Positions 1 through 64,000 of a stretch of 64,000 nucleotides of DNA are shown here, piece after piece. The stretch comes from Natronosalvus amylolyticus. GTDB taxonomy: Archaea; Halobacteriota; Halobacteria; Halobacteriales; Natrialbaceae. How positions within the stretch are numbered: position 1 is the first letter of the stretch; every line of letters begins with the position of its first letter. The stretch spans positions 248,001 to 312,000 of the forward strand of contig NZ_CP101156.1 in the NCBI RefSeq assembly GCF_024298845.1. Direction: 5' to 3'. A model generated the notes under the pieces. The model searched no databases. It was given only the letters and a program-made list of their open reading frames with translations, and was not told where the DNA came from. The position numbers were made by a program, and so were the translations under genes.

Positions 1-2
1 CG

Positions 3-533
3 TTGAACACCGAAGCCCACTACGCGACGACCGCTCCGGAAATCTACGACGCACTCGACGACGAAGTGGGAGCGATCGTCGCCGGCTGTGGCACTGCTGG
101 GACGCTCATGGGAATCGCACGCTACGGTCGTGAACAGGAGTCGGAGACGTACGTGGCTGCCGTCGAACCTGAAGGCTCGCTGTACGGTGAGTTCCTCGGC
201 GAACACCGTGAGGAGGGTGCGTACAAAATCGAGGGGATCGGTACCCACAATACCGACACGAACGAACTCTTCGAACCCGACCTCGTCGACGACGTGTACG
301 CCGTTGCTGACGAGCGCGCCCACGAAGAACTCCACCGACTCGCCGCCGAAGAGGGACACCTGGTCGCTTCAAGTGCCAGCGCTGCCTGTGTCGCGGCGAA
401 ACACGTCGCTCGAGCGATTGCTGCAGGCGAGATCGACACACCGTATGAATCGGTCGTTACGGTCTTCCCGGACTCGAGTGAGCGCTATCTCTCGAAAGGA
501 ATCTATCGCTCGTTCGAAGAGTGGGACGATTAA
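3..533 (+). CDS. Cysteine synthase / PLP-dependent beta-replacing enzyme, C-terminal part
   Basis: C-terminal 176 residues of a fold-type II pyridoxal-phosphate enzyme of the cysteine synthase / cystathionine beta-synthase family, which makes cysteine from O-acetyl- or O-phosphoserine and sulfide. The glycine-rich loop GCGTAGTLMG matches the PLP-phosphate loop of the family, and the tail with SSASAACVAAKHVA and VVTVFPDSSERYLSKG is typical of the large domain. Family members have about 300 residues, so the N-terminal half with the PLP lysine lies before the window. The reading frame is open at the left edge, so position 3 is not the true start. The substrate cannot be decided from this part. 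Confidence 0.85.
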   Translation: MNTEAHYATTAPEIYDALDDEVGAIVAGCGTAGTLMGIARYGREQESETYVAAVEPEGSLYGEFLGEHREEGAYKIEGIGTHNTDTNELFEPDLVDDVYAVADERAHEELHRLAAEEGHLVASSASAACVAAKHVARAIAAGEIDTPYESVVTVFPDSSERYLSKGIYRSFEEWDD

Positions 534-798
534 GAACGCTCGAAGATCGAGTAGCGGTCCTGGCCGTCGACACGTACGCGAAATGGGACTGCATTCGGTT
601 TTGCCCAACAGTTGGCTCTCAGCAACCTACTCAGTAGCACCCAGAACGTCGACCGCCTCGTGAAACGGGACTCCGAAAGCGAACTTTCGTATCCGTTCAG
701 GGCTGGGAAGACACTCAGTACTCCGTCAATCGTCGACGTGTGGCCGAACCGATAGCGGTTGTCCAGTTCGGCCCACGCGTTCAGGCGTGACGAACCAC
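534..798 (-). other. Intergenic stretch with possible decayed small gene
   Basis: No intact recognisable gene. A 90-codon minus-strand frame (530-802, GTG start) ends in AVPFRVRVDGQDRYSIFERS. A second minus frame near 640-690 reads FGVPFHEAVDVLGATE and then stops. The two together look like fragments of one protein joined by a frameshift. This is only a reading impression; the sequence may simply be non-coding. Confidence 0.2.
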
Positions 799-1218
799 TC
801 ACCTACACAGGCGTCTGTGCTCGATTTTGATACATCGGTTCTGCACGACGGTCAGCCCGGCATTGATTGCTCGAGTCGCGGCTTCGTCGTCACGAATGCC
901 GAGCTGGGTCCAGATGACTGAGACGTCATCTCGGTCGAGGGTTGCTTCGACGATGTCACTGACCTCGTCGCTCGGCCGGAAGATACAGACGATATCGACT
1001 TCTTTCCCCTCGAGTTCATCGAGGGAATCGACGGCAGACCGTCCGAATATCTCCTCAGCGAAGGGATTGACCGGTCGAACATCGTAGCCCTGCTCGAGGA
1101 GATACTTTGGGACGTCGTGTGCCGCTTTTCCGGGCGTGCTCGAACAACCGACAACAGCAACCGTTTCCAATGAAAGAACCTCTCGAAGCGTCGAATCGTC
1201 GGGCGTACTGATGGGCAT
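799..1218 (-). CDS. CoA-binding domain protein (YccU type)
   Basis: A 139-residue single-domain Rossmann-fold protein of the CoA_binding_2 family. Visible features are the N-terminal VAVVGCSSTPGKAAHDVPKYL nucleotide/CoA loop, the YDVRPVNPFAEEIFG segment and the C-terminal AGLTVVQNRCIKIEH strand with the family cysteine. These proteins bind CoA through the fold shared with succinyl-CoA synthetase; the cellular role is not established. The ATG at 1218 gives the usual family length. An upstream extension to 1389 would overlap the neighbouring gene and has no family sequence. Confidence 0.85.
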   Translation of the reverse strand: MPISTPDDSTLREVLSLETVAVVGCSSTPGKAAHDVPKYLLEQGYDVRPVNPFAEEIFGRSAVDSLDELEGKEVDIVCIFRPSDEVSDIVEATLDRDDVSVIWTQLGIRDDEAATRAINAGLTVVQNRCIKIEHRRLCR

Positions 1219-1324
1219 ATCTCGAGTATCGTTCGCAATACCGTAACTGATTGGATCGAGGATTTTTCGCAATACGGTAACGAATTGGAAACGGTATCGT
1301 GGTGAGAACCGCTGATCAGCCCAC

Positions 1325-1948
1325 TCAGGATAGACCTGCTGTTCTGATCGTCTGTTCGTTTTCGTCATCGTTGTCGATTTCGATGACACCGTCGAACAGC
1401 TGTTTCAGCGTGTTCATCGTCTGATCGTCGTGAGCCGTCGAATCGATCACGTACACGCCAAGAGCGTCAGCGCTCTGAATCCGTCCGGTAAAGACGTGTA
1501 AGAACCGGAACACGGTCTGTAGGTTCGAGTACATCAACAGGGTCGACACCGAATGCAGCAGAATCCGGTTTTGCTGGAGGTCTCGGACCTGATAAAAGTC
1601 CTGTAAGAACTCGGAAAGTTTGATCCCGATACCGGTCATGTCGACGGGTGAGGAGGCGTATTTAATTCGTGGATCGTCGTCGAGGGTTCCCATTCCGCGC
1701 TGCTTGGTCACACAATCGACGATGCCGATATCAGGTTTCGTTCGTGTCGTTCGATCTGTGATCCTCGTCAGTACTTTATCGGCACTGTCTTTCGTGGTGA
1801 CCACGATCGTGCCCTCCCCTTTGTTGACACCACTTGCGAGAATATCGAACGCGAGATCACGCTTTCCAGTCAGTGGTGGCCCGGCAATTAACACGTTCGT
1901 CCCTGGAGTGACTGACTCCTCCGGAAGGACATCTGCGAGATCATACAT
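1325..1948 (-). CDS. RecA/RAD55-superfamily ATPase-like protein (haloarchaeal HTR-like)
   Basis: A 207-residue KaiC/RAD55-like protein without other domains. Walker A is GPPLTGKRD near residue 24, with VLIAG as the preceding strand. The segment RILLHSVSTLLMYS looks like the hydrophobic Walker B strand with its usual acidic residue missing, so ATP hydrolysis is uncertain. Such proteins are common in haloarchaea, often near signalling genes, and are sometimes called HTR-like proteins; the function is unknown. It ends 106 bp before the CoA-binding gene on the same strand. There is no DNA-binding or receptor domain. Confidence 0.75.
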   Translation of the reverse strand: MYDLADVLPEESVTPGTNVLIAGPPLTGKRDLAFDILASGVNKGEGTIVVTTKDSADKVLTRITDRTTRTKPDIGIVDCVTKQRGMGTLDDDPRIKYASSPVDMTGIGIKLSEFLQDFYQVRDLQQNRILLHSVSTLLMYSNLQTVFRFLHVFTGRIQSADALGVYVIDSTAHDDQTMNTLKQLFDGVIEIDNDDENEQTIRTAGLS

Positions 1949-2312
1949 GTCAGCTGCTCACACCCACCTGCAGTCACGGGTATCGGACGGCTGCTGGTGA
2001 CTGCCCCAGTACATGGTCAATAGATGAAGCAACCGGGTTATAGTACTTTTGATTAAATACTGGCTGAATTCGCTCGAGTGATGCTTACTATTCGCTGAAA
2101 CGACAGGTTTTGGGGAGGTGGGAGCCCATAATGGGCCGTCGGCATTTTCGCCTCGAGCCGTGACGTCCCCGTTTACCATCCGTCTGTTCTGGTCGCTATG
2201 GCACATACTGAACCAATCGATGCATCGACCGCTCACCCGCTGACAGTCGGTTTGCAGTGACTTACAGGAGCTACTATCGAGATCACCGCGGGTGCACAGC
2301 AAACGGCCGCAC
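1949..2312. other. Intergenic region, no gene seen
   Basis: 364 bp between the 3' end of the prenyltransferase gene and the start of the ATPase gene, both on the minus strand. It contains an AT-richer patch around 2036-2060 that, read on the minus strand, includes a TATA-like TACTATAAC about 90 bp upstream of the ATPase start. Short open frames here have no recognisable protein sequence. Confidence 0.4.
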
Positions 2313-3155
2313 TCAAAACGATCCCGTTGCCCGGCCGACGATGAACGCAAGGACGGCGAGAAACATCCCATATTTCAGATGTGACTGACCAGCCGTTGGA
2401 TCGTCAAAACTCTCGTAGGCAGCATACAGCATGACGATGTCTGCCGGAATAACCAGTGCCAGGTATGCGACACCAAACCCGTGTGTGAAATACGGGAGTG
2501 GACTGGCGATGACGGCGATGACCAATAACACGGCCCCCACTTGTAACGACTGTCGTTCGCCGATGGCGATCGGAAGCGTTCGCAATCCTTCCTCGCGGTC
2601 ACCATCGATATCTTCGACGTCCTTAATTATTTCTCGTGTCAGCGTCGCGACTGCAGCCAGAACGAACAATACAGCCGTTGCCCAGACATCCCCGACCGCT
2701 GCCCCGCCGAACAAGAACGTACTCCCGACCAGGTAGGCCACCAGCGCGTTCCCAACCCCTGGCAGGCCCTTGAACCACTCCGTGTAACTAATGAGCGCGA
2801 GGAGATTGATCGCTGCAATGGCAATCGCTAGCGGCGGAAGCATAACCGCAAACCCAACAGCCAGGGCGAACAAAACCCCGCTGAAGACGAGTGCCCCGCG
2901 CGGGCTGACAGCACCTCGAGGGATCGCTCGCTGGGGCTGGTTGATCCGATCGATCTCTCGATCGAAGTAATCGTTAATCGCGTTTCCCGCTCCGACAGCT
3001 AGCGCCGTCGCCGCGATTGCACTGGCTACATGTACTGGCGACTCTAGCACTCCACCAGCCACGTACGCGCCAAGAAATGTCAGCATCGACGCTGCAATCA
3101 CGTTTATCGGCCGCATCAACTCGAGCAAACCACGAATCGTCGCCCACAGCGCCAT
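2313..3155 (-). CDS. Digeranylgeranylglyceryl phosphate synthase (UbiA family)
   Basis: A 280-residue integral membrane prenyltransferase. It adds the second geranylgeranyl chain to geranylgeranylglyceryl phosphate, the second ether-bond step of archaeal membrane lipid synthesis. It starts with the family pattern MALWATIRGLLELMRPINV and carries the Mg/diphosphate-binding aspartate motif NAINDYFDREID near residue 60. A second aspartate region, TREIIKDVEDIDGDREEG, is near residue 170. Hydrophobic segments consistent with about nine membrane helices cover the rest. Other UbiA enzymes (menaquinone, heme O) share the motifs, but the N-terminal pattern and length fit the archaeal lipid enzyme best. 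Confidence 0.88.
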   Translation of the reverse strand: MALWATIRGLLELMRPINVIAASMLTFLGAYVAGGVLESPVHVASAIAATALAVGAGNAINDYFDREIDRINQPQRAIPRGAVSPRGALVFSGVLFALAVGFAVMLPPLAIAIAAINLLALISYTEWFKGLPGVGNALVAYLVGSTFLFGGAAVGDVWATAVLFVLAAVATLTREIIKDVEDIDGDREEGLRTLPIAIGERQSLQVGAVLLVIAVIASPLPYFTHGFGVAYLALVIPADIVMLYAAYESFDDPTAGQSHLKYGMFLAVLAFIVGRATGSF

Positions 3156-3533
3156 GCAGAAGTCTGCTCAGTGCGCCGATATAAACCGTACGAAACACCG
3201 TGCCATCGTCAGCCTGGCACCCAGGTATACCAAATTGATTCGAAGGAGGGCCAAACCGTTTCGGTTGCCACTCAGTGATTCCTCGAGCCTGAACGTGTGA
3301 GTCGAGTACGGGTGTCAGTTCGACATACACGTCGACGTTTGGGGCGGTACTCATAGGGAGTATCGGAGGCGTTCATCGGTACCGACGAAGAATCGAGGCA
3401 CAGCGTCGACAGCCGTCCTTTGAACCCGTCGGCTGGCTACGATACTCCCTATCAGCAGGAGTCATCCTCGTGGTTGACTTCCCCGAGCGTAGTGCGTTCG
3501 ATCAGTACCACGAGTACTGCGTTCGAAAATACG
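3156..3533. other. Intergenic region holding the 96-bp repeat
   Basis: 378 bp between the prenyltransferase start and the 3' end of the small DUF7511-type gene. Apart from the foldback repeat at 3355-3450 no gene is supported. The open frames here are short and compositionally unlike the neighbouring genes. Confidence 0.4.
3355..3450. repeat. 96-bp dispersed foldback repeat, copy 1
   Basis: Begins AGGGAGTATCG and ends with its exact inverse CGATACTCCCT. An inner stem CAGCCG...CGGCTG lies near the right end, and the palindrome CGGTACCG near the left. A second copy of the same length, about 90% identical, lies at 38956-39051 in the same orientation. Both copies are intergenic. The form suggests a small non-autonomous mobile element or a conserved structured RNA; no coding sequence is present. 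Confidence 0.75.
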
Positions 3534-3722
3534 TTAGCGCATTGCCTCGAGTTCACACAGGGTCGATCTGTCGACCGAAATCCACTGTGTCATTCGATCG
3601 ATGTCTGCAGCGTCCTCTGGAACAACCGTCCATGTGTGCCCGTCGTCTGTGAGTAACTCGAGTGGGGCCTGGTCGTCATCGCGCTCTGCAGCAGTGTCGG
3701 CCGGGTATTCATAGACGGTCAT
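3534..3722 (-). CDS. Small conserved haloarchaeal protein (DUF7511 type)
   Basis: A 62-residue acidic protein, MTVYEYPADTAAERDDDQAP at the start and WTVVPEDAADIDRMTQWISV near the end. The pattern of a WTVVPEDA core followed by RMTQWI and a closing Leu-rich helix is one I recognise from small haloarchaeal proteins assigned to DUF7511. The function is unknown. The ATG at 3722 was chosen because the conserved sequence begins just after it; a longer frame to 3809 adds low-complexity residues that do not look coding. Confidence 0.6.
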   Translation of the reverse strand: MTVYEYPADTAAERDDDQAPLELLTDDGHTWTVVPEDAADIDRMTQWISVDRSTLCELEAMR

Positions 3723-3916
3723 GGCTCTAGGTAACTCTTGGATCGCGACGGTACTACCCCCTCCGATTATTTTCAAGGAATGGGAACGAGTGTCTCGACC
3801 ACCATGCACAGGCCTGACGAGGGAGTCGCTGTTTTGGCGTCCAAGGGTCGGAGACTGAGTCCCGACAGAGGGGTGTCGTGTGCGAGGGGGTGACTCGAGC
3901 GGCCAAAATCGAGTGA

Positions 3917-3923
3917 CTTATAC
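3917..3923 (+). promoter_or_regulatory. TATA box of tRNA-Arg
   Basis: CTTATAC lies 27-33 bp upstream of the first tRNA base, the standard archaeal TBP-site spacing, in an otherwise GC-rich stretch. Confidence 0.5.
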
Positions 3924-3949
3924 AGGGTCATCGGAAAGAAGTGGGTACA

Positions 3950-4024
3950 GGGCGCTTAGCTCAGTCTGGACAGAGTGCTTGGCTTCGGACCAAGTTGTCG
4001 CGGGTTCAAATCCTGCAGCGCCCA
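3950..4024 (+). tRNA. tRNA-Arg (anticodon UCG)
   Basis: The acceptor stem GGGCGCT pairs with AGCGCCC, followed by discriminator A. The anticodon stem-loop CTTGG-CTTCGGA-CCAAG puts TCG at positions 34-36, which reads the arginine codon CGA. The T arm GCGGG-TTCAAAT-CCTGC is canonical with one G-T pair. No intron and no encoded CCA is present. Confidence 0.95.
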
Positions 4025-4310
4025 TCCGATTTTCAGTTGATTAGGATTTGGAGGACGGGCGCGGATTGTATTTGAATATCCCGGATATACCCCGCTAAGA
4101 GCCCAACCCGCAACGGGTTGCACCCTCTGTCGCCATTGATTTCTGGTCGAGTTGACGCACTCATTTAGCAAATAGCTGTGCATCCCACCGGAGCCCGCAC
4201 AAGTTTGTGAAAGCGGGGCCGGTGAGCTCCATCAATAGCACTCCGACGGCGGGAGAGGCTGATCACGGCTGGATTATGTTGTCTCGACAGCCTCGACGAC
4301 TAACTCGAGG

Positions 4311-5879
4311 TCACCCGATCCGTCGGTGGCGTAGATATTGACCGAGAAACACGAAAGCGAGCACGATGGATGGGATTTCGAGGGGATACTCGTGAAACGC
4401 GAAGATTGCGCCAGCGGTGAGCAGCCCACTGGCGACGATAGCGTAGCCGACTGCAGGATCACCGCCACTGGGTGACTCGGTGGGGGTCGTTCGAACAACG
4501 AGTTCACCGCGTTCGAGCTGTCCGAAGACGGTATCGAACCGTGCTGGTGCACGCGCGAGGACAGGCACTGACGCGCGGACGTCGTTCTGTACGTCGGTGA
4601 AGAGCGCCTCGAGTTCGCTTTCGATGAACCCGTGATCGACGAGAAATGATTGGGTGACTGTGAGGAAATCGAACTCCGGATCGAGTGATCGGCAAACGCC
4701 CTCACCGACGGTCCCAACCCGGACGAGCAACATGACGTTCGGTGGGATACGAAACGGGAAGTCATGCAACATCGAGAACAGTTCGGTGATGATCGCTCGC
4801 CATGTGACCGTCGATTGCCCCTCGAGATTTTCGATGACTAACTCGAGCACCTGGCGGACGGCGATGCGGTCGACCGTTGGCTCGAGGATCTCGAGGGCGA
4901 TGAGGGTGTTCAACAGCCCATCGATATCGCGACGGACGAGTGAGCGGTAGAGTCTCGTTATATCGGCCTGTTCCTGTTCGCTGAGCCGTTGGCTCATACC
5001 GAAATCGTACAGAATAAGGGTTCCATCTGCCCCGATTGCCAGGTTACCGGGGTGGGGATCGGCGTGAAACACGCCGTCGACGAGCCCCATTTTTAGGAAG
5101 GTTCGCGAGACCAGGGTCGCCAGTTCGGTCGGTTCGAGGTCGGTGGCATCGAGTGCGTCGGCAGTCGTGATCTTCTCGCCCTCGACGTACTCCATCGCAA
5201 CGATACGTTGAGAACACAGATCAGGGTGTGTCGCTGGGATGCACACACGGTCATCATCGGCGAAGTTGGCTCCGATTTCGGCCATAATTTCGGCCTCACG
5301 CTGGAAGTCAAGTTCGTCCAGAATTATCTGCTCGAAGTCGTCCGTGACGTTCTCGAGGGAGTATCGCTGCCGTTCGTTAGCGAACGGTGCGATCAGTGGG
5401 ACGAGCCCCCGTATTACCCGTAAATCGCGTTTGATTATCGGGACGAGGCCCGGCCGTCTGACCTTCAATGCGATTTTCTCACCCTCGTATTCGGCCGTGT
5501 AGACGAACGCGAGGGAGCCACCAGCGACCGTTTCGACTGTCTGCTGGTCGATACGGTCGCCTACCTCCGCTTCCAGGACGGTAAGGGGGTCGCCACCGGC
5601 CTCTTCTGGAATCTCGTTTTGTAAGGTGGCGAACGCCTCGATGTACGTCGGGGGGATGAGATCTGGGCGTGTCGAAAGCACCTGTCCGACTTTGATAAAC
5701 GCTGGACCGAGGTTGAGCATCGTCTGTGTCAATCTATCGGCCCGGTCGCGATGGACTGCCTTTGACACCTGCCGTGACGGCCCAAACAGCAAGAAGCGTC
5801 GACGGTCTCGCACAAATGCCAGGAGGAGTGGGAAAAATCGGACGAGAACCTGTAGATATCTACGTAAATAGCCCTTCAT
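4311..5879 (-). CDS. ABC1/UbiB (AarF) family atypical kinase
   Basis: A 522-residue protein-kinase-like membrane protein. Family signatures are the KVGQVLSTRPDLIP helix (KxGQ motif) near residue 62, a lysine-bearing strand IALKVRRPG near 135, catalytic-loop HADPHPGNLA near 278 and metal-binding LYDFGMS near 295. The C-terminus has two hydrophobic segments (about residues 470-515), as in membrane-anchored UbiB proteins. Bacterial and mitochondrial relatives support ubiquinone synthesis by an ATPase or lipid-handling activity. Haloarchaea use menaquinone, so the role here is unknown. It has no obvious operon partner. Confidence 0.88.
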   Translation of the reverse strand: MKGYLRRYLQVLVRFFPLLLAFVRDRRRFLLFGPSRQVSKAVHRDRADRLTQTMLNLGPAFIKVGQVLSTRPDLIPPTYIEAFATLQNEIPEEAGGDPLTVLEAEVGDRIDQQTVETVAGGSLAFVYTAEYEGEKIALKVRRPGLVPIIKRDLRVIRGLVPLIAPFANERQRYSLENVTDDFEQIILDELDFQREAEIMAEIGANFADDDRVCIPATHPDLCSQRIVAMEYVEGEKITTADALDATDLEPTELATLVSRTFLKMGLVDGVFHADPHPGNLAIGADGTLILYDFGMSQRLSEQEQADITRLYRSLVRRDIDGLLNTLIALEILEPTVDRIAVRQVLELVIENLEGQSTVTWRAIITELFSMLHDFPFRIPPNVMLLVRVGTVGEGVCRSLDPEFDFLTVTQSFLVDHGFIESELEALFTDVQNDVRASVPVLARAPARFDTVFGQLERGELVVRTTPTESPSGGDPAVGYAIVASGLLTAGAIFAFHEYPLEIPSIVLAFVFLGQYLRHRRIG

Positions 5880-6130
5880 TGACGACTACGCCTCCAGATG
5901 ACGCACAGTCCCCTATCCATACGCTATGTTCGGTCACCAACTACAAATTATCAGTGGTGCTGAGTGGTTCGTTACGCTTGAACGTGTGAATCGAACCAAT
6001 AGCGTTCGTTGGGTTCGGCTTGGACGTCAACGCGTGGCGGGGGATTGAAAGACTCCGAGAACATCGTATTTGTATAGGCGAAGAGAATAACACGTGTGTG
6101 CACTCGAGATGATTCACAACTGGATCGGCC

Positions 6131-7435
6131 ATGAGTGAGCGTGATCAATTGGCCGGACTGTTTCTGACGGGTACGAGAAATACGGTGGTTTCGTGGCTTC
6201 TCGTCGGGGTGTTGGGAGTAAATCTTCTCGGCGGAATCTACCTTGGGCGGTACGAATCAACTCTGTTCAGTGCCGTTGCGATAGTGATTATTCTTGCGCC
6301 TGCAGCGGTGTTTCGAGATCCAACGATCGTCCCACCGTGGTATTTTATCGGACTAATCTGTCTTCCAGTACTGTGGGAGACGTTCGCTCCACAGCCACTT
6401 GTGACGGCAATCGTCCCAAATCTCGTCCTCGCGACGCTCGGATTACTGATTGCAGTGGAACTCCACCGGTTTACGTCACTGCGCCTGATTCCGTGGTTCG
6501 CGGTCTTGCTCACAGTGTTATTTACGCTTGCTATGGCAGGGGTGTTGAACGTGTTTCGATGGTCGGCAGATGTGCTGTTCGAAACGAGGTTCCTTCTCGA
6601 CGGACGAAGTCAAGACGCAATCAATGCAGCGGTGATGATAGAATTTGTGTATGCAACTATCGCTGGGCTATTTGGTGGTGCGATTTTCTACGCGTATTTC
6701 AGGTACGTCACCAGGCATCCACATCCCCAGATGTCGGTCCCCATGACACCACAGGAAGACCCACCTGACATCAAAGCAGTCTCCCTTAGTAACCGTCTCG
6801 GAGTTTCGTCAGTTCGGCAAGTGCAACTGGTTCGTCTCATGCAGGGTGGGCTCGTCGTCGTTCTCGCATACGGGTTGTGGACGCTGGAGCTCCCGGTCGT
6901 TACGAACGCTCTGATCGCACTTTCGATTACGGTTATTCCCGCAGTTATGAAGGGAGATTTGAAGCTAGCAGTCGACCCTGGACTCGCCCTTTGGGTCACG
7001 AGTGCTGTCTTCTTACACGCCATCGGAACCGCGGGGCTATACGACGCCTTCGGCCCATGGGATCACCTTACCCACACGCTCTCGGCGACTGTTGTTGGTG
7101 CTGGTGGGTATGCCACGCTGAGAGCGATACACATTCACGATCCGGCGATACATCTCCCGCGTTGGGCGCTGTTTGCGTTCACCGTTGTGTTCGTCCTCGC
7201 TATGGGCGTCATCTGGGAGATTCTCGAGTTTATCGTCGATCAGGGGGCGCTCATGCTCGGGATAGAGCCCGTCCTGGCCCAACATGGTATCGACGATACG
7301 ATGCTGGACATGCTATTTAATACGCTGGGGGCGGTTGTCGTCGCCACGTGGGGGACGGTGTATCTCACGGAGGTCGCTGCTAGTCTCGCGGCACAACTCG
7401 AGAACCGGTTTGGGACTGCAGAACGGGACCAGTGA
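6131..7435 (+). CDS. Multi-span membrane protein, haloarchaeal conserved
   Basis: A 434-residue integral membrane protein with about ten to twelve predicted spans. The C-terminal half contains the charged membrane motifs GPWDHLTHTLSA and VIWEILEFIVDQ, together with a helix carrying DTMLDMLFNTLGA. This WDHxTH / WExLEF / DxxxDxxxNTxG pattern is the one seen in YjdF/DUF2238-like membrane proteins. The N-terminal half looks like a divergent extra membrane domain. The function is unknown. The ATG at 6131 follows a short upstream region; the next gene begins 308 bp later and is probably separate. Confidence 0.65.
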   Translation: MSERDQLAGLFLTGTRNTVVSWLLVGVLGVNLLGGIYLGRYESTLFSAVAIVIILAPAAVFRDPTIVPPWYFIGLICLPVLWETFAPQPLVTAIVPNLVLATLGLLIAVELHRFTSLRLIPWFAVLLTVLFTLAMAGVLNVFRWSADVLFETRFLLDGRSQDAINAAVMIEFVYATIAGLFGGAIFYAYFRYVTRHPHPQMSVPMTPQEDPPDIKAVSLSNRLGVSSVRQVQLVRLMQGGLVVVLAYGLWTLELPVVTNALIALSITVIPAVMKGDLKLAVDPGLALWVTSAVFLHAIGTAGLYDAFGPWDHLTHTLSATVVGAGGYATLRAIHIHDPAIHLPRWALFAFTVVFVLAMGVIWEILEFIVDQGALMLGIEPVLAQHGIDDTMLDMLFNTLGAVVVATWGTVYLTEVAASLAAQLENRFGTAERDQ

Positions 7436-7743
7436 TCCTCGAGTGATACGGTTTCCTGTGGTCGCACAGGTGATTTTCGACGCCGAGAGGGCGACTACCA
7501 GTAAACACTACAGCAGATCGTATGAGGTGGCTGTGAACTCACTCGGAGTCAAATCGGTCGAAACTCACCCTTCAACTGACCTGGAGAGGACAGAATTTTC
7601 GTCCGGTTTCGAAACACTCGCGTTGCTATCGATGGATTTCTTCGCCATTTGAGCGTCGACGTGGCAGGCGCGGTCGGGTATTGGTAGACAGACGCTAGCA
7701 GGCCGACACGTTAAAGACTATTTGTCCCCTTAGAAGGGACACG
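7436..7743. other. Intergenic region, no gene seen
   Basis: 308 bp without a convincing gene. The right end holds the promoter of the following DUF457 gene. Confidence 0.4.
7711..7716 (+). promoter_or_regulatory. TATA-like element of the DUF457 gene
   Basis: TTAAAG centred about 30 bp upstream of the ATG at 7744, which fits an archaeal promoter with a leaderless or nearly leaderless transcript. Confidence 0.35.
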
Positions 7744-8358
7744 ATGATGCTTCCGACTCATGCCCTCGCCGGGATGGCACTCGCTTTGCCGTTACTAGCG
7801 GTGGCACCGGAATACGCTCCGATAGCGTTCGTCGCAGGGTTACTCGGTGGCATTTTCCCCGACCTAGATATGTACGCCGGGCACCGGAAAACGCTTCACT
7901 ATCCCGTCTACTACAGTGTTTTTGCGGTCGTCGCAACCGGTGTTGCTCTCCTCATCCCGACGGCGGGTACTGTCGCCATTTCCGTGTTCCTGCTGGCTGC
8001 TGCCCTCCACAGCGTTACTGACATCTTCGGCAGCGGCCTCGAGTTACGACCGTGGGAAGGAAACTCGAATAAGGCAGTGTACAGCCATTATCACGGCACC
8101 TGGATTGCCCCGCGAAAGGTGCTCAGCTATGATGGCTCACCTGCCGATCTCCTCCTCTCGGTCGTCCTCGCTGTTCCCCTGGTATACGTCCTCGAGGGGG
8201 GACTCCAGTGGGTCGTCATTGGGGCAGTCGTCGTCGCCGGAATTTACACGGCACTTCGACGTGTTCTCGCTGACCTGGCACCCGTGGTCGTCGGCTTCCT
8301 TCCCTCGAGCGTGTATCCGTACGTTCCAGCACGGTACCTCGAGGATACGGCGAGGTAG
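7744..8358 (+). CDS. DUF457/YdjM family membrane-bound metal-dependent hydrolase
   Basis: A 204-residue membrane protein. The family hallmark is the histidine/aspartate-rich set: N-terminal PTHALAG, then GGIFPDLDMYAGHRKTLHYP near residue 35 and LHSVTDIFGSG near 90. Together these form a predicted metal site embedded among four to six hydrophobic helices. A further conserved-looking SHYHGTW follows near 115. The family is distantly related to YdjM of E. coli; substrates are unknown. The start is an ATG-ATG pair; either could serve. Confidence 0.75.
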   Translation: MMLPTHALAGMALALPLLAVAPEYAPIAFVAGLLGGIFPDLDMYAGHRKTLHYPVYYSVFAVVATGVALLIPTAGTVAISVFLLAAALHSVTDIFGSGLELRPWEGNSNKAVYSHYHGTWIAPRKVLSYDGSPADLLLSVVLAVPLVYVLEGGLQWVVIGAVVVAGIYTALRRVLADLAPVVVGFLPSSVYPYVPARYLEDTAR

Positions 8359-8488
8359 TTACATCCAACGGTGAATGTGGAAACTGAGTGCTTCGTCACG
8401 CCTGCTCGAGTGATCCGACCCGATGGATTCGACTCGCACGTCAACGTATAACTGAATACTGAGTATCCGTGCTGAAAAACTGAACCGG

Positions 8489-10825
8489 TTAGCCAAACAG
8501 GTGATCCATCAGCAACCGCTGCAGTAAACTCTGTCGCCGTCCGTCGTGGGTCTGGACCATCACTGCAGTTGTGTCGACGGAATCGACCAGCCGATTTCCT
8601 GGCCGACCGAACACTCGAGCGGTCAGCCCCGTTCGGTCGATACCGGTCACGAGCAAGTCGGCGTCGCCGACGAAGCGAGCGAGACCGGCCGTTTCGTCGT
8701 CGGTTTCGATAACCGTCGAACGTGTAGGCACGGTCAGAATCGAAATAAGCTGTTCGTGGTAACGGTCGACCGTTTCCCGTTGACTGTCGGGTGCATCAGC
8801 TGGTATCGCCTGCAGGAGGTTTATTTGGGCACCGGTTTCCTCGGCAACGGCGTCGGCAAACAGCAGTTTCAGTGGGTCGAATGGACCGCGGTTGGCAACG
8901 ACGGCGATTTCATCGGCACCGTCGAAATCGTTGTCTTCGACCAGCATAACGTCACAGGGCGCGTTTTCGATGAGCCAATCCGTATCGCTACCGAACAGTC
9001 GGTGGTGGAAATCAGCCTGATTGCGTTCGGCGATGATCAGGTCGTAGTCACCGTAGGTTGCCAGGTCGACGATAGCGTGTTTGTGATCTTCGCTGTCCAC
9101 TTCCCGATACTCGATGCGAGTCGCTGGCGCTGGGTGTCCAGTGTCGGTCCTCACACCACCGGACGGGCGGACGGGCCGGTTGATATCGTACTCGTCCGGG
9201 AACCAGGGGGGAGCATCGTCGCTCGAGGTGGGCATCCAATCGGGAATCTCGTCGGTGCTGATGCGGGCGTGATCGCCAGCGAACAGTTGGTGTGGGACAT
9301 CGACGAATTCGACGACAGAGACTGTCGTCGATCGGAGTCGCCCCATGTCGGTCGCCATCCGGAGCATGTCCCGTCTCGCGTTTGGCGACGTCGATTCGGT
9401 GATGGCTACCAGAACGTCGTACTCGCGGTCGGCCTCGAACAGTTCATGTGTTCGGTCGACTGCTCGCTGACTGACGTTCTGTCGGGCACCGCTTCTGGCC
9501 GCTCCTTCTCGGTCGGTTCGAGGGCGAGCGTAGCCAACGTACCAGGCGATGGAGATGATCGTGATTGCGACCGCACCGGCGAACGGAACCGTCCCCATCT
9601 GGGTGAGCACGAGGAGTCCGCCCCCCATACCGACGAGTTGCACCCAGGGGTAAAACGGGGCAACGAACTCGGGTTCGTAGTCGTCGATAGCTCCTTCTCG
9701 AAAGCCGACCAGCGCGAGGTTGACCAGAATAAACACGAGTATCTGGAACGCACTGCCGAACTTCGCCACCTGTTCGATCGGAAGGGTGACGATCATGAAC
9801 ATCATTACGCCGCCGGTAATCGCGACGGCAAGGGCAGGCGTCTTGAATCGGTCGTGAAGTTTCTCGAACGCACCCGGAACAAGGTCGTCTCGAGCCATCG
9901 CGAACGGGAATCGCGAGGCAGAGAGCAAACCGGCATTGGCCGTCGAAGCTAGTGCGAGTAAGGCCGCCAGCACGATAATGAACGAACCGACGCTACCGAG
10001 AACGGCGTCTGCAGCGTACGCGATCGATGCGACTTCTTCTCCCGCTGCGGGGACGAACCCACCACCGGTTGACAGATCCGGTGCGACGCCGATGGCCACG
10101 TAGACGACCAGCACGTACAGCGCCGTCGTAAACAGTAGTGAACCGATCATCGCTCGAGGAATCGTTTTCCCCGGGTCTTTGACCTCCTCGGCGACGGCGG
10201 AAACCTTGATCACCCCTGCATAGGAGACGAACACGAGTCCCGTTGCCGCGAGGATTCCCTCAGATGCGAGATCGAACGATCCAGTGGTCTGGCTCCCGCT
10301 CACGTCGGGAAAGCCACTGACGATGAAATACCCCATCGCCAGGATCATGACCCCGACGATGGCAAACTGCAGGCTTCCCGTGGATTTGGTGCTCACGACG
10401 TTTAACAGCGTGAAAAATAACGCCAATCCGAGTGCGATCGGAAGAATGTAGCTGGCGAGCTCGGGGGCAACGTACACCAGATAGGGGACGCCACCGATCA
10501 GCGCTAGCGCGCCCTTGAACGACAGCATAAACCAGTTACCAATCCCTGCAATGGTTCCCATGAGTGGGCCCATGCCACGTTCGACGTACACGTAGGAACC
10601 GCCGTCTTCTGGCATTGCTGTCGCCATTTCAGAGGCTGAGAGCGCTGCCGGTATCACCAGTAGTCCCGCGATAAGGTACGCCAACACGACGGCAGAACCT
10701 GCCGAGGCGTACGCGATCCCCGGGAGGATAAAGATACCACTTCCCACCATCGCCCCGATGGCAATCGCCGTCGTGGCGAACAGCCCGAGATCTCGTTGAA
10801 GTTCCGGCGCCATTTCAGCACTCAC
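8489..10825 (-). CDS. APC-family amino acid permease with C-terminal Usp domains
   Basis: A 778-residue transporter. Residues about 10-430 form an amino acid/polyamine/organocation (APC) permease of about twelve spans, opening with IAIGAMVGSGIFILPG, the unwound first helix that binds substrate. Residues about 455-605 and 615-760 are two cytoplasmic universal-stress-protein (UspA)-like domains; the motif PCDVMLVEDN closes the first, and the second lacks a clear ATP loop. Haloarchaea commonly carry such permease-Usp fusions, thought to sense nucleotide or stress. The substrate is probably an amino acid. The start is GTG at 10825 or ATG four codons downstream at 10813. Confidence 0.88.
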   Translation of the reverse strand: MSAEMAPELQRDLGLFATTAIAIGAMVGSGIFILPGIAYASAGSAVVLAYLIAGLLVIPAALSASEMATAMPEDGGSYVYVERGMGPLMGTIAGIGNWFMLSFKGALALIGGVPYLVYVAPELASYILPIALGLALFFTLLNVVSTKSTGSLQFAIVGVMILAMGYFIVSGFPDVSGSQTTGSFDLASEGILAATGLVFVSYAGVIKVSAVAEEVKDPGKTIPRAMIGSLLFTTALYVLVVYVAIGVAPDLSTGGGFVPAAGEEVASIAYAADAVLGSVGSFIIVLAALLALASTANAGLLSASRFPFAMARDDLVPGAFEKLHDRFKTPALAVAITGGVMMFMIVTLPIEQVAKFGSAFQILVFILVNLALVGFREGAIDDYEPEFVAPFYPWVQLVGMGGGLLVLTQMGTVPFAGAVAITIISIAWYVGYARPRTDREGAARSGARQNVSQRAVDRTHELFEADREYDVLVAITESTSPNARRDMLRMATDMGRLRSTTVSVVEFVDVPHQLFAGDHARISTDEIPDWMPTSSDDAPPWFPDEYDINRPVRPSGGVRTDTGHPAPATRIEYREVDSEDHKHAIVDLATYGDYDLIIAERNQADFHHRLFGSDTDWLIENAPCDVMLVEDNDFDGADEIAVVANRGPFDPLKLLFADAVAEETGAQINLLQAIPADAPDSQRETVDRYHEQLISILTVPTRSTVIETDDETAGLARFVGDADLLVTGIDRTGLTARVFGRPGNRLVDSVDTTAVMVQTHDGRRQSLLQRLLMDHLFG

Positions 10826-11050
10826 CCCGGGGGACAGGTAAACCGCTTACTCGCCCGAGCGCTTGTCGACATGACGTCGAGACGTGAGACTTCGCCTCAG
10901 ATCCGGTTCGGTCGGGTGCCGGGTTTGATATCGTCGTTTGCCTTTCCCTCATTCGAAGATCACCGTAACTGCATCTAGTTGTGTGCGTATTGCACTCATC
11001 TGTTCAATACTGACTAAGCGGTAGCTGTTTATAATGATTTTGGGTTTATA

Positions 11051-11140
11051 ATGGACGACTCGTTCCGTCACCTATCCGGACGGAGTGCCCGCACGTACAT
11101 CACTGATGAAAAGCGGACCGTGGATCGCAGAAACCAGTGA
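11051..11140 (+). CDS. Possible 29-residue leaderless small protein
   Basis: ATG at 11051 to TGA at 11140, encoding a basic peptide beginning MDDSFRHLSGRSARTYITDE. A TATAAT-rich sequence (11027-11036) lies about 15-24 bp upstream, and a second copy overlaps the start. The peptide has no recognisable family and the frame is short enough to occur by chance. Confidence 0.2.
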   Translation: MDDSFRHLSGRSARTYITDEKRTVDRRNQ

Positions 11141-11368
11141 TAGGTTTCGTTGTGATAGTAGCGAACAGCGACCAGCCGGCTCCGTCACTAACCGGCACAC
11201 AGTTACAACAGTTCGCATGAACTGACCAATTCGACGTGATAAATTCTGCATGAGAGCCTCGAGTGACCAACCGACCCTCAACTGCCGTCTCGAAGGTCTG
11301 ACCAACAAAAGAACGGCGCTGTCGAGTTTTCGTTGAGGATAGCTGTTCAGCGTTGCATAAGCCTCACT

Positions 11369-11378
11369 CTTTATATAG
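11369..11378 (+). promoter_or_regulatory. Strong TATA-like sequence upstream of flavoprotein gene
   Basis: CTTTATATAG followed by an AT-rich run to 11412, exceptional for this GC-rich DNA. It is 177 bp upstream of the chosen start at 11555, so it would give a long leader. A second weaker candidate, AATACTTTA at 11521-11529, is at leaderless spacing. Confidence 0.35.
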
Positions 11379-11554
11379 TAGTAAATTGATACAAAATTAA
11401 TATTAAATTGATTGCCACATCAAGCCGATCTGATCCCAGTTCACACGTAACACCGCTTTCAACCGACCGGACCTGTCGGGTATGTGCAACACATCGTGGC
11501 CAATATTGTAGATTGTTCGAAATACTTTACACGATGGGGAGTGTACCGGTTCGT

Positions 11555-12919
11555 ATGGAGGACCCGTTCGTCATCGTCGGCGGAGACGCTGCAGGAATGA
11601 GCGCTGCGAGCAAGGCCAAACGTGAGGATCCGGAACTCGAGGTAGTCGTCTTCGAGAAAGGGGATTGGGTATCGTATGCCGCCTGTGGGATGCCGTACTA
11701 CATCAAGGGAACCGTCGAGGAACTCGAGGACCTGGTCGCAGTCACGCCCGACCAGTTCCGAGACAAGCGAGACGTCGACCTCCGAACCAATCACGAGGTC
11801 GTCGCAATAGATGTCGAGGCCGAGACAGTCACGGTCGAAGGACCCGACGGCGAACGTTTCGACCAACCCTACGGCGCACTGTTGATCGGGACCGGCGCTC
11901 GAGCTATCGAGCCGCCGTTCGACGGCTTCGACCTCGAGGGGGTGTTCACCTTACACAGCATGGACGGGGCGGCGGCAGTCGACAGCTACATCGACGAGCA
12001 GGAACCGAAAGCGGCGGCCATCGTCGGCGGTGGCTACGTCGGCGTCGAAATGGCCGAAGCGCTCGCCGAACGTGGAATCGAGGTGTCGATGTTCGAAATG
12101 CTCCCTCGGACGCTCCAACCCTTCGGCGAGGCGACTGCAACGGTCGTCGAAGACCATCTCCGCGAGCAGGGTGTGGACCTGTACCTCGAGACGGCAGTGG
12201 AGGGATTCGACGGCGAGGCGTCCGTCGAACGCGTCGCCCTCGAGGACGATGCGGTCGAGACGGACCTCGTTATCGTCGGTGTGGGTGTCACACCGAACGT
12301 CGAAATCGCCGAGGAAGCAGGCATCGAACTCGGGCCGACCGGTGCCATCGCTACTGACGAATACGGACGGACCAGTGTCGAAAGCGTCTACGCAGCGGGC
12401 GACTGTGCCGAAGCGACCAACGTGGTCACCGGCGAACCGGATCACGTCCCCCTCGCACTGACGGCGAACCGTGCTGGCCGGGCTATCGGGACGACTGTCG
12501 CCGGATCGCCCACCGAAACCGGCGGGACGGCCGGCACGGCCATCGTGAAGGCTTTCGAACTCGGTGCCGCCCGGACGGGCATTATCGACGACGAACGGGC
12601 ACGGGAGGCCGGGTTCGAACCCGTCTCGGTCACCATAGAAGCCCCGACACGCCCGCACTACTATCCTGGCGCTGTCGAGTTGACGGTGACACTCGTCGCC
12701 GACCGCTCGAGCGGACGCGTCCTGGGCGCGAGTCTCGTCGGTCGCGATGGGGCAAAACGAATCGATACGGTTGCCACGGCCGTCCACTCCGGCCTGACGG
12801 TCGCTGAACTCGAGAATCTCGACCTCGCGTACGCACCGCCGTTCAGCCCAGTCTGGGACCCCATTTTGACGGCGGCGAAAGTTCTTGGCGGGAAACTCGA
12901 TACCGACGACGAACGCTGA
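11555..12919 (+). CDS. FAD/NAD(P)-dependent oxidoreductase, CoA-disulfide reductase / NADH oxidase-like
   Basis: A 454-residue single-cysteine flavoprotein disulfide reductase. It begins with an FAD-binding FVIVGGDAAGMSAASKAK loop (residues 4-21). The redox-active cysteine is in VSYAACGMPYYIKG near residue 47, as in CoA-disulfide reductase and Nox/Npr. The NAD(P) loop AAIVGGGYVGVEMAEAL is near 150 and the second FAD motif VYAAGDCAE near 280. The C-terminal dimerisation domain (about 325-440) is present. Likely substrates are CoA-disulfide, polysulfide or oxygen; the sequence does not choose. ATG at 11555 was preferred because the FAD motif begins at once; the frame extends to 11408 without family sequence. 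Confidence 0.85.
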   Translation: MEDPFVIVGGDAAGMSAASKAKREDPELEVVVFEKGDWVSYAACGMPYYIKGTVEELEDLVAVTPDQFRDKRDVDLRTNHEVVAIDVEAETVTVEGPDGERFDQPYGALLIGTGARAIEPPFDGFDLEGVFTLHSMDGAAAVDSYIDEQEPKAAAIVGGGYVGVEMAEALAERGIEVSMFEMLPRTLQPFGEATATVVEDHLREQGVDLYLETAVEGFDGEASVERVALEDDAVETDLVIVGVGVTPNVEIAEEAGIELGPTGAIATDEYGRTSVESVYAAGDCAEATNVVTGEPDHVPLALTANRAGRAIGTTVAGSPTETGGTAGTAIVKAFELGAARTGIIDDERAREAGFEPVSVTIEAPTRPHYYPGAVELTVTLVADRSSGRVLGASLVGRDGAKRIDTVATAVHSGLTVAELENLDLAYAPPFSPVWDPILTAAKVLGGKLDTDDER

Positions 12920-13026
12920 GTGGCCTACGAGGGTACTGAATTGCAAACACTGTGTATCACTGTTGTGCAACGTCGTCTCTCGAGGCACAAAACACGGTAA
13001 TTCGGTCTGGTACCGACCTTCGCTGG

Positions 13027-13998
13027 CTATTCCCTTCGGTCGACGAACGTATCCGCACCATGATCGTCGATCCAGGCGAAGGCGAACAATCGCTTGGCAG
13101 GAACCGCCTCGAGTGAACGGCCGTCGGCGCTGGTACCGGTAACGGGGTCCCAGACCGTTCCGTCACCGACGAGTTCGTCACCGTCACCAGCCGACTGGCG
13201 TTCGAGGCTGAATCCAGGGTCGTCGAAAGCGTGGATACCCTCCGCCGTCGTCACGACGATCACCTGGCGACCGCCGACGGTTCCCTCGAGGATACCACCA
13301 GCCTCGTCGACCCAGGGGAGGGGAAATCCGCGAGCGTCACCACCGTGTTCGATACCCAGCAGGATCGATTTTGGCTCGAGGTCGGTTCGCTCCCACGAGC
13401 GATCACCCGTTTCCCCGCGCAATCCCGCCAATCCTACGGCGTCGCTCGAGAAGTACTCGGCGTACGGACGCTCGCTGTAATCGACGGGGGCAGGCTGGTC
13501 GTCATCGCTCGCGGCTTCGCTTTCGGCGCCCGGGATCGGTTGGAGAATCTTGCCGTCGTCGTGTCGCTCGAGAAAGCCTGATACGGTCGTGCGGGCGCTT
13601 GGCAGGACCTCGAGCTGACGGTCACTGAGTGAGCCATCGATACAGGTTCCGGCCGACTGTTTCCACTCTGACCCCGTCTCGCGGTCGTACAGTACCAGGT
13701 CGTCGTCGGCGAGTTTGCCACTCACGCCGAAAGTGAGCCTCCGGTTATCGATAGTCGACTCGTAGACGACGGCGCTCGCACAGAGCGGGCACCACGTAAC
13801 CGCAATCGGTACCTCGCCGATGGAATCGTTGACGACTTCGTGATAGTCGAGAATTCGTATCGGATACGCTCGGGCGGGTTCACCGTCGAGATCGACGACG
13901 ATGACTTCGTCCTCGGTTGGCCCGTCGTACGAGCGGTCGAACGACGGCGTATCGATGCTCGGTATCGCATCTCGAGGGATGACCTGACGAACGTTCAT
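13027..13998 (-). CDS. DUF3179 domain protein
   Basis: A 323-residue protein of the DUF3179 family. Typical segments are VIPRDAIPSIDTPSFD at the start, VVNDSIGEVPIAVTWCPLC with the family's conserved cysteine pair near residue 85, a middle WKQSAGTCIDG, and DGTVWDPVTGTSADGRSL near the end. No signal peptide is visible. The function is unknown. The ATG at 13998 starts directly at the conserved sequence. It is divergent from the Usp gene, sharing a 126-bp promoter region. Confidence 0.82.
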   Translation of the reverse strand: MNVRQVIPRDAIPSIDTPSFDRSYDGPTEDEVIVVDLDGEPARAYPIRILDYHEVVNDSIGEVPIAVTWCPLCASAVVYESTIDNRRLTFGVSGKLADDDLVLYDRETGSEWKQSAGTCIDGSLSDRQLEVLPSARTTVSGFLERHDDGKILQPIPGAESEAASDDDQPAPVDYSERPYAEYFSSDAVGLAGLRGETGDRSWERTDLEPKSILLGIEHGGDARGFPLPWVDEAGGILEGTVGGRQVIVVTTAEGIHAFDDPGFSLERQSAGDGDELVGDGTVWDPVTGTSADGRSLEAVPAKRLFAFAWIDDHGADTFVDRRE

Positions 13999-14124
13999 AC
14001 TGCGGCAGACGGACAACCGGCACAAAAACGTCGTGTTCTACCACGCTGTGTCGACCAGTGTCCTGCCCTCCAGAACGTGCAACGGATACACACGGTTTTT
14101 TGCCCGGCGAGCAAACACCGAGGT

Positions 14125-14571
14125 ATGTTCAACTCCCTTCTCGTCGCGACCGACGGCAGTGAGCCTTCCCAACGGGCAATCGATCACGCGGTAAACCTGG
14201 CGAGCCGACTCGAGGTGCCGCTTCACGCGATTGCTGTCCTCGAGAGCCGAACCGAGTACGATTCGGCTATCGTCGATCCCGAAGTCGTTCGAGCCCAACA
14301 GGAACGGCAAGCGCAGGTTGCACTCGAGACGGTCGAAACGGCTGCCTCGGAGCAGGGAATCTCTGTCGTCACAGTCCGGCGGGAGGGGATACCACACGAG
14401 GAAATCTTGACGTACGCCGAAGAACGCGACATCGAGACGCTGGTGGTGGGTGCCCGTGGGCGCTCCGCCTTTCGCGGGGCCTTGCTCGGCAGTACCGTCG
14501 ACGCGCTGGTTCGTCAGTCGCCACGCCCTGTCGTCGTCGTTGGCGATGAGTCCGTTAGGTCGGAGTCATAA
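14125..14571 (+). CDS. Universal stress protein (UspA family)
   Basis: A 148-residue single-domain Usp. It starts MFNSLLVATDGSEPSQRAID, the family's first strand and helix. The ATP-binding loop is near residues 110-125, GARGRSAFRGALLGS, followed by PRPVVVVGDE; this matches the G-2x-G-9x-G-S/T motif of ATP-binding Usps. ATG at 14125 is the only start that fits the fold. It lies among other Usp-containing genes, suggesting a membrane-transport or stress module. Confidence 0.9.
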   Translation: MFNSLLVATDGSEPSQRAIDHAVNLASRLEVPLHAIAVLESRTEYDSAIVDPEVVRAQQERQAQVALETVETAASEQGISVVTVRREGIPHEEILTYAEERDIETLVVGARGRSAFRGALLGSTVDALVRQSPRPVVVVGDESVRSES

Positions 14572-14696
14572 AACGGGCTGTCCTCGCCTCGTCGCTTCCA
14601 TGGATCGTTCTGGCCGGCACTCTCCGGAAATCAGCACACCAGGTCAGTGTGAGAACGAGGCGAACATTTACCCATCCGCCCGCCACAGACTCGAGT

Positions 14697-15149
14697 ATGA
14701 CGCTGCTCGTTCCGTTCGACGATACGCCGCTCTCGCGTGCCGCCCTGGAAAAAGCGACCGCCTTTGGAGACTACCGCGACGAATCCGTACTGGCACTCAC
14801 CGTGATTCCAGACGACGTCGATTACGCCCTCGAGCGAGGGTGGTTGTACGACCACGAGGCCTTCGACACGGACACGATAGCCGACCGCCTCGAGGAACAC
14901 GTCGCCTCGATTGCGCCGGCGGCATCGTTTCGGTCGACCGTCGTCAACTCCGACGAACCGACGGCGACGACCACGACGATGGTCGTCAGCGAAATTCGTC
15001 GCACTGCGGCCGAGGAGGGGGTGTCGGTCATTTTCGTGGGCACCGAGAACGCCGGGGGCGTGACGACGCCGCTATCGAGCGTTGGCGGGCCGGTGGCGAC
15101 CGACGGCCAGTCGAAGTACGACGTCTACATCGTTCGCCACGCAGAGTAA
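14697..15149 (+). CDS. Usp-like protein
   Basis: A 150-residue protein that begins MTLLVPFDDTPLSRAALEKA, a Usp first strand and helix, and continues with an alternating alpha/beta pattern. The ATP loop region reads FVGTENAGGVTTPLSSVGG. That is degenerate compared with the G-2x-G-9x-G consensus, so nucleotide binding is doubtful. It follows the previous Usp gene by 125 bp on the same strand and precedes the antiporter, suggesting shared function. Confidence 0.75.
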   Translation: MTLLVPFDDTPLSRAALEKATAFGDYRDESVLALTVIPDDVDYALERGWLYDHEAFDTDTIADRLEEHVASIAPAASFRSTVVNSDEPTATTTTMVVSEIRRTAAEEGVSVIFVGTENAGGVTTPLSSVGGPVATDGQSKYDVYIVRHAE

Positions 15150-15196
15150 CGCCTCGAGTTCTTCCCACCAGACTCATCGGGGACTTCCTGAGAGAC

Positions 15197-15239
15197 GGTG
15201 ATTGGTGGTGCTGTCTCGATGGTGATTGGTGGTGCTGTC
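15197..15239 (+). repeat. 24-bp direct repeat upstream of antiporter
   Basis: GGTGATTGGTGGTGCTGTC occurs twice with a 24-bp period (15197-15215 and 15221-15239), just upstream of the antiporter start. It could be a slippage duplication or a regulatory element. Confidence 0.6.
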
Positions 15240-15267
15240 GAGGAGTTCGTAAAGAGACGTCCTCGAG

Positions 15268-17325
15268 GTGGTGGTAGTCGTGGTGGAACCCGTTTCCGGG
15301 CTACCTATCGAAGACCCGACCCTCATTTTCGGGCTGGCGACCCTCTCGTTCCTCCTTGCTCCCCTGATATTTCAGCGGTACCGGGTACCGGGAATCGTCG
15401 GTATTATCCTCGTTGGGTCGGCTATCGGCGACAACGGACTCGGCATCCTCGCTCGCGGGGAGACGATCGTTATCCTCGGGGAAGTGGGGCTGGTGTATCT
15501 CATGTTCATCGCCGGCCTCGAGATCAATCTGGTTCGGTTCCTCGAGCAACGGTCCCGGAGTCTGACCTTCGGCCTCCTTTCGTTTGCCATTCCACAGGGC
15601 GTCGGTACGCTCGTCGGGTACGTAGCCCTCGAGTTGAGTCTGGCGGCGGCGTTGCTCTATGCGTCGATTTTCGCGTCACACACCTTGCTGGCCTATCCGG
15701 TGGTGAGCCGACTCGGCATCGTGAACGACGAGAGCATCACCGCGACCATCGGCGGGACGATCATCACCGATACCCTCGCGCTCGTAGTGCTCGCGGTTGT
15801 CGTTGCGGGCGCTGGCGGTGACCTGTCGACAGCCTTCTGGCTCGAACTGGTCCTCGGATTGGCAGCGTTTTTCGTCGGCGTCTGGCTGCTGGTCCCCCGA
15901 CTCGCTCGCTGGTTCTTTCGGACTGTCGATCAGCGGGGTGACTACGAGTTCCTGTTCGTCCTTTCGGTACTATTTTGCTGTTCGTTTCTCGCATCCCTCG
16001 TCCACGTCGAACCGATCATCGGGGCTTTCCTCGCTGGATTGGTGTTGAATCCGCTGATTCCCCACTCCGGACCGTTGATGAACCGGATACAGTTCGTCGG
16101 TAACGCCCTCTTTATTCCGTTTTTCTTGCTTTCGGTCGGCATGTTGGCCGACGTTCGCGCCGTCGTCGCGGGGCCTGCGGTGGTCACGCTCGCTGCCTCG
16201 TTTGTCGTGCTCGTCGTCGTCACCAAATTCGCCGCCGCCTGGGTCACGGCACGGCTCTTCGAGTACTCGCGGCCGCAACTGCTCTCGATGTTCGGTCTCT
16301 CGCTTGGACAGGCCGCGGCCGCCCTGGCTATCGTCTTGATCGGCATTCGCGAAGGGATTCCTGGTTTCGATGAAACCATGCTCAACGCCGTCGTCCTGTT
16401 GATACTGGTCGCCAGCATCTGTAGCTCGGCTGTCGTCGACCGTGCGGGTCGGCGACTCGCTCGAGACCGTGAAAGCATCCCAACCGAGGGGTGGGACGAA
16501 CCTCGGCGAGTGATGGTAGCGGTCGCTCCGGACCCGCAGTACGGCCGACAGCTGATCGACCTCGCGACCACGATTCGGGAGTCGGACTCGAGTGAGCCAC
16601 TGTATGCCGTCTCCGTCGGGTACGGGGAGGACGATGTGGGAGGTGCAGTCGCAGCTATCGAGGATCGGCTCTCGTCGGTCCAGTCCTATGCGGCTGGTGC
16701 CGACGTGCCAGTCGACCCCGAAGCACGGATTGCCCAGTCGACCAGTGGGGGAATTACGCGAGCCGTTCGTGAAAATCGGATTTCCACGCTCCTCATGGAG
16801 TGGGATGGCCGTGTCTCGCGACCACAGCGGGCCTTCGGCGAGACGATAGATCGTGTCCTGGCTCGGACCACGCCGCTCGTTCTCGTCTCACACCTCCAGC
16901 AGCCATTGCACACCACGAGCGAGGTGGTCGTAATCGTGCCACCCGAAGTCGTCTACAACGATGGGTTCGACGAGGGATTGTTGACAGCGGCCAGAATCGC
17001 GTCGGGCCTTTCGGCCCCACTCAACGTATTGGTCGTTGGAGGGGACGAAACGGCCGTATCCGAGCACACCGGCGGTCTCGAGGACGGAGCGCCAACCGTC
17101 ACTACGGTCGGAGGCTGGGCCGGACTCGAGACGCACCTCGAGGACGAGACCGGCACGGACACGCTCGTCGTTTCGGTTAGCGTTCGTCGCGGGACGATGG
17201 GCTGGGAACCTCAGTTACAGCGGTTGCCACGGACGCTGTCTGGCCGAATCGACTGCAACTTCATCGTCCTGTATCTCGCGGATACCGAACGAACCGACGA
17301 CCGGCGATTCCTCCGGTTCGAGTGA
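15268..17325 (+). CDS. CPA2-family cation:proton antiporter with C-terminal Usp-like region
   Basis: A 685-residue protein. Residues about 15-400 form a Na+(K+)/H+ exchanger of roughly twelve spans: LGEVGLVYLMFIAGLEINL is the family's fourth-helix region, and GGTIITDTLALVVLAV contains the transport aspartate. Residues about 410-680 are cytoplasmic with two Usp-like halves (beginning RRVMVAVAPDPQYG). The antiporter likely sets internal K+/Na+ or pH. No ATG lies at the start; GTG at 15268 is the first, with further GTG codons at 15271, 15280 and 15283. Confidence 0.85.
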   Translation: MVVVVVEPVSGLPIEDPTLIFGLATLSFLLAPLIFQRYRVPGIVGIILVGSAIGDNGLGILARGETIVILGEVGLVYLMFIAGLEINLVRFLEQRSRSLTFGLLSFAIPQGVGTLVGYVALELSLAAALLYASIFASHTLLAYPVVSRLGIVNDESITATIGGTIITDTLALVVLAVVVAGAGGDLSTAFWLELVLGLAAFFVGVWLLVPRLARWFFRTVDQRGDYEFLFVLSVLFCCSFLASLVHVEPIIGAFLAGLVLNPLIPHSGPLMNRIQFVGNALFIPFFLLSVGMLADVRAVVAGPAVVTLAASFVVLVVVTKFAAAWVTARLFEYSRPQLLSMFGLSLGQAAAALAIVLIGIREGIPGFDETMLNAVVLLILVASICSSAVVDRAGRRLARDRESIPTEGWDEPRRVMVAVAPDPQYGRQLIDLATTIRESDSSEPLYAVSVGYGEDDVGGAVAAIEDRLSSVQSYAAGADVPVDPEARIAQSTSGGITRAVRENRISTLLMEWDGRVSRPQRAFGETIDRVLARTTPLVLVSHLQQPLHTTSEVVVIVPPEVVYNDGFDEGLLTAARIASGLSAPLNVLVVGGDETAVSEHTGGLEDGAPTVTTVGGWAGLETHLEDETGTDTLVVSVSVRRGTMGWEPQLQRLPRTLSGRIDCNFIVLYLADTERTDDRRFLRFE

Positions 17326-17487
17326 GTGGGTGGCTGACCATCTGCGATTCTGGCTGACTATCCGTGATTCGTCTCGAGCGCCCTGGCCACGGATCACACT
17401 CGAGTCCCCCTGGACCACGGAATCGAAAAACCGGTTAGGCGGGCCGACAGCGAAGTCCCTAAACCGTCGCCGTCCCTACTCCGTTGC

Positions 17488-18363
17488 ATGCAAGCGCTGG
17501 TCATCGTAGCACACGGCTCACACCTCAATGCGGGGTCAGCACAGCCGACGTACGACCATGCGGACACCATCCGCGAAACGGGGGCCTTCGACGAGGTTCG
17601 CGAAGGGTTCTGGAAGGAAGAGCCACACTTCCGTGAAGTGATACGAACGGTCGAATCCGACGAGGTGTTCGTCGTCCCGCTGTTCATCAGCGAGGGTTAC
17701 TTCACCGAACAGGTCATCCCCAGAGAACTCCGGCTCGAGAACTGGGACCCGGACCTGTGGGACTCCGAGGGGACCGACGCGTCGAACGTGACGCTCGAGG
17801 CTGCTGACGTGGACAAGACCGTCCACTACTGTGGCCCCGTCGGCACCCACGATGCGATGGCCGACGTCATCGTCCAGCGTGCGGAGTCGGTAACGGGCGA
17901 CTCGAACGTCGGCGAGGGGTTCGGACTCGCCGTCGTCGGACACGGCACCGAGCGAAACGAAAACTCCGCGAAAGCCATCGAGTACCATACCGAACGCATC
18001 CGTTCGATGGATCGTTTCGACGAGGTACAGGCGCTCTACATGGACGAAGAGCCGGAAGTCGACGACGTGACCGACCACATGGACGCCGAAGACATCGTCG
18101 TCGTCCCGCTGTTCATCGCCGATGGCTTTCACACTCAAGAAGACATCCCGGAAGACATGGGGCTGACCGACGACTACCGCACCGGCTGGGACGTCCCCGG
18201 TGACGTCGACGGCCAGCGAATCTGGTACGCGGGTGCCGTCGGCACGGAGGGGCTGATGGCCGACGTGATTCTCGAGCGAGCGGCCGACGCCGGTGCCGAT
18301 ATTGGCGACGCCCTCGAACGCGTACAGGAGTGGACCGGTGGCACGCCGGCGGCGGGTGACTGA
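17488..18363 (+). CDS. cbiX: CbiX-type sirohydrochlorin chelatase (two-domain)
   Basis: A 291-residue class II chelatase with two related halves. Half one starts MQALVIVAHGSHLNAGS (catalytic histidine in HGS), and half two has LAVVGHGTERNENSAKAIEY near residue 150. Each half has a metal-site region VVPLFI followed by G(Y/F)(F/H)T. Class II chelatases insert Co or Fe into sirohydrochlorin for cobalamin or siroheme synthesis; this duplicated form is the CbiX-long type. It sits 3 bp before the DR2241-type gene, a pairing found in haloarchaeal cobalamin regions, but no other cobalamin gene is in the window. Confidence 0.85.
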   Translation: MQALVIVAHGSHLNAGSAQPTYDHADTIRETGAFDEVREGFWKEEPHFREVIRTVESDEVFVVPLFISEGYFTEQVIPRELRLENWDPDLWDSEGTDASNVTLEAADVDKTVHYCGPVGTHDAMADVIVQRAESVTGDSNVGEGFGLAVVGHGTERNENSAKAIEYHTERIRSMDRFDEVQALYMDEEPEVDDVTDHMDAEDIVVVPLFIADGFHTQEDIPEDMGLTDDYRTGWDVPGDVDGQRIWYAGAVGTEGLMADVILERAADAGADIGDALERVQEWTGGTPAAGD

Positions 18364-18366
18364 GCC

Positions 18367-19506
18367 GTGGCCGAACACGAATCGTCTCCGCTCGCTCAGG
18401 CGACTCGAGACGCCTTCCTCGAGACCGTGGAGACGACCGATTCGGATGCCGAGTCGCCGCGTATCGACTTCGATGGTCTGCTCGTCGAGGTCGACGATGG
18501 TGCGTACGTCCTCGAAACGCCCGAGGGAGTCCACCGTGGACTCGCACTCGAGGATCTCGAACGGAGCCTCGAGACCGTCGCGCCGTACGTCTCGAACTGG
18601 TACTTCTGGTCGCACATCGTGGGCGGCGAGGGGACCGCACGCCGGGCCTTCCTTCGTTGGTGTGAGGGTACCTCGAGCGCAGACGATGAGGCAGTACCCG
18701 CACGGTATGCCAACCTCGAGGACGGTATCGTCCGCCAGTGGGGGCAGCTACAGTTGACGACCCGTCTCGACGCCGACGGACAAGGGAGAGGAGCGCGACA
18801 ATACGAAATCCGCCACGTCGACGACGCGGCTGTCGACCTCGAGGCGCTCGAGACCCATAGGGACCCGTACGACGCACGCGAGATCGTGACCGAAGACGCC
18901 GATGGACGATATCGCCCGCTGAAAACCGCGCCTACACTCGTGGGCGGCTGGGTCTTCGAGGGCCTTTCGAGTGCGGACTTCGTCGAAACGGTGCGGACTG
19001 TCTACCCCGCGACGGTCGAAAACTGGCACCGCGAGCAACACGACGAACTCGACGTCGACCACTGGCTCGAGGCCGCCGAACGCCAGACGGGTATTTACGA
19101 CGTCGTCGACGAACTCCCGCGCGAGGCCCTCGAGTGGGTGACCGAAGCCTGCTGTGTCGACTCACAGTGTCTGAAACGGCGTGAGTGGCACTACACCGAA
19201 GACGACCACCTCGAGGTCGACGGCGGCGACGGCACCTTCCCCTGCCGGGAACCCTGCTCGCTGGTCATCGCGGCCGCCCGCAAGTGGGCGATTCTCGAGT
19301 CAGAGGAGGAAAAGACCTGGCACCTCGAGTTGACGACCAGCGAACTGAATCAACTGGCCGAAATCGTCGACGCCGTCGCCGACGACCGGACGGACCAGAT
19401 CCGCGAAGCGGACGTCTACGATGGCGCGAATCGCTATCGTGCGCGGTATCTCCGTGCCAAACGGATGGATGAGGGCTCGTTGCGAGCCGAGTCACACGAG
19501 GAGTAA
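18367..19506 (+). CDS. DR2241 family protein with cysteine motif
   Basis: A 379-residue acidic protein of the DR2241 family. The N-terminal half contains the family's VAPYVSNWYFWSHIVG segment. The C-terminal part has a cysteine cluster, EACCVDSQCLKRREW near residue 263 and PCREPCSLV near 297, likely to bind a metal or an iron-sulfur cluster. It is encoded immediately after cbiX (GTG start, 3 bp gap), so a role with the chelatase, such as electron transfer or metal delivery in corrin ring synthesis, is inferred. No enzymatic activity is established. Confidence 0.72.
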   Translation: MAEHESSPLAQATRDAFLETVETTDSDAESPRIDFDGLLVEVDDGAYVLETPEGVHRGLALEDLERSLETVAPYVSNWYFWSHIVGGEGTARRAFLRWCEGTSSADDEAVPARYANLEDGIVRQWGQLQLTTRLDADGQGRGARQYEIRHVDDAAVDLEALETHRDPYDAREIVTEDADGRYRPLKTAPTLVGGWVFEGLSSADFVETVRTVYPATVENWHREQHDELDVDHWLEAAERQTGIYDVVDELPREALEWVTEACCVDSQCLKRREWHYTEDDHLEVDGGDGTFPCREPCSLVIAAARKWAILESEEEKTWHLELTTSELNQLAEIVDAVADDRTDQIREADVYDGANRYRARYLRAKRMDEGSLRAESHEE

Positions 19507-19552
19507 TCCGCGATAGCGGGATACAAATGGGTCCGCCTCGAGACAGTGCATA

Positions 19553-19960
19553 ATGGACGACAGTAATTTTAGCGTCGATGTTCAGGTCCGATATCAGGAC
19601 CTCGACACCCTTCAGCACGTCAACAACGCCGTCTACGTCACCTACTTCGAAATGGCGCGCACGTCGTATCTGGATGCCATCCTCGACATCCCCGTCGATT
19701 CCTTCGCGTTCGTCGTCGCTTCGCTCTCGATAGATTTCGAGCGACCGGTAACGATGGGCGACGATGTCGTCGCCTCGGTAGCCGTCACCGAACTCGGCAC
19801 CTCGAGTTGGACGATGGCCTACGAAATCCGGGCAAACGACGAGGTTGCAGCTACCGGCGAAACGACGCTCGTGTTCGTCGATCCCGAGACCAAACGTCCG
19901 ACGGAAATTCCCGCGGAAGTCCGAGCGGCGATTGTTGCGTACGAAGGCCTCGAGGAGTAG
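19553..19960 (+). CDS. Acyl-CoA thioesterase (4-hydroxybenzoyl-CoA thioesterase/hotdog family)
   Basis: A 135-residue single hotdog domain. The signature VQVRYQDLDTLQHVNNAVY near residue 7 contains the catalytic aspartate region of 4HBT-type thioesterases, followed by FEMARTSYLDAI. Such enzymes hydrolyse acyl-CoA thioesters; the chain specificity is not visible. ATG at 19553 gives the normal length. It follows the DR2241 gene by 46 bp but need not be in its operon. Confidence 0.85.
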   Translation: MDDSNFSVDVQVRYQDLDTLQHVNNAVYVTYFEMARTSYLDAILDIPVDSFAFVVASLSIDFERPVTMGDDVVASVAVTELGTSSWTMAYEIRANDEVAATGETTLVFVDPETKRPTEIPAEVRAAIVAYEGLEE

Positions 19961-19963
19961 TAT

Positions 19964-20686
19964 CTACGGAATCCGTCCGCCGGTCAGCCGCACGATACCG
20001 CCCGCGTGGCTCGCCTCGGCGATCGCACTCGAGCGCGTCCGCAGCCGCTCGTGAGCGGTCGTAATTCGCTCGTCGAGCGTGGCCGTCATATCCTTCTCGT
20101 AGCGAATTTTAGTCGTTGGGGGCGTCGACAGGATGACGACGCTTTTGAACACCGCGTTGACGACCGGCGCCAGTCGCCCGTCGCTTCGAGCGGCGTTGAC
20201 CAGCACGAGATGTCCGTCCCGTGAGAGCAACTCACTCCAGTCGTCGACGGCTCCCGCGGGATCCTCGAGCATTCCCACCACGAAGGTTGCCAATACTGCG
20301 TCGACCGGGCCCGAAAGCGGTGGGGCCGTTGCATCGCCGCGAATCACGTGGACGTTCCCGTGGTTCGCCGTCGCGCGTCTCGCCCGCTCGAGGACGGGCC
20401 GAGTAAAGTCGATGCCGATGACGGTTCCGTCGGGGCCAACCTGCTCGGCCAGATAGGGGAGGTTCGCTCCGGTCCCACAGCCCATCTCGACGACGGTGTC
20501 GCCCGGCTCGAGTCGACAGGCCAGTGCAGCCTGTTTTCGAAGGGCTGCGATGCCCGGTGTCCGCCTGGCAAGGAGGTCGTACAGGAGGGCCCAGCGACCG
20601 TAAAACGCCTGGGCGTCCTCGCTGGATTCTTCGTTGGTGACTCCCCTTGGGCTATCGTTCCCGTCCGGGTCAGCCGCCGGCGTCAT
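19964..20686 (-). CDS. Class I SAM-dependent methyltransferase
   Basis: A 240-residue Rossmann methyltransferase of the UbiE/Methyltransf_11 type. The SAM loop is VVEMGCGTGANLPYL near residue 65, the acidic second-strand end GIDFTRPVLERAR near 90, and the third motif IRGDATAPPLSG near 113. The C-terminal RYEKDMTATLDERI region is family-like but gives no substrate. The gene starts on the base after the regulator's stop codon (20687), so the two are almost certainly co-transcribed and may be translationally coupled. Confidence 0.85.
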   Translation of the reverse strand: MTPAADPDGNDSPRGVTNEESSEDAQAFYGRWALLYDLLARRTPGIAALRKQAALACRLEPGDTVVEMGCGTGANLPYLAEQVGPDGTVIGIDFTRPVLERARRATANHGNVHVIRGDATAPPLSGPVDAVLATFVVGMLEDPAGAVDDWSELLSRDGHLVLVNAARSDGRLAPVVNAVFKSVVILSTPPTTKIRYEKDMTATLDERITTAHERLRTRSSAIAEASHAGGIVRLTGGRIP

Positions 20687-21586
20687 TCAAACCAGCTCGC
20701 AGACGGTGTGGGCGACCGACTCCGGATCCGAGCCCAGCACGTAGATGAGCGGTTCGATACCCTCACCACCCGTCTGGTAGAGGACGGTTGCCCCAGGCGT
20801 CGTTTCGATAGCGGCACCGACGCTCGAGGCGACGTCGCCGGCTTCGTCGAACTCCGCGAGGTCGTGTCCACGTTCCTCGAGTTCGGCCAGTAAGTCCCTA
20901 TCGTAGCGAATGTTTGCGGCAGCCGTCGCCGTAGCACCGTGGCGACGGGCGGCGAGCAGGACGGTCGCGACGTGTTCGGATACGCCGAACTCCGGTTCGC
21001 TGGGGACCGTGGTCCGGCCTTTGACGTCGAAAATTCGGCCCGGAACGCCGGCAACGTCGTCGATGTCCTCCGCTTCTGGCAAACAGGCGACCAGGTTCGA
21101 ACCGACGGCCGGAATCAGGCTCGCGAATCCGCTCGCGTTCTCGAGGATGCGGAGACCGCGTCGGAGCGACGATAGGACGCGCTCGCTCGAGCGAAGCGTG
21201 CTATCGGGGTCGTGGACGCGAAAGCTCGCGCCGTACTCGGCCAACTCCGGGACGGCCTCCTCGTGGAGTGCTGCAAGGACGGAGCCGGGGCTCTCGAGGT
21301 CGCGGATACATACCTCGATTTCGATGAGTGCCTGGACGCGACTCATGTCGCCGCTCGAGAGCCCCTCGCTCAGTCGGTCGACCAGGTCCTGGACACGGTC
21401 GTCCTGGGCGATTCTGTCGTTCGTCGTGACGTCGCCGTGGGCGTACTTCGAGACGGCACTCTGGCTGATACCGAGCACGTCGGCGACTTCGCTCTGTGTC
21501 AACCCCTCGGCGCGGAGCTCGCCGGCCAGTAGCGATCGAATCGTCGGCAAGAACTCCTCGACGACAATCTCTTCGGCAAATTTCAT
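20687..21586 (-). CDS. ThiR-like transcriptional regulator: HTH fused to ThiN domain
   Basis: A 299-residue protein. An N-terminal XRE-type helix-turn-helix, LTQSEVADVLGISQSAVSKY (residues about 29-48), is followed by a linker. A C-terminal domain of about 165 residues then resembles ThiN, the thiamine-phosphate synthase domain found fused to ThiD. Archaeal HTH-ThiN proteins (ThiR) are known to repress thiamine genes, using the ThiN domain as a ligand sensor. No thiamine biosynthesis gene is nearby, so targets are elsewhere or unknown. Three 26-bp tandem repeats lie 73-150 bp upstream of the start and may bind the regulator itself. Confidence 0.85.
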   Translation of the reverse strand: MKFAEEIVVEEFLPTIRSLLAGELRAEGLTQSEVADVLGISQSAVSKYAHGDVTTNDRIAQDDRVQDLVDRLSEGLSSGDMSRVQALIEIEVCIRDLESPGSVLAALHEEAVPELAEYGASFRVHDPDSTLRSSERVLSSLRRGLRILENASGFASLIPAVGSNLVACLPEAEDIDDVAGVPGRIFDVKGRTTVPSEPEFGVSEHVATVLLAARRHGATATAAANIRYDRDLLAELEERGHDLAEFDEAGDVASSVGAAIETTPGATVLYQTGGEGIEPLIYVLGSDPESVAHTVCELV

Positions 21587-21658
21587 TACCGGGTGGTAGG
21601 CAGCCTCGCGAAATAACCCTAGGGTTCGTGGTGGTCCAGTTGGGACGGTCTCGCCGGT

Positions 21659-21736
21659 CTCTGTTCGAGAGTGTAGTCGACGGCTTCTGTTCGAGGGAGT
21701 TGTCGACGGCTTCTGTTCGAGCGTGTTCTCGAGGGA
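21659..21736. repeat. Three tandem 26-bp repeats upstream of the ThiR-like gene
   Basis: Units at 21659-21684, 21685-21710 and 21711-21736 share CTGTTCGAG, and the first two also share GTCGACGGC. Copies 1 and 2 differ at only a few bases; copy 3 has a diverged right half. The 26-bp period is about 2.5 helical turns. The repeats lie in the regulator's upstream region, after the 3' end of dcd. Confidence 0.65.
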
Positions 21737-21753
21737 GAGCCCTTTCCAGAAAA

Positions 21754-22359
21754 TCAGTCGTCGTTGCGATCGAGCTGGTCGCCACCGAACTCGTCGTCGC
21801 TGCCGATTCGAGACGCCTGTGGCCCGTCCTGGTCCTGATACTTCGAGCCCCGCTCGCTTCCATAGGGCCGCTCTGCCGGGGTTTTCAACTCGGTGAAGGT
21901 CAACTGGGAGATGCGCATACCCGGCGTGAGCGCGACGGGCGCGGTCCCGAGATTCGATAGCTCGAGGGTGATCTGGCCACGATAGCCCGGATCACAGAGG
22001 CCTGCCGTCGCGTGGACGACGACGGCGAGTCGTCCGAGCGACGAACGACCTTCGACGTGGGCGATCAGGTCCGCTGGAATCTCGACGCGCTCGTGCGTCG
22101 TTCCGAGGACGAAATCTCCGGGGTGTAAGATGAAATCGGAACCTTCGTCGACGATAGTCTCAGTGACGTACTCGTCTACCTCGTGTTCGGCGTTGGGGTG
22201 AATACAGGGAATGTTGGTCCGCTGAAACTCGAGAAACCGATCACCGAGGCGCAGATCGATACTCGCCGGTTGAATTTGGAGGTCGTAATCGTCGATGGGT
22301 TCGACGACGAGGTCGCCGGCCTCGAGGCGCTCGAGAATATCCGCGTCTGAAAGGATCAT
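21754..22359 (-). CDS. dcd: dCTP deaminase
   Basis: A 201-residue trimeric deoxycytidine triphosphate deaminase that makes dUTP for thymidylate synthesis. Family sequence runs from the start: [20 protein letters not shown], the substrate-binding [12 protein letters not shown] near residue 32, catalytic-region [19 protein letters not shown] near 105, and [15 protein letters not shown] near 122. The tail is acidic and probably flexible. The ATG at 22359 fits homologues. A bifunctional dCTP deaminase/dUTPase is possible but less likely given the RSSLGR pattern. Confidence 0.92.
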
Positions 22360-22484
22360 GCCGATGACTCGAGTGGGCGATGAATAAATGGTTTCGTTCC
22401 ACGTCGGTGCATCGGGGTTTGGTGCCGCTGGTGCGAGAGGGTCGATTCACGTCGGTTCGAGAGGGGGCACCCTCTTACTCGCCG

Positions 22485-23111
22485 TTACTCGTGTTCGGCG
22501 AGCGCGTCGTCAATCGCGCTCAACACGGGCAGTTCGCTGTTGTCGACCTGTTCGCCATCGACGACGATCCACGGTGTACTCTCGACACCTTCGTTCTCGC
22601 CGTGAGCACGGTCTGCGTCGAGTCCGTCTTCGAAGGCCACCTCTTCTGCATCCGTCCGAACCTCACTTCCGTCAGCACCGACCTCGTCCCCGAGCTGCTC
22701 GAGGATATCGTAACTGTAATTCGACTGATGCTGGTACACGCCACTGGTAAACTCGAAGAAGGCCTCGTTTCCTTCCTGAGCCTGCACGGAACGGGCGGCG
22801 CTTGCTACCGGGTACGACCAGTCACCGCTCGCTGGGATCGGGAAATCACGGTGTTCGAATCGGATCCGCTCGGATTCGATGTATCGCTCGTGCACCGCTG
22901 GAAAAATCTGTGTTTTGAAATATCCACAGGCGCCACAGCCGAAATCCTCGAAAACCGTAACGGTCACTTCGGCGTCTGGATCACCGGTAACCGGAACCTC
23001 GAGCAGTGCGTCTTCGTCGACTTCCGCCGGTTCGTTTCCTAAACATCCTGCGAGCAGTCCGGTGGCGGCGATCCCCGCTGCCCCAATGAACTGTCGCCGT
23101 GAATTCGCCAT
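22485..23111 (-). CDS. DsbA-like thioredoxin-fold lipoprotein, Tat-exported
   Basis: A 208-residue extracytoplasmic thiol oxidoreductase. The signal MANSRRQFIGAAGIAATGLL carries a Tat twin arginine and ends in a lipobox LAGC, giving a lipid-anchored protein. The catalytic CxxC is GCGACGYF near residue 68 in a DSBA/thioredoxin_4 fold. The cis-proline loop is ESTPWIVVDGE near 180. It probably forms or isomerises disulfides, or reduces extracytoplasmic partners. The ATG at 23111 was chosen because it starts the signal peptide; a longer frame to 23282 gives an implausible N-terminus. Confidence 0.88.
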   Translation of the reverse strand: MANSRRQFIGAAGIAATGLLAGCLGNEPAEVDEDALLEVPVTGDPDAEVTVTVFEDFGCGACGYFKTQIFPAVHERYIESERIRFEHRDFPIPASGDWSYPVASAARSVQAQEGNEAFFEFTSGVYQHQSNYSYDILEQLGDEVGADGSEVRTDAEEVAFEDGLDADRAHGENEGVESTPWIVVDGEQVDNSELPVLSAIDDALAEHE

Positions 23112-23221
23112 AATTGCTGGTAGTGTATCGCCGGACAAATAGGTGTCGCAGTCGGTTCTGAACACGATAGACGTCGGTCGGATGAGTGAGGCTGACCGGC
23201 TCTCTCGAGCTTTCGAGGGCG

Positions 23222-23229
23222 TTTTATTA
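23222..23229 (+). promoter_or_regulatory. TATA box of pth2
   Basis: TTTTATTA lies 22-29 bp upstream of the pth2 ATG at 23251, consistent with a leaderless transcript. Confidence 0.45.
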
Positions 23230-23250
23230 CCCGTGCTCGTGGAAGAGGGT

Positions 23251-23589
23251 ATGAAACAGGCCATCGTCGCTCGAACGGACATCTCGATGGGAACCGGAAA
23301 ACTCGCCGCACAGGTGGCTCACGCCTCGCTTTCGGCCTACGAAAAGGCCGACACGCAACTGCGAGACCAGTGGAAACGCGGTGGTCAGAAAAAGGTCGTG
23401 CTGAAAGGCGATAGCGAGCGAACACTCCACGAACTCGCGGCGATTGCCGACCAGGAAGGAATTCCGAACGCGATCGTACGAGACGCCGGTCACACGCAAC
23501 TCGAGCCCGGAACCGTGACCACGCTGGCCATCGGCCCGGCAAGCGACGAGCGCGTAGACCGCGTGACCGGCGAGCTTTCGCTGTTCTGA
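23251..23589 (+). CDS. pth2: Peptidyl-tRNA hydrolase, archaeal type
   Basis: A 112-residue Pth2 that releases peptides from stalled peptidyl-tRNA. It begins [20 protein letters not shown], the family's lysine-bearing first loop, and continues with [13 protein letters not shown] near residue 21. [15 protein letters not shown] and a [11 protein letters not shown] close follow. It is full length for the family. ATG at 23251 is supported by the family start and an appropriately spaced TATA box; upstream codons in frame are not family sequence. Confidence 0.93.
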
Positions 23590-23689
23590 TAGCCGAACCG
23601 TGTCGCTGTTCTTTCGACCGTTTACCTGATTTCCCCACGCGACTCGCCGCCTCGAGAACCCCTTTTAGCCTGCGAATCCAGACACGAGT

Positions 23690-24340
23690 ATGAACGCCGA
23701 CCCACACAGTGGACAACCGATCGAACGCGCCGGGGCCGACCTCGAGGACGCCAGCGCGGCGATGGTACTCATCCACGGCCGGGGTGCACGGGCAGCGGGG
23801 ATGCTCGATCTCGCGAGCCAACTCGAGTGCGATGGCGTCGCCTATCTCGCACCACAGGCGGCGCGGGCGACCTGGTACCCGCAATCGTTCCTCTCACCCA
23901 TCGAAGCCAACCAGCCGTATCTGGACTCTGCACTCGCCCTTCTCGATGAAATACTGACGCAGATATCCGAGCACGTCCCGCTCGAGCGAACGATACTGCT
24001 TGGCTTTTCACAGGGTGGCTGTCTCGCATCCGAATACGCGGCCCGCAACGCTCGGCGCTACGGCGTCGTCGTCGCTCTCTCGGGTGGCCTCATCGGCCCC
24101 GAGGGAACGCCTAGAGACTACGACGGCTCGCTCGAGGGAACGCCGGCGTTTTTCGGCTGCAGCGACCGGGACCCGCACATTCCCCTCGAGCGCGTGAAAG
24201 AATCGGTCGAGACCTACGAAGGGCTCGACGCCGACGTTACCGAACGCATTTACGAGGGGATGGGCCACACCGTCATCCCGGACGAGATTGCGGTCGTTCG
24301 AGAAATGGCTTCGGGCGTGACAACGAGCGAAGGCGAGTAA
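23690..24340 (+). CDS. Alpha/beta hydrolase, phospholipase/carboxylesterase family
   Basis: A 216-residue serine hydrolase of the Abhydrolase_2 family. The oxyanion region is VLIHGRGARAAGMLDLA near residue 26. The nucleophile elbow is GFSQGGCLASEY near 106, with serine in GFSQG. The acid is CSDRDPHIPLER near 160 and the histidine GMGHTVIPDE near 193. Substrates are probably short-chain esters or lysophospholipid-like molecules. It lies between pth2 and truD, a common but functionally unexplained position. Confidence 0.85.
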   Translation: MNADPHSGQPIERAGADLEDASAAMVLIHGRGARAAGMLDLASQLECDGVAYLAPQAARATWYPQSFLSPIEANQPYLDSALALLDEILTQISEHVPLERTILLGFSQGGCLASEYAARNARRYGVVVALSGGLIGPEGTPRDYDGSLEGTPAFFGCSDRDPHIPLERVKESVETYEGLDADVTERIYEGMGHTVIPDEIAVVREMASGVTTSEGE

Positions 24341-24396
24341 ACCGCGGACGAAACCGTGGTACCTTTTGGGCGTGGCCACGACTCGAGCAGTAACGA

Positions 24397-25782
24397 ATGC
24401 GCCCCGCCCATCCAACAGAGCAGGCCGTCGGCATCGAGTATTACGTCACGGACACCGACGGCATCGGTGGCCGTCTTCGCGGGCAAAACGACCACTTTCG
24501 CGTCCGGGAACTCGAGCGATTCGACACCCAACCGGTCGATGCCTCGACCGACGCCTACCCACACCTCGTCTTTCGAGCCACCTTGCGGGGCTGGGACACG
24601 AACGACTTTGCCCGCGAACTGTCGAACCGACTCGGCATCTCCCGGGAACGGATCGCCTGGGCGGGGACGAAAGACAAGCGGGCGATTACGACCCAGCTGT
24701 TTTCGGTTTACAACACGGGATCGAACGACCTCCCGGAACTCAACCGAGCCGACATCGAACTCGTCGGGCGAGCGGGTCGCAGCCTCCAGTTCGGTGACTT
24801 GCTCGGCAACGAGTTCGAACTAATCGTGAGCGAGTACGACGAAGGTGCGCCCGAGCGTGCCGAGCGAATCACCGACGATCTCGCCTCATTTGCCGGGAGT
24901 GAGGTCGCCACCGAGCAGGAGGGAGAAGCGAGAACGATCGGCGTTCCGAACTACTTCGGCCAGCAACGATTCGGGAGCAAACGCCCGATCACGCACGAAG
25001 TCGGCCTCGAGATCGTGCGCGGCAACTGGGACGAAGCCGTGATGGCCTACGTCGGCCGGCCGAACGAATCCGAACCCGAGGATACACAGGAAGCGCGAGC
25101 GTTCGTCGAGGAGACCCGTGACTGGAAAGCGGCCCTCGAACGATTTCCCAACAGGCTTCAGTACGAACGGTCGATGCTGCACGAACTGGCTGACTGCGAC
25201 GGGGAACCGAGCGCCGACGAGTACCGAGCCGCCCTCGAGCGAACCCCCTCGAACCTTCAACGGTTGTTCGTCCACGCCGCCCAGTCGTACGTGTTCAATC
25301 GCATCTTGAGCCGACGACTCGAGGCTGGACTTCCTTTCGACAAACCCGTCGCCGGTGACGTCGTTTGTTTCGCCGACCAGGCGGCCTCGAGCGCGGTCGA
25401 GACCGATCTGGGCGGCCTCGACGTCCCCGACACGGACCGTCTCCAGCGCGTGGACGAGCGGCGGGTCCGTTCGGTGACCAGACACTGCGAGCGTGGGCGA
25501 GCGTTCGTGACCGCACCGCTCGTCGGTACCGAAACGACGTTGGCAGATGAGAAACCGGGTGACATCGAGCGCGAAGTCCTCGCCGATCTGGGACTCGAGA
25601 AAGGCGACTTCGACCTGCCTGGCGAGTTCGATTCGACCGGGACGCGCCGGGCTATTTTGCTCCGCACAAATCTCGAGCTCGAGACCGACCCGATGACGAT
25701 GGGGTTTGCCCTGCCGAAAGGTTCGTACGCGACCGTCGTGATGCGCGAGTACCTGCAGTCTGACCCTGTCGCCCTGGGGTAA
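24397..25782 (+). CDS. truD: tRNA pseudouridine(13) synthase TruD
   Basis: A 461-residue pseudouridine synthase that modifies uridine 13 in tRNA. The catalytic motif [14 protein letters not shown] (aspartate in GTKDK) is near residue 88. The conserved [10 protein letters not shown] is near 186 and FNRILSRR near 300. The long insertion between these is the TRUD domain. The start [19 protein letters not shown] is normal for haloarchaeal members. It lies downstream of pth2 and the esterase on the same strand. Confidence 0.93.
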
Positions 25783-25847
25783 GTGACTCGCCGGGCTCAC
25801 GCGGGCGGAAACACCGGCGTTTTACCCGTTCGGTGTCAACGAGGGCT

Positions 25848-26567
25848 ATGGAGTGTCGTCAGTGTGGCTCGCCCCTGAAGAAACCCGGGGACTTCTGTCT
25901 TATCTGTCGGGAGGGGAACACCGAGACGGTCGTCCTCGAGGCGGCCCGCGACCGCGCGACGCTGACGATGATTACCGACGACACCGTCATCGGGAAGACG
26001 ACGGTGACGACCGCCCCCGAAGAGGGCGACCTCGAGGTCGTCGAACTCAGGAATTTTGCCGGGCTGCTGGGCGACGAGTTACGTCGAAAACGACCCGAGG
26101 AGGTGTACGCTACCGGAAACCGGGCCGTTATTCAAGCGGTTCGCGAGGATACCCACTACACGTTCTATCGAATCGAAGACGAGTCGCCGGTCGAAGCCGT
26201 TCTCGAGCGTCGTGGCGACCGTGCACTCGACGTCGTCGACGTTCCTCCGGCCGAAAAGATCGGTGGGAGCCATACCACGCTTATCGGCGGCCGGACGGGT
26301 ATGCAGGCGATTCAGACCGTTGCGGGTCATCCCCACGTCAAGAAAGTTATTCCCGGTCCGATCGACGCCGGGGGCATCGGTTCGCAGTCTGGGCTCCGCG
26401 CAAAAGTAACTCGAGCGGACGACGGGGGCAACGTCCGAATGCTTCTGCGCGATGGCTCGAGCGTGCAGGAAAATCACGTCGTGACGACCGCGCGCGAACG
26501 GGAGTTGGGCGAAGTCGTTCGAGCCGACCTCAACGAGGCGCTCGAGGAAGCAGGGCTTCAGTCTTGA
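25848..26567 (+). CDS. DUF2103 protein with N-terminal zinc ribbon
   Basis: A 239-residue protein. It begins with a zinc-ribbon candidate, [20 protein letters not shown] (CxxC...CxxC, residues 3-20). The rest matches DUF2103, with [20 protein letters not shown] near residue 140 and [12 protein letters not shown] near 170; that core (KxGGSHxxLxxG) is also the shape of small RNA-binding or nuclease-associated domains. The function is unknown. The position between truD and ribosomal protein L37Ae suggests RNA or ribosome work. ATG at 25848 places the zinc ribbon at the N-terminus. Confidence 0.78.
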
Positions 26568-26730
26568 CATCCTCGCCGTCCTGAACAGTAGTTGCCGATT
26601 CAACGTAGATGGGCGAGCGAAGTTGGTTGGTCAACCGACTTGGATTGTGGTGTTAGACTTTCTGGGCAAAGCAGAGGAAACGAAGAAACGCCGCCAACAG
26701 GGCCAGACGACGCGGCCCCAACTCAACACC

Positions 26731-26737
26731 TTTATCA
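26731..26737 (+). promoter_or_regulatory. TATA box of the L37Ae gene
   Basis: TTTATCA at 27-33 bp upstream of the L37Ae ATG at 26764. The spacing implies a leaderless or nearly leaderless mRNA. Confidence 0.45.
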
Positions 26738-26763
26738 AAGCGCCGCTAATAGTGATCGATACT

Positions 26764-27036
26764 ATGGCCGAGAAACAGCGAGGACGGGTCGGCAGTGCCG
26801 GCCGTTTCGGAGCGCGATACGGGCGTGTCGCCCGTCGCCGAGTAACGGAGATCGAACACGACATGCGGTCGTCGAAAGTCGACGGCGACGATGTCACCCG
26901 AATCGGTACGGGCATCTGGCAGAACGAGGAAACTGGCGAAGTCTTCACCGGCGGTGCCTACCGACCGGAGACGCCTGCTGGCCAGACCGTCCGCCGTTCG
27001 ATCCGTGCCGCGCTTGGCGAGGACCAGCCAGAATAA
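26764..27036 (+). CDS. rpl37ae: 50S ribosomal protein L37Ae, cysteine-less
   Basis: A 90-residue ribosomal protein. The N-terminal segment [20 protein letters not shown] and the C-terminal [18 protein letters not shown] are diagnostic of archaeal L37Ae (eL43). The family normally has a CxxC...CxxC zinc ribbon in the middle; here that part is [20 protein letters not shown] and onward, and the whole protein has no cysteine. The fold presumably persists without zinc. It heads a conserved archaeal group with rpoP, pcc1 and prefoldin beta, 26 bp before rpoP. Confidence 0.88.
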
Positions 27037-27062
27037 CGCGTTCACAGCGATACCCACTACAG

Positions 27063-27197
27063 ATGAGCTACAAATGTTCCCGCTGCAAACGTGACGTACA
27101 GCTCGATGAGTACGGCGGCGTCCGCTGTCCCTACTGTGGACACCGTGTACTCCTGAAAGAACGCAGCCGGGACGTGAAAACCGTCCCCGTCGAGTAA
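27063..27197 (+). CDS. rpoP: DNA-directed RNA polymerase subunit P (Rpb12-like)
   Basis: A 44-residue zinc-ribbon polymerase subunit, [20 protein letters not shown], with two pairs of cysteines (KCSRC and RCPYC), and a basic tail. RpoP stabilises the Rpb3/Rpb10/Rpb11 assembly platform. It is full length for archaea. It starts 26 bp after L37Ae and precedes pcc1, the usual archaeal order. Confidence 0.93.
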
Positions 27198-27248
27198 CGC
27201 AGCCGGGACGGCTCATCCGCTGTCGGCTGCACGGATTCATTTCTACCC

Positions 27249-27521
27249 GTGTTTCCCCACGATGCAACCCTCGAGTACACCTACGAGACGGCTACTCGAG
27301 CACGGGCTGTCGAGAACGCTGTTGCCCAAGAAATCGGCGAAATCGACGACGAGCGTTCGCAGACGACGCTCGAGCGGTCGGAGCGGACTGTTACTATCAT
27401 GGTCGTAGCAAAGGACCTGACAGCATTGCGGGCGGCGCTCAACACCTGGATGACGCTGGTTGAGGTGGCAGAGCAAGCTGCCAGGATCGGTTCGCGGGCG
27501 GGGGGCCCAGAAAATGGGTAA
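27249..27521 (+). CDS. pcc1: KEOPS complex subunit Pcc1
   Basis: A 90-residue Pcc1 homologue. KEOPS makes N6-threonylcarbamoyladenosine (t6A) on tRNAs, and Pcc1 is the dimerisation subunit that helps bind tRNA. The alpha/beta pattern ATLEYTYETATRARAVENAV ... TALRAALNTWMTLVEVAE with the terminal NTWxxLV helix is characteristic. The start is GTG; the only nearby ATG is out of frame. It follows rpoP by 51 bp. Confidence 0.85.
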   Translation: MFPHDATLEYTYETATRARAVENAVAQEIGEIDDERSQTTLERSERTVTIMVVAKDLTALRAALNTWMTLVEVAEQAARIGSRAGGPENG

Positions 27522-27643
27522 CTCGAGAGTGCTGCGGTACGTTTTTTCACCAACGGAGCATGCACGATAGCGACTCGGGGAGTGTAACTCCCAAAACTCT
27601 CCCCTAATCTGAACGGTTCACACGGCGCGGGACAAAGCTTGGC

Positions 27644-27651
27644 TTTATCAG
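27644..27651 (+). promoter_or_regulatory. TATA box of prefoldin beta gene
   Basis: TTTATCAG about 23-30 bp upstream of the ATG at 27674, consistent with a separate promoter and short leader for the prefoldin gene. Confidence 0.4.
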
Positions 27652-27673
27652 TGCGGAAAGCGACCGTCGAGAT

Positions 27674-28069
27674 ATGCAAGGAAACCTGCCGCCAGAGGCA
27701 CAGGAAAAAATCGAACAGCTCCAGGACCTCCAAGAGACCGCACAGACGGTTGCCATCCAGAAACAGGAAGCCGAATCGTCACTCGACGACGCCCAGGCCG
27801 CCCTCGAGGAACTCGAGGACGTCGACGACGACACGACGATGTACCGTCAGGTCGGCGAACTGTTCGTCCAGACCGAGTACGACGACGCTCAGGACCAGCT
27901 CGAGGACAAAGTCAGCACGCTCGAGATTCGCCTCGAGACGCTCGAGAAACAGGAAGAGCGCGTCCAGACCCAGTTCGAGAGCCTCCAGGAGGAACTCCAG
28001 AACCTCCTCGGTGGCGGCATGGGCGGCGGTCCGGCCGGCCCAGGCGGCCCGGGCGCAGGCGGCGCATAA
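27674..28069 (+). CDS. pfdB: Prefoldin beta subunit
   Basis: A 131-residue prefoldin subunit, one of two in the hexameric archaeal chaperone that delivers unfolded proteins to the thermosome. Two long coiled-coil helices (about residues 8-50 and 75-113) flank a beta hairpin with [13 protein letters not shown]. The C-terminus ends in a Gly/Pro-rich tail, [19 protein letters not shown]. The start [20 protein letters not shown] matches archaeal prefoldin beta. The DUF3194 gene follows with no spacing. Confidence 0.92.
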
Positions 28070-28348
28070 GTGCCGATGTCCCACGCGGATTCGAACGCGT
28101 CGGAACCGTCGGATGAGACGGTCGTCCAGACGGCCTCCGATGCGGCCGAGGACGAGATCTTCTCGGCGTACAAACAGTCAGCGATACGCGATTACGACGT
28201 GACCGTGGTCTTCGAAGACGGCGTCCTCGAGGTCGACGTCTACCTCAACGCGCCTGACGGCGCTGGAGACGGTCGGTCGGCCGATCAGGTTGCCGACGAA
28301 GCTGCACTCGCTGCTCGCTCGGCAGTCGACGAACTGTTCGACGAGTAA
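28070..28348 (+). CDS. DUF3194 protein
   Basis: A 92-residue acidic protein immediately after prefoldin beta. The sequence VVFEDGVLEVDVYLNAP and the closing helix ADEAALAARSAVDELFDE match DUF3194, which sits beside prefoldin beta in haloarchaea. The function is unknown; a chaperone-related role is inferred from position only. GTG at 28070 touches the previous stop; an ATG at 28076 is an alternative two codons downstream. Confidence 0.75.
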   Translation: MPMSHADSNASEPSDETVVQTASDAAEDEIFSAYKQSAIRDYDVTVVFEDGVLEVDVYLNAPDGAGDGRSADQVADEAALAARSAVDELFDE

Positions 28349-28751
28349 CCTTCGCGGCGCCCTTTTTCGGTTATCGTTTCCGACCTGTAGTGCTCTCTAT
28401 CAATGGCGGTCGTGTGGCCCCCTCGAGTGTGACGTCGATTTCTTTTCACGAGTGGCAACTTCTCACGCACCCTCACAAACGCTTTTGTGACAGGGGTTGA
28501 AACCTTGCTCGAGACCGATGGAGACCAGTTCTTCCTGTTGACGCGGGTTCACCGGCTGTTGTCAACCAGCACGTGTTGTCACACGAGCCGGGCGATGACG
28601 CCTCGAGGGTGTTCGGGGTCGCCCCGGTGAACACGACTGACGGATGTCTCGAGCGATGACATCAGGGGTGACGCGATCACGGCGGTTTCCCCGTCACAGC
28701 CCCGACGTTGATGTCGTCGAACAGTGCCCTGCAGCCAACCAGCACATCTCA
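28349..28751. other. Intergenic region upstream of hflX
   Basis: About 400 bp without a recognised gene. If hflX uses an earlier start (28644 or 28656), its N-terminal extension would take up the right end. No clear terminator or TATA box stands out. Confidence 0.35.
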
Positions 28752-30149
28752 ATGTCACCATCGGATGAAGATACATCCCGATCAGCATCGGGAAGTCAAA
28801 CGAACGATTTCCAGCAGCATCGAACACAGCGTTCTCGAACCGGAGAGGGCCGGCCCAAAGCGGCTCGAGCCGACGCTCTCGTCGTCGCTCGGGACTCCGA
28901 CCCGCCAGTGACTACCGAGGAGTGCGAGCAATTGGCGGCGGCCACGGGCTACCGAATCGTCACGACGAAGACCCAGCGCGGTCATCCGGACTCGGGGACG
29001 TATCTCGGGCGCGGGGCGCTCGAGACCCTCAGTGAGACGGTAGCCGAACTGGATGTCTCGGCGGTCATCGTCGACGACCGCCTCACGCCTGGGCAACACC
29101 ACGGTATCTGCGATGTCCTGCCCGAAGATGTTCGCCTGCTCGATCGGTATCGGCTCGTCCTCGAGATTTTCGAAACGGGAACGAACACGCGTCGGGCGAG
29201 CCTCCAAGTCGAACTCGCCCGTCTCAACTACGAGTTGCCCAGACTCGTTGCCGCGACGGATGCGGGACAGCTCAATCGGTTCACCGAGAGCGGGACGCGG
29301 GTCTACGACGTCCGGGACCGAATCGACTACCTCGAGCGCCAACTAAACGAGTTGCCGGACCCTGGCGACCAGTTTCGCGAGCGCCGTCGCGAGCAGGGCT
29401 TCAACCTCGTGACGATTGCCGGCTATACCAACGCCGGCAAGTCGACGCTGTTGCATCGACTGGCGGACGACCTGGCGCTCGAGGTCGAGAATGACTCGAC
29501 ACGGAACGACGGCTCGAACAAAGACCGGACGGCGAGCGTTGCCGACGGGTTGTTCGAAACCCTCGAGACGACGACCCGACGGGCGACTATCGATGGACGA
29601 CCGCTCTTGGTCACGGATACGGTCGGCTACGTCGACGAACTTCCCCACGATGTCATCGCTTCGTTCAGTTCGACGCTGTCGGAAGCGGCGGGTGCAGACG
29701 CCGTTATCCTGTTGATCGATGGCAGTGATCCGCTCGAGACGATCGAACGGAAAGTCGCGGTCTCTCTCGAGGTACTCGACGAACAGGGCGTCGAACGGGA
29801 CCGGATCGTGCCAGCCCTGAACAAGATCGATACCATCAATGGTAGCGAGCATCGGGAACGCATCGCGCTCGTCCGTCGGTTGTTCGAAGAACCGATTCCG
29901 CTCAGCGTCCGGACGGGCAGGAATATGAAGGCCCTTCGACGCGCCGTCACGAGCCGATTACCCACTGACTCCCTCGCCCTCGAGATGCCACTGAGTGACG
30001 ACGCAATGTCGATTATTTCCCAGGCGTACGATCGGACGTCAGTCGAGGACGTTGTCTATCGCGATTCGACCGTCGTTCTCGAGTGTCGCGGCCGTTCGGA
30101 GGTACTCGAGCAGCTGTGCGCGAGCGCGCCATCGTTCCGGAAGGACTGA
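28752..30149 (+). CDS. hflX: GTPase HflX
   Basis: A 465-residue ribosome-associated GTPase that splits or rescues stalled ribosomes in bacteria. The N-terminal HflX domain includes the glycine-rich DSGTYLGRGALETL and the helical RLNYELPRL. The G domain has the P loop AGYTNAGKSTL near residue 223, DTVGYVDELP (G3) near 290 and NKID (G4) near 357. The N-terminal 40 residues are polar and unconserved. In-frame starts also exist at 28644 and 28656; ATG 28752 gives the more usual length. Confidence 0.88.
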   Translation: MSPSDEDTSRSASGSQTNDFQQHRTQRSRTGEGRPKAARADALVVARDSDPPVTTEECEQLAAATGYRIVTTKTQRGHPDSGTYLGRGALETLSETVAELDVSAVIVDDRLTPGQHHGICDVLPEDVRLLDRYRLVLEIFETGTNTRRASLQVELARLNYELPRLVAATDAGQLNRFTESGTRVYDVRDRIDYLERQLNELPDPGDQFRERRREQGFNLVTIAGYTNAGKSTLLHRLADDLALEVENDSTRNDGSNKDRTASVADGLFETLETTTRRATIDGRPLLVTDTVGYVDELPHDVIASFSSTLSEAAGADAVILLIDGSDPLETIERKVAVSLEVLDEQGVERDRIVPALNKIDTINGSEHRERIALVRRLFEEPIPLSVRTGRNMKALRRAVTSRLPTDSLALEMPLSDDAMSIISQAYDRTSVEDVVYRDSTVVLECRGRSEVLEQLCASAPSFRKD

Positions 30150-30217
30150 CGCGAGACGCGACTTTCGCTGCCGTCCGGCGGCACGCTCGGGGCGTTACCA
30201 ACCGCTCTTGGGGCAAG

Positions 30218-30937
30218 TTAGTCAAAATCGGCCGGCAACTCGTCGAGCGTCTCACGAGCGCGGGGACGAACATCGAAGAGGTATCGTTCAGTCTGGGTGT
30301 TCCCGTCGTCGTCAGTGCTCGATTGCGCGTAAATCACCTTCGCAACCTCGACGTCGTCGGGAAGTTCCTGGGCCACCACGAGCGTATTAACTGCCCGGTC
30401 GGGTTGTAACTCGAGGTCGGTCCCGGACCAGGTCGGTGGCAGTTTCTGGGCGTGTGGTCGTAGCATGTTCGAGCCCTGATAGAGGAAGCCGTCCGTCCCA
30501 ACGAAACTCGTCGCTGCCCGGCCACGCCACTCGACCGCCCGGGGCGCGGTATTGTGTACGCTGAAGAATGCGACCGGCCTGCGTGTCCCGATTCGTGCCC
30601 GTCCATCGAGCAGGTCCGCAAGGGGAACGTCCTGGACGAGACCGACCAGGGAGAGTGACAGAAGGTCGCCACGAACGGTGAGTTCCGGACCAACACCGTC
30701 GATGCGAGCCGATGGGTCGTACGTCTGTGCAGTTGCGCTCTGTGGAACGGCCCCGCCGTCGGCTTCCGGTGCCTGTTCTCCAGTCAGTGCTTCGTAGGCC
30801 CGTTTAATGCGCAAAAACCGCTCTCGAGAGCCACCCTGGTCTGGGTGGTGTCGTTTTAACAGCACCCGATAGGCACGCCTGATCTCACTCCGGGAGGCAT
30901 CAGGCGAGAGACCGAGCGTTTCGTAGTGGCTCTCCAT
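30218..30937 (-). CDS. J-domain protein (DnaJ-type)
   Basis: A 239-residue protein with an N-terminal J domain (residues 4-53): YETLGLSPDASRSEIRRAYR, HPD motif in KRHHPDQGGSRERFL and a final AYEAL. The rest (about 80-239) is a haloarchaeal beta-rich region without zinc fingers or DnaJ C-terminal motifs. The J domain should stimulate Hsp70; the rest may dictate the client. It is a single gene, convergent with hflX. Confidence 0.85.
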   Translation of the reverse strand: MESHYETLGLSPDASRSEIRRAYRVLLKRHHPDQGGSRERFLRIKRAYEALTGEQAPEADGGAVPQSATAQTYDPSARIDGVGPELTVRGDLLSLSLVGLVQDVPLADLLDGRARIGTRRPVAFFSVHNTAPRAVEWRGRAATSFVGTDGFLYQGSNMLRPHAQKLPPTWSGTDLELQPDRAVNTLVVAQELPDDVEVAKVIYAQSSTDDDGNTQTERYLFDVRPRARETLDELPADFD

Positions 30938-30979
30938 CTACTGCAGATAACCGTCCACGCAAAAATGAGTCTTTCCGTG

Positions 30980-31261
30980 TTACTGCGGTTCGATGATGAG
31001 TTCTCCATCATTCGAGACCGTAATCTCGTAGCCACAGTACTGAAATCGAACGGTAATCGGTTGCTCGTGCAGCAGTTTGTCGCTGTCGCCTGCGAGCAGT
31101 GTATCCAGTGCCTGTGGATCGACCGCCGTATGCAACGGCGGGTACTCCGGTGGACAGAGATCAGCAACGTCGACGCCCTCTTTCTGTGCAATATGCTCGA
31201 CGATCACGAGACTGGGGTCTGTGTGAAAAGCCGAACCGATAGGATCTTCCCCCGTTCCCAT
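30980..31261 (-). CDS. HalOD1 output-domain protein
   Basis: A 93-residue protein composed of the halobacterial output domain HalOD1: LVIVEHIAQKEGVDVADLCP, PPLHTAVDPQALDTLL and the closing beta strands VRFQYCGYEITVSNDGELII. The domain is restricted to haloarchaea and is thought to be a signalling output. ATG at 31261 fits; an in-frame GTG at 31273 adds four residues. Confidence 0.78.
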   Translation of the reverse strand: MGTGEDPIGSAFHTDPSLVIVEHIAQKEGVDVADLCPPEYPPLHTAVDPQALDTLLAGDSDKLLHEQPITVRFQYCGYEITVSNDGELIIEPQ

Positions 31262-31385
31262 TCTTGGAAACACTAACGAGAGTCCACTGTTAAATCTGTC
31301 TTTTTCGGACCTTCTCTCTCGATAACTATTTTCCGGTGAAAGGCGGTTTGCTCGAGTGCCACGACGGTTCCACTACGCTTCGGTG

Positions 31386-32303
31386 TCACTCGAGGCCGTC
31401 TGGGTTGCTCGCCCGTTTGATCGTCGTCCAGTAGATTCCGGCGAGGACGACGATGCCGCCAGCGACCGTTATCAGGTCCGGAACCTCGGTTAACAGGACG
31501 AACGCGAGGATGGTCGAGCCGACGGGTTCGCCCAGCCAGGCGACACTCACGACGACTGACTCGAGGTACTTGAGCGTCCAGTTGACGACGGTGTGACCGA
31601 ACACCCCGGGGCCGACCGCCATCGCCAGAAAGAGCAGCCACTCACGTGGCGGGTAGGCCAGATACTCGTGGCCCTGAACGCCGACGAGTGCGAGCAGCGT
31701 GATGGTACAGGCCGTGTAGACGACGGTAACGTACGGGAACAGTGAGACGCGCTGGCGGATCGACCGGCCCGCGAGCACGTATCCTGCGACCGTAACCGCC
31801 CCGAGGACGGCGAGTGCGTTTCCGTACCACGTTGCGTCAGCAACGGGTGCGTCTCCCGCGCCGCCGAACGACATCGCGGTTGCGCCGGCAAATGCGACGA
31901 GCAGGCCGGCAACCGTCGTTCGGCCGATTCGCTCGTCGAGCACGAGCCACGCGCCGATAGCGACGAACAGCGGTTGGGTTTGAACGAGCGTTACGCTCGC
32001 GGCGACGCTCGTGTAATTCAGACTTTCGAACCACGCCGCGAAGTGAATCGCGAGGGCGATACCGGCGATAGCCGCCAGCCCGAGATCACGGGCCGAGAGC
32101 CTGGCAAACTCGTGGCGGTAGCGGACGAACGCGACCGGCGCGACAAGCAACGTGGTAAACAGCACGCGATACAGCGCCGCGATCGAACTCGGGGCAGCGC
32201 TCCAGCGGACCAAAATCGCGCTGGTGCTCGCCGCAAAGACGGCAAACGCGAGCGCGACGGTCGGGGTAACCTCGAGGTCGGCCTGACGGAACACGTCGCT
32301 CAC
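31386..32303 (-). CDS. EamA/DMT-superfamily transporter
   Basis: A 305-residue membrane protein of ten predicted spans in two EamA repeats (about residues 14-145 and 165-295). Family features are the N-terminal SAILVRWSAAPSSIAALYR and, in the second half, AVGPGVFGHTVVNWTLKYLE and LGEPVGSTILAFVLLTE. Drug/metabolite transporters export amino acids, nucleotides or other metabolites; specificity cannot be read. The nested palindrome at 32371-32507 lies upstream. Confidence 0.87.
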   Translation of the reverse strand: MSDVFRQADLEVTPTVALAFAVFAASTSAILVRWSAAPSSIAALYRVLFTTLLVAPVAFVRYRHEFARLSARDLGLAAIAGIALAIHFAAWFESLNYTSVAASVTLVQTQPLFVAIGAWLVLDERIGRTTVAGLLVAFAGATAMSFGGAGDAPVADATWYGNALAVLGAVTVAGYVLAGRSIRQRVSLFPYVTVVYTACTITLLALVGVQGHEYLAYPPREWLLFLAMAVGPGVFGHTVVNWTLKYLESVVVSVAWLGEPVGSTILAFVLLTEVPDLITVAGGIVVLAGIYWTTIKRASNPDGLE

Positions 32304-32370
32304 ATACGTGACCGGGGTGAAAGCAGTATCGAATCCGCCGAGATTGAGTAACCCGAAGGGTTGCGATGTT

Positions 32371-32507
32371 CGGCGAGTTCACTGACTGAGACGGTTTACT
32401 GTAGTCTCTTACAGATGATTGCCGGCGTCGTGCGGGCAATCACCGGTAAAAAGTTACAGTAAACCGTATGACTCGAGCGAAACGAGAGAGGGGAAGTGAA
32501 CTCGCCG
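32371..32507. repeat. 137-bp nested palindrome
   Basis: Three nested inverted repeats: outer CGGCGAGTTCACT (32371-32383) with AGTGAACTCGCCG (32495-32507); middle ACGGTTTACTGTA (32391-32403) with TACAGTAAACCGT (32455-32467); inner GATTGCC (32417-32423) with GGCAATC (32435-32441). All three pairings are exact. A degenerate relative of the middle part lies at 39653-39730. It sits between the SRPBCC gene's 3' end and the EamA gene's 5' end, both on the minus strand. Confidence 0.8.
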
Positions 32508-32515
32508 AGAATCAC

Positions 32516-33031
32516 TCACTCTGGAGCGGCCGGTGGTTCGAGTGTGGAGGTCGACTCGAGTGCCTCACGCGTCCGGGCGTGGCGGTCGCGAAACATGCCC
32601 TCGAAACCGAGTTCCGAAAACGGGCTGAGGGGATCGGTGAACCCACCTACTGGGAGTTCGTATTCGACGTGATCTCTGAGGACCGTCTCCGAGCCGTCGG
32701 CGAAAAACGAGTGGGTGTGGACCCACGTTTTGAACGGGCCGTGCACCATCTCGTCGACGAAGTATGCCCGGCCAGGTTTCTCGACTCGCTCGGTGATCAC
32801 CGACGTCCAGTACTGGCGCGGGCCAACGCCGAACGGACGGATTGAGAGCGAGAGCTCCGACCCGGCCTCGAGTATCTCCGGGTCCGAGTCGCCGTCCGGC
32901 CCCATGACGGACTCGACCCGCAATCCCATCCAATCAGGAGTCAGTCGTTCGAGTCCGGCCGATGTCGAGTGAAACTGCCAGACGTCGTCGAGGGGTGCGT
33001 CGATTCGTGTCTCACGCTCGTAGGTGGCCAT
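32516..33031 (-). CDS. SRPBCC family (START-like) protein
   Basis: A 171-residue START/Bet v1-like fold protein. It begins MATYERETRIDAPLDDVWQF, the first strand and helix of the family, and contains FVDEMVHGPFKTWVHTHSFF and a long C-terminal helix FEGMFRDRHARTREAL. Such proteins bind hydrophobic ligands or act as polyketide cyclases; the ligand is unknown. The sequence resembles haloarchaeal cyclase/dehydrase proteins. Confidence 0.82.
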   Translation of the reverse strand: MATYERETRIDAPLDDVWQFHSTSAGLERLTPDWMGLRVESVMGPDGDSDPEILEAGSELSLSIRPFGVGPRQYWTSVITERVEKPGRAYFVDEMVHGPFKTWVHTHSFFADGSETVLRDHVEYELPVGGFTDPLSPFSELGFEGMFRDRHARTREALESTSTLEPPAAPE

Positions 33032-33107
33032 ACGCAGGATACGGGCTCGAGGGTAAAAACGATGAAACCTACGAGTGGTGGGACGACTCCACGACGGAGT
33101 ACTAGAA

Positions 33108-33536
33108 CTACTTGAGTCGCTCCTGCAAGAACGAGGGGTGGGCCGCGGTGACGCCGTCTATTTCGAGGATATGGGTCGCAATAATATCGCCGAGTTCGTC
33201 GCCGTCCGCTGCTCGTACTTCGGCCATCAGCATGTGGTCTCCGCTCGAGCTATAGAGTGCCTCCACTTCCTCGAGCGCTTTCAGGGCCCGTGTTGCCTCG
33301 ACGTAGCGTTCGCTGGCGACGTCGATGCCGACCAGGGCGATGGTCTGACTGGAGAGCTTTTTCGGGTCAACGTCGGCGGAGTAGCCAACGATGACGCCGT
33401 CCTCTTCGAGTTGATTGATGTATTTCCGAACCGTGGGCTTCGAGACGTCTGCCCGTGCAGCGATTTCGGCGTACGACGCCTGGGCATCGTCCTCGAGCAC
33501 CTCGAGGATACGGTCTTCGGTGGGGCGGGTACTCAT
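33108..33536 (-). CDS. Lrp/AsnC family transcriptional regulator
   Basis: A 142-residue regulator. The N-terminal winged HTH ILEVLEDDAQASYAEIAARA followed by VSKPTVRKYINQLEEDGVIV (residues about 9-50) is typical. The C-terminal ligand-binding alpha/beta domain (about 65-140) includes ALVGIDVASERYVEAT and GDHMLMAEVRAADGDEL. It likely controls amino-acid or central metabolism genes. ATG at 33536 is the family start; the longer frame to 33896 is not family-like. Confidence 0.9.
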   Translation of the reverse strand: MSTRPTEDRILEVLEDDAQASYAEIAARADVSKPTVRKYINQLEEDGVIVGYSADVDPKKLSSQTIALVGIDVASERYVEATRALKALEEVEALYSSSGDHMLMAEVRAADGDELGDIIATHILEIDGVTAAHPSFLQERLK

Positions 33537-33671
33537 ACCCTTACTTTTCCTCGGATAGAAAAATATCTTTTGAATCGGTAAACACAGACTCGTCATCGAC
33601 CGTGATGTTACTGGACGGACAGGAACCAGGTAATCGTTGGGCTTATTCGCCCGCTCGCTCGAGGAACTGTA

Positions 33672-34007
33672 ATGGTCGCCTTCGACACCATCATGGGGAT
33701 ATTCTGGCTCGTCTGCGGCATTATTGTCCTGATTCCCGCCTACATGATTGCCTTCGGTGGCCGGCCGGACCTGCACGTTCACTACGACGATAGCGTCGAC
33801 CCGGCGTACGTCTCCAGGCGTGCAGGTACGACGGCACTGCTCATGGGTATTAGCATGATTGTCTACGCACTCTACCAACTCGTCGTTGGATATCAACCCC
33901 TGGCTCTCGGAGCCTTGCTCGTCAGTCTGCTTGTCCTGAGCACGCTCACAAAACGGTTTGCGAAAGGATGGGGCTGGAACGGTGATCGCGATTCCACGCT
34001 CGAGTGA
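33672..34007 (+). CDS. Small membrane protein, three spans
   Basis: A 111-residue protein with three hydrophobic segments (about residues 4-27, 50-70 and 74-92). The first is followed by GGRPDLHVHYDD, and an AGTTALLMGISMIVYALYQ span comes next. The arrangement resembles DUF3784-like or other small haloarchaeal membrane proteins, but I cannot assign a family with confidence. The start is ATG at 33672. Confidence 0.6.
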   Translation: MVAFDTIMGIFWLVCGIIVLIPAYMIAFGGRPDLHVHYDDSVDPAYVSRRAGTTALLMGISMIVYALYQLVVGYQPLALGALLVSLLVLSTLTKRFAKGWGWNGDRDSTLE

Positions 34008-34116
34008 CGAACCAGGGCGTGACCCACTCCCGTTCTACTACCGCGTCGCGAGCCTCGAGCGGTGTAGTAGCCAGTGAGGGCCAGTGCACACCCGTAGACG
34101 ACGTCCCGGGAGTGTA

Positions 34117-35148
34117 TCAACCGTTTCCTTCGCTCTTTCCGGCATCCGCGGCGGCCCACAGCGGATACAGGTCGTCTTCGACAGGCTCCGTGAATCGTTC
34201 TCCGTCCACCTCGAGTGCCGGTACATCTCCATCACACGCGCTCACGGTACCGATCGCTGCGGCTTCGATTCCGGCGTCGGCGAGGGCCTCGAGACAGGCG
34301 TCGACGCTATCGACGGGAACGGTTGCCAGCAGTGCACCCGACCCAAAGATGCGTAACGGGTCCACGCCTGCTGCCTCGCACAACTGGGCCGTTTCGGAAC
34401 GAACCGGAATCGACCCGCGCGAGAGTTCGACGTCCACGCCCGCTGCCTGGGCAAGTTCGAGCGAGGCTGAGATTACGCCACCTTCAGTCGGGTCGTGCAT
34501 GGCCGTTGCGTACTCGCGGACGATTCGGGCATCCGGAACGACGCTTATCTCCTCGAGGAACGTTTCGGCCCGTTCGCAGACGGCCTTCTCGATGTCGAGT
34601 TCGTCCCCAAAATCGGCGGCCAGAATCGCCGTCCCCTCGATACCGGCTGCTTTGGTGAGGATCACTTGCTCTCCCGGGCTCGCTCCCCCAGTCGGGATAA
34701 CGGTCTCCGCCGCGCCCATAGCCGTCAATGACACCACTGGCCGCTCCAGGGTATCGACGTACTCCGAGTGCCCGCCGACGATGGTCGCTCCCACGGACCG
34801 AGCGGCCACGTCCAGGTCGTGTGTGATTTGCTCGAGTACACTGGGGCCTTCGTCGTCCGAGTCGTCGTTGGAACGGGCCGATTCTGGAAGTAACAGGACC
34901 GTCGTGAGCCATCGCGGATCGGCACCGGATGCGGCGACATCGTTACAGCCAACGTGGACGCCGAGGGTGCCGACTTTTGAGGCCGCTAACGAGATCGGAT
35001 CGGAACTGACGACGAGCTTGCCACCTGGCCAGTCGATTGCGGCGGCGTCTTCGCCGGTTGCCGGGCCAAGGTGCACGCTGTCATCGGTTTCACCCGTCCG
35101 AGCGAAGACGTGGTCCAGAAGATCGTCGGGGTGGACTTTTCCGGGCAT
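34117..35148 (-). CDS. AIR synthase-related (HypE/PurM-fold) protein
   Basis: A 343-residue protein of the PurM/HypE ATP-binding fold. The N-terminal domain has GEDAAAIDWPGGKLVVSSDP near residue 32 and HVGCNDVAASGADPRWL near 64, the nucleotide-binding DVAAxGA pattern. The C-terminal domain contains AMHDPTEGGVISASLELA near 215. HypE makes the cyanide ligand of hydrogenase; no hydrogenase genes are here, so this is likely a haloarchaeal relative of unknown reaction. ATG at 35148. Confidence 0.8.
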   Translation of the reverse strand: MPGKVHPDDLLDHVFARTGETDDSVHLGPATGEDAAAIDWPGGKLVVSSDPISLAASKVGTLGVHVGCNDVAASGADPRWLTTVLLLPESARSNDDSDDEGPSVLEQITHDLDVAARSVGATIVGGHSEYVDTLERPVVSLTAMGAAETVIPTGGASPGEQVILTKAAGIEGTAILAADFGDELDIEKAVCERAETFLEEISVVPDARIVREYATAMHDPTEGGVISASLELAQAAGVDVELSRGSIPVRSETAQLCEAAGVDPLRIFGSGALLATVPVDSVDACLEALADAGIEAAAIGTVSACDGDVPALEVDGERFTEPVEDDLYPLWAAADAGKSEGNG

Positions 35149-35203
35149 ATGCCGTTCGTCGGCCAGGGTCGGCTTGTAGCTGTCGAAGGCGCTCGAACGC
35201 TTC

Positions 35204-35716
35204 CTACCCCTCGAGGAACGAGTCCACCAGTCGCTCGAACCGGTCGACCAGCCTCGACCCGGGGTGTGGATCGACGGTTTCGAGCAATGCTGCCGTCTCC
35301 GCAGGACGAGACAGCGAGAGGACGACGTGATTGCCGCGTGCGTACTCTCGGTCGACAACCGCACACTCGAGTAAGTGATCGAGATGGTGCTCGAGCGTGC
35401 TGCGTGGGATACCCAGTGTTTCGACGAGTTCGTTCGGTCGACTCGTACCGTGGCTATAGAGCGCGGTTGCAATTGCCGCCGCCGTTTCCCGACGGAGGAC
35501 GGCGAGCGCATCGCGCTCCCACTCGCTGTACTCCGGGGCGAAGTAATGGGTCCGGCCGAATCGCTCGTGGCGAACCACGTCGCCGGAAGCGATCAACCGG
35601 CGGACGTGATACTGTACCTGTCCCGGGGCGAACGGCGTCTCCCGAACGAGGGCATTGAAGTGTACCCCGGGGTCGCCGGCGATCGCTGCTCGAATCTCCC
35701 CTCTCGTCTCGCTCAC
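35204..35716 (-). CDS. Winged helix-turn-helix transcriptional regulator
   Basis: A 170-residue haloarchaeal regulator with two predicted winged helices. The first is VHFNALVRETPFAPGQVQYH followed by VRRLIASGDVVR (residues about 18-50). The second is RPNELVETLGIPRSTLEHHL (about 92-120). GTG start at 35716 overlaps the upstream gene's stop by 4 bp (GTGA), so the two genes are translationally coupled. The target is unknown; the upstream membrane protein may be its signal partner. Confidence 0.82.
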   Translation of the reverse strand: MSETRGEIRAAIAGDPGVHFNALVRETPFAPGQVQYHVRRLIASGDVVRHERFGRTHYFAPEYSEWERDALAVLRRETAAAIATALYSHGTSRPNELVETLGIPRSTLEHHLDHLLECAVVDREYARGNHVVLSLSRPAETAALLETVDPHPGSRLVDRFERLVDSFLEG

Positions 35717-36174
35717 TGGCGATCACCTCCATCCGACATCTCCGAGTCGTGTTTCGAATTCGGACTCGTCTCGAGGCGGCCGACCATGACGATGGCCGCG
35801 AGCAACAGTCCGGCGATGATGAGGTCCAGTAGATGTTCGATCGTATGATGAGTTCGCATTGGAATCAGGCCCAGTACGGTGCCAGTGCCGACAATGGGGC
35901 GCATAACCAGCGCGCCAAGCGCCCCAGTGATGAGGAGGTACGGCATCGACCGCCGTCGATGTAATGCGGCGGCGGCCAGACAGAAGACGATCAACGAGCC
36001 AATCGCTGATAGCGCAAGTAACAGCACAAGGTGCCAGTCCAGCCAGTCTACGCGGCCAGATTCGAGAACGGCTGTCTCGAGTCTGGGTGCCGCTTTGGGT
36101 ACGGATAACCCTCCTATCGAACTGTCGAACGTCCCATGGAGTCGACCGACTTGCCGGGACGGCTCCGTATACAT
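35713..36174 (-). CDS. Small membrane protein (DUF7471 type) coupled to wHTH regulator
   Basis: A 153-residue protein with three to four spans (about residues 45-67, 75-105 and 115-135), including LVLLLALSAIGSLIVFCLAA and THHTIEHLLDLIIAGLLLAA. The TIEHLLDL motif with its histidines is a notable intramembrane feature. I recognise the pattern as a haloarchaeal family (probably DUF7471) that commonly neighbours a wHTH gene. The overlap with the downstream regulator suggests a membrane sensor-regulator pair (inference). Confidence 0.62.
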   Translation of the reverse strand: MYTEPSRQVGRLHGTFDSSIGGLSVPKAAPRLETAVLESGRVDWLDWHLVLLLALSAIGSLIVFCLAAAALHRRRSMPYLLITGALGALVMRPIVGTGTVLGLIPMRTHHTIEHLLDLIIAGLLLAAIVMVGRLETSPNSKHDSEMSDGGDRQ

Positions 36175-36341
36175 ATTCGTTTTTGTGGCTCAGGGGTCTT
36201 GTGCGATTCGCTTGTTCGGCGAATGAACCAGAAAATCGTGTTGGCGAGGTGAAAGGCACTCGAGTGACGGCACCGGCCGAAGCTGTTGGAAAAATCGACC
36301 TGGAGGCCTGTCCAGGACCGCGACGGAGAACCGAAAGCCGG

Positions 36342-36977
36342 TCACTGGCCGGGTGGATCGATCACGCCGAGCAATACAGCCAGCGCACCGACAATTCCGG
36401 CTCCGATAATCATTAGCGCGAGGTAGGCAGCGACGCCACCGATAACGAACGCAGTTGCGATACCGATCCCGAGAGCGATTGCCGCGAGCACGACGATGCC
36501 CAGTGTTCCCGAATCCAGCCCGGTAACTATCTCGAGTCGTTCGTTGCTACCTTTGTCCTCCGTGCGCTCGGTCTCTGGCCGTTGTGGTTGTCCGAGATTT
36601 CGGTCGACATCCACCGGTCGTCGTCCCGGAACCAGAGTGATATCGACAGCACAGGTCGCAGCACCATAACTCGAGACTAACTCGAGAGTACCTTCGAGGG
36701 GCGATCCGAGGTCCATCGGTTCGATGTCGAGACGGAGTTTCGTCGGTGAACCGGGTGCCACGTAGTAGTTCGCGTCGCCACGGTCGTCATCCGTCAATGG
36801 CCGAATCGAGCCAACGGATTCGAGCGGACCGCGGAGTCGACAGTGGACGTGTGCGGGACTCGATTCGGCCTCGAGCACGATAGTGAGTGGGCCATCGAGT
36901 GTGACGGCGTCTCGACTGGGGACGAGCGACTCGGTTCCGGTGCGGTCGACGCGGACGGTAACCTCCTCGGGAGCCAC
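36342..36977 (-). CDS. Haloarchaeal conserved protein with C-terminal membrane hairpin (DUF7524 type)
   Basis: A 211-residue protein. Residues 1-130 form a soluble beta-rich domain (VTVRVDRTGTESLVPSRDAV ... CAVDITLVPGRRPVDV), and residues about 155-205 are two strongly hydrophobic helices. I associate the pattern with DUF7524; the function is unknown. The start is GTG at 36977, 11 bp after the Trm112 gene's stop, so the two probably share an mRNA. Confidence 0.6.
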   Translation of the reverse strand: MAPEEVTVRVDRTGTESLVPSRDAVTLDGPLTIVLEAESSPAHVHCRLRGPLESVGSIRPLTDDDRGDANYYVAPGSPTKLRLDIEPMDLGSPLEGTLELVSSYGAATCAVDITLVPGRRPVDVDRNLGQPQRPETERTEDKGSNERLEIVTGLDSGTLGIVVLAAIALGIGIATAFVIGGVAAYLALMIIGAGIVGALAVLLGVIDPPGQ

Positions 36978-36988
36978 GAAAATCGCCT

Positions 36989-37195
36989 CTAGGCGGGTGA
37001 CTCCTCACGCATGTCTGGCGGCAGCAGGTTGGGAATCCCGTCTTCGATCGGGTACCGTTCCCCACACGCTGTACAGACCAGCGTTCCAGAGATGATCTCG
37101 GGGTCCTCGCTCGAGTCGTCGTACTCGGCGTCCTCGAGTTCGAGGTCGTTTTTGTCCAGCGGACAGCACAGGATCTCCAGCAACGACTCCTTCAT
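36989..37195 (-). CDS. trm112: Trm112-like methyltransferase partner protein
   Basis: A 68-residue zinc-ribbon protein, MKESLLEILCCPLDKNDLEL, with the second pair in LVCTACGERYPIEDGIPNLL. Trm112 binds and activates several methyltransferases acting on tRNA, rRNA and release factors; in haloarchaea it has many partners. The first zinc site reads CCPLDK instead of CP-CK, so coordination may involve both adjacent cysteines. ATG at 37195. It is upstream of the DUF7524-type gene on the same strand. Confidence 0.85.
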   Translation of the reverse strand: MKESLLEILCCPLDKNDLELEDAEYDDSSEDPEIISGTLVCTACGERYPIEDGIPNLLPPDMREESPA

Positions 37196-37319
37196 ACGTC
37201 GACAGGGGACCGCATCCAGCAAAAGGCTTCGGGAACGTTCTCACTCGAGATCGGGAACCAACGGTCGAGACGCGGATCGAACGGCCCAAGTGGGGTCGTA
37301 AAAACCGTTCAAAACACGC

Positions 37320-38702
37320 TTACGCGTCGTCGTACGGCGATTCGAGAACAACGGTTTCTTCGCGACCCGGCCCGACACCGATCGCATACAGGTCGGCGTC
37401 GAGTTCGGCGGCGATGTACTCGAGGTACGTTCGGGCGTTCTCTGGAATGGCTTCGTAGCCGTTGTCGGCGACGGCTTGCCAGTCGACTTCCGGCCATCCG
37501 TCGAAGGTACGATAGTTCGCTTCACAGCGCGCCCACTGTTCGGTCGTCGGTGGGACGGTAAACACTTCCTCCCCGTCGAAGTCGTAGCTGTGGCCGACCT
37601 TGACGTCTTCCAGGCCGGCGAGCACGTCGATGTGGTTGATCGCGAGGCCGGTGAAGCCGTTCGCCCGCGCGGCGTGGCGCAACATCGGCATGTCCAGCCA
37701 GCCGACGCGCCGTGGGCGACCGGTGACCGTGCCGTACTCCCCACCTTCGTCACGGATGTAGGTGGCGAGTTCTTCGTCGGCTTCGTTCGTCCCGTCGTCA
37801 GCGTCGTAGTCGGGCGTCTGTCCTTCGACGCCACCGAGTTCGGTCGGGAGTGGGCCCGTGCCGACTCGCGAGAGATAGGCCTTGACGATACCGACGACGT
37901 CACCCTGGCCGACGACGGTCGGTGCAAGACCGGTTCCGACGGCCGCACCGCCTGCGGTCGGGTTCGAGGAGGTAACGTACGGATAGACGCCGTGGTCGAT
38001 GTCGATGGAGGTCCCCTGTGCCCCCTCGAGCAGGACGTTTGCGCCGGCGTCGATTCTGTTCTGGAGGAACGTGCCGGAATCGACGGTCATGTTCTCTTCG
38101 GCCAGTCGCTCACCGTACTCGCGGTACGTTTCGAAGAGGTGTTCGATATCGAACGCCTCGGCGGCCTCGCCCTCGAGTGTGACGCCAAAGACCTCCTCGG
38201 CGAGTGCTCGCTTCTGTGGGACGACGTACTCGAGTCGCTCCCGGAGCACGTCCGGATCGAGCAGGTCACCGATTCGGACACCGCGTCGGCCCATCTTGTC
38301 CTCGTAGGTGGGTCCGATACCGCGACCGGTCGTCCCCGCCGCGAGGTCGGCTTTTTCGTCTTCTTCGATTCCATCCAGTACGCGGTGGTAGGGTAAGATA
38401 ACGTGCGCGCGTTGGGCGACGCGAACGTCGGGCTCGAGGCCGCGTTCACGAAGTTGGTCGATCTCGGCAAACAGGGTCTCTGGGTTGACCACACAGCCGT
38501 TCCCAAGAACGCCGATTTTGCCTCGAACGGCTCCAGAGGGAACCAGAGAGAGTTTGTACTTCTCGCCGTCGTGGACAACCGTGTGTCCGGCGTTGTCGCC
38601 ACCCTGATACCGTGCGACGACATCGGTCGCGTCGCCATAGAGGTCGACGACGCCACCTTTGCCTTCGTCGCCGAGTTGCGACCCGACGATTGTGACAGTC
38701 AT
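37320..38702 (-). CDS. purA: Adenylosuccinate synthase
   Basis: A 460-residue GTP-dependent enzyme that converts IMP and aspartate to adenylosuccinate, the first committed step to AMP. It starts with MTVTIVGSQLGDEGKGGVVD, the P-loop and catalytic aspartate. NAGHTVVHDG follows (catalytic histidine), then GTTGRGIGPTYEDKMGRRGV near residue 118. Further on is QGTSIDIDHGVYPYVTSSNP near 230. A short insertion with an acidic run, DYDADDGTNEADEE, is near 315. ATG at 38702 is the family start. A palindromic ATGCA...TGCAT lies about 70-84 bp upstream. Confidence 0.95.
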   Translation of the reverse strand: MTVTIVGSQLGDEGKGGVVDLYGDATDVVARYQGGDNAGHTVVHDGEKYKLSLVPSGAVRGKIGVLGNGCVVNPETLFAEIDQLRERGLEPDVRVAQRAHVILPYHRVLDGIEEDEKADLAAGTTGRGIGPTYEDKMGRRGVRIGDLLDPDVLRERLEYVVPQKRALAEEVFGVTLEGEAAEAFDIEHLFETYREYGERLAEENMTVDSGTFLQNRIDAGANVLLEGAQGTSIDIDHGVYPYVTSSNPTAGGAAVGTGLAPTVVGQGDVVGIVKAYLSRVGTGPLPTELGGVEGQTPDYDADDGTNEADEELATYIRDEGGEYGTVTGRPRRVGWLDMPMLRHAARANGFTGLAINHIDVLAGLEDVKVGHSYDFDGEEVFTVPPTTEQWARCEANYRTFDGWPEVDWQAVADNGYEAIPENARTYLEYIAAELDADLYAIGVGPGREETVVLESPYDDA

Positions 38703-38955
38703 ACAGACGCCGGATTCTTTCCCGGCCGATAAACCGGTTACGGTCTGTGTGTCCTTCTGAACGAAAATGTATGCACAACCATGCATTATCCACTCCAAAA
38801 TCTCCGAAAATACTGGTTGGGTGTGGATACCGAACGGTATGGCCCGAGTGAAGGTATCGCGAACTCAACCGTAATCCACTCGCTCAGCACCCCGTCAAGC
38901 GTTGTCGCGTGAACCGAGCCTGCAAACCGCTATCGTCCGGTTCACAGGTCCTGAT

Positions 38956-39051
38956 AGGGAGTATCGTCGGCGTTCATCGGTACCGACGAAGAACCGAGTC
39001 ACAGCGTCGACAGCCGTCCTTCGAAACCGCCGACTGGCTACGATAATCCCG
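38956..39051. repeat. 96-bp dispersed foldback repeat, copy 2
   Basis: Same length as copy 1 (3355-3450), with about ten differences. The left end AGGGAGTATCG is intact; the right end is CGATAATCCCG, which breaks the perfect terminal inverted repeat. The inner CAGCCG stem is paired with CGACTG. On the minus strand this keeps pairing through one G-U wobble. Confidence 0.75.
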
Positions 39052-39197
39052 ATGACTTGACCAACCACTCAGTGCATCTGTTCGACCGTCACTCAAAGGA
39101 TTGTTCGTGAGGGTTACTGGCACGAACCCGAAGCGTTAACTACTGCCATGACAAATTTTCCAATCTATTCCCCGATTCTTCGCCTCAGGAGGGCAAT

Positions 39198-39207
39198 CTT
39201 TAAAAGG
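39198..39207 (+). promoter_or_regulatory. TATA box of the small wHTH gene
   Basis: CTTTAAAAGG is 25-34 bp upstream of the ATG at 39232, consistent with a leaderless mRNA. Confidence 0.55.
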
Positions 39208-39231
39208 TGCAAAGACAAGTTAACAAATGCC

Positions 39232-39537
39232 ATGATAGACCGACTTGAGAAAGAAGTTGATATGCTGGAACGACATCTGCAGGTCCTGAAGATGGTTATC
39301 GAGAACGAGCCGATCGGGATCGTCAAAATGTCGAACGAGACTGGTTACCCCCACCACAAGGTTCGGTACTCCCTCCGCGTCCTCGAGGAAGAAAACCTCA
39401 TCGAGCCCTCCAGCCAGGGTGCGATCAAAACTGAGCGCACCATCGAATTCGTCGACGAACTCGACGGCAAACTCGACGAAATCGTCGACAAACTCGATGC
39501 CATGAAAATCGAGGACGTCGCCGAAATCGAAGGCTAA
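39232..39537 (+). CDS. Small winged-helix protein, conserved in haloarchaea
   Basis: A 101-residue protein, MIDRLEKEVDMLERHLQVLK at the start. A coiled-coil-like N-terminal helix is followed by a winged helix with PIGIVKMSNETGYPHHKVRY and SLRVLEEENLIEPSSQGAI, and a final acidic helix (KLDEIVDKLDAMKIEDV). It is a very conserved haloarchaeal small protein, usually annotated as a transcriptional regulator; the target is unknown. The ATG at 39232, not the upstream frame from 39148, is supported by the TATA box spacing. Confidence 0.8.
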   Translation: MIDRLEKEVDMLERHLQVLKMVIENEPIGIVKMSNETGYPHHKVRYSLRVLEEENLIEPSSQGAIKTERTIEFVDELDGKLDEIVDKLDAMKIEDVAEIEG

Positions 39538-39624
39538 CTGCGACTCGCGTCTCGGACCTCTTCCTGACTCTGTTGCGGTAAAGGTCCTCGATAGTGTCGA
39601 CTGTAACGCTGACTCGAGTGAACA

Positions 39625-39645
39625 CCACGGAGTTTGCTTCCGTGG
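39625..39645. terminator. Hairpin downstream of small wHTH gene
   Basis: CCACGGA (39625-39631) pairs with TCCGTGG (39639-39645) across a seven-base loop, 88 bp after the gene's stop. There is no T run after it, so terminator function is uncertain. It could instead be the end of a decayed mobile element. Confidence 0.3.
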
Positions 39646-39710
39646 CCTGATAGGTTTACTGTCGTCTCTTCCCGAAATTGCACTGTGACGGATGAGGATC
39701 ACCGGTGAGC

Positions 39711-39853
39711 AGGTACAGCAGGACGTATGAAAGCCGGTGCAGGTACAGCAGGACGTATGAAAGCCGGTGCAGGTACAGCAGGACGTATGAAAGCCGGTGC
39801 AGGTACAGCAGGACGTATGAAAGCCGGTGCAGGTACAGCAGGACGTATGAAAG
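39711..39853. repeat. 30-bp tandem repeat array, 4.8 copies
   Basis: Four identical 30-bp units beginning AGGTACAGCAGGACGTATGA at 39711, 39741, 39771 and 39801, followed by 23 bp of a fifth. There are no spacers, so it is not a CRISPR. The unit begins with the right end of the degenerate palindromic element at 39653-39730. Identical copies imply recent amplification. Confidence 0.92.
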
Positions 39854-39928
39854 GACGGCACTCGAGTAATCGCAGCCGAATCCGACACCGCTCTCGATTC
39901 ACCGCTTTTCGTCAAGCGTGAGGAAATG

Positions 39929-42553
39929 CTACAGTTCGGGGACGTTCATGTGGAACCCACCCGAGCGTGATTCGGCCAAGCACAGATGATACCCACCCTG
40001 TTTCCGGGAGAGGGACACGTAGCTCATCCGGGAATCCCGACTGAGGAATCCGCCGCCACCGGTCGCCTGTTCGACGACCTCGAGGGCACCCGGTTCGAAG
40101 AAACTCGAGGTGACGACGAACGCAGCACTCAACTCAGGGTGGTTCGCTTTCACCGCCGATGCGGAGGCCTCCATAGTCTCGAGCATTCCGCGTGTCGCGG
40201 GCTCGCGGGCGTCGTTGAGGTTGATAGCGATCAGGGGATTCCCCATCTTGTCGAAGACGACGACGTCGAATTCGACGGTATCCGGGACGCCTTCGGTTTC
40301 GTCGTCCTCGAGGGAGATGGTGGCGTAGAGTTCTGCGCGGTCGACGAACGGGATCGCATCGTACAGGTCGCCGAGTGCGTCCCCATGACCGGTATCTCGA
40401 ACCTCGAACGGGAGCGTTTCGATGAGCCACCTGACGAGTTGAAACTCCATACTCGAGTGCAAGAACTCGTCGTAGGGCTGGCCATTGACGACGACGTTCT
40501 CGGAGTCGAACTGCGTATGGTGTTCCAGACGAAGGTTTTCGACGACCGCGTCACGATCAGCACCATCGTCGTGTGCTGATTTCAGGGTCGGCTGACTCTT
40601 CGAGTCGTATCTGACGAACAGGTTCGTCCCTCTCAATGCGTCGTTCGGTGTGAGTTCGGTTGCATCGACCGGAATCCCAGCCGCACGCTGTTCACGCACG
40701 CGCTCGAGTTCGTTCTCGAGTTCGTCGATCCGGCTCCGGAGACTGTCGATCGTCGTCGACATCTCGGACCGTTCCTCGCGGAGCGATTCCAGTTCACCCT
40801 GGAGTTCCGCACGCTCCGCTGCCAGCGTGTCGCGTTCGCTTTCTAGTTCCTCGCTTCGGTTCTCGAGGGCTGATTTCTCGGCCTCGAGTTCGTCGACTTT
40901 TTGCGTGAGTTGGTCGATGCGGTCCTCTCGCTCGAGCATGTCGGGCTCGAGTGCATCTTCTGCGCTCCGGCCAGGTGGCGTTCGGCTCGATTGTGTCGAC
41001 GACTGTTGCCGGCGTGACCGCGAGGACTTTGGCGTCGATGTCGAACTCGACGTGCGGGCCGTCTCCGAGGACTGGGTATCACTGGAGTTGCTGTCAGTAG
41101 TCTTCTCCGAGTTGGAACGCCGTCGTGGTCGCTTGTCTGACCGTGCGGATGACCGACCCGTTCGTGTTCGTTTCGACGAAGGAGCGTCCTTCGAATTATC
41201 GGGGTCGATCGACGGTATCTGTCGCGTTTCACGCCACTGTTCTTCACGTTTGAAGCGTTCCTCGAGCGGGTCTGCAGAGGTCGATTGGGACGTTTCCGGT
41301 TTCGTTCCTTGGGGCGCAGTCTCGTCAATCTCAGCACTTTGGGAATCGGGTTCTGGGTCCTGATTCCAGGGCAATGCATCGTCATCGAGCTCGTTGGCTG
41401 CTTGCTCCACTTCGTCCGGCTCGAGGCCGTCACTCGAGGCGGGTGGCATCGGTTGGGCAGCCCGACCAGTATCCCCGGCCGGTGGTTCCTGCTCTCCTTG
41501 GACCTCGGTTTCGGACGTCGTCGCGTCTTCTGGTTCGGGCGTCGTCGCGTCTTCTGGTTCGGGCGTCGTCGCGTCTTCTGGTTCGGGCGTCGTCGCGTCT
41601 GCTTCCGCTTCCGTGATCACGGACCCGGTGTCCTCGTCCGAAGCAGGTGGCATCGGCTGTGGGCTCTGATCGTCGTCAGCGGCCGTTGTCGCCTCGTCAC
41701 TGCTATCGACTGCTGTCGCCTCGTCAGTGCCATCTCTCACTGCGCTGTCAGTGTCCCCTTCCTGCTCGTCCGTGATGCTCTTCGCATCAGTGATGCCGTT
41801 TGACGGGGTGACATCCTCGACCGGTGACGCGGTCGTCGTAATCCCGTTTTCGGAAGCGTCCGTCCTCTCTTCCCTCGGATCGACCTGTGACGTGGCGTCG
41901 GCGACTGGTGCCGTGTCCGTAGACTCGAGGTCGGTATCAGCACCTCTTTCATCGACACCTGGCTCCTCAGCACTTCCTTCATCGATGCTCGCTGCCGGTT
42001 CCGGCTCCGGTTCGTCGGATGGAATGTCGGCAATTTCGATTGAGGTATCGACGACACGATAAATCCCGACTTCGTCGTCGGCCCGCTCGAACGCTTCCTC
42101 GCCGGTGAGTAACCGTTCGGCGTTGCCGATGTACGCGGCCGCCATTCTCCGGCCACCATAATAAACGAGGTAGTAATCGCCGCTCAGCACCTGTTCGCTC
42201 AGTTCGACGTAGCCCGTGAACGATTTGTTCTGGAGCGTGCGATCGACCTCGTGTATCGGTGTGTCGTTCGTGTAATACTTGGCTCGCGTCTCGCTGTCGC
42301 CTTCGTGCATCGTACACAGCAACGGCAGTGAGGGGTGGGGGGAATCGTATATGGTGCCCTGATTCGATTCGAACGTCTCGAGGGAGCCGTCGAAGACGCC
42401 GACAATACGGCCGTTGAGCATAAACGCCCACGCGCCACCGGCCGTTACGGCACCGGAAAACTCTGCGTCGGCGAGGTCACTGAGGCCGTCGTAACCGCCA
42501 GAAAACGGCCGAGACTCCCATCGCTCGACGCGTTCGTGCGTGCGCGGATCCAT
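39929..42553 (-). CDS. Large coiled-coil protein with C-terminal DUF7527-type domain
   Basis: An 874-residue protein in four parts. (1) N-terminal alpha/beta domain, about residues 1-170: GGAWAFMLNGRIVGVFDG, YYLVYYGGRRMAAAYIGNAE. (2) A long acidic, Thr/Ser/Pro-rich linker, about 175-545, with a 24-bp tandem repeat encoding ATTPEPED units. (3) A coiled coil, about 545-640. (4) A C-terminal domain with PYDEFLHSSMEFQLVRWLIE and VEFDVVVFDKMGNPLIAINL. I know this as a haloarchaeal conserved protein (probably DUF7527). No enzymatic motif is certain. ATG start at 42553. Confidence 0.72.
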   Translation of the reverse strand: MDPRTHERVERWESRPFSGGYDGLSDLADAEFSGAVTAGGAWAFMLNGRIVGVFDGSLETFESNQGTIYDSPHPSLPLLCTMHEGDSETRAKYYTNDTPIHEVDRTLQNKSFTGYVELSEQVLSGDYYLVYYGGRRMAAAYIGNAERLLTGEEAFERADDEVGIYRVVDTSIEIADIPSDEPEPEPAASIDEGSAEEPGVDERGADTDLESTDTAPVADATSQVDPREERTDASENGITTTASPVEDVTPSNGITDAKSITDEQEGDTDSAVRDGTDEATAVDSSDEATTAADDDQSPQPMPPASDEDTGSVITEAEADATTPEPEDATTPEPEDATTPEPEDATTSETEVQGEQEPPAGDTGRAAQPMPPASSDGLEPDEVEQAANELDDDALPWNQDPEPDSQSAEIDETAPQGTKPETSQSTSADPLEERFKREEQWRETRQIPSIDPDNSKDAPSSKRTRTGRSSARSDKRPRRRSNSEKTTDSNSSDTQSSETARTSSSTSTPKSSRSRRQQSSTQSSRTPPGRSAEDALEPDMLEREDRIDQLTQKVDELEAEKSALENRSEELESERDTLAAERAELQGELESLREERSEMSTTIDSLRSRIDELENELERVREQRAAGIPVDATELTPNDALRGTNLFVRYDSKSQPTLKSAHDDGADRDAVVENLRLEHHTQFDSENVVVNGQPYDEFLHSSMEFQLVRWLIETLPFEVRDTGHGDALGDLYDAIPFVDRAELYATISLEDDETEGVPDTVEFDVVVFDKMGNPLIAINLNDAREPATRGMLETMEASASAVKANHPELSAAFVVTSSFFEPGALEVVEQATGGGGFLSRDSRMSYVSLSRKQGGYHLCLAESRSGGFHMNVPEL
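41517..41600 (-). repeat. 24-bp tandem repeat inside the DUF7527-type gene
   Basis: Three and a half identical 24-bp units at 41517-41540, 41541-41564, 41565-41588 and to 41600. They encode eight-residue repeats, ATTPEPED, in the acidic linker. The frame is kept, so copy number can vary without disrupting the protein. Confidence 0.85.
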
Positions 42554-42807
42554 AATGCAACAAGCGGGAACCGCTGTAAATACGTTTCGCCTGGCTCCGA
42601 TAGAAACGACGCATCAAGACGAAAAATCACCTGTTAGTCGATCAAGCGACCGACCGCAACAAGTTTTCATCGGCTTGATAGTATAGCCAGAGAAACGATT
42701 GGCTCCCCCTATCTGGACGCTGTCTTGTTGTCGCGTCTGCAATAGCTTTCAATGGCCTGTATGCGCTCGAAACCATCGAGAGGGATGCAAATCCGACCGA
42801 GAGCGGG

Positions 42808-43086
42808 TTAGATTTTCGACTCGGCGTCGTCAGCGAGCTCTTGCATCCGTTTGCCGATTCGGCCGGCACTCGAGAACTCGTCTTCGCTCATCGCGCTCGC
42901 GAGGGCATTTCCGAGGACGAACACCGCGTGTTTGTGTTCACTTTTCGATTTATGGACGTCGTCCGGATCGATATCGAGCTGGTGATACGCGTCGAAAAGG
43001 CTGGCATCGACGTTTTCTCGCTCGGAAAAGTACTCCATAATGACGACGAGTTCGTCGTGGAGCTCGAGCAGTTCATCTTTGTGCAT
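42808..43086 (-). CDS. UPF0058 family protein
   Basis: A 92-residue all-helical protein: MHKDELLELHDELVVIMEYF, VHKSKSEHKHAVFVLGNALA, and a terminal RIGKRMQELADDAE. It matches the UPF0058 family of small archaeal proteins, whose function is unknown. ATG at 43086 is the conserved start; the longer frame to 43368 covers unrelated sequence. Confidence 0.83.
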   Translation of the reverse strand: MHKDELLELHDELVVIMEYFSERENVDASLFDAYHQLDIDPDDVHKSKSEHKHAVFVLGNALASAMSEDEFSSAGRIGKRMQELADDAESKI

Positions 43087-43150
43087 ACACCGAGGTATGA
43101 ACGGTCTCAATTTAAGGTTTGTGTGGCTCACTGTGCCAAATTCTCCAGTA

Positions 43151-43813
43151 TCAGTGACTGTCGGTTTCGTCGTTCCCGAAAGAGGCTTTCCGAGCATCCA
43201 ATGCGAGGAGCACAATCCAGCCACCGAAGGCGATAGCCGCAATCGTTTCTGGAATCGCAAACCAGTGCCAGGGATCGGTCGCCCCTGCCCGCCACAGAAG
43301 CCAACCGAGCCAGCCCACTGTTTGGCAGATACCGAACCAGAACGATGCCAGTGACAGCCGCGTTTCACCCTCGAGGGCCTGGCCGGTTCCGATCACCCAC
43401 TGGGCAATCGGTGCCAGGACGAAAAACGTCAGTGCCGAGGGGCCGTGCATGTCGGTCGCCAGGTAGTAGTCCGTGTGTCCCAGGAAAAAGAGGCCGACGC
43501 CGATTAGCCCACCCACAGCGAGGGTAGCGATGGCGATGCCGACGCGCTCGAGGCCGTTACGAGCGGTGGTCCACAGGTACCAGAGGAACGGCAGTCCACA
43601 GAGACCGCCGACGATCAGCCCGCCGTTGAACAGCCAGAAGGTGGTTGCTGTGGTCCGCCCCATGTCCGACAGTGCTCTAGTTTGCCAGGTAAAGGTCTCC
43701 GGGGCTGCCAGAACAGTCGCGAGCAGCATCGCTCCGACAGCAATTGACGGACCCACCAGCCCAGCGCGGATAGCGAGTCGTTCGGGATCGATGTCGTGGT
43801 TGAGTGACCTCAC
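43151..43813 (-). CDS. DUF998 membrane protein
   Basis: A 220-residue membrane protein with six predicted spans. The pattern TRALSDMGRTTATTFWLFNGG near residue 45 is the DUF998 signature, followed by HTDYYLATDMHGPSALTFFV near 112. The function is unknown. A GTG start overlaps the stop codon of the upstream lipoprotein gene by 4 bp, so the two are translationally coupled. Confidence 0.78.
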   Translation of the reverse strand: MRSLNHDIDPERLAIRAGLVGPSIAVGAMLLATVLAAPETFTWQTRALSDMGRTTATTFWLFNGGLIVGGLCGLPFLWYLWTTARNGLERVGIAIATLAVGGLIGVGLFFLGHTDYYLATDMHGPSALTFFVLAPIAQWVIGTGQALEGETRLSLASFWFGICQTVGWLGWLLWRAGATDPWHWFAIPETIAAIAFGGWIVLLALDARKASFGNDETDSH

Positions 43814-45231
43814 GGAGCGACCACCTCTTGTTCGGACCCACCGAACTGGGAGGGGCCAGATATTGTTGACTCGGGCATTGTTGACTCGGCCATCGATTCT
43901 ACCGTCTCGGAGTCGGTGTCGGCACCCTCGAGCGTGACCGAAACCCCTGCCTCGTCGGTCACTGTGCTTGCCTCGAGGTCAACGAACGATTCGTTTCCAG
44001 CGAACAACACGACCGTTCGATCATCGGGACGGTCAATGGCGAACGCATATTCGTCGGTGAGCCAGGTTGCGTTCCGACGGTCACTCACCGTACTGTTTTC
44101 GAACGCGCCGACCGGCTCACCGTCGATGACAGCCGTTTCCGATCGGTTCTCGAGGTACTTGACCGTGGCCGATTCGAACGTCGTTGCGTTGGCTTCGTCA
44201 GCGAACGTGATCGCCCAGGTGTACCCGTCCGTCCCGGAAGCCCCAGGTGTCGCCACGGGAACCAGCTGGTCGTACTGCCAACCGGCGGCAGCGTCAGCGC
44301 TCGTGGCCGTCGAGAGCTCGGTCTCGAGGACAGTCCGAAGGACGAACTCGCCCATCACGTCGGTCACGCCATGGTCGGCCTGCCAGGTCGTATTCGTCGT
44401 CTCGATATCGAGGTCGAAGGTGGGGAGTGGATCACCCGAGTGGCTCGCGTTCCCAGTCCCTCCGCTGAGCACCCTTGCCATCGTCACCGGTGGCTCGTCG
44501 TACACGGACCAGTGGGTGGCAGGGGAATCAACGGCTGCATCGACGTACCGATCGCCGTGATAGTACGGTCCCCAGGCGAGTTTCGTCCCAGGGCTGGCGT
44601 TGGGATACAACTCCGAGAGAACTTCCCGCTCCGAAGCGACCGGCTGGTCGTAGCGCTCTGTGTAGGCACTCGAGACGTAGACGGCACCGCCCTCGAGGAG
44701 ACTCGTGAGCGCTAGCGTGCCATCGGTGGTCCCGGCGTGGCCGGGTGGCATCGACTCGAGAATACGCTGTGGCGCGTGCTGTTGATACTGTGCCGTGTGG
44801 ACGAACTCGTGGACGAGCACTTGCTCGATTTCCGGGGCAGTAGCGTTTTCACCCGGCAGTATGTAGACGGCCTGCATCGCGCTCGCGACGCCACCCACCC
44901 GCAACTGACCGTCGACGTCGTCGGGATCGAAAGCGCCGACTCCCATGACGGTATAGAAACTCGAGGATTCCTGGCCTATCGGCCCGTTGGTCCGGAACGG
45001 CTCCTCGACGTAGACGGTCGGCGGGTAGATTTCTACCTCGAGCAAGGTTTCGACGCGCTCGAGCGTTCGGTTTGCGTCCACCGGTAGCTCACCCTCGACG
45101 GTAAGCGTCGGGTCCTCGTACTCACCACCACCGTCATCGTTCCCCGTGTCCTGTAAATCTGCGACGGGGGCTGCACAACCCGCCAGCACCACGACGAGCG
45201 CGACAGCCACCACCCGCACCGACCCGTTCAT
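43810..45231 (-). CDS. Hvo_1808-like surface lipoprotein with HExxH motif
   Basis: A 473-residue exported protein. The signal MNGSVRVVAVALVVVLAGC ends in a lipobox, so it is probably lipid-anchored (Sec type, no twin arginine). HEFVHTAQYQQHAP near residue 150 is a HExxH zinc-metallopeptidase signature, and LLEGGAVYVS follows about 40 residues later as a possible third ligand. The pattern fits the haloarchaeal Hvo_1808 surface-protein family. Protease activity is not shown. The ATG at 45231 starts the signal. Confidence 0.76.
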   Translation of the reverse strand: MNGSVRVVAVALVVVLAGCAAPVADLQDTGNDDGGGEYEDPTLTVEGELPVDANRTLERVETLLEVEIYPPTVYVEEPFRTNGPIGQESSSFYTVMGVGAFDPDDVDGQLRVGGVASAMQAVYILPGENATAPEIEQVLVHEFVHTAQYQQHAPQRILESMPPGHAGTTDGTLALTSLLEGGAVYVSSAYTERYDQPVASEREVLSELYPNASPGTKLAWGPYYHGDRYVDAAVDSPATHWSVYDEPPVTMARVLSGGTGNASHSGDPLPTFDLDIETTNTTWQADHGVTDVMGEFVLRTVLETELSTATSADAAAGWQYDQLVPVATPGASGTDGYTWAITFADEANATTFESATVKYLENRSETAVIDGEPVGAFENSTVSDRRNATWLTDEYAFAIDRPDDRTVVLFAGNESFVDLEASTVTDEAGVSVTLEGADTDSETVESMAESTMPESTISGPSQFGGSEQEVVAP

Positions 45232-45308
45232 GTATTTGACCTGTAATGGCACCGAGATAAATACACCGACAGGCAAACGGTTTTGCCGCAGGCGCTGGGA
45301 TTGTGAGT

Positions 45309-45659
45309 ATGACCGGAATCGTCTTTTTCGGTACCGAATCGCCCGCTACAGTCGTCGATTTTTACACCGAACGCCTCGGTGCCGAACGCTGGCTCGAACA
45401 ACCCGACTGCACGATCTTACGATACGACAACCTTCTATTCGGGTTCTGCGATCGTGAAGATCCGGACCTCGAGGGAACGATTACGTTCGTGCTCGATTCT
45501 CGAGCGGCCGTCGACGAAGCCTACGTCGAACTCGAGGACGTCGCCCGCGAGAAGCCAGTCCTGAACGAAAAGTACCAAATCTACCAGTTCTTCGGCACCG
45601 ATCCCGAAGGTCGAACCATCGAAGTACAGGCGTTTCTTCACGAAACGGATTCGATCTGA
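45309..45659 (+). CDS. VOC (glyoxalase/dioxygenase) family protein
   Basis: A 116-residue single vicinal-oxygen-chelate domain: MTGIVFFGTESPATVVDFYT, LRYDNLLFGFCDRED and FGTDPEGRTIEVQAFLHE. The last has the metal-ligand glutamate position. Substrate unknown. ATG at 45309 was chosen over GTG at 45303. The single domain presumably dimerises to form metal sites. Confidence 0.8.
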   Translation: MTGIVFFGTESPATVVDFYTERLGAERWLEQPDCTILRYDNLLFGFCDREDPDLEGTITFVLDSRAAVDEAYVELEDVAREKPVLNEKYQIYQFFGTDPEGRTIEVQAFLHETDSI

Positions 45660-45684
45660 ACCCGGCCGGAGGGTGAAACTGCCG

Positions 45685-46158
45685 TTACAACTCGACGCCG
45701 CTTGGAATCAGGCTGTGGTGGCGAAGCAGGTCGCCGTCTTCGTCGTAGACGAGGAACGTCCGTTTGTCGAACTCGACGAACGTTTCGCCGTCGACCGCAA
45801 TTGAGACGTGATATTCGCCATCAGTGTCCGTATTCCCCTTCCCGTAGCCTCGAGCGGCGCGAATAAACCGAAGGACGTCAGTTGCAGTTTCGTTCAACTC
45901 GAGAATAAAATCACCCGTCATTCGGTTCGTGACGCTGATGACGCCGGTCGTCTCATCGTCACCGATCGGGCCTTGCAATCGGAGGGCAACGTCGGTTTCT
46001 GCTGCCTCGAGGGTGTCTCCATCGGGACCTGTGAGGCGCTCTCGAAGGAGCGACTCGGGTCCGGTGAAATCGATCGCTACCGACGGACGGTGTGGTTCGT
46101 CGTCGGTTTCGATCCAGTCGATGTTGCTGACGTCTAGCGTGAAGTACTCGCGCCTCAT
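45685..46158 (-). CDS. DUF5793 family protein
   Basis: A 157-residue acidic protein: MRREYFTLDVSNIDWIETDD at the start, ALRLQGPIGDDETTGVISVT in the middle, RFIRAARGYGK near residue 103, and a conserved end TFLVYDEDGDLLRHHSLIPS. It matches the haloarchaeal DUF5793 pattern; function unknown. The ATG at 46158 begins the conserved sequence. Confidence 0.75.
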   Translation of the reverse strand: MRREYFTLDVSNIDWIETDDEPHRPSVAIDFTGPESLLRERLTGPDGDTLEAAETDVALRLQGPIGDDETTGVISVTNRMTGDFILELNETATDVLRFIRAARGYGKGNTDTDGEYHVSIAVDGETFVEFDKRTFLVYDEDGDLLRHHSLIPSGVEL

Positions 46159-46293
46159 TACGCACTTGTCGGTTAGCACTCACGCGGTATGAACGTAACG
46201 CCCACGCAATACGATTCCACGAAACCGTCGCCGGTTGGGTGGGCCATCCAATTTAAGAGCCTTCGGTACCCACGTTTCAGGGAATACGAGTGT

Positions 46294-48423
46294 ATGGATT
46301 CTCATCGTGACGACCATCGGGAGGGAAGCCAGGGTGGTGACACTGACGAGACCACAGACGAACGTAAAACGTCACGTCGTGAGGATTCTGACACACCTGG
46401 TACTGATTCACCGACGGCAGGAAGTGACACGCCCACGCCAGGAGCGGATTCGGCTGCAACAGCGACTGACGACTCGGCGGCAGGGACTACCGCACCGCTC
46501 GAGGAAGGGTCGGACGCTGAAAATCCGCCCCTCGAGTCGACGTTCGACCGAATACGGCGAACGCTCCTGCGTGCCGTCGAGATGTTGCAAGGGTCGCGGA
46601 TCGACGTCAGTGCCTACGATCCGGAGGCACACGGCCCGCTCGTCGATGCGGCACCTCCTATCACTGACGATGACGGCACGGGAGACACGGGCCCCGGAAC
46701 TGACGCGGAATCCCATATCGAGGAAATCGAACGCTACTGGGTCAACGCCCCGTTTTCATACGTAATCATCCAGTACGATTCACGACGGAGCCAACACCGA
46801 TACCGAACCGTCGAACCCCAACTCGACGAGGACGAACGCCTCCTTCTCGAGACGTTGCTCGAGGACGTCAGGGACCCGCTGCTGTATCGAGACAGTGAGA
46901 CTGAAGACGTCGAAACGGTGCTCCTGGAAACGATTCACGAGTATCTCGAACGCTACGGCGCAGAGATCGATATGCGATCTTTTTATCGGATCTTCTACTA
47001 CATTTTTCGGGATTTTCGTGGTTATGGGCGACTCGACCCGATTATGCACGACCCACACGTCGAGGACATCTCCTGTGATGGCTACGACCTCCCCATCTTC
47101 GTCTACCACGACCAGTTTACCGACGTGAAGACGGACGTCTCGTTCGAAGCCGACGACCTCGATCGGTTCGTCATTCGACTGGCACAACACTCCGGTCGGC
47201 ACATCTCCGTCGGCGACCCGATGGTCGAAACGACGCTACCGGATGGCTCCCGTGCTGAGTTAGCGCTCGGTGAGGAGGTCACGCCTCGAGGGTCCGCGTT
47301 TACGATTCGGAAATATGCCGACGAGCCGTTGACGCCCGTCGACCTGATCGAGTACGGCACCTTTAGTATCGAACAGATGGCGTACCTGTGGCTCGCTATC
47401 GAACACAACAAGAGCCTCATTTTCGCCGGCGGGACTGCGTCCGGAAAAACGACGAGTATGAACGCGATATCCATGTTCGTCCCACCCCGGTCGAAGGTGC
47501 TGACAATCGAGGACACACGCGAACTCCAGTTGTACCACGACAACTGGCTCTCTTCGGTGACGCGAGAACGACTCCACGAAGGCAAAAACGTCTCGATGTA
47601 CGACCTGTTGCGGTCGGCTCTGCGTCACCGTCCCGAGTACATCGTCGTCGGAGAGGTCCGTGGCAACGAAGCGATCACGCTCTTCCAGGCGATGAATACC
47701 GGTCACACGACCTACTCCACCATGCACGCCGATTCCGTCCAGACCGTTATCAACCGACTCGAGAACGAACCGATCAACGTCCCTCGAGCGATGGTCCAGA
47801 GCCTGGACATCCTCTCGGTCCAGATGCTGACCAGAATCGATGGCGAACGCGTCAGGCGGAACAAAGTGCTGGCCGAAATCGAAGGGGTCGACCAGCGAAC
47901 GGGCGAACTCGATTATTCGACGGCCTACCGCTGGCACGGGGAGTCAGATACGTACCGTCACGAGAACAGTCGCGTCCTCGAAGAAATACGAACTAATCAG
48001 GGCTGGAGTCAACGTGACCTCCTGATCGAGCGTCGAAACCGGGAAGCGTTCCTCGAGTACGCCCTCGAAAACGGCGTCTCCGATTATCGGCGATTTACCG
48101 CACTGGTCAACGAATACTACGCCAACAAAGAACGGGTGATGGCAATCGTCGAAAAAGCGTCAGATGAGGACTCGAGAGGGAGAGACATCGACGATGCCGG
48201 AACCGAGGCAACTCGTCCAACCGAATCCAAACCGGACGAGAGATACCAAACCGAAAACCGGACCGAGGACTCTCGAAGCGAGGTCCAGACCGACCAATCG
48301 CAACCTGAGGACCGACCGGATACGGAAGAAGACTCGGCCACGGAGCCTGCTGACTCGAGGGACGGGGCTGAACGTATAGATGACGATGAAAGCGGAGAGT
48401 TACCGGTTGGGACCGACCAATGA
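46294..48423 (+). CDS. Type IV pilus/secretion ATPase (PilB/VirB11/GspE type)
   Basis: A 709-residue assembly ATPase. The first 75 residues are a disordered acidic Thr/Ser-rich head. The ATPase core has Walker A FAGGTASGKTTSMNAIS near residue 378, Asp box VLTIEDTREL near 404, Walker B VVGEVRGNEA near 450 and His box HTTYSTMHADS near 470. The last 75 residues are acidic and repetitive. This is an archaeal T4P ATPase; the PilC-like partner is encoded 58 bp downstream. No prepilin is adjacent, so its substrates are elsewhere. Confidence 0.9.
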   Translation: MDSHRDDHREGSQGGDTDETTDERKTSRREDSDTPGTDSPTAGSDTPTPGADSAATATDDSAAGTTAPLEEGSDAENPPLESTFDRIRRTLLRAVEMLQGSRIDVSAYDPEAHGPLVDAAPPITDDDGTGDTGPGTDAESHIEEIERYWVNAPFSYVIIQYDSRRSQHRYRTVEPQLDEDERLLLETLLEDVRDPLLYRDSETEDVETVLLETIHEYLERYGAEIDMRSFYRIFYYIFRDFRGYGRLDPIMHDPHVEDISCDGYDLPIFVYHDQFTDVKTDVSFEADDLDRFVIRLAQHSGRHISVGDPMVETTLPDGSRAELALGEEVTPRGSAFTIRKYADEPLTPVDLIEYGTFSIEQMAYLWLAIEHNKSLIFAGGTASGKTTSMNAISMFVPPRSKVLTIEDTRELQLYHDNWLSSVTRERLHEGKNVSMYDLLRSALRHRPEYIVVGEVRGNEAITLFQAMNTGHTTYSTMHADSVQTVINRLENEPINVPRAMVQSLDILSVQMLTRIDGERVRRNKVLAEIEGVDQRTGELDYSTAYRWHGESDTYRHENSRVLEEIRTNQGWSQRDLLIERRNREAFLEYALENGVSDYRRFTALVNEYYANKERVMAIVEKASDEDSRGRDIDDAGTEATRPTESKPDERYQTENRTEDSRSEVQTDQSQPEDRPDTEEDSATEPADSRDGAERIDDDESGELPVGTDQ

Positions 48424-48481
48424 ATTGCGAGGCCGCGAGAATCGGGTGGCAGACGAGACCCAGGGGTAACGTGGAGGGGCT

Positions 48482-50566
48482 ATGACGCTCGCCAACTTCC
48501 TCCCGCTGATCGTCATCGTCGTTCTCTGTGCGCCCGTTGCTCTCGCACGGGTGGTTCCGGGGATAGATACGGTTCTGGCTCGAGGAGCCGTAATGATATT
48601 TGGTTCGTACGTCGATGAGTTCCGGAGCGAACACCCCGGTCGCCAGAAAGCTCTTCGTTCGGCACACTTCGGGACGACCTATCGCGAATACGGCTCGAAA
48701 TCGTTCCTGTATGCGGCCCTGTTCGCCATCGTCGGAAGCATACTCGGAATCTACGTCATCTGGGGGCTCTTGCTCGTACTCTCTATCGAACCAAACGTTA
48801 TGCGCGAGCAACTGCCGAGTGCACTCGGGTTCCTGGCTAACCTCGGCGGGGTGCCATCGCTGTCACCGCTCGAACTGTTCGGGCTGTTGTTGCTCTCCTG
48901 TCTGACCCTCGGAGCGCTCGCCGGTGGTGGCACATACTGGCTCCGCTGGTGGTACCCGACGTACGTGGCCGACAACCGGGCACGCCGCATCGAAGCCGCG
49001 CTCCCCTCGACAGTCTCGTTCATTTACGCACTCTCGAGAAGCGGAATGGCCTTTCCGAAAATCATCCGTATCGTCGCGGCAAACGAGGACACTTACGGTG
49101 ACGCCGCCGGTGAGTTCGACGTCGCAGTGCGAAACATGGACACTTTTGGGATGGACGTCATCTCAGCCCTCCAGGAGATGGGCCGACGGTCTCCCAGCCC
49201 GCAGTTTCGCGAATTCACGGAGAACCTGGTGAGCGTCTTACAGAGCGGACAGGGGCTCTCGCCGTTTCTCGAGCGCCAGTACCACGAGTATCAAGAAGAG
49301 AGCGAATCACAACAGGAGCGAATGCTCGATTTGCTGGGGACGCTTGCGGAGGCGTACGTCACCGTTCTCGTTGCCGGGCCGCTCTTTCTCATCACCATTC
49401 TGTTCGTCATCGGTATCTCCGTCGGTGACACGCTCGAGCCGCTGCAGGTGTTGATCTACGTGATCTTGCCGTTTGGCAACCTCGCATTCATGGTCTATCT
49501 CAGTATGGTCACCGACTCGATCAACCCCGGCCGACCGACTGACGAGGCCATCGATCCCCGAAACACGAACTCGATCGCACTGCAGGCCGTTCGAACTGAT
49601 GGCGGACACGCCGACGATATCGCGTCGGCCAATGCCGAGCGGGTACAGCTCTACCGTCGCTTTCGGTCGATTCGAAAGCGGCTTGGCGCTCCACTCGAGA
49701 CGCTGACAGAACGACCCGAATTAACGTTTCTCGTGACCGTCCCACTCGCGGCCATCGTCATCCTCTCGAGTGCGCAGAGCGCGCAAGCTATTGGTGACCT
49801 GACGGTCACTGCGATCGACGACGTCCTCGTTCTTGCGTTTCTCTTTGCCGGGGTCGTATTTGCGCTCTTTTATGAAATCCATCGTCGGCGACTGAACGCC
49901 ATCGAGGCCGCAATTCCCGATCTGCTCGACAGGCTCGCAAGCCTCAACGAAGCCGGCATGCCGCTTTTGAGTGCTATCGGCCGGCTTCGACGGTCCGATC
50001 TCGGCGGACTCGACACCGAACTCGACCGAATCTGGGGTGACGTCCAGTGGGGTGCCGACCTCGAGACCGCACTCCGTCGGTTCGGTGCCCGCGTTCGTAC
50101 GCGAGCGACCTCCCGAGTCGTGACGCTGCTCACCGAGGCGATGAACGCCAGTGGCGACCTCTCGACGGTGCTTCGGATTACCTCACGCCAGGCGGCAGCC
50201 GATAGACGGCTCAAGCGTGAACGTCGACAGGCCATGCTCGAGTACATGGTCGTCGTCTACATCTCGTTCCTGGTGTTCCTGTTCATTATCGCCGTGTTGG
50301 CCGGGTACATGCTGCCGAACCTCCAGATTGAAGCGCTGGAAAGCGGCGGGGATGCTGTCGACCCGACACAGGTCGAAGGGCTGGCAGGGCTTGGAGATAT
50401 CGACCCTGATGCGTATCTCACCCTGTTCTATCACGCGACCCTGATACAGGGCGCGCTCTCGGGGCTGATCGCCGGCCAGTTGAGCGCTGGAGACGTGAAA
50501 GCCGGGGCAAAACACGCCGTTGCGATGGTTGCGCTGTCGTTCCTGCTGTTTGCGCTGTTCATCTGA
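48482..50566 (+). CDS. Type II secretion F-family (PilC/TadC-like) membrane protein
   Basis: A 694-residue platform protein with two T2SSF domains (about residues 165-305 and 475-610), each opening with IEAALPSTVSFIYALSRSG or IEAAIPDLLDRLASLNEAG. Several spans surround them, and the C-terminal residues form more membrane helices. It partners the ATPase encoded upstream in assembling pilin-like filaments. The large size and double domain are typical of haloarchaeal members. Confidence 0.9.
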   Translation: MTLANFLPLIVIVVLCAPVALARVVPGIDTVLARGAVMIFGSYVDEFRSEHPGRQKALRSAHFGTTYREYGSKSFLYAALFAIVGSILGIYVIWGLLLVLSIEPNVMREQLPSALGFLANLGGVPSLSPLELFGLLLLSCLTLGALAGGGTYWLRWWYPTYVADNRARRIEAALPSTVSFIYALSRSGMAFPKIIRIVAANEDTYGDAAGEFDVAVRNMDTFGMDVISALQEMGRRSPSPQFREFTENLVSVLQSGQGLSPFLERQYHEYQEESESQQERMLDLLGTLAEAYVTVLVAGPLFLITILFVIGISVGDTLEPLQVLIYVILPFGNLAFMVYLSMVTDSINPGRPTDEAIDPRNTNSIALQAVRTDGGHADDIASANAERVQLYRRFRSIRKRLGAPLETLTERPELTFLVTVPLAAIVILSSAQSAQAIGDLTVTAIDDVLVLAFLFAGVVFALFYEIHRRRLNAIEAAIPDLLDRLASLNEAGMPLLSAIGRLRRSDLGGLDTELDRIWGDVQWGADLETALRRFGARVRTRATSRVVTLLTEAMNASGDLSTVLRITSRQAAADRRLKRERRQAMLEYMVVVYISFLVFLFIIAVLAGYMLPNLQIEALESGGDAVDPTQVEGLAGLGDIDPDAYLTLFYHATLIQGALSGLIAGQLSAGDVKAGAKHAVAMVALSFLLFALFI

Positions 50567-50627
50567 CCGGTGAAACAGGCCTCGACTCGAGTCAATATCG
50601 GTCGACATTTACCTCGAGCGGGCGCAG

Positions 50628-51287
50628 ATGGGGGCGATGGACCGACGGGCAAACGTTCGGGACACCTACGACCGCATTGCGGCCCACTTCGCATCGACCA
50701 GAGAGTACGCCTGGCCGGAAGTCGAGTCGTTCGTCGACAGCTACGGCGACCGCGACATCGATGTCGCGCTCGACCTCGGCTGTGGAAACGCCCGCCACGC
50801 CGAAGTGCTGGCCGAACACGCCACTCGAGTCCTCGGGGTCGACGTGAGTCGGGGTTTACTCGAGACCGCTGCCGACCGGTCTCGAGAGCGAGGGTTTACT
50901 GTCGAGTTGGTGCAAGCGGATGCCAGCACGCTCCCGGTTCGATCGGGGGCCGTGGATATCGCCGTGTACGTCGCGACGCTGCATCATCTGCCAACACGCG
51001 AGCTTCGTCTGGCGAGTCTCGACGCGCTGGCAGATGTCCTGGTCTCGGACGGCGTTGCCCTCGTCAGCGCCTGGAGCACGGCCCACGATGCCTTCGAGGA
51101 AACGACAGGATTCGATACCACTGTCGAGTGGACCCTGCCCGGCGGCGAAACCGTCGACCGCTTCTATCACATTTACGACTCCCAGGAGTTTACCGCGGAC
51201 CTCGAGGCCAGTTCTCTCGAGACGGTCAGTTTCGAACTCTCGAGCGGGAACTGCTATGCGGTCGTCAGACCGAACTCGAGTCGCTGA
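50628..51287 (+). CDS. Class I SAM-dependent methyltransferase (Trm9-like)
   Basis: A 219-residue methyltransferase. Motif I is VALDLGCGNARHAEVLAE near residue 45, the second acidic region GVDVSRGLLETAA near 69, and VELVQADASTLPVRSGAVDI near 91. The pattern VRDTYDRIAAHFASTREYAW at the N-terminus resembles the Trm9/ABH8 tRNA wobble-uridine methyltransferases, so a tRNA substrate is inferred. A second ATG is at 50637. It follows the pilus genes by 61 bp on the same strand. Confidence 0.78.
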   Translation: MGAMDRRANVRDTYDRIAAHFASTREYAWPEVESFVDSYGDRDIDVALDLGCGNARHAEVLAEHATRVLGVDVSRGLLETAADRSRERGFTVELVQADASTLPVRSGAVDIAVYVATLHHLPTRELRLASLDALADVLVSDGVALVSAWSTAHDAFEETTGFDTTVEWTLPGGETVDRFYHIYDSQEFTADLEASSLETVSFELSSGNCYAVVRPNSSR

Positions 51288-51361
51288 TTTTGTCCCAACA
51301 GGGTAGCACCGATCCGGCGGCGATCGATAGCGGTTTGGACTATCAGCAACTCTGTTCGGCT

Positions 51362-51649
51362 ATGGGCGACCTCAACACGATTGCGAAGCGAATTCACAAT
51401 ATTTCACCGAAACCGGTGTTTCTCCGTCTCGAGGACGGCACCGAGGGCGTCTTCCGAATGGACTGGGTCGAGTTCTTTCAACAGGAGTTCAAAGCCGAAG
51501 GCGTTCGCGACGATGACGACGCAACCTATCGGTTCGTCTCGAGTGCGGACAACGAATCGGTGCTGGTCGGTAAACAGGAACCCGACGAAACTGAGTGGAC
51601 GTCACTGGGGGCGATAACTGATCTGGAACCGGTGGAAGACGACGAGTAA
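51362..51649 (+). CDS. Small conserved acidic protein
   Basis: A 95-residue protein, MGDLNTIAKRIHNISPKPVF, then RMDWVEFFQQEFKAEGV and an acidic end. It follows the methyltransferase by 74 bp. I do not recognise the family; haloarchaeal homologues are likely. Alternative in-frame starts exist upstream, but ATG 51362 begins the ordered-looking region. Confidence 0.55.
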   Translation: MGDLNTIAKRIHNISPKPVFLRLEDGTEGVFRMDWVEFFQQEFKAEGVRDDDDATYRFVSSADNESVLVGKQEPDETEWTSLGAITDLEPVEDDE

Positions 51650-51818
51650 CAGTAAGGTGAGGCCACTGGATCGTGATTTCAATCCTCACCCCACACTATT
51701 CTTTTCGTATCATATACTATGCCTGGGATAGTATAGCGACCTTTCACAGCGATCCCAGTACAATCTCTGCATTAACTTGCTATTAACCCGGTAGTGACGT
51801 GTTTCCGGGATACTGCTC

Positions 51819-52700
51819 TCACTCTGCCGGCGGACCATCCCATGCCGTTGCATCGTCGGCCGGTTCGTAGCCGATCACCGCTCGAGCGTGCTCGAGGTCG
51901 AACCAGCTTCGGTCGCTCGCGCTGCGACCGTAGAACACCTCGAACTCGCCAGGAGGTTGCCTGTCCGCTTCGTCGGCCGCGTTGGCTCGCTCGTGGCCAC
52001 GCTCGAGACAGCGACGGACCTGCTGGGCGACGTCCCGACGGGACTGCCACATACACGCCTGGCGGGCAACCTGTCGTTCGTACCCCTCACTCTCCCGTTC
52101 GAACGCGCCGGTTTCGACGCCCCGTTCGGCGTCACCGTAGGGATGGTCGTATTCCGGGCCCCGGACCGAGCAAATCCGCAGCGCGTAGCAGTTGCATCCG
52201 TGTGCGTCGGCTGCCAACTGCGCCATCGCCTCGCCGAAGACTTTGACCACGCCGTAGCGAGAATCCGGCCGCGGCCGCACCGTGTGATCGATCTCGAGGT
52301 CACTGTCCTCGCCGTATATTTCGGGCGCGTTTTGCGCTTCGTACATCCCCACCGCGTGATTCGACGAGGCGTAGACGACGGTGTCGACGCCCTCGTTCGC
52401 GGCTGCCTCGAAAACGTTCGCAATCGCCTGGCAACTCTGGCCGAACCCGGCCGACCACGCCAGCGAGCGGTCGTCGGGCCCGCCGACGAAATCCGGCATC
52501 CCGAGGTGAACCACCGCATCCTGGCCCACCATTGCCGCCCGAACCGTCGCGTAGTCGGTCACGTCTCCGATGGTCGTCTCACAGTCGGGGTCCGAATGCG
52601 GTTCGATATCGAGCCAGGTGAAGTCGTCCCGGTCCGTCTCGAGGTGGTCTCGCAACGCCGTTCCAACCGTCCCGTTCGCACCGGTCACGAGGACGTTCAT
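51819..52700 (-). CDS. NAD-dependent epimerase/dehydratase family (SDR-extended, Azf-like)
   Basis: A 293-residue extended short-chain dehydrogenase. The NAD loop is MNVLVTGANGTVGTALRDHL at the N-terminus. The catalytic region has VVYASSNHAVGMYEA near residue 110 and SRYGVVKVFGE (YxxxK) near 148. The SSNHAVG pattern resembles uronate dehydrogenase and the haloarchaeal NAD-type glucose-6-phosphate dehydrogenase Azf. The exact substrate is uncertain. The end has an extra glutamate/arginine-rich stretch. ATG at 52700. Confidence 0.8.
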   Translation of the reverse strand: MNVLVTGANGTVGTALRDHLETDRDDFTWLDIEPHSDPDCETTIGDVTDYATVRAAMVGQDAVVHLGMPDFVGGPDDRSLAWSAGFGQSCQAIANVFEAAANEGVDTVVYASSNHAVGMYEAQNAPEIYGEDSDLEIDHTVRPRPDSRYGVVKVFGEAMAQLAADAHGCNCYALRICSVRGPEYDHPYGDAERGVETGAFERESEGYERQVARQACMWQSRRDVAQQVRRCLERGHERANAADEADRQPPGEFEVFYGRSASDRSWFDLEHARAVIGYEPADDATAWDGPPAE

Positions 52701-52794
52701 GCTCGAGATGTGGGTTCCCAGGTACAAATAACGAGGTCAGTGACAGGTCGAGGCCTGACTCGAGGGGGAAGTACGACGTTCCTCTCTGGTTCGT

Positions 52795-52917
52795 ACGCGG
52801 TCCGGGATGGTAACCCGAGTGCGAGACGGTCCTCTCACGCCGTTCGGTACCGTCACCCCCGTCGTTCAGATCCCTCTTGTGATAGCTGCTGTTCGCGAGT
52901 TTGCTCACGGTAAAAGT
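52795..52917 (-). repeat. Diverged tRNA-Gly 3'-end repeat, distal copy
   Basis: Read on the plus strand, ACGCGGTCCGGGATGGTAAC and the following CGAGACGGTC match the 3' end of tRNA-Gly and its downstream partner repeat imperfectly. It starts about 121-123 bp before the next copy. The match continues past the tRNA part into a hairpin-forming body. Confidence 0.65.
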
Positions 52918-53037
52918 GCGCGGTCCGGGATTTGAACCCGACTGCGAGACGGTCACCTCACTTCGTTCGGTGCTGCGACTCGCGTGCTTCAAATCCCGTG
53001 AGTACATCTCTGGCTCACGGGTCTGTTCGCCAGAGAA
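52918..53037 (-). repeat. tRNA-Gly 3'-end repeat, proximal copy
   Basis: On the plus strand GCGCGGTCCGGGATTTGAAC repeats the acceptor and T arm of tRNA-Gly exactly. The body forms a foldback: GGGATTTGAA (52926-52935) is inverted at 52988-52997 as TTCAAATCCC. A second hairpin, TCTCTGG (53007-53013) with CCAGAGA (53030-53036), lies directly next to the tRNA's 3' end. The layout suggests duplicated att-like sequence. Confidence 0.7.
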
Positions 53038-53109
53038 TGCGCGGTCCGGGATTTGAACCCGGGTCATCAGCTTGGAAGGCTGAGGTCATAGCCGCTAGAC
53101 CAACCACGC
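53038..53109 (-). tRNA. tRNA-Gly (anticodon UCC)
   Basis: On the minus strand GCGTGGT pairs with ACCGCGC (one U-G pair), with discriminator A. The anticodon loop CTTCCAA carries TCC, and the T arm CCGGG-TTCAAAT-CCCGG is canonical. No CCA is encoded. The 3' end is followed by repeats of its own acceptor/T-arm sequence. Confidence 0.95.
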
Positions 53110-53354
53110 GACCGGCAAATTGGACTATGGCATACGGTTTTAAGTCTCTTCCCATTTTCGATCAATCGCTACCGTTCTGCACAACCAGGGAGCATACTGG
53201 GGCGAAAGCCACCAGATGCATCCGAAAATCCATTCACTAACTACGGTTCGATTGCCCTCCTGAGTTTCCAATCCACAGTTTCAGAAACTGCCACTCCGTA
53301 GCAGCGAGAGATATGAGTAATTTCTGGAGTTATATCAGTCGGATGGGAACCCCG

Positions 53355-54797
53355 TCAGTCGAAATCGATTAGCTGTCCGGACTCGGCGTACTTCACTGCC
53401 TCGAGTGCGTCGATGTACCCTGCACCGACGTTCGTGGCCGTGTACTCGGCCGTTCCTGTGGGACCCTCTAGATCACTCGTTGCATCGGGGTCGGCCGTCG
53501 CCTCGAGCGTCGTAATCACGTCCATCGGATCGGGTGCGGAGCCGTGGTTCTCGATGTAGGCATCGATGACCAGGGCGGCACAGCCTGCTGCGACCGGGTT
53601 CGACATGCTCGTTCCCGAGAGGAGGCCGTACCAGAGTTCGTCGTCCGAACCTAGCGCCCACAGTGGCTGCACGGGATTGAGCGTACTCATCACGTCGGCC
53701 CCTTTTGCGGCGACGGCGGGACGGTTCAGTTCGAGTGTCCCAAGTTCGTCCTCGGGGACGCCGCTGAACAGGTCGACCACGTTTTCGTACGCGGTCTGCC
53801 TGTCGTGATTGCCATCCGCTGCGCCGCGAGAGGAGAAGTCCGTGACCGACTGGTCGGCGTGGGTGGCCGCCACGCTCAGCGTGTACGGCGCCCCCTTTCG
53901 CTGACCGAGCGTGTCGTCACCTGGGCCGTCGTTGCCGGCCGAGTACGTGACGAGTACGCCGGCCTCGGTCGCGTACCACGTAGCGACGTTGAGGGGGTCG
54001 TACGGGTCGTAATCGCCCGGCCCGGCACCGTAGGAGTTCGAAGCGACGTGAATCCGGTGTTCGCCCGAGTGCTGGAGTTCGAGGAGGTGGTCGTAGGCCG
54101 AGACGGCTTTCAGCACCGTTAGCGAGGCGTTCGCCGAGTACGACGTCAATGTGACGTCGGGCGCCATTCCCGTATACTCGCCGTCGCTGGCAGAGCCGTC
54201 GGCGCCGACGCTGCCGGCACAGTGGGTACCGTGGCCGACGTCGTCGGTGTTCACGAGGCCCGCGTCGATCCAGAGGTCGCCCTCGTCAGCGAGTGGATCG
54301 CCCGCCCAGTGCCAGTTCGCCACGAGGTTGTCCTCGAGGTCGGGATGCGCGCCGTCGATGCCGGTGTCGATGACAGCGACGTGGGCGTTCTCGCCGGTGT
54401 AGGGAAGATCGAGTCCAGTCCCTTCCTGTACGTCTTTGGCCCGCGTGTCGGGGCGAGCGTCGTCGTGTTCCCACTCGAGTTCGGCGTTGGGCGAGATGCG
54501 TCGCACCTCGTCCCAGCCAGCGACTGTCTCGAGTTGTGCGCCGGTGAACAGGGCGTATCCGATGGGGAGTTGACTGAAGCCGAGGAACCCCTCCGCGAGG
54601 TCGAGGTCGGCGAGCAGGTCGACGTCGTCGGTCGTTTCGAAGACGACCAGTGCTTCCTGGAGGGTATCAGTCTCCAGATCCAGTGTGGCCGCGACCGTTC
54701 CCGATCCGGCGAGTGCGCCGACGCCGGTGGTTCCGACGAGTTTGAGGAATTTTCTTCTGTTCGATCTACTGGTGTCGTTGTCAGTGTATTGTGTCAT
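53355..54797 (-). CDS. Tat-exported subtilisin-like serine protease (S8)
   Basis: A 480-residue halolysin-type subtilase. The Tat signal has RSNRRKFLKLVG followed by a hydrophobic stretch (residues 12-37); an I9-like propeptide spans about 40-125. Catalytic residues: Asp144 in VIDTGIDGAHPD, His192 in GHGTHCAG, Ser397 in SGTSMSNPVAAG, with oxyanion Asn289 in SAGND. An extra segment of about 45 residues (VDLFSGVPEDELGTLELN) lies before the serine. There is no C-terminal extension. ATG start at 54797; probably extracellular. Confidence 0.9.
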   Translation of the reverse strand: MTQYTDNDTSRSNRRKFLKLVGTTGVGALAGSGTVAATLDLETDTLQEALVVFETTDDVDLLADLDLAEGFLGFSQLPIGYALFTGAQLETVAGWDEVRRISPNAELEWEHDDARPDTRAKDVQEGTGLDLPYTGENAHVAVIDTGIDGAHPDLEDNLVANWHWAGDPLADEGDLWIDAGLVNTDDVGHGTHCAGSVGADGSASDGEYTGMAPDVTLTSYSANASLTVLKAVSAYDHLLELQHSGEHRIHVASNSYGAGPGDYDPYDPLNVATWYATEAGVLVTYSAGNDGPGDDTLGQRKGAPYTLSVAATHADQSVTDFSSRGAADGNHDRQTAYENVVDLFSGVPEDELGTLELNRPAVAAKGADVMSTLNPVQPLWALGSDDELWYGLLSGTSMSNPVAAGCAALVIDAYIENHGSAPDPMDVITTLEATADPDATSDLEGPTGTAEYTATNVGAGYIDALEAVKYAESGQLIDFD

Positions 54798-54926
54798 CTA
54801 TGGGTAGTTTGGCGTGGTGACTCGGCTGCCGAATCATCGCAGTTCGCACAGACCTAGCGGGGTCGTGGAAACGGTACTCGAGCCGTGTCGAAAACGGGTC
54901 GAACCCGATCGCAGACTGCCCTGGAA

Positions 54927-57653
54927 TCAGGTCGACTCGGCGACGACGGTCACCGTCCGCTCGGTTCCAGCAATCGTCGTCCACTCGCGACTGGTGAGCG
55001 TGCCGTCGCTATCGGTGTCGGTCGAGACGGCGATGGGTCCGAAGGTGTAGCGGTCGGACTCCTCGACGCTGTCGGGCGCCTCTGCGAAGTGCGTGAGATC
55101 CTCGTATACGGCGTCGGCGTTCTCGAGCCCGAAGTAGACGTGCGTGCCGCCGCCGAAGGCCGGCGTCGTCGCCTCGACGTCGCCGAACTCCTCGTCGACG
55201 TCCCAGCCCTGCGGGACGGTGTCGCGGACGAGAACGTCCTCGCCCTCGGGGTGGCGAACCTCGACGTCGAGCTCGGTTCGGTTGGTCTGGCCGCCGGTGA
55301 AGACGCTGGCGTCCATCTCGGCGTCGCCCTCGACGACCAGTCCGGTCTCGTCGAACGTCGTTTCGAGATCGAGGTGGGCGCGGCAGTCGAAGCCGTTCAC
55401 GAGTCCAGGGACGTTCACCAGCTTCGCGACGACGTAGAAGACGCGCTCGCCGTCGTGTGCCTCGAGGTCATCGACGCTGACGCTGGTCGAGACCGTCGCT
55501 TCTCCCTGAATGCCGGCGTCGCTGTCGACGATGGTCGGATCGCCGTTGAGCGAGTCGGGGTTCTGGGCGTCGTAGAGGAACAGGTCGATGTGGGGGTCGC
55601 CCTTCGTCGCGCCTGCGTTGCCGCCGCTGTAGTGGCTGAACGCCACGTCAGCGGACACCTCTCCAGGTGCATCGACCCGAACGTGTCCAGAGACGGCTCG
55701 TTCGTCGTCGGGGACGGCGAGACCGGCCACACCGGAGACGGCCTGATCGGTGAGGTCGCGGGTGACAGCGTCGATTGCTGGCCCGACGTTCGCTCGTCCG
55801 AACCCTTCGTAGGGATCACGACCCCCGTGGGTGTAGACGGGTGCCTTCGCGGCGTGGTACGGGGCGGCCGTAAGCGCCGTCTCGCTCGCGGTCGCGAGAA
55901 TCACGTTCTTCAGGCGAAGCACGTCGTCGTAGCCCGCCTCGCCGGGTGCGGGCAACGCGATCGAGTCTGGCGCATCTCCTTCCATCGCGTCGGCGACGAG
56001 GCCGGCGATACCACACACGCTCGGTGCGGCCATCGATGTCCCGGCCTTGCCGGTGTAGCCTCTGACGCCGTCGCTCCCCATCCCTTCACGCTTGGCGCCG
56101 CGGTTGAGAAGTTCGAGGTCGGCGTCGTCCAGCGTGAGCGCGTCGAGTACGTCGTCCGCGAGTTCGTACTCGTAGTCCGCGTCGCCCGTAATCGACTGGT
56201 CGAACGTCGTCTTCGGAGAGAGGGCGTCGTCCTCGAGGTCGTCGAGTTCTTCGACTGGCTCGAGTTCGGCATCGGCGGCTGCCGAGTCGGGTTCTTCCGT
56301 CGTCACTTCGTCTTCAGGCTCGCCGATGTCGGCAGCGATGTCGAGAACGGTCAGTTCGCCGCCGGGAGCCGACACGTCGGGTTTGGTGTAGGGTTCGCCG
56401 GACTCGTCGATGCCAGCGATCCCGCCGGAGGAGTAGGACGCAATCCCGTCGAGTGGATCGGTCGAGACGACGGAGATTGCCTCGTTTGCGACCGCTGGTG
56501 CACCGTTTCCGCTCGCCGGCGTCGCATCGTTTCCGGCGGCGGCAACCGAGAGAATCCCGGCCTCGGCCATCGTTCGGATGACTCCCGGGATGTCGTCCAG
56601 AACCTCGGCGGCAGCGCCAAGCGGAAGCCCGCCGACGTACCCCCAGGACATGTTCACTGCCCGGAGGTTGAACGCGTCCGCGAACTCTTCCGCGTGGGCG
56701 CCGACGTCACGGGTACCGGTACCCAGATCCGTGACACTCAAGATGCTCGCGTTCGGCGCAATGCCGGCGTGCAAGGAGAGATCGCCGTTGTTCGTTCGAT
56801 CGCCGACAGTGTCTCCGGGGTGTTTGAACGCACCGACGGCCACGCGCTCGACGCGACCCGACGTAACCAGCTCTCCTTCGACTGTCCGGACGTAGATCGT
56901 GTACGTCGCCGTCCCAGACTCGTGGACGGTCGGCGTTTCGACGAGGTTGTTCTCGAGTGTTATTTCCGCGGTTCCTGAAGTACCACCGGAGCGAGCCAGT
57001 TGCTGTCCGTCCGGCCCTTCGATCACGAGTTCGATGCCGTCACCATACGCGCTCCCAAAGACACCGGACCCAGCGACGGCTTCTACCTCGTAGCTGAGCG
57101 TGTTCCCGAGCAAGAGGAGCGTCTGTGGCTCTTCCTCCTGGTAGCTGTCGGGATCGATCGCGCTCGCCCGGCCGCTCCCGGCCATGATCGAGGCAACGTG
57201 GGTGCCGTGACCGTTAGAGTCACGCGGCTTCTCGTACCCACCGAAGCGCGTGTTGTCGTTGTGCCAGCCGACGAGCTTCGTCGAATGAGGTTTGATCGCA
57301 CCGCCAGTGTTATTGAACGGGTTCCCGTCGAGTTCGAACCCGTCTTCGGTAGTGACAGTTACTCCGCTCCAGGGGCCGAGATCCGGATGACGCGAGTCAG
57401 TTCCCGAATCGGTCAATCCGAGCGTCCGGTCCGGACGACCGCGATAACCACGCTCCCAGGCGTGGATTGCCTCACGAACACGGATATTCAGAAAGTCCGC
57501 GGAGACAGTCGTCTCATTGGCCGTGACCGTCTTCCCCGAAACAGCTGGTGTCGCGAGTAAACCCGCCCCGGCGAGTGCTCCAGTTTTGACGAACGCTCGA
57601 CGCGATAGCCCCACATCATCGGTATCAGTACGTTCTGTTTCGTGTGACGTCAT
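54927..57653 (-). CDS. Large Tat-exported subtilase (S8) with inserted and C-terminal domains
   Basis: A 908-residue exported subtilase. Tat motif SRRAFVKTG and a hydrophobic stretch (residues 17-40). Catalytic residues: Asp82 in TDSGTDSRHPD, His152 in GHGTHVAS, Ser540 in AGTSMAAPS, oxyanion Asn375 in AAGND. Between His and Asn is an inserted beta-rich domain (about 178-290). Between Asn and Ser lies an acidic insert (about 445-530). Residues about 620-908 form further beta domains, with YFGLENADAVYEDL near 840. There is no visible propeptide of usual length. Confidence 0.88.
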   Translation of the reverse strand: MTSHETERTDTDDVGLSRRAFVKTGALAGAGLLATPAVSGKTVTANETTVSADFLNIRVREAIHAWERGYRGRPDRTLGLTDSGTDSRHPDLGPWSGVTVTTEDGFELDGNPFNNTGGAIKPHSTKLVGWHNDNTRFGGYEKPRDSNGHGTHVASIMAGSGRASAIDPDSYQEEEPQTLLLLGNTLSYEVEAVAGSGVFGSAYGDGIELVIEGPDGQQLARSGGTSGTAEITLENNLVETPTVHESGTATYTIYVRTVEGELVTSGRVERVAVGAFKHPGDTVGDRTNNGDLSLHAGIAPNASILSVTDLGTGTRDVGAHAEEFADAFNLRAVNMSWGYVGGLPLGAAAEVLDDIPGVIRTMAEAGILSVAAAGNDATPASGNGAPAVANEAISVVSTDPLDGIASYSSGGIAGIDESGEPYTKPDVSAPGGELTVLDIAADIGEPEDEVTTEEPDSAAADAELEPVEELDDLEDDALSPKTTFDQSITGDADYEYELADDVLDALTLDDADLELLNRGAKREGMGSDGVRGYTGKAGTSMAAPSVCGIAGLVADAMEGDAPDSIALPAPGEAGYDDVLRLKNVILATASETALTAAPYHAAKAPVYTHGGRDPYEGFGRANVGPAIDAVTRDLTDQAVSGVAGLAVPDDERAVSGHVRVDAPGEVSADVAFSHYSGGNAGATKGDPHIDLFLYDAQNPDSLNGDPTIVDSDAGIQGEATVSTSVSVDDLEAHDGERVFYVVAKLVNVPGLVNGFDCRAHLDLETTFDETGLVVEGDAEMDASVFTGGQTNRTELDVEVRHPEGEDVLVRDTVPQGWDVDEEFGDVEATTPAFGGGTHVYFGLENADAVYEDLTHFAEAPDSVEESDRYTFGPIAVSTDTDSDGTLTSREWTTIAGTERTVTVVAEST

Positions 57654-58067
57654 ATCACGGCTGAATAATCAGGAGGGTTGTAAGAAGGTGTTCTGACAAA
57701 CCCATCCAATTGTCCGTCTCGGTAGACTCGATTCGACCGGCGCCAATTTCTGTACTCGCGCCTCTCGAACTCGACGCATCATGTCCTCGAGAAGCGATTC
57801 CTCAGCACTGAGCAGGAAGAACACACGACGGCGTTCTGCTCGGTCTTGCTGGAATCTCCACGTCGACTCTCACCTGTATCGAACCAGTGGTTCACCACGT
57901 TGTCGACGATGATCCACAAACTGGTTCCACGAGAGGAGCGCGAAGCTATCGTCATCACCGATACCATGACCCGTCTCCGTCCGGTCGGTTTTCCGGGGGA
58001 ATCCGTAGGCTGATCTCGAGTGGAGATCCGAAACGATCCAGACGGCCACAATGAGCGCTACCGACAC
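57654..58067. other. Intergenic region, no gene seen
   Basis: 414 bp between the large subtilase and the M48 protease genes. Open frames of 60-90 codons on the minus strand have no recognisable protein family and unusual composition. It may be a remnant of a lost gene or simply regulatory. Confidence 0.35.
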
Positions 58068-59156
58068 TTAGCTGACAGTCGTTTCCAGTTCTGCGGCCAG
58101 TTTCTGTAACTGAACGATTCGCTCGTCAGTTGGGGGATGAGAACGCGTTTCGACGTGAAACGCATCGTCGTCTTCGGCCGATACCTGGCTCCTCCACTCG
58201 AACCCGTGCGGGAGAAAACACATCCCATCGAGGCCGCGATACCTGGGCAGCCTCGAGGGTACCGTGTCGCCGGCGAGGCGGGCGTCTTCGCTCGGTACCG
58301 TCGCCATCCCGTCGAGTCGCTCGAGCGCACTCGCGAGTGCGGCCGGGTCGCCGGTGACGTGGGCGCTCGCCCGGTCGGCGACGAACTCTCGCGCTCTCGA
58401 GAGGCGGCGACTGAGAAAGACGACGGGAGCGGCGAGCACACCGAGGACGACCCCGCCGAGCACGATCGTAATGGCGCCAGCGACGATGAATTGTCCGAAC
58501 CCGCTGACGCTGAGCAGTGGTGCATCGATGAACGTCGACGCGAGAACGTAGCTCCCCATGATTACCAGCGTGTACACGTACGGCCGTGTCCAGGCGGGCA
58601 ATCGCTTCCCGAAGACCACGCGTTCGTCAGCGACCAGTGCCGGGAGAAACGAGGCGAGCGTCAACACCAGTGCATCGCGATTTTTCAGGTGGGCGAGTTC
58701 GTGTGCCAACACCGCATCCAGCTCCGCCGGCTCGAGCGACTCGAGCAACCCGTCACTGACAACGATCGTTCCCGACCGGAGGTCACCGATGGCCAGACTG
58801 TTCGGCACCTCGCTCGAGGCGATAGCCACAGCCGGAGGAGCCATATCAAAGCCTGCCGACAACCGAGTAACTCGAGCGTGGAGGTCAGGATACATACTTT
58901 CGTCGACCGTCTCGGCGGCGGCTTCCGCCAACAGTTCCTGTCGGGTGTAAACGATCTGTACCCAACACAGGACAAGAACGACCAGGAACCCTGAAAGCGC
59001 GTAGCGTCCCAGGGTCGATCTCACGCCAAGGTGCGTCCAGAGTGCCGCCGTCCACGGATCCAGCAGGGCCACGACGGCCAGTGAAAAAACCACGTTAATC
59101 GCGAGGATGGCAGCGAGGGTCCCGCCAATCTGCCGACCAGTCGTGACCGCGCTCAT
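58068..59156 (-). CDS. M48-family membrane metalloprotease (HtpX-like)
   Basis: A 362-residue membrane zinc protease. The active site HELAHLKNRDALVLT is near residue 150 (HExxH), with the third ligand glutamate in AREFVADRASAHVTGDP near 255. Four or more spans lie at about residues 10-32, 50-68, 190-210 and 220-248. HtpX degrades misfolded membrane proteins. ATG at 59156. The next operon begins 133 bp away, divergently. Confidence 0.87.
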   Translation of the reverse strand: MSAVTTGRQIGGTLAAILAINVVFSLAVVALLDPWTAALWTHLGVRSTLGRYALSGFLVVLVLCWVQIVYTRQELLAEAAAETVDESMYPDLHARVTRLSAGFDMAPPAVAIASSEVPNSLAIGDLRSGTIVVSDGLLESLEPAELDAVLAHELAHLKNRDALVLTLASFLPALVADERVVFGKRLPAWTRPYVYTLVIMGSYVLASTFIDAPLLSVSGFGQFIVAGAITIVLGGVVLGVLAAPVVFLSRRLSRAREFVADRASAHVTGDPAALASALERLDGMATVPSEDARLAGDTVPSRLPRYRGLDGMCFLPHGFEWRSQVSAEDDDAFHVETRSHPPTDERIVQLQKLAAELETTVS

Positions 59157-59252
59157 ACTGGCTCGAGGTACAGTCGGTTTCCCGAAAATAGTTTCGTTTC
59201 AGTGACTATTCGTCCCGACAGCTATGCATCCCCTTCGAACCTGACGGAACAG

Positions 59253-59263
59253 TAATATATTTA
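59253..59263 (+). promoter_or_regulatory. TATA box of DUF4129 operon
   Basis: TAATATATTTA lies 26-36 bp upstream of the GTG at 59289, the strongest TATA sequence in this half of the window. It suggests a leaderless operon mRNA. Confidence 0.55.
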
Positions 59264-59288
59264 TGGCGGGACCGAGCACCCTGGGACA

Positions 59289-60467
59289 GTGGGTTACGAC
59301 CTCCGGAAAGCAGCCCTGATCGGGTGCTGTTTACTCGCTCTCATCGTCGGGACGGCGTTTTTCCCCGCCGCCGGCTTCGACGACTTCCCGAACACCGAGG
59401 CTGTCGACGACGGCTACTACGAGGCCGACCGGGACGTCCCTGGAAGCGGCTTCGACGGTGACGACACTGGGGCCGAGACTGACGACGCTAGCTCGGATGC
59501 AGACGCCGATGCGGACGACTCGAGTGCTGACGACGGAAGTGGTGCGGGCGATGCAGACGACGATGCGACTGATGGGGACAACGGCACGGACGACTCGAGT
59601 AGTGGTGACGGCGGTTCGGACGAATCGAACGGGCCGGACGATGGTTCGGACGACGATGGCGCTGGCGACACCGATGGCTCTGGCGAAACGTCGAGCGCGT
59701 TTCTCACCGCCGGTAGCGCGCTCGTTTTCGCTGTCGTCGTGCTCGCACTCACCGGATTCCTCTGGCGCGCAACGGACCCGACACGAGACCCGGCGATCGG
59801 CCCGGAAGATCTCCCAGACGGTTTTATTCCGCGGCTACAGCTTCGACTCCGTCGAATCCCACAGGCGAGTATGACGGCGACTATCGGCGTCGCGAGGGGA
59901 ACAACCGGCGTCCTCGATATGGTTGGCAAAACTGGGAGCGTGGTTTTCGGTGGACTCCGATACACTGGCTCGAATGTCTCGAACGCGCTCGGAGGGCTGG
60001 CTCGCGGTGTTCCCGCCGGAGTGAGCGCCCTCGGTGCAACGCTGGCTGGCGTGCGTCTCCCCTCGCTGGTCGACGGTCTCGAATCGCTGCTGGGCGGTAT
60101 CGGTCGGACTCGAAGCACCGACACGGCTTCCTGGGGGGCCACGGACGACGGCCCCAGTTCCTCGAGTGGACAACCACCGATTGCCACCGCAAAAAGGCCG
60201 CAACCACAGACGGTCGAGGCGGCCTGGGAAGCGATGACCGACCGCGTGGTAGCACAGGCTGACGATCCCGAGACAAAAACGCCTCGAGAGTACGCCCACC
60301 GTGCCATCGAACAGGGGCTTCCCGAGCACGCCGTCAACACGTTGACGGAGACGTTCTGTCAGGTTCGGTATGGCGGTTATTCGGCCTCTTCGGATCGTCT
60401 CCGTCGCGCCCTCGAGTCGTACGATGAAATCGCCGCTAACGACACGCCGCCGGGTGAGACGTCGTGA
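59289..60467 (+). CDS. DUF4129 protein with N-terminal signal and membrane helix
   Basis: A 392-residue protein: an N-terminal hydrophobic segment (residues 8-28), a long Asp/Ser/Gly acidic linker (about 40-135), a transmembrane helix (about 138-160) and a C-terminal DUF4129 domain (about 305-380) with VEAAWEAMTDRVVAQ and TPREYAHRAIEQGLPE. DUF4129 is a helical domain also found at the end of bacterial transglutaminase/DUF58-linked proteins. The acidic linker probably lies outside the cell. The start is GTG. It overlaps the next gene by 4 bp. Confidence 0.8.
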   Translation: MGYDLRKAALIGCCLLALIVGTAFFPAAGFDDFPNTEAVDDGYYEADRDVPGSGFDGDDTGAETDDASSDADADADDSSADDGSGAGDADDDATDGDNGTDDSSSGDGGSDESNGPDDGSDDDGAGDTDGSGETSSAFLTAGSALVFAVVVLALTGFLWRATDPTRDPAIGPEDLPDGFIPRLQLRLRRIPQASMTATIGVARGTTGVLDMVGKTGSVVFGGLRYTGSNVSNALGGLARGVPAGVSALGATLAGVRLPSLVDGLESLLGGIGRTRSTDTASWGATDDGPSSSSGQPPIATAKRPQPQTVEAAWEAMTDRVVAQADDPETKTPREYAHRAIEQGLPEHAVNTLTETFCQVRYGGYSASSDRLRRALESYDEIAANDTPPGETS

Positions 60468-61135
60468 TACGGCGGTTGCTCGAAGCGTTGGCGCTGCTCG
60501 GCGCTATCGCGACGCTCGTCCTCAGCGTGGGCTTCAGACCATCGTTTCTCGCCGTTATCGGGCGGGACGCCATTATCCTCGCAATCGGTGCTGGGATTTC
60601 CCTTCTTGGTATTGTGATGGCGACTCGGGCAGCATCTATACCCGACGACTCTGCGCCATTGGCCACCCCGCAGTCCGAGTCGCCAACGTACGACGAGCGG
60701 TTTATCGGCAAGCGCATCGAGAATGCGCTCGAGCGACCATCACTTGCGGATTCTCGAAGCGACCGGTCCCGTCGAGCGTACGCCCGGACCAAAGCGCATC
60801 AACGGGTTCGGCACGCGGTCCTCGAGACGCTGCAATCCGTCGAGGGCGTCAGTCACGACGATGCCGAACGGGCGCTCGAAACCGGCACATGGACTGATAA
60901 CTCGCGGGCGCAGGCTTATCTTTCAGCGTCGGTCAGTCCACCGTTTAGAATCCAACTCGTCGACTGGCTTTCCGGCCGAACCGAGCAACGGCAACTCGAG
61001 GCAACGCTCGCTGCACTTGATGAACTTGCAGCGACGGACGAGTTCGCTCGGCGGGCGCTGGTGTCGGACTCTCAGCGTCCGCAATCGCCGGGAGCGGTCG
61101 AAAATCGGATCCAATCCAGGGGTGAGCGGCGATGA
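60464..61135 (+). CDS. DUF7269-type membrane protein
   Basis: A 223-residue protein with an N-terminal membrane hairpin (residues 5-24 and 32-55) and a helical acidic/basic cytoplasmic domain (about 75-200), including RVRHAVLETLQSVEGVSHDD. I believe this is the haloarchaeal DUF7269 family, consistently between DUF4129 and DUF58 genes. The function is unknown. GTG start with GTGA overlap; its stop overlaps the next start by ATGA. Confidence 0.68.
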   Translation: MIRRLLEALALLGAIATLVLSVGFRPSFLAVIGRDAIILAIGAGISLLGIVMATRAASIPDDSAPLATPQSESPTYDERFIGKRIENALERPSLADSRSDRSRRAYARTKAHQRVRHAVLETLQSVEGVSHDDAERALETGTWTDNSRAQAYLSASVSPPFRIQLVDWLSGRTEQRQLEATLAALDELAATDEFARRALVSDSQRPQSPGAVENRIQSRGERR

Positions 61136-62583
61136 ACGAATCCGAACCGCTGAATGCTGTCGAGGACTGCGAGGAGTCCGGAGCGATGGAGTCGGACCAC
61201 GGGGATGCCTCCGAGGAGGCTGAAACAACCGAAGCAGACGATGATACGGTGCTCGAATCGGGATCGGCGTCCAGGGGGCGGACGGACCCAACACTCGAGC
61301 GTTCGGAAGCGAGCCAGCCCGCCGAAACGTCCGCCACCTCGAGTGACCGCTGGACGTTTGCCCTCGCTGTCGCGCTCGGGTGTGTCGGAATCGGCGTGCT
61401 CGTGGCCGATGCAGCGTTAGTGCTTGCGGGTGTCGTGGCACTCACGTACGCCGCCTACGGCTACGCAACGGCTCCTCCGACGCCGACACTGACCGTGTCG
61501 CGGACACTCGAGCCGGCAAATCCGGTTCCGGGTGATGCGGTGACGGTCACGGTTTCGGTCGTGAACGCGGGACGAAAGGCGCTTCCAGACGTGCGCGTCA
61601 CCGACGGCGTACACGCCGAACTGCGAGTGGACGGCAGGCAACGCGCGGTCGGCAGTCTGGAGCCGGGTGAATCGCTGCGATGGTCGTATACCGTCGTCGC
61701 ACGACGCGGCACGTACACTTTCGACCCTGTAACCGTCACTACTCGTAACGTCAGCGGAAGCGAACGTCGCACGCTCACGTTCGAGCCGGAGACGACGGTA
61801 ACCGCTGATGACGCCCTCGAACGCGTCCCACTCGCCGGACAGACCATTCAACACACGGGCCGAGTCGAAACGGATATCGGCGGCGAAGGCATCGAGTTCT
61901 TCTCGATTCGGGAGTTCCAGCCGACGGATCCGATGAACCGCGTCGACTGGAACCGGCTCGCCAGAACTGGTGAGTTAACAACGGTCGAATTCCGCGAAGA
62001 GCGCGCAGCAGCAGTGGTCGTCGTCGTCGACCAGCGTCACGAAACGGTCGTCGCTCGGGTTCCCGACGAACCGACCGGGAGGGAACTCACAACACATGCC
62101 GGTGAGTGGCTTGCATCTGCCATGCTCGGGGAGAACAACCGAGTTGGGGTCACGCTGTACGGTGGGCGCGGGGATTACCTGTTGCCCCGAAGCGGGCGGG
62201 ACCAACTGGCTCGCGTGAAGCGCTTACTCGACGGCGAGTGGTGTGGCTCGTTCGGTCGACCAGCCTGGTTGTCTCAGGGCGACCGCTCGGTCGACCGATT
62301 CTGTCGACACCTCGCAGACGAGAAACAGATCGTGTTCGTGACACCGTTACTCGACGACGAACCGGTCGACTCAGCACAGCGGTTTCTGGCTCATGGACAC
62401 GCTGTCACACTCGTGTGTCCGATGGTCGGCGCTCGAGCCGACGAGGCCGGGCTCGTCGACCGACTCGCGGTCGAGCGACGTCTGTCGACGCTTCGCTCCC
62501 ATGGCGTTCGCGTCGTAGAATGGTCGCCCGACGAATCGTTACATGCAGCCGTTTCTCGCGGAAAACGGCGGTGGTCCGGATGA
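61132..62583 (+). CDS. DUF58 domain protein
   Basis: A 483-residue protein. An acidic N-terminus (1-75) is followed by a membrane hairpin (about 80-120), a beta-sandwich (about 122-225), and the DUF58 domain with EFFSIREFQPTDPMNRVDWN near residue 255. This is the conserved motif of the family, followed by a vWA-like fold. DUF58 proteins are usually encoded with MoxR AAA ATPases and vWA proteins. The MoxR gene is not in view; it may lie beyond the window. ATG start overlaps the previous stop; its stop overlaps the next start. Confidence 0.82.
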   Translation: MNESEPLNAVEDCEESGAMESDHGDASEEAETTEADDDTVLESGSASRGRTDPTLERSEASQPAETSATSSDRWTFALAVALGCVGIGVLVADAALVLAGVVALTYAAYGYATAPPTPTLTVSRTLEPANPVPGDAVTVTVSVVNAGRKALPDVRVTDGVHAELRVDGRQRAVGSLEPGESLRWSYTVVARRGTYTFDPVTVTTRNVSGSERRTLTFEPETTVTADDALERVPLAGQTIQHTGRVETDIGGEGIEFFSIREFQPTDPMNRVDWNRLARTGELTTVEFREERAAAVVVVVDQRHETVVARVPDEPTGRELTTHAGEWLASAMLGENNRVGVTLYGGRGDYLLPRSGRDQLARVKRLLDGEWCGSFGRPAWLSQGDRSVDRFCRHLADEKQIVFVTPLLDDEPVDSAQRFLAHGHAVTLVCPMVGARADEAGLVDRLAVERRLSTLRSHGVRVVEWSPDESLHAAVSRGKRRWSG

Positions 62584-64000
62584 CGGCAGCCACACGTGAT
62601 GGCCGGCTGCTCACGCTCGGGCTTTTAGGCCTGCTGTGCCTCAGCGTTCTATGGGTCCTTGGTCCCGTCCATGGTGGGATACTCGCTCTCGCCGGTGGGT
62701 ACGCAATCGTCGCTGGCCATCGGTTTATCATGGACGAAGGACTCGAGCGACAGCTCCTCGGGAGTGTGCTGACGAGTCTCGGTGCAGTGGCTGCAGTGAG
62801 TGGAATCTCGAGCACGTCTGGCCTCGAGCAAATCGTTGCCAGTGTGTTCGTCCTTGCAATCGGTGGTGTCGGGTTCGGCCTTTCGGGTTCGATTTCACGG
62901 CCCGCGAGACACACCAGAGCAGTCCGCGGGTCGGCACTGACTGGCGTAATAAGTGGCGTTGGGCTGGTGGCCGTCTTCACCGGGTACCTCGCTACGCTGG
63001 TGACGGTCAGTGTGACCGTTTTCGGCGGTATCACGGCGACTCCCGATAACAGTGTTGTGTCGCTACTCGTTCTCTCTCTGGTGACCATCGTCCTCGTCTC
63101 GTTCGTCGTTTCTATCGCGGAATCTGCTGGCCTCGAAGACCTGCCATTCGTCTCGTTTGGTACGCTGTACGACCACGTTCGGTCAGCATCTGAGTGGGCG
63201 TTTTATGTAGCGATTGTGCTGGGCTTCATCCTGCTTTCGTCCGGTAACGCGGGCATCTTTGGAGCGACCCTCGAGGTACTCGGTCCCGTTGGAACGCTAC
63301 TGGGGACGTTCCTCACGCTTGGCGTGGGACACCTCCTGGTCGGGGTGGTCGCAGGCGGTGCTGTCCTCATCTGCACGGGGTGGATCGGATATCCAATCGT
63401 GCGCGGACTGCTCGAGCCCTATCCCCTGCAGTCGCTCGCACTGGCTGGAGGTGGTCTGGTTGCGCTACTCGTTGCCCTTCCGAGTGCCGCTCTTCTCGGC
63501 TTCGACCCGGTTATCGCGACCGGACTCGTGTGTTTAACCCTTCTCGGCGTCGCTATCCTCGAGTCTGTTGGTAGATTCGGCGTGGCGCTGGTGGCACTTA
63601 CCACGAACCGACTCCGACACCTACAACTCGTTACTGGCTGTCTGGCTCTGTTTGGTGCGACCGTGGTCGCGTCTCAGGCGGGGCTCTCTCCGATTGGAGT
63701 GTTCCTCGGTATCGGGACTACACTATTCATCTGGGACGTCGGTACGACGACTCGAGAGCTCTCCGTTTTCGCCGGGAACGACATGCACACTCGCGAACCA
63801 ATCTTCGTTCGGGCAGCGGCCACGATTCCTGTTGGTCTCCTCGGCGTCGGCATTGCCACAGGGGCAATGTACGGTCTCGGTGCCGTGTCACCACCATCGA
63901 ATCGCTGGGAAGCGCTAGCGCCAGTGGCGATTGCGCTCGTCGCGTTCTTCGCTCTCGTGAGCGCGATCGTCCTCGAGACCGTCGACGGGCGATCGTGGTT
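62580..64000 (+). CDS. Multi-span membrane protein (DUF7519 type), cut by window end
   Basis: Open reading frame from ATG 62580 to the window edge (at least 473 residues) without a stop. It starts MTAATRDGRLLTLGLLGLLC and contains about twelve or more hydrophobic spans. I believe it is the haloarchaeal DUF7519 family, which follows DUF58 in this operon. The 4-bp ATGA overlap with the DUF58 stop shows coupling. The 3' end lies beyond the window. Confidence 0.75.
   Translation, partial: MTAATRDGRLLTLGLLGLLCLSVLWVLGPVHGGILALAGGYAIVAGHRFIMDEGLERQLLGSVLTSLGAVAAVSGISSTSGLEQIVASVFVLAIGGVGFGLSGSISRPARHTRAVRGSALTGVISGVGLVAVFTGYLATLVTVSVTVFGGITATPDNSVVSLLVLSLVTIVLVSFVVSIAESAGLEDLPFVSFGTLYDHVRSASEWAFYVAIVLGFILLSSGNAGIFGATLEVLGPVGTLLGTFLTLGVGHLLVGVVAGGAVLICTGWIGYPIVRGLLEPYPLQSLALAGGGLVALLVALPSAALLGFDPVIATGLVCLTLLGVAILESVGRFGVALVALTTNRLRHLQLVTGCLALFGATVVASQAGLSPIGVFLGIGTTLFIWDVGTTTRELSVFAGNDMHTREPIFVRAAATIPVGLLGVGIATGAMYGLGAVSPPSNRWEALAPVAIALVAFFALVSAIVLETVDGRSW

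Follow-up and report, generated by a model that had tools for sequence, protein, structure and literature searches.

The window, a 64,000-nucleotide stretch of the Natronosalvus amylolyticus genome, contains an intergenic region in which three exact inverted repeats lie between two minus-strand genes, as the earlier note had placed them. The features of the locus are given below.

31386-32303, minus strand, EamA-like transporter gene (PF00892, 3e-29)
32337-32512, minus strand, host relic with the outer 13-bp inverted repeat, related to sequence 3' of tRNA-Ala genes; approximate boundaries
32371-32383 / 32495-32507, outer inverted repeat, 13/13 exact, centre 32439
32387-32389, plus strand, left copy of the target-site duplication TGA
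32390-32468, plus strand, palindromic mobile element of 79 bp, aligned with 25 other copies in the same genome; boundaries from a pre-insertion paralogue (L026)
32391-32403 / 32455-32467, middle inverted repeat, 13/13 exact, centre 32429
32417-32423 (GATTGCC) / 32435-32441 (GGCAATC), inner inverted repeat, exact, centre 32429
32469-32471, plus strand, right copy of the target-site duplication TGA
32516-33031, minus strand, polyketide-cyclase/SRPBCC-like gene (PF03364, 5e-8)

The earlier note had described the repeats as exact and concentric over 137 bp. All three are exact, but only the middle and inner repeats have a common centre, from which the centre of the outer repeat is offset by 10 bp. 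When mismatches were allowed, the middle and inner repeats formed a single arm pair (43 nt, 77 %; 32384-32426 / 32432-32474) and the outer repeat an arm pair of its own (19 nt, 89 %). The symmetry of the region is far beyond chance expectation: the RNA folds of the two strands were 8.9 and 9.4 standard deviations below those of 200 dinucleotide shuffles, none of which (0/200) matched the fold of the region.

A paralogue in the same genome (L026, C1, approximately 1157.9 kb) has the same flanks, 89-91 % identical, and lacks the element. The aligned paralogue reads GTTCACTGAC-TGA-CTCGAG, with only one TGA, whereas in the window the 79-bp body has a TGA on either side; this comparison fixed the body at 32390-32468. 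The outer inverted repeat belongs to the host sequence. Sequences related to this host were found with a tRNA-Ala gene close by at seven of the eight distinct places scanned (L026 and L160 are one place, G000:C1 at about 1157.7-1158.0 kb), and the match includes in part the tRNA 3' end itself. The sequence of about 105 bp adjoining the tRNA-Ala genes (L026/L160, L161-L164, L166 and L169) was observed to carry repeated and inverted tRNA 3' ends. It is probably what remains of an attachment site used by integrative elements, and the palindrome in the window would overlie a displaced copy of it. The nested palindrome is two things stacked, a 79-bp mobile element within an older palindromic relic.

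In the sister genome G004 approximately 175 bp (about 32338-32512 of the window) are replaced by about 8, with flanks 94-96 % identical on both sides, and the spacers at the orthologous position are similarly short in G001, G006 and G007, so the relic and the element are together absent from these four relatives. The spacer of G002 has its own, unrelated sequence. At a second site, G004 has a copy (L087) and the N. amylolyticus genome has none; the length of the element-free site corresponds to a single triplet, which nevertheless reads AGA and not TGA. In a third comparison (L105 of G004) N. amylolyticus has a partly deleted copy instead of an empty site, and in a fourth (L099) no orthologous flank was found in the N. 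amylolyticus genome.

A BLAST comparison of the region with its own genome returned 55 matches including itself, nearly all of them to a 77-nt core and, as this core is palindromic, often on both strands. The 13-base core of the middle repeat, searched with up to two mismatches, had 52 occurrences on one strand and 55 on the other, in comparison to 9 and 15 for the reversed control. The core recurs with its inverse, and the outcome that the earlier note named as a refutation, a unique core with its symmetry lost in relatives, did not occur. A search profile was then built from an alignment of 26 copies from the same genome; the corresponding covariance model (R1) was used mostly as a sequence profile because RNAalifold gave only 7 pairs on the copy alignment and the full palindrome lacked covariation. 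With this profile the N. amylolyticus genome gave 138 strand matches at E<=1 and 111 at E<=0.001, the latter corresponding to 65 separate places, of which C1 has 58 and C5 has 7. Four copies of the family were detected in the window.

7438-7531, plus strand, profile match including flanks, TGA on either side
11132-11226, plus strand, weak match (E 0.0005), TGA on either side
32381-32477, profile match to the nested palindrome
39642-39736, plus strand, more degenerate profile match

Among 61 genomes (N. amylolyticus and 60 relatives), 27 contained profile matches at E<=0.001; two congeners had at least 68 matches each and three had none. Exact end motifs occurred 85 times in G004 and not once (0) in the reversed-pattern control. 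The combination of TNA and exact ends was present 176 times in G018 and 144 times in G019 (control 0), and was not found in G001 and G007. A scan of genome contigs for near-consensus ends returned 18 loci, all from Natronosalvus hydrolyticus AArc-curdl1 or the MAG Tc-Br11_E2g14. The relatives with copies include Natronosalvus, Natronorubrum, Halomicrobium and Haloarcula, and copies are carried by plasmids such as pHmuk01 of Halomicrobium mukohataei and those of Natronorubrum bangense and Haloarcula sinaiiensis; records of Halostella and Salinibaculum matched the element at 75 %, and the phage records searched gave no match. Judged by this distribution, the 79-bp palindromes appear to form a large family of very small mobile elements in haloarchaea.

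The element has the ends TACGGTYTRCTGT...ACAGYARACCGTA and is almost entirely one imperfect palindrome. The 26 copies from N. amylolyticus align over approximately 97 positions with a mean column identity of 75 %, and the length of the core is 76-77 bp in 26 of the 36 copies counted in this genome. The body length of 79 bp is also held by the copies of Halomicrobium and Haloarcula. The central loop lies in like orientation relative to the arms in 24 copies and in the opposite orientation in 23 (47 of 81 copies could be scored), so the element seems to invert its centre, as would be expected with pairing or recombining arms. A second palindromic element with the ends TAGTAGCCAGTGAAA...TTTCACTGGCTACTA and apparently a TA duplication was observed within copies of the 79-bp element in the N. 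amylolyticus genome (L025, C1 at about 780.5 kb; L039, C1 at about 1.742 Mb; L051, C1 at about 1.138 Mb). In another genome (G019:C1:1214764-1214792) two copies of the 79-bp element stand back to back with one TGA/TCA triplet common to both.

The triplets to the left and right of the element were identical in 52 of 81 copies (TCA 26, TGA 24, TTA 2); these copies come from five groups of loci, and some of them are not independent, since N. amylolyticus and G004 have three or more loci in common. TNA stood both left and right of the element in 62 copies; for these, the 52 agreements compared with a shuffled mean of 26.3 and were reached in 0 of 20000 shuffles. Agreement was found in 16 of the 20 best G004 copies and in only 15 of the 36 copies from N. 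amylolyticus. With the target read as TGA, it was preceded by C in 38 of 50 cases and followed by A or G in 44 of 50.

The supposition in the earlier note that the palindrome may be mobile was borne out by the repeat family itself, with its numerous copies, recognizable ends and 3-bp target duplications, by the two element-free sites that represent its single-copy counterparts and by its patchy spread between relatives. The mobility of the element is well supported. The sequence at 32390-32468 is very probably (a probability of roughly 0.88) a copy of a DNA element that is MITE-like, has no transposase of its own and is moved in trans. The element is short (79 bp) and non-coding, has terminal inverted repeats of 13 bp, exact in the window copy, is flanked by a TNA duplication which a pre-insertion paralogue reveals, and is multi-copy with insertion polymorphism. 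A transposase supplied in trans would recognize the element ends and make staggered cuts, 3 bp apart, at T-N-A in the target; insertion would thereby duplicate the triplet, seen as TGA, TCA or TTA. In the window the target would have been a TGA in the loop of the older palindromic relic, and the jump into this loop would give the palindrome its nested look. Later on, copies would diverge and lose parts, and their central loop would come to point either way, as though the long arms paired occasionally.

Elements of the IS1031 group of the IS5 family duplicate TNA, and the Tourist MITEs of the PIF/Harbinger type have a 3-bp TNA target duplication. The 79-bp element resembles both in this duplication and differs in that no such transposase was tied to its ends in the loci scanned. 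No transposon with the element ends was found at 30 of 75 PF01609 transposase loci, those scanned in five genomes, at the unpaired G004 ends that were scanned or in 200 of the 222 kb of the Halomicrobium plasmid pHmuk01. Two ends that lie 0.79 kb from each other in G004 C11, considered as a candidate parent transposon, proved to belong to two separate copies. Exact ends were present in 54 viral contigs, and because none had a mate within 4 kb and none had a GC content above 55 %, these matches are regarded as chance.

A literature search, with subscription papers, supplements and ISfinder outside its scope, returned no description of the element family. The closest paper found (PMC3119063) defines MITEs, PATEs and SMRs in Haloquadratum. 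In that paper the H. walsbyi MITEs are likewise short and non-coding, have terminal inverted repeats and a target duplication, and occur in many copies with a patchy distribution between relatives. In comparison to these MITEs, the element has no parent transposon with matching ends among the loci scanned, its body is almost one palindrome of 79 bp across haloarchaeal families, and many of its copies sit on stop codons.

The small mobile repeats (SMRs) of Haloquadratum, whose inverted ends are unlike those of known transposons and which spread by an unknown route, often into mobile elements or palindromes, provide a different classification that is possible but rather unlikely. No parent transposon was found in the PF01609 loci, viral contigs and plasmid scanned, and the window copy lies within another palindrome. 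SMR-A and SMR-B (PMC3119063) also resemble the element in size (about 110 bp, with the SMR-B member HqIRS41 only 80 bp long), in their prominent inverted ends, in having no known transposon with those ends and in inserting into other elements. The paper reports SMRs as lacking a target duplication, whereas the element has a clear 3-bp duplication of TNA, and many of its copies lie at gene ends rather than within other elements. That the element is a bidirectional transcription terminator or a conserved structured RNA, spread or retained because of a function at the 3' ends of genes, is improbable. Such a role would be suggested by the strong hairpin on both strands and by the many copies at gene ends, but the 26-copy alignment gave a covariation score of 0.111 in comparison to 0.109 for the shuffles, with 165 of 500 shuffles as high; the pairs changed on both sides numbered 7 against a shuffled mean of 7.9, and 76.8 % of the cells were paired against 77.3 % in the shuffles. 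The Rfam covariance models gave no match in the palindrome and one sub-threshold chance match outside it. Moreover, copies are missing from close congeners and carry target duplications. The long hairpin envisaged by the earlier note can form in single strands, but as the copies have no compensatory base-pair changes beyond the level of the shuffles, a conserved RNA hairpin is unsupported; the pairing is what palindromic DNA yields by itself.

A palindrome of the REP or PATE type, moved by a Y1 (IS200/IS605) transposase, is very improbable. Like REP elements and PATEs, the element is a dispersed intergenic palindrome, and PATEs are common in haloarchaea (PMC3119063), yet according to that source PATEs and IS605-type elements have neither a target duplication nor terminal inverted repeats, and the element has both; the target duplication contradicts this reading. 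That the whole 137 bp of the triple palindrome might be one designed unit, e.g. an operator binding a dimeric protein in steps, can hardly be entertained. Three exact inverted repeats do lie in a single intergenic region, but the outer one has a separate centre, is absent from the 30-nt flanks of the other 25 copies and occurs elsewhere without the insert; the L026 paralogue contradicts a single unit. The stepwise binding proposed in the earlier note found no support, since the outer and the inner symmetry are of separate origin. The striking triple palindrome is explained as a stack of two events.

The position of the MITE-like element relative to genes was considered in the annotated 200 kb of pHmuk01, where the profile detected 9 distinct copies at E<=0.01. 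At 6 of these 9 a flanking triplet is the stop codon of an annotated gene (binomial p = 1.6e-5). An even spread of copies over stop codons and intergenic TGA/TCA sites, 99 and 1155 in number according to an incomplete gene table, would put 7.9 % of them on stops. When the weakest copy (E 0.005) was omitted, 5 of 8 were on stops (the computed p = 3e-4 refers to 5 of 9). The Haloarcula sinaiiensis copy is also on a stop codon, and the two Natronorubrum bangense copies are not. In the set of 81 copies a flanking triplet ends an open frame of at least 80 codons in 36. The corresponding counts were 84 among 493 CTGAR sites of these loci (Fisher p = 2e-7) and 163 among 1110 random TGA/TCA triplets; here a stop was defined by the open frame alone, without a gene call. 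As both controls include intragenic sites, simple purifying selection may account for some of the excess. At the copy at 32390-32468 no flanking triplet ends a long frame. A very different palindrome of similar length with TGA on either side, perhaps a separate subfamily, was noticed on a stop codon at L304:8996-9091 (pHmuk01 58996-59091).

The stop-codon niche of the element is suggestive. Insertions there are harmless because the duplication restores the stop, and the element may either target stops or simply persist at them. As a tentative idea, this could be a haloarchaeal element specialized on stops: TNA insertion in C-TSA-R contexts would let the duplication rebuild TGA and would place the palindrome directly behind genes, where it could act as a portable gene end or terminator, while the transposition machinery, possibly via a hairpin or cruciform, would account for the constant length of 79 bp in different families and for the freely oriented loop. 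The niche, if true, would offer the family a simple means of spreading in a gene-dense genome while leaving genes intact, and its copies provide ready-made places for testing whether palindromes set the ends of archaeal transcripts.
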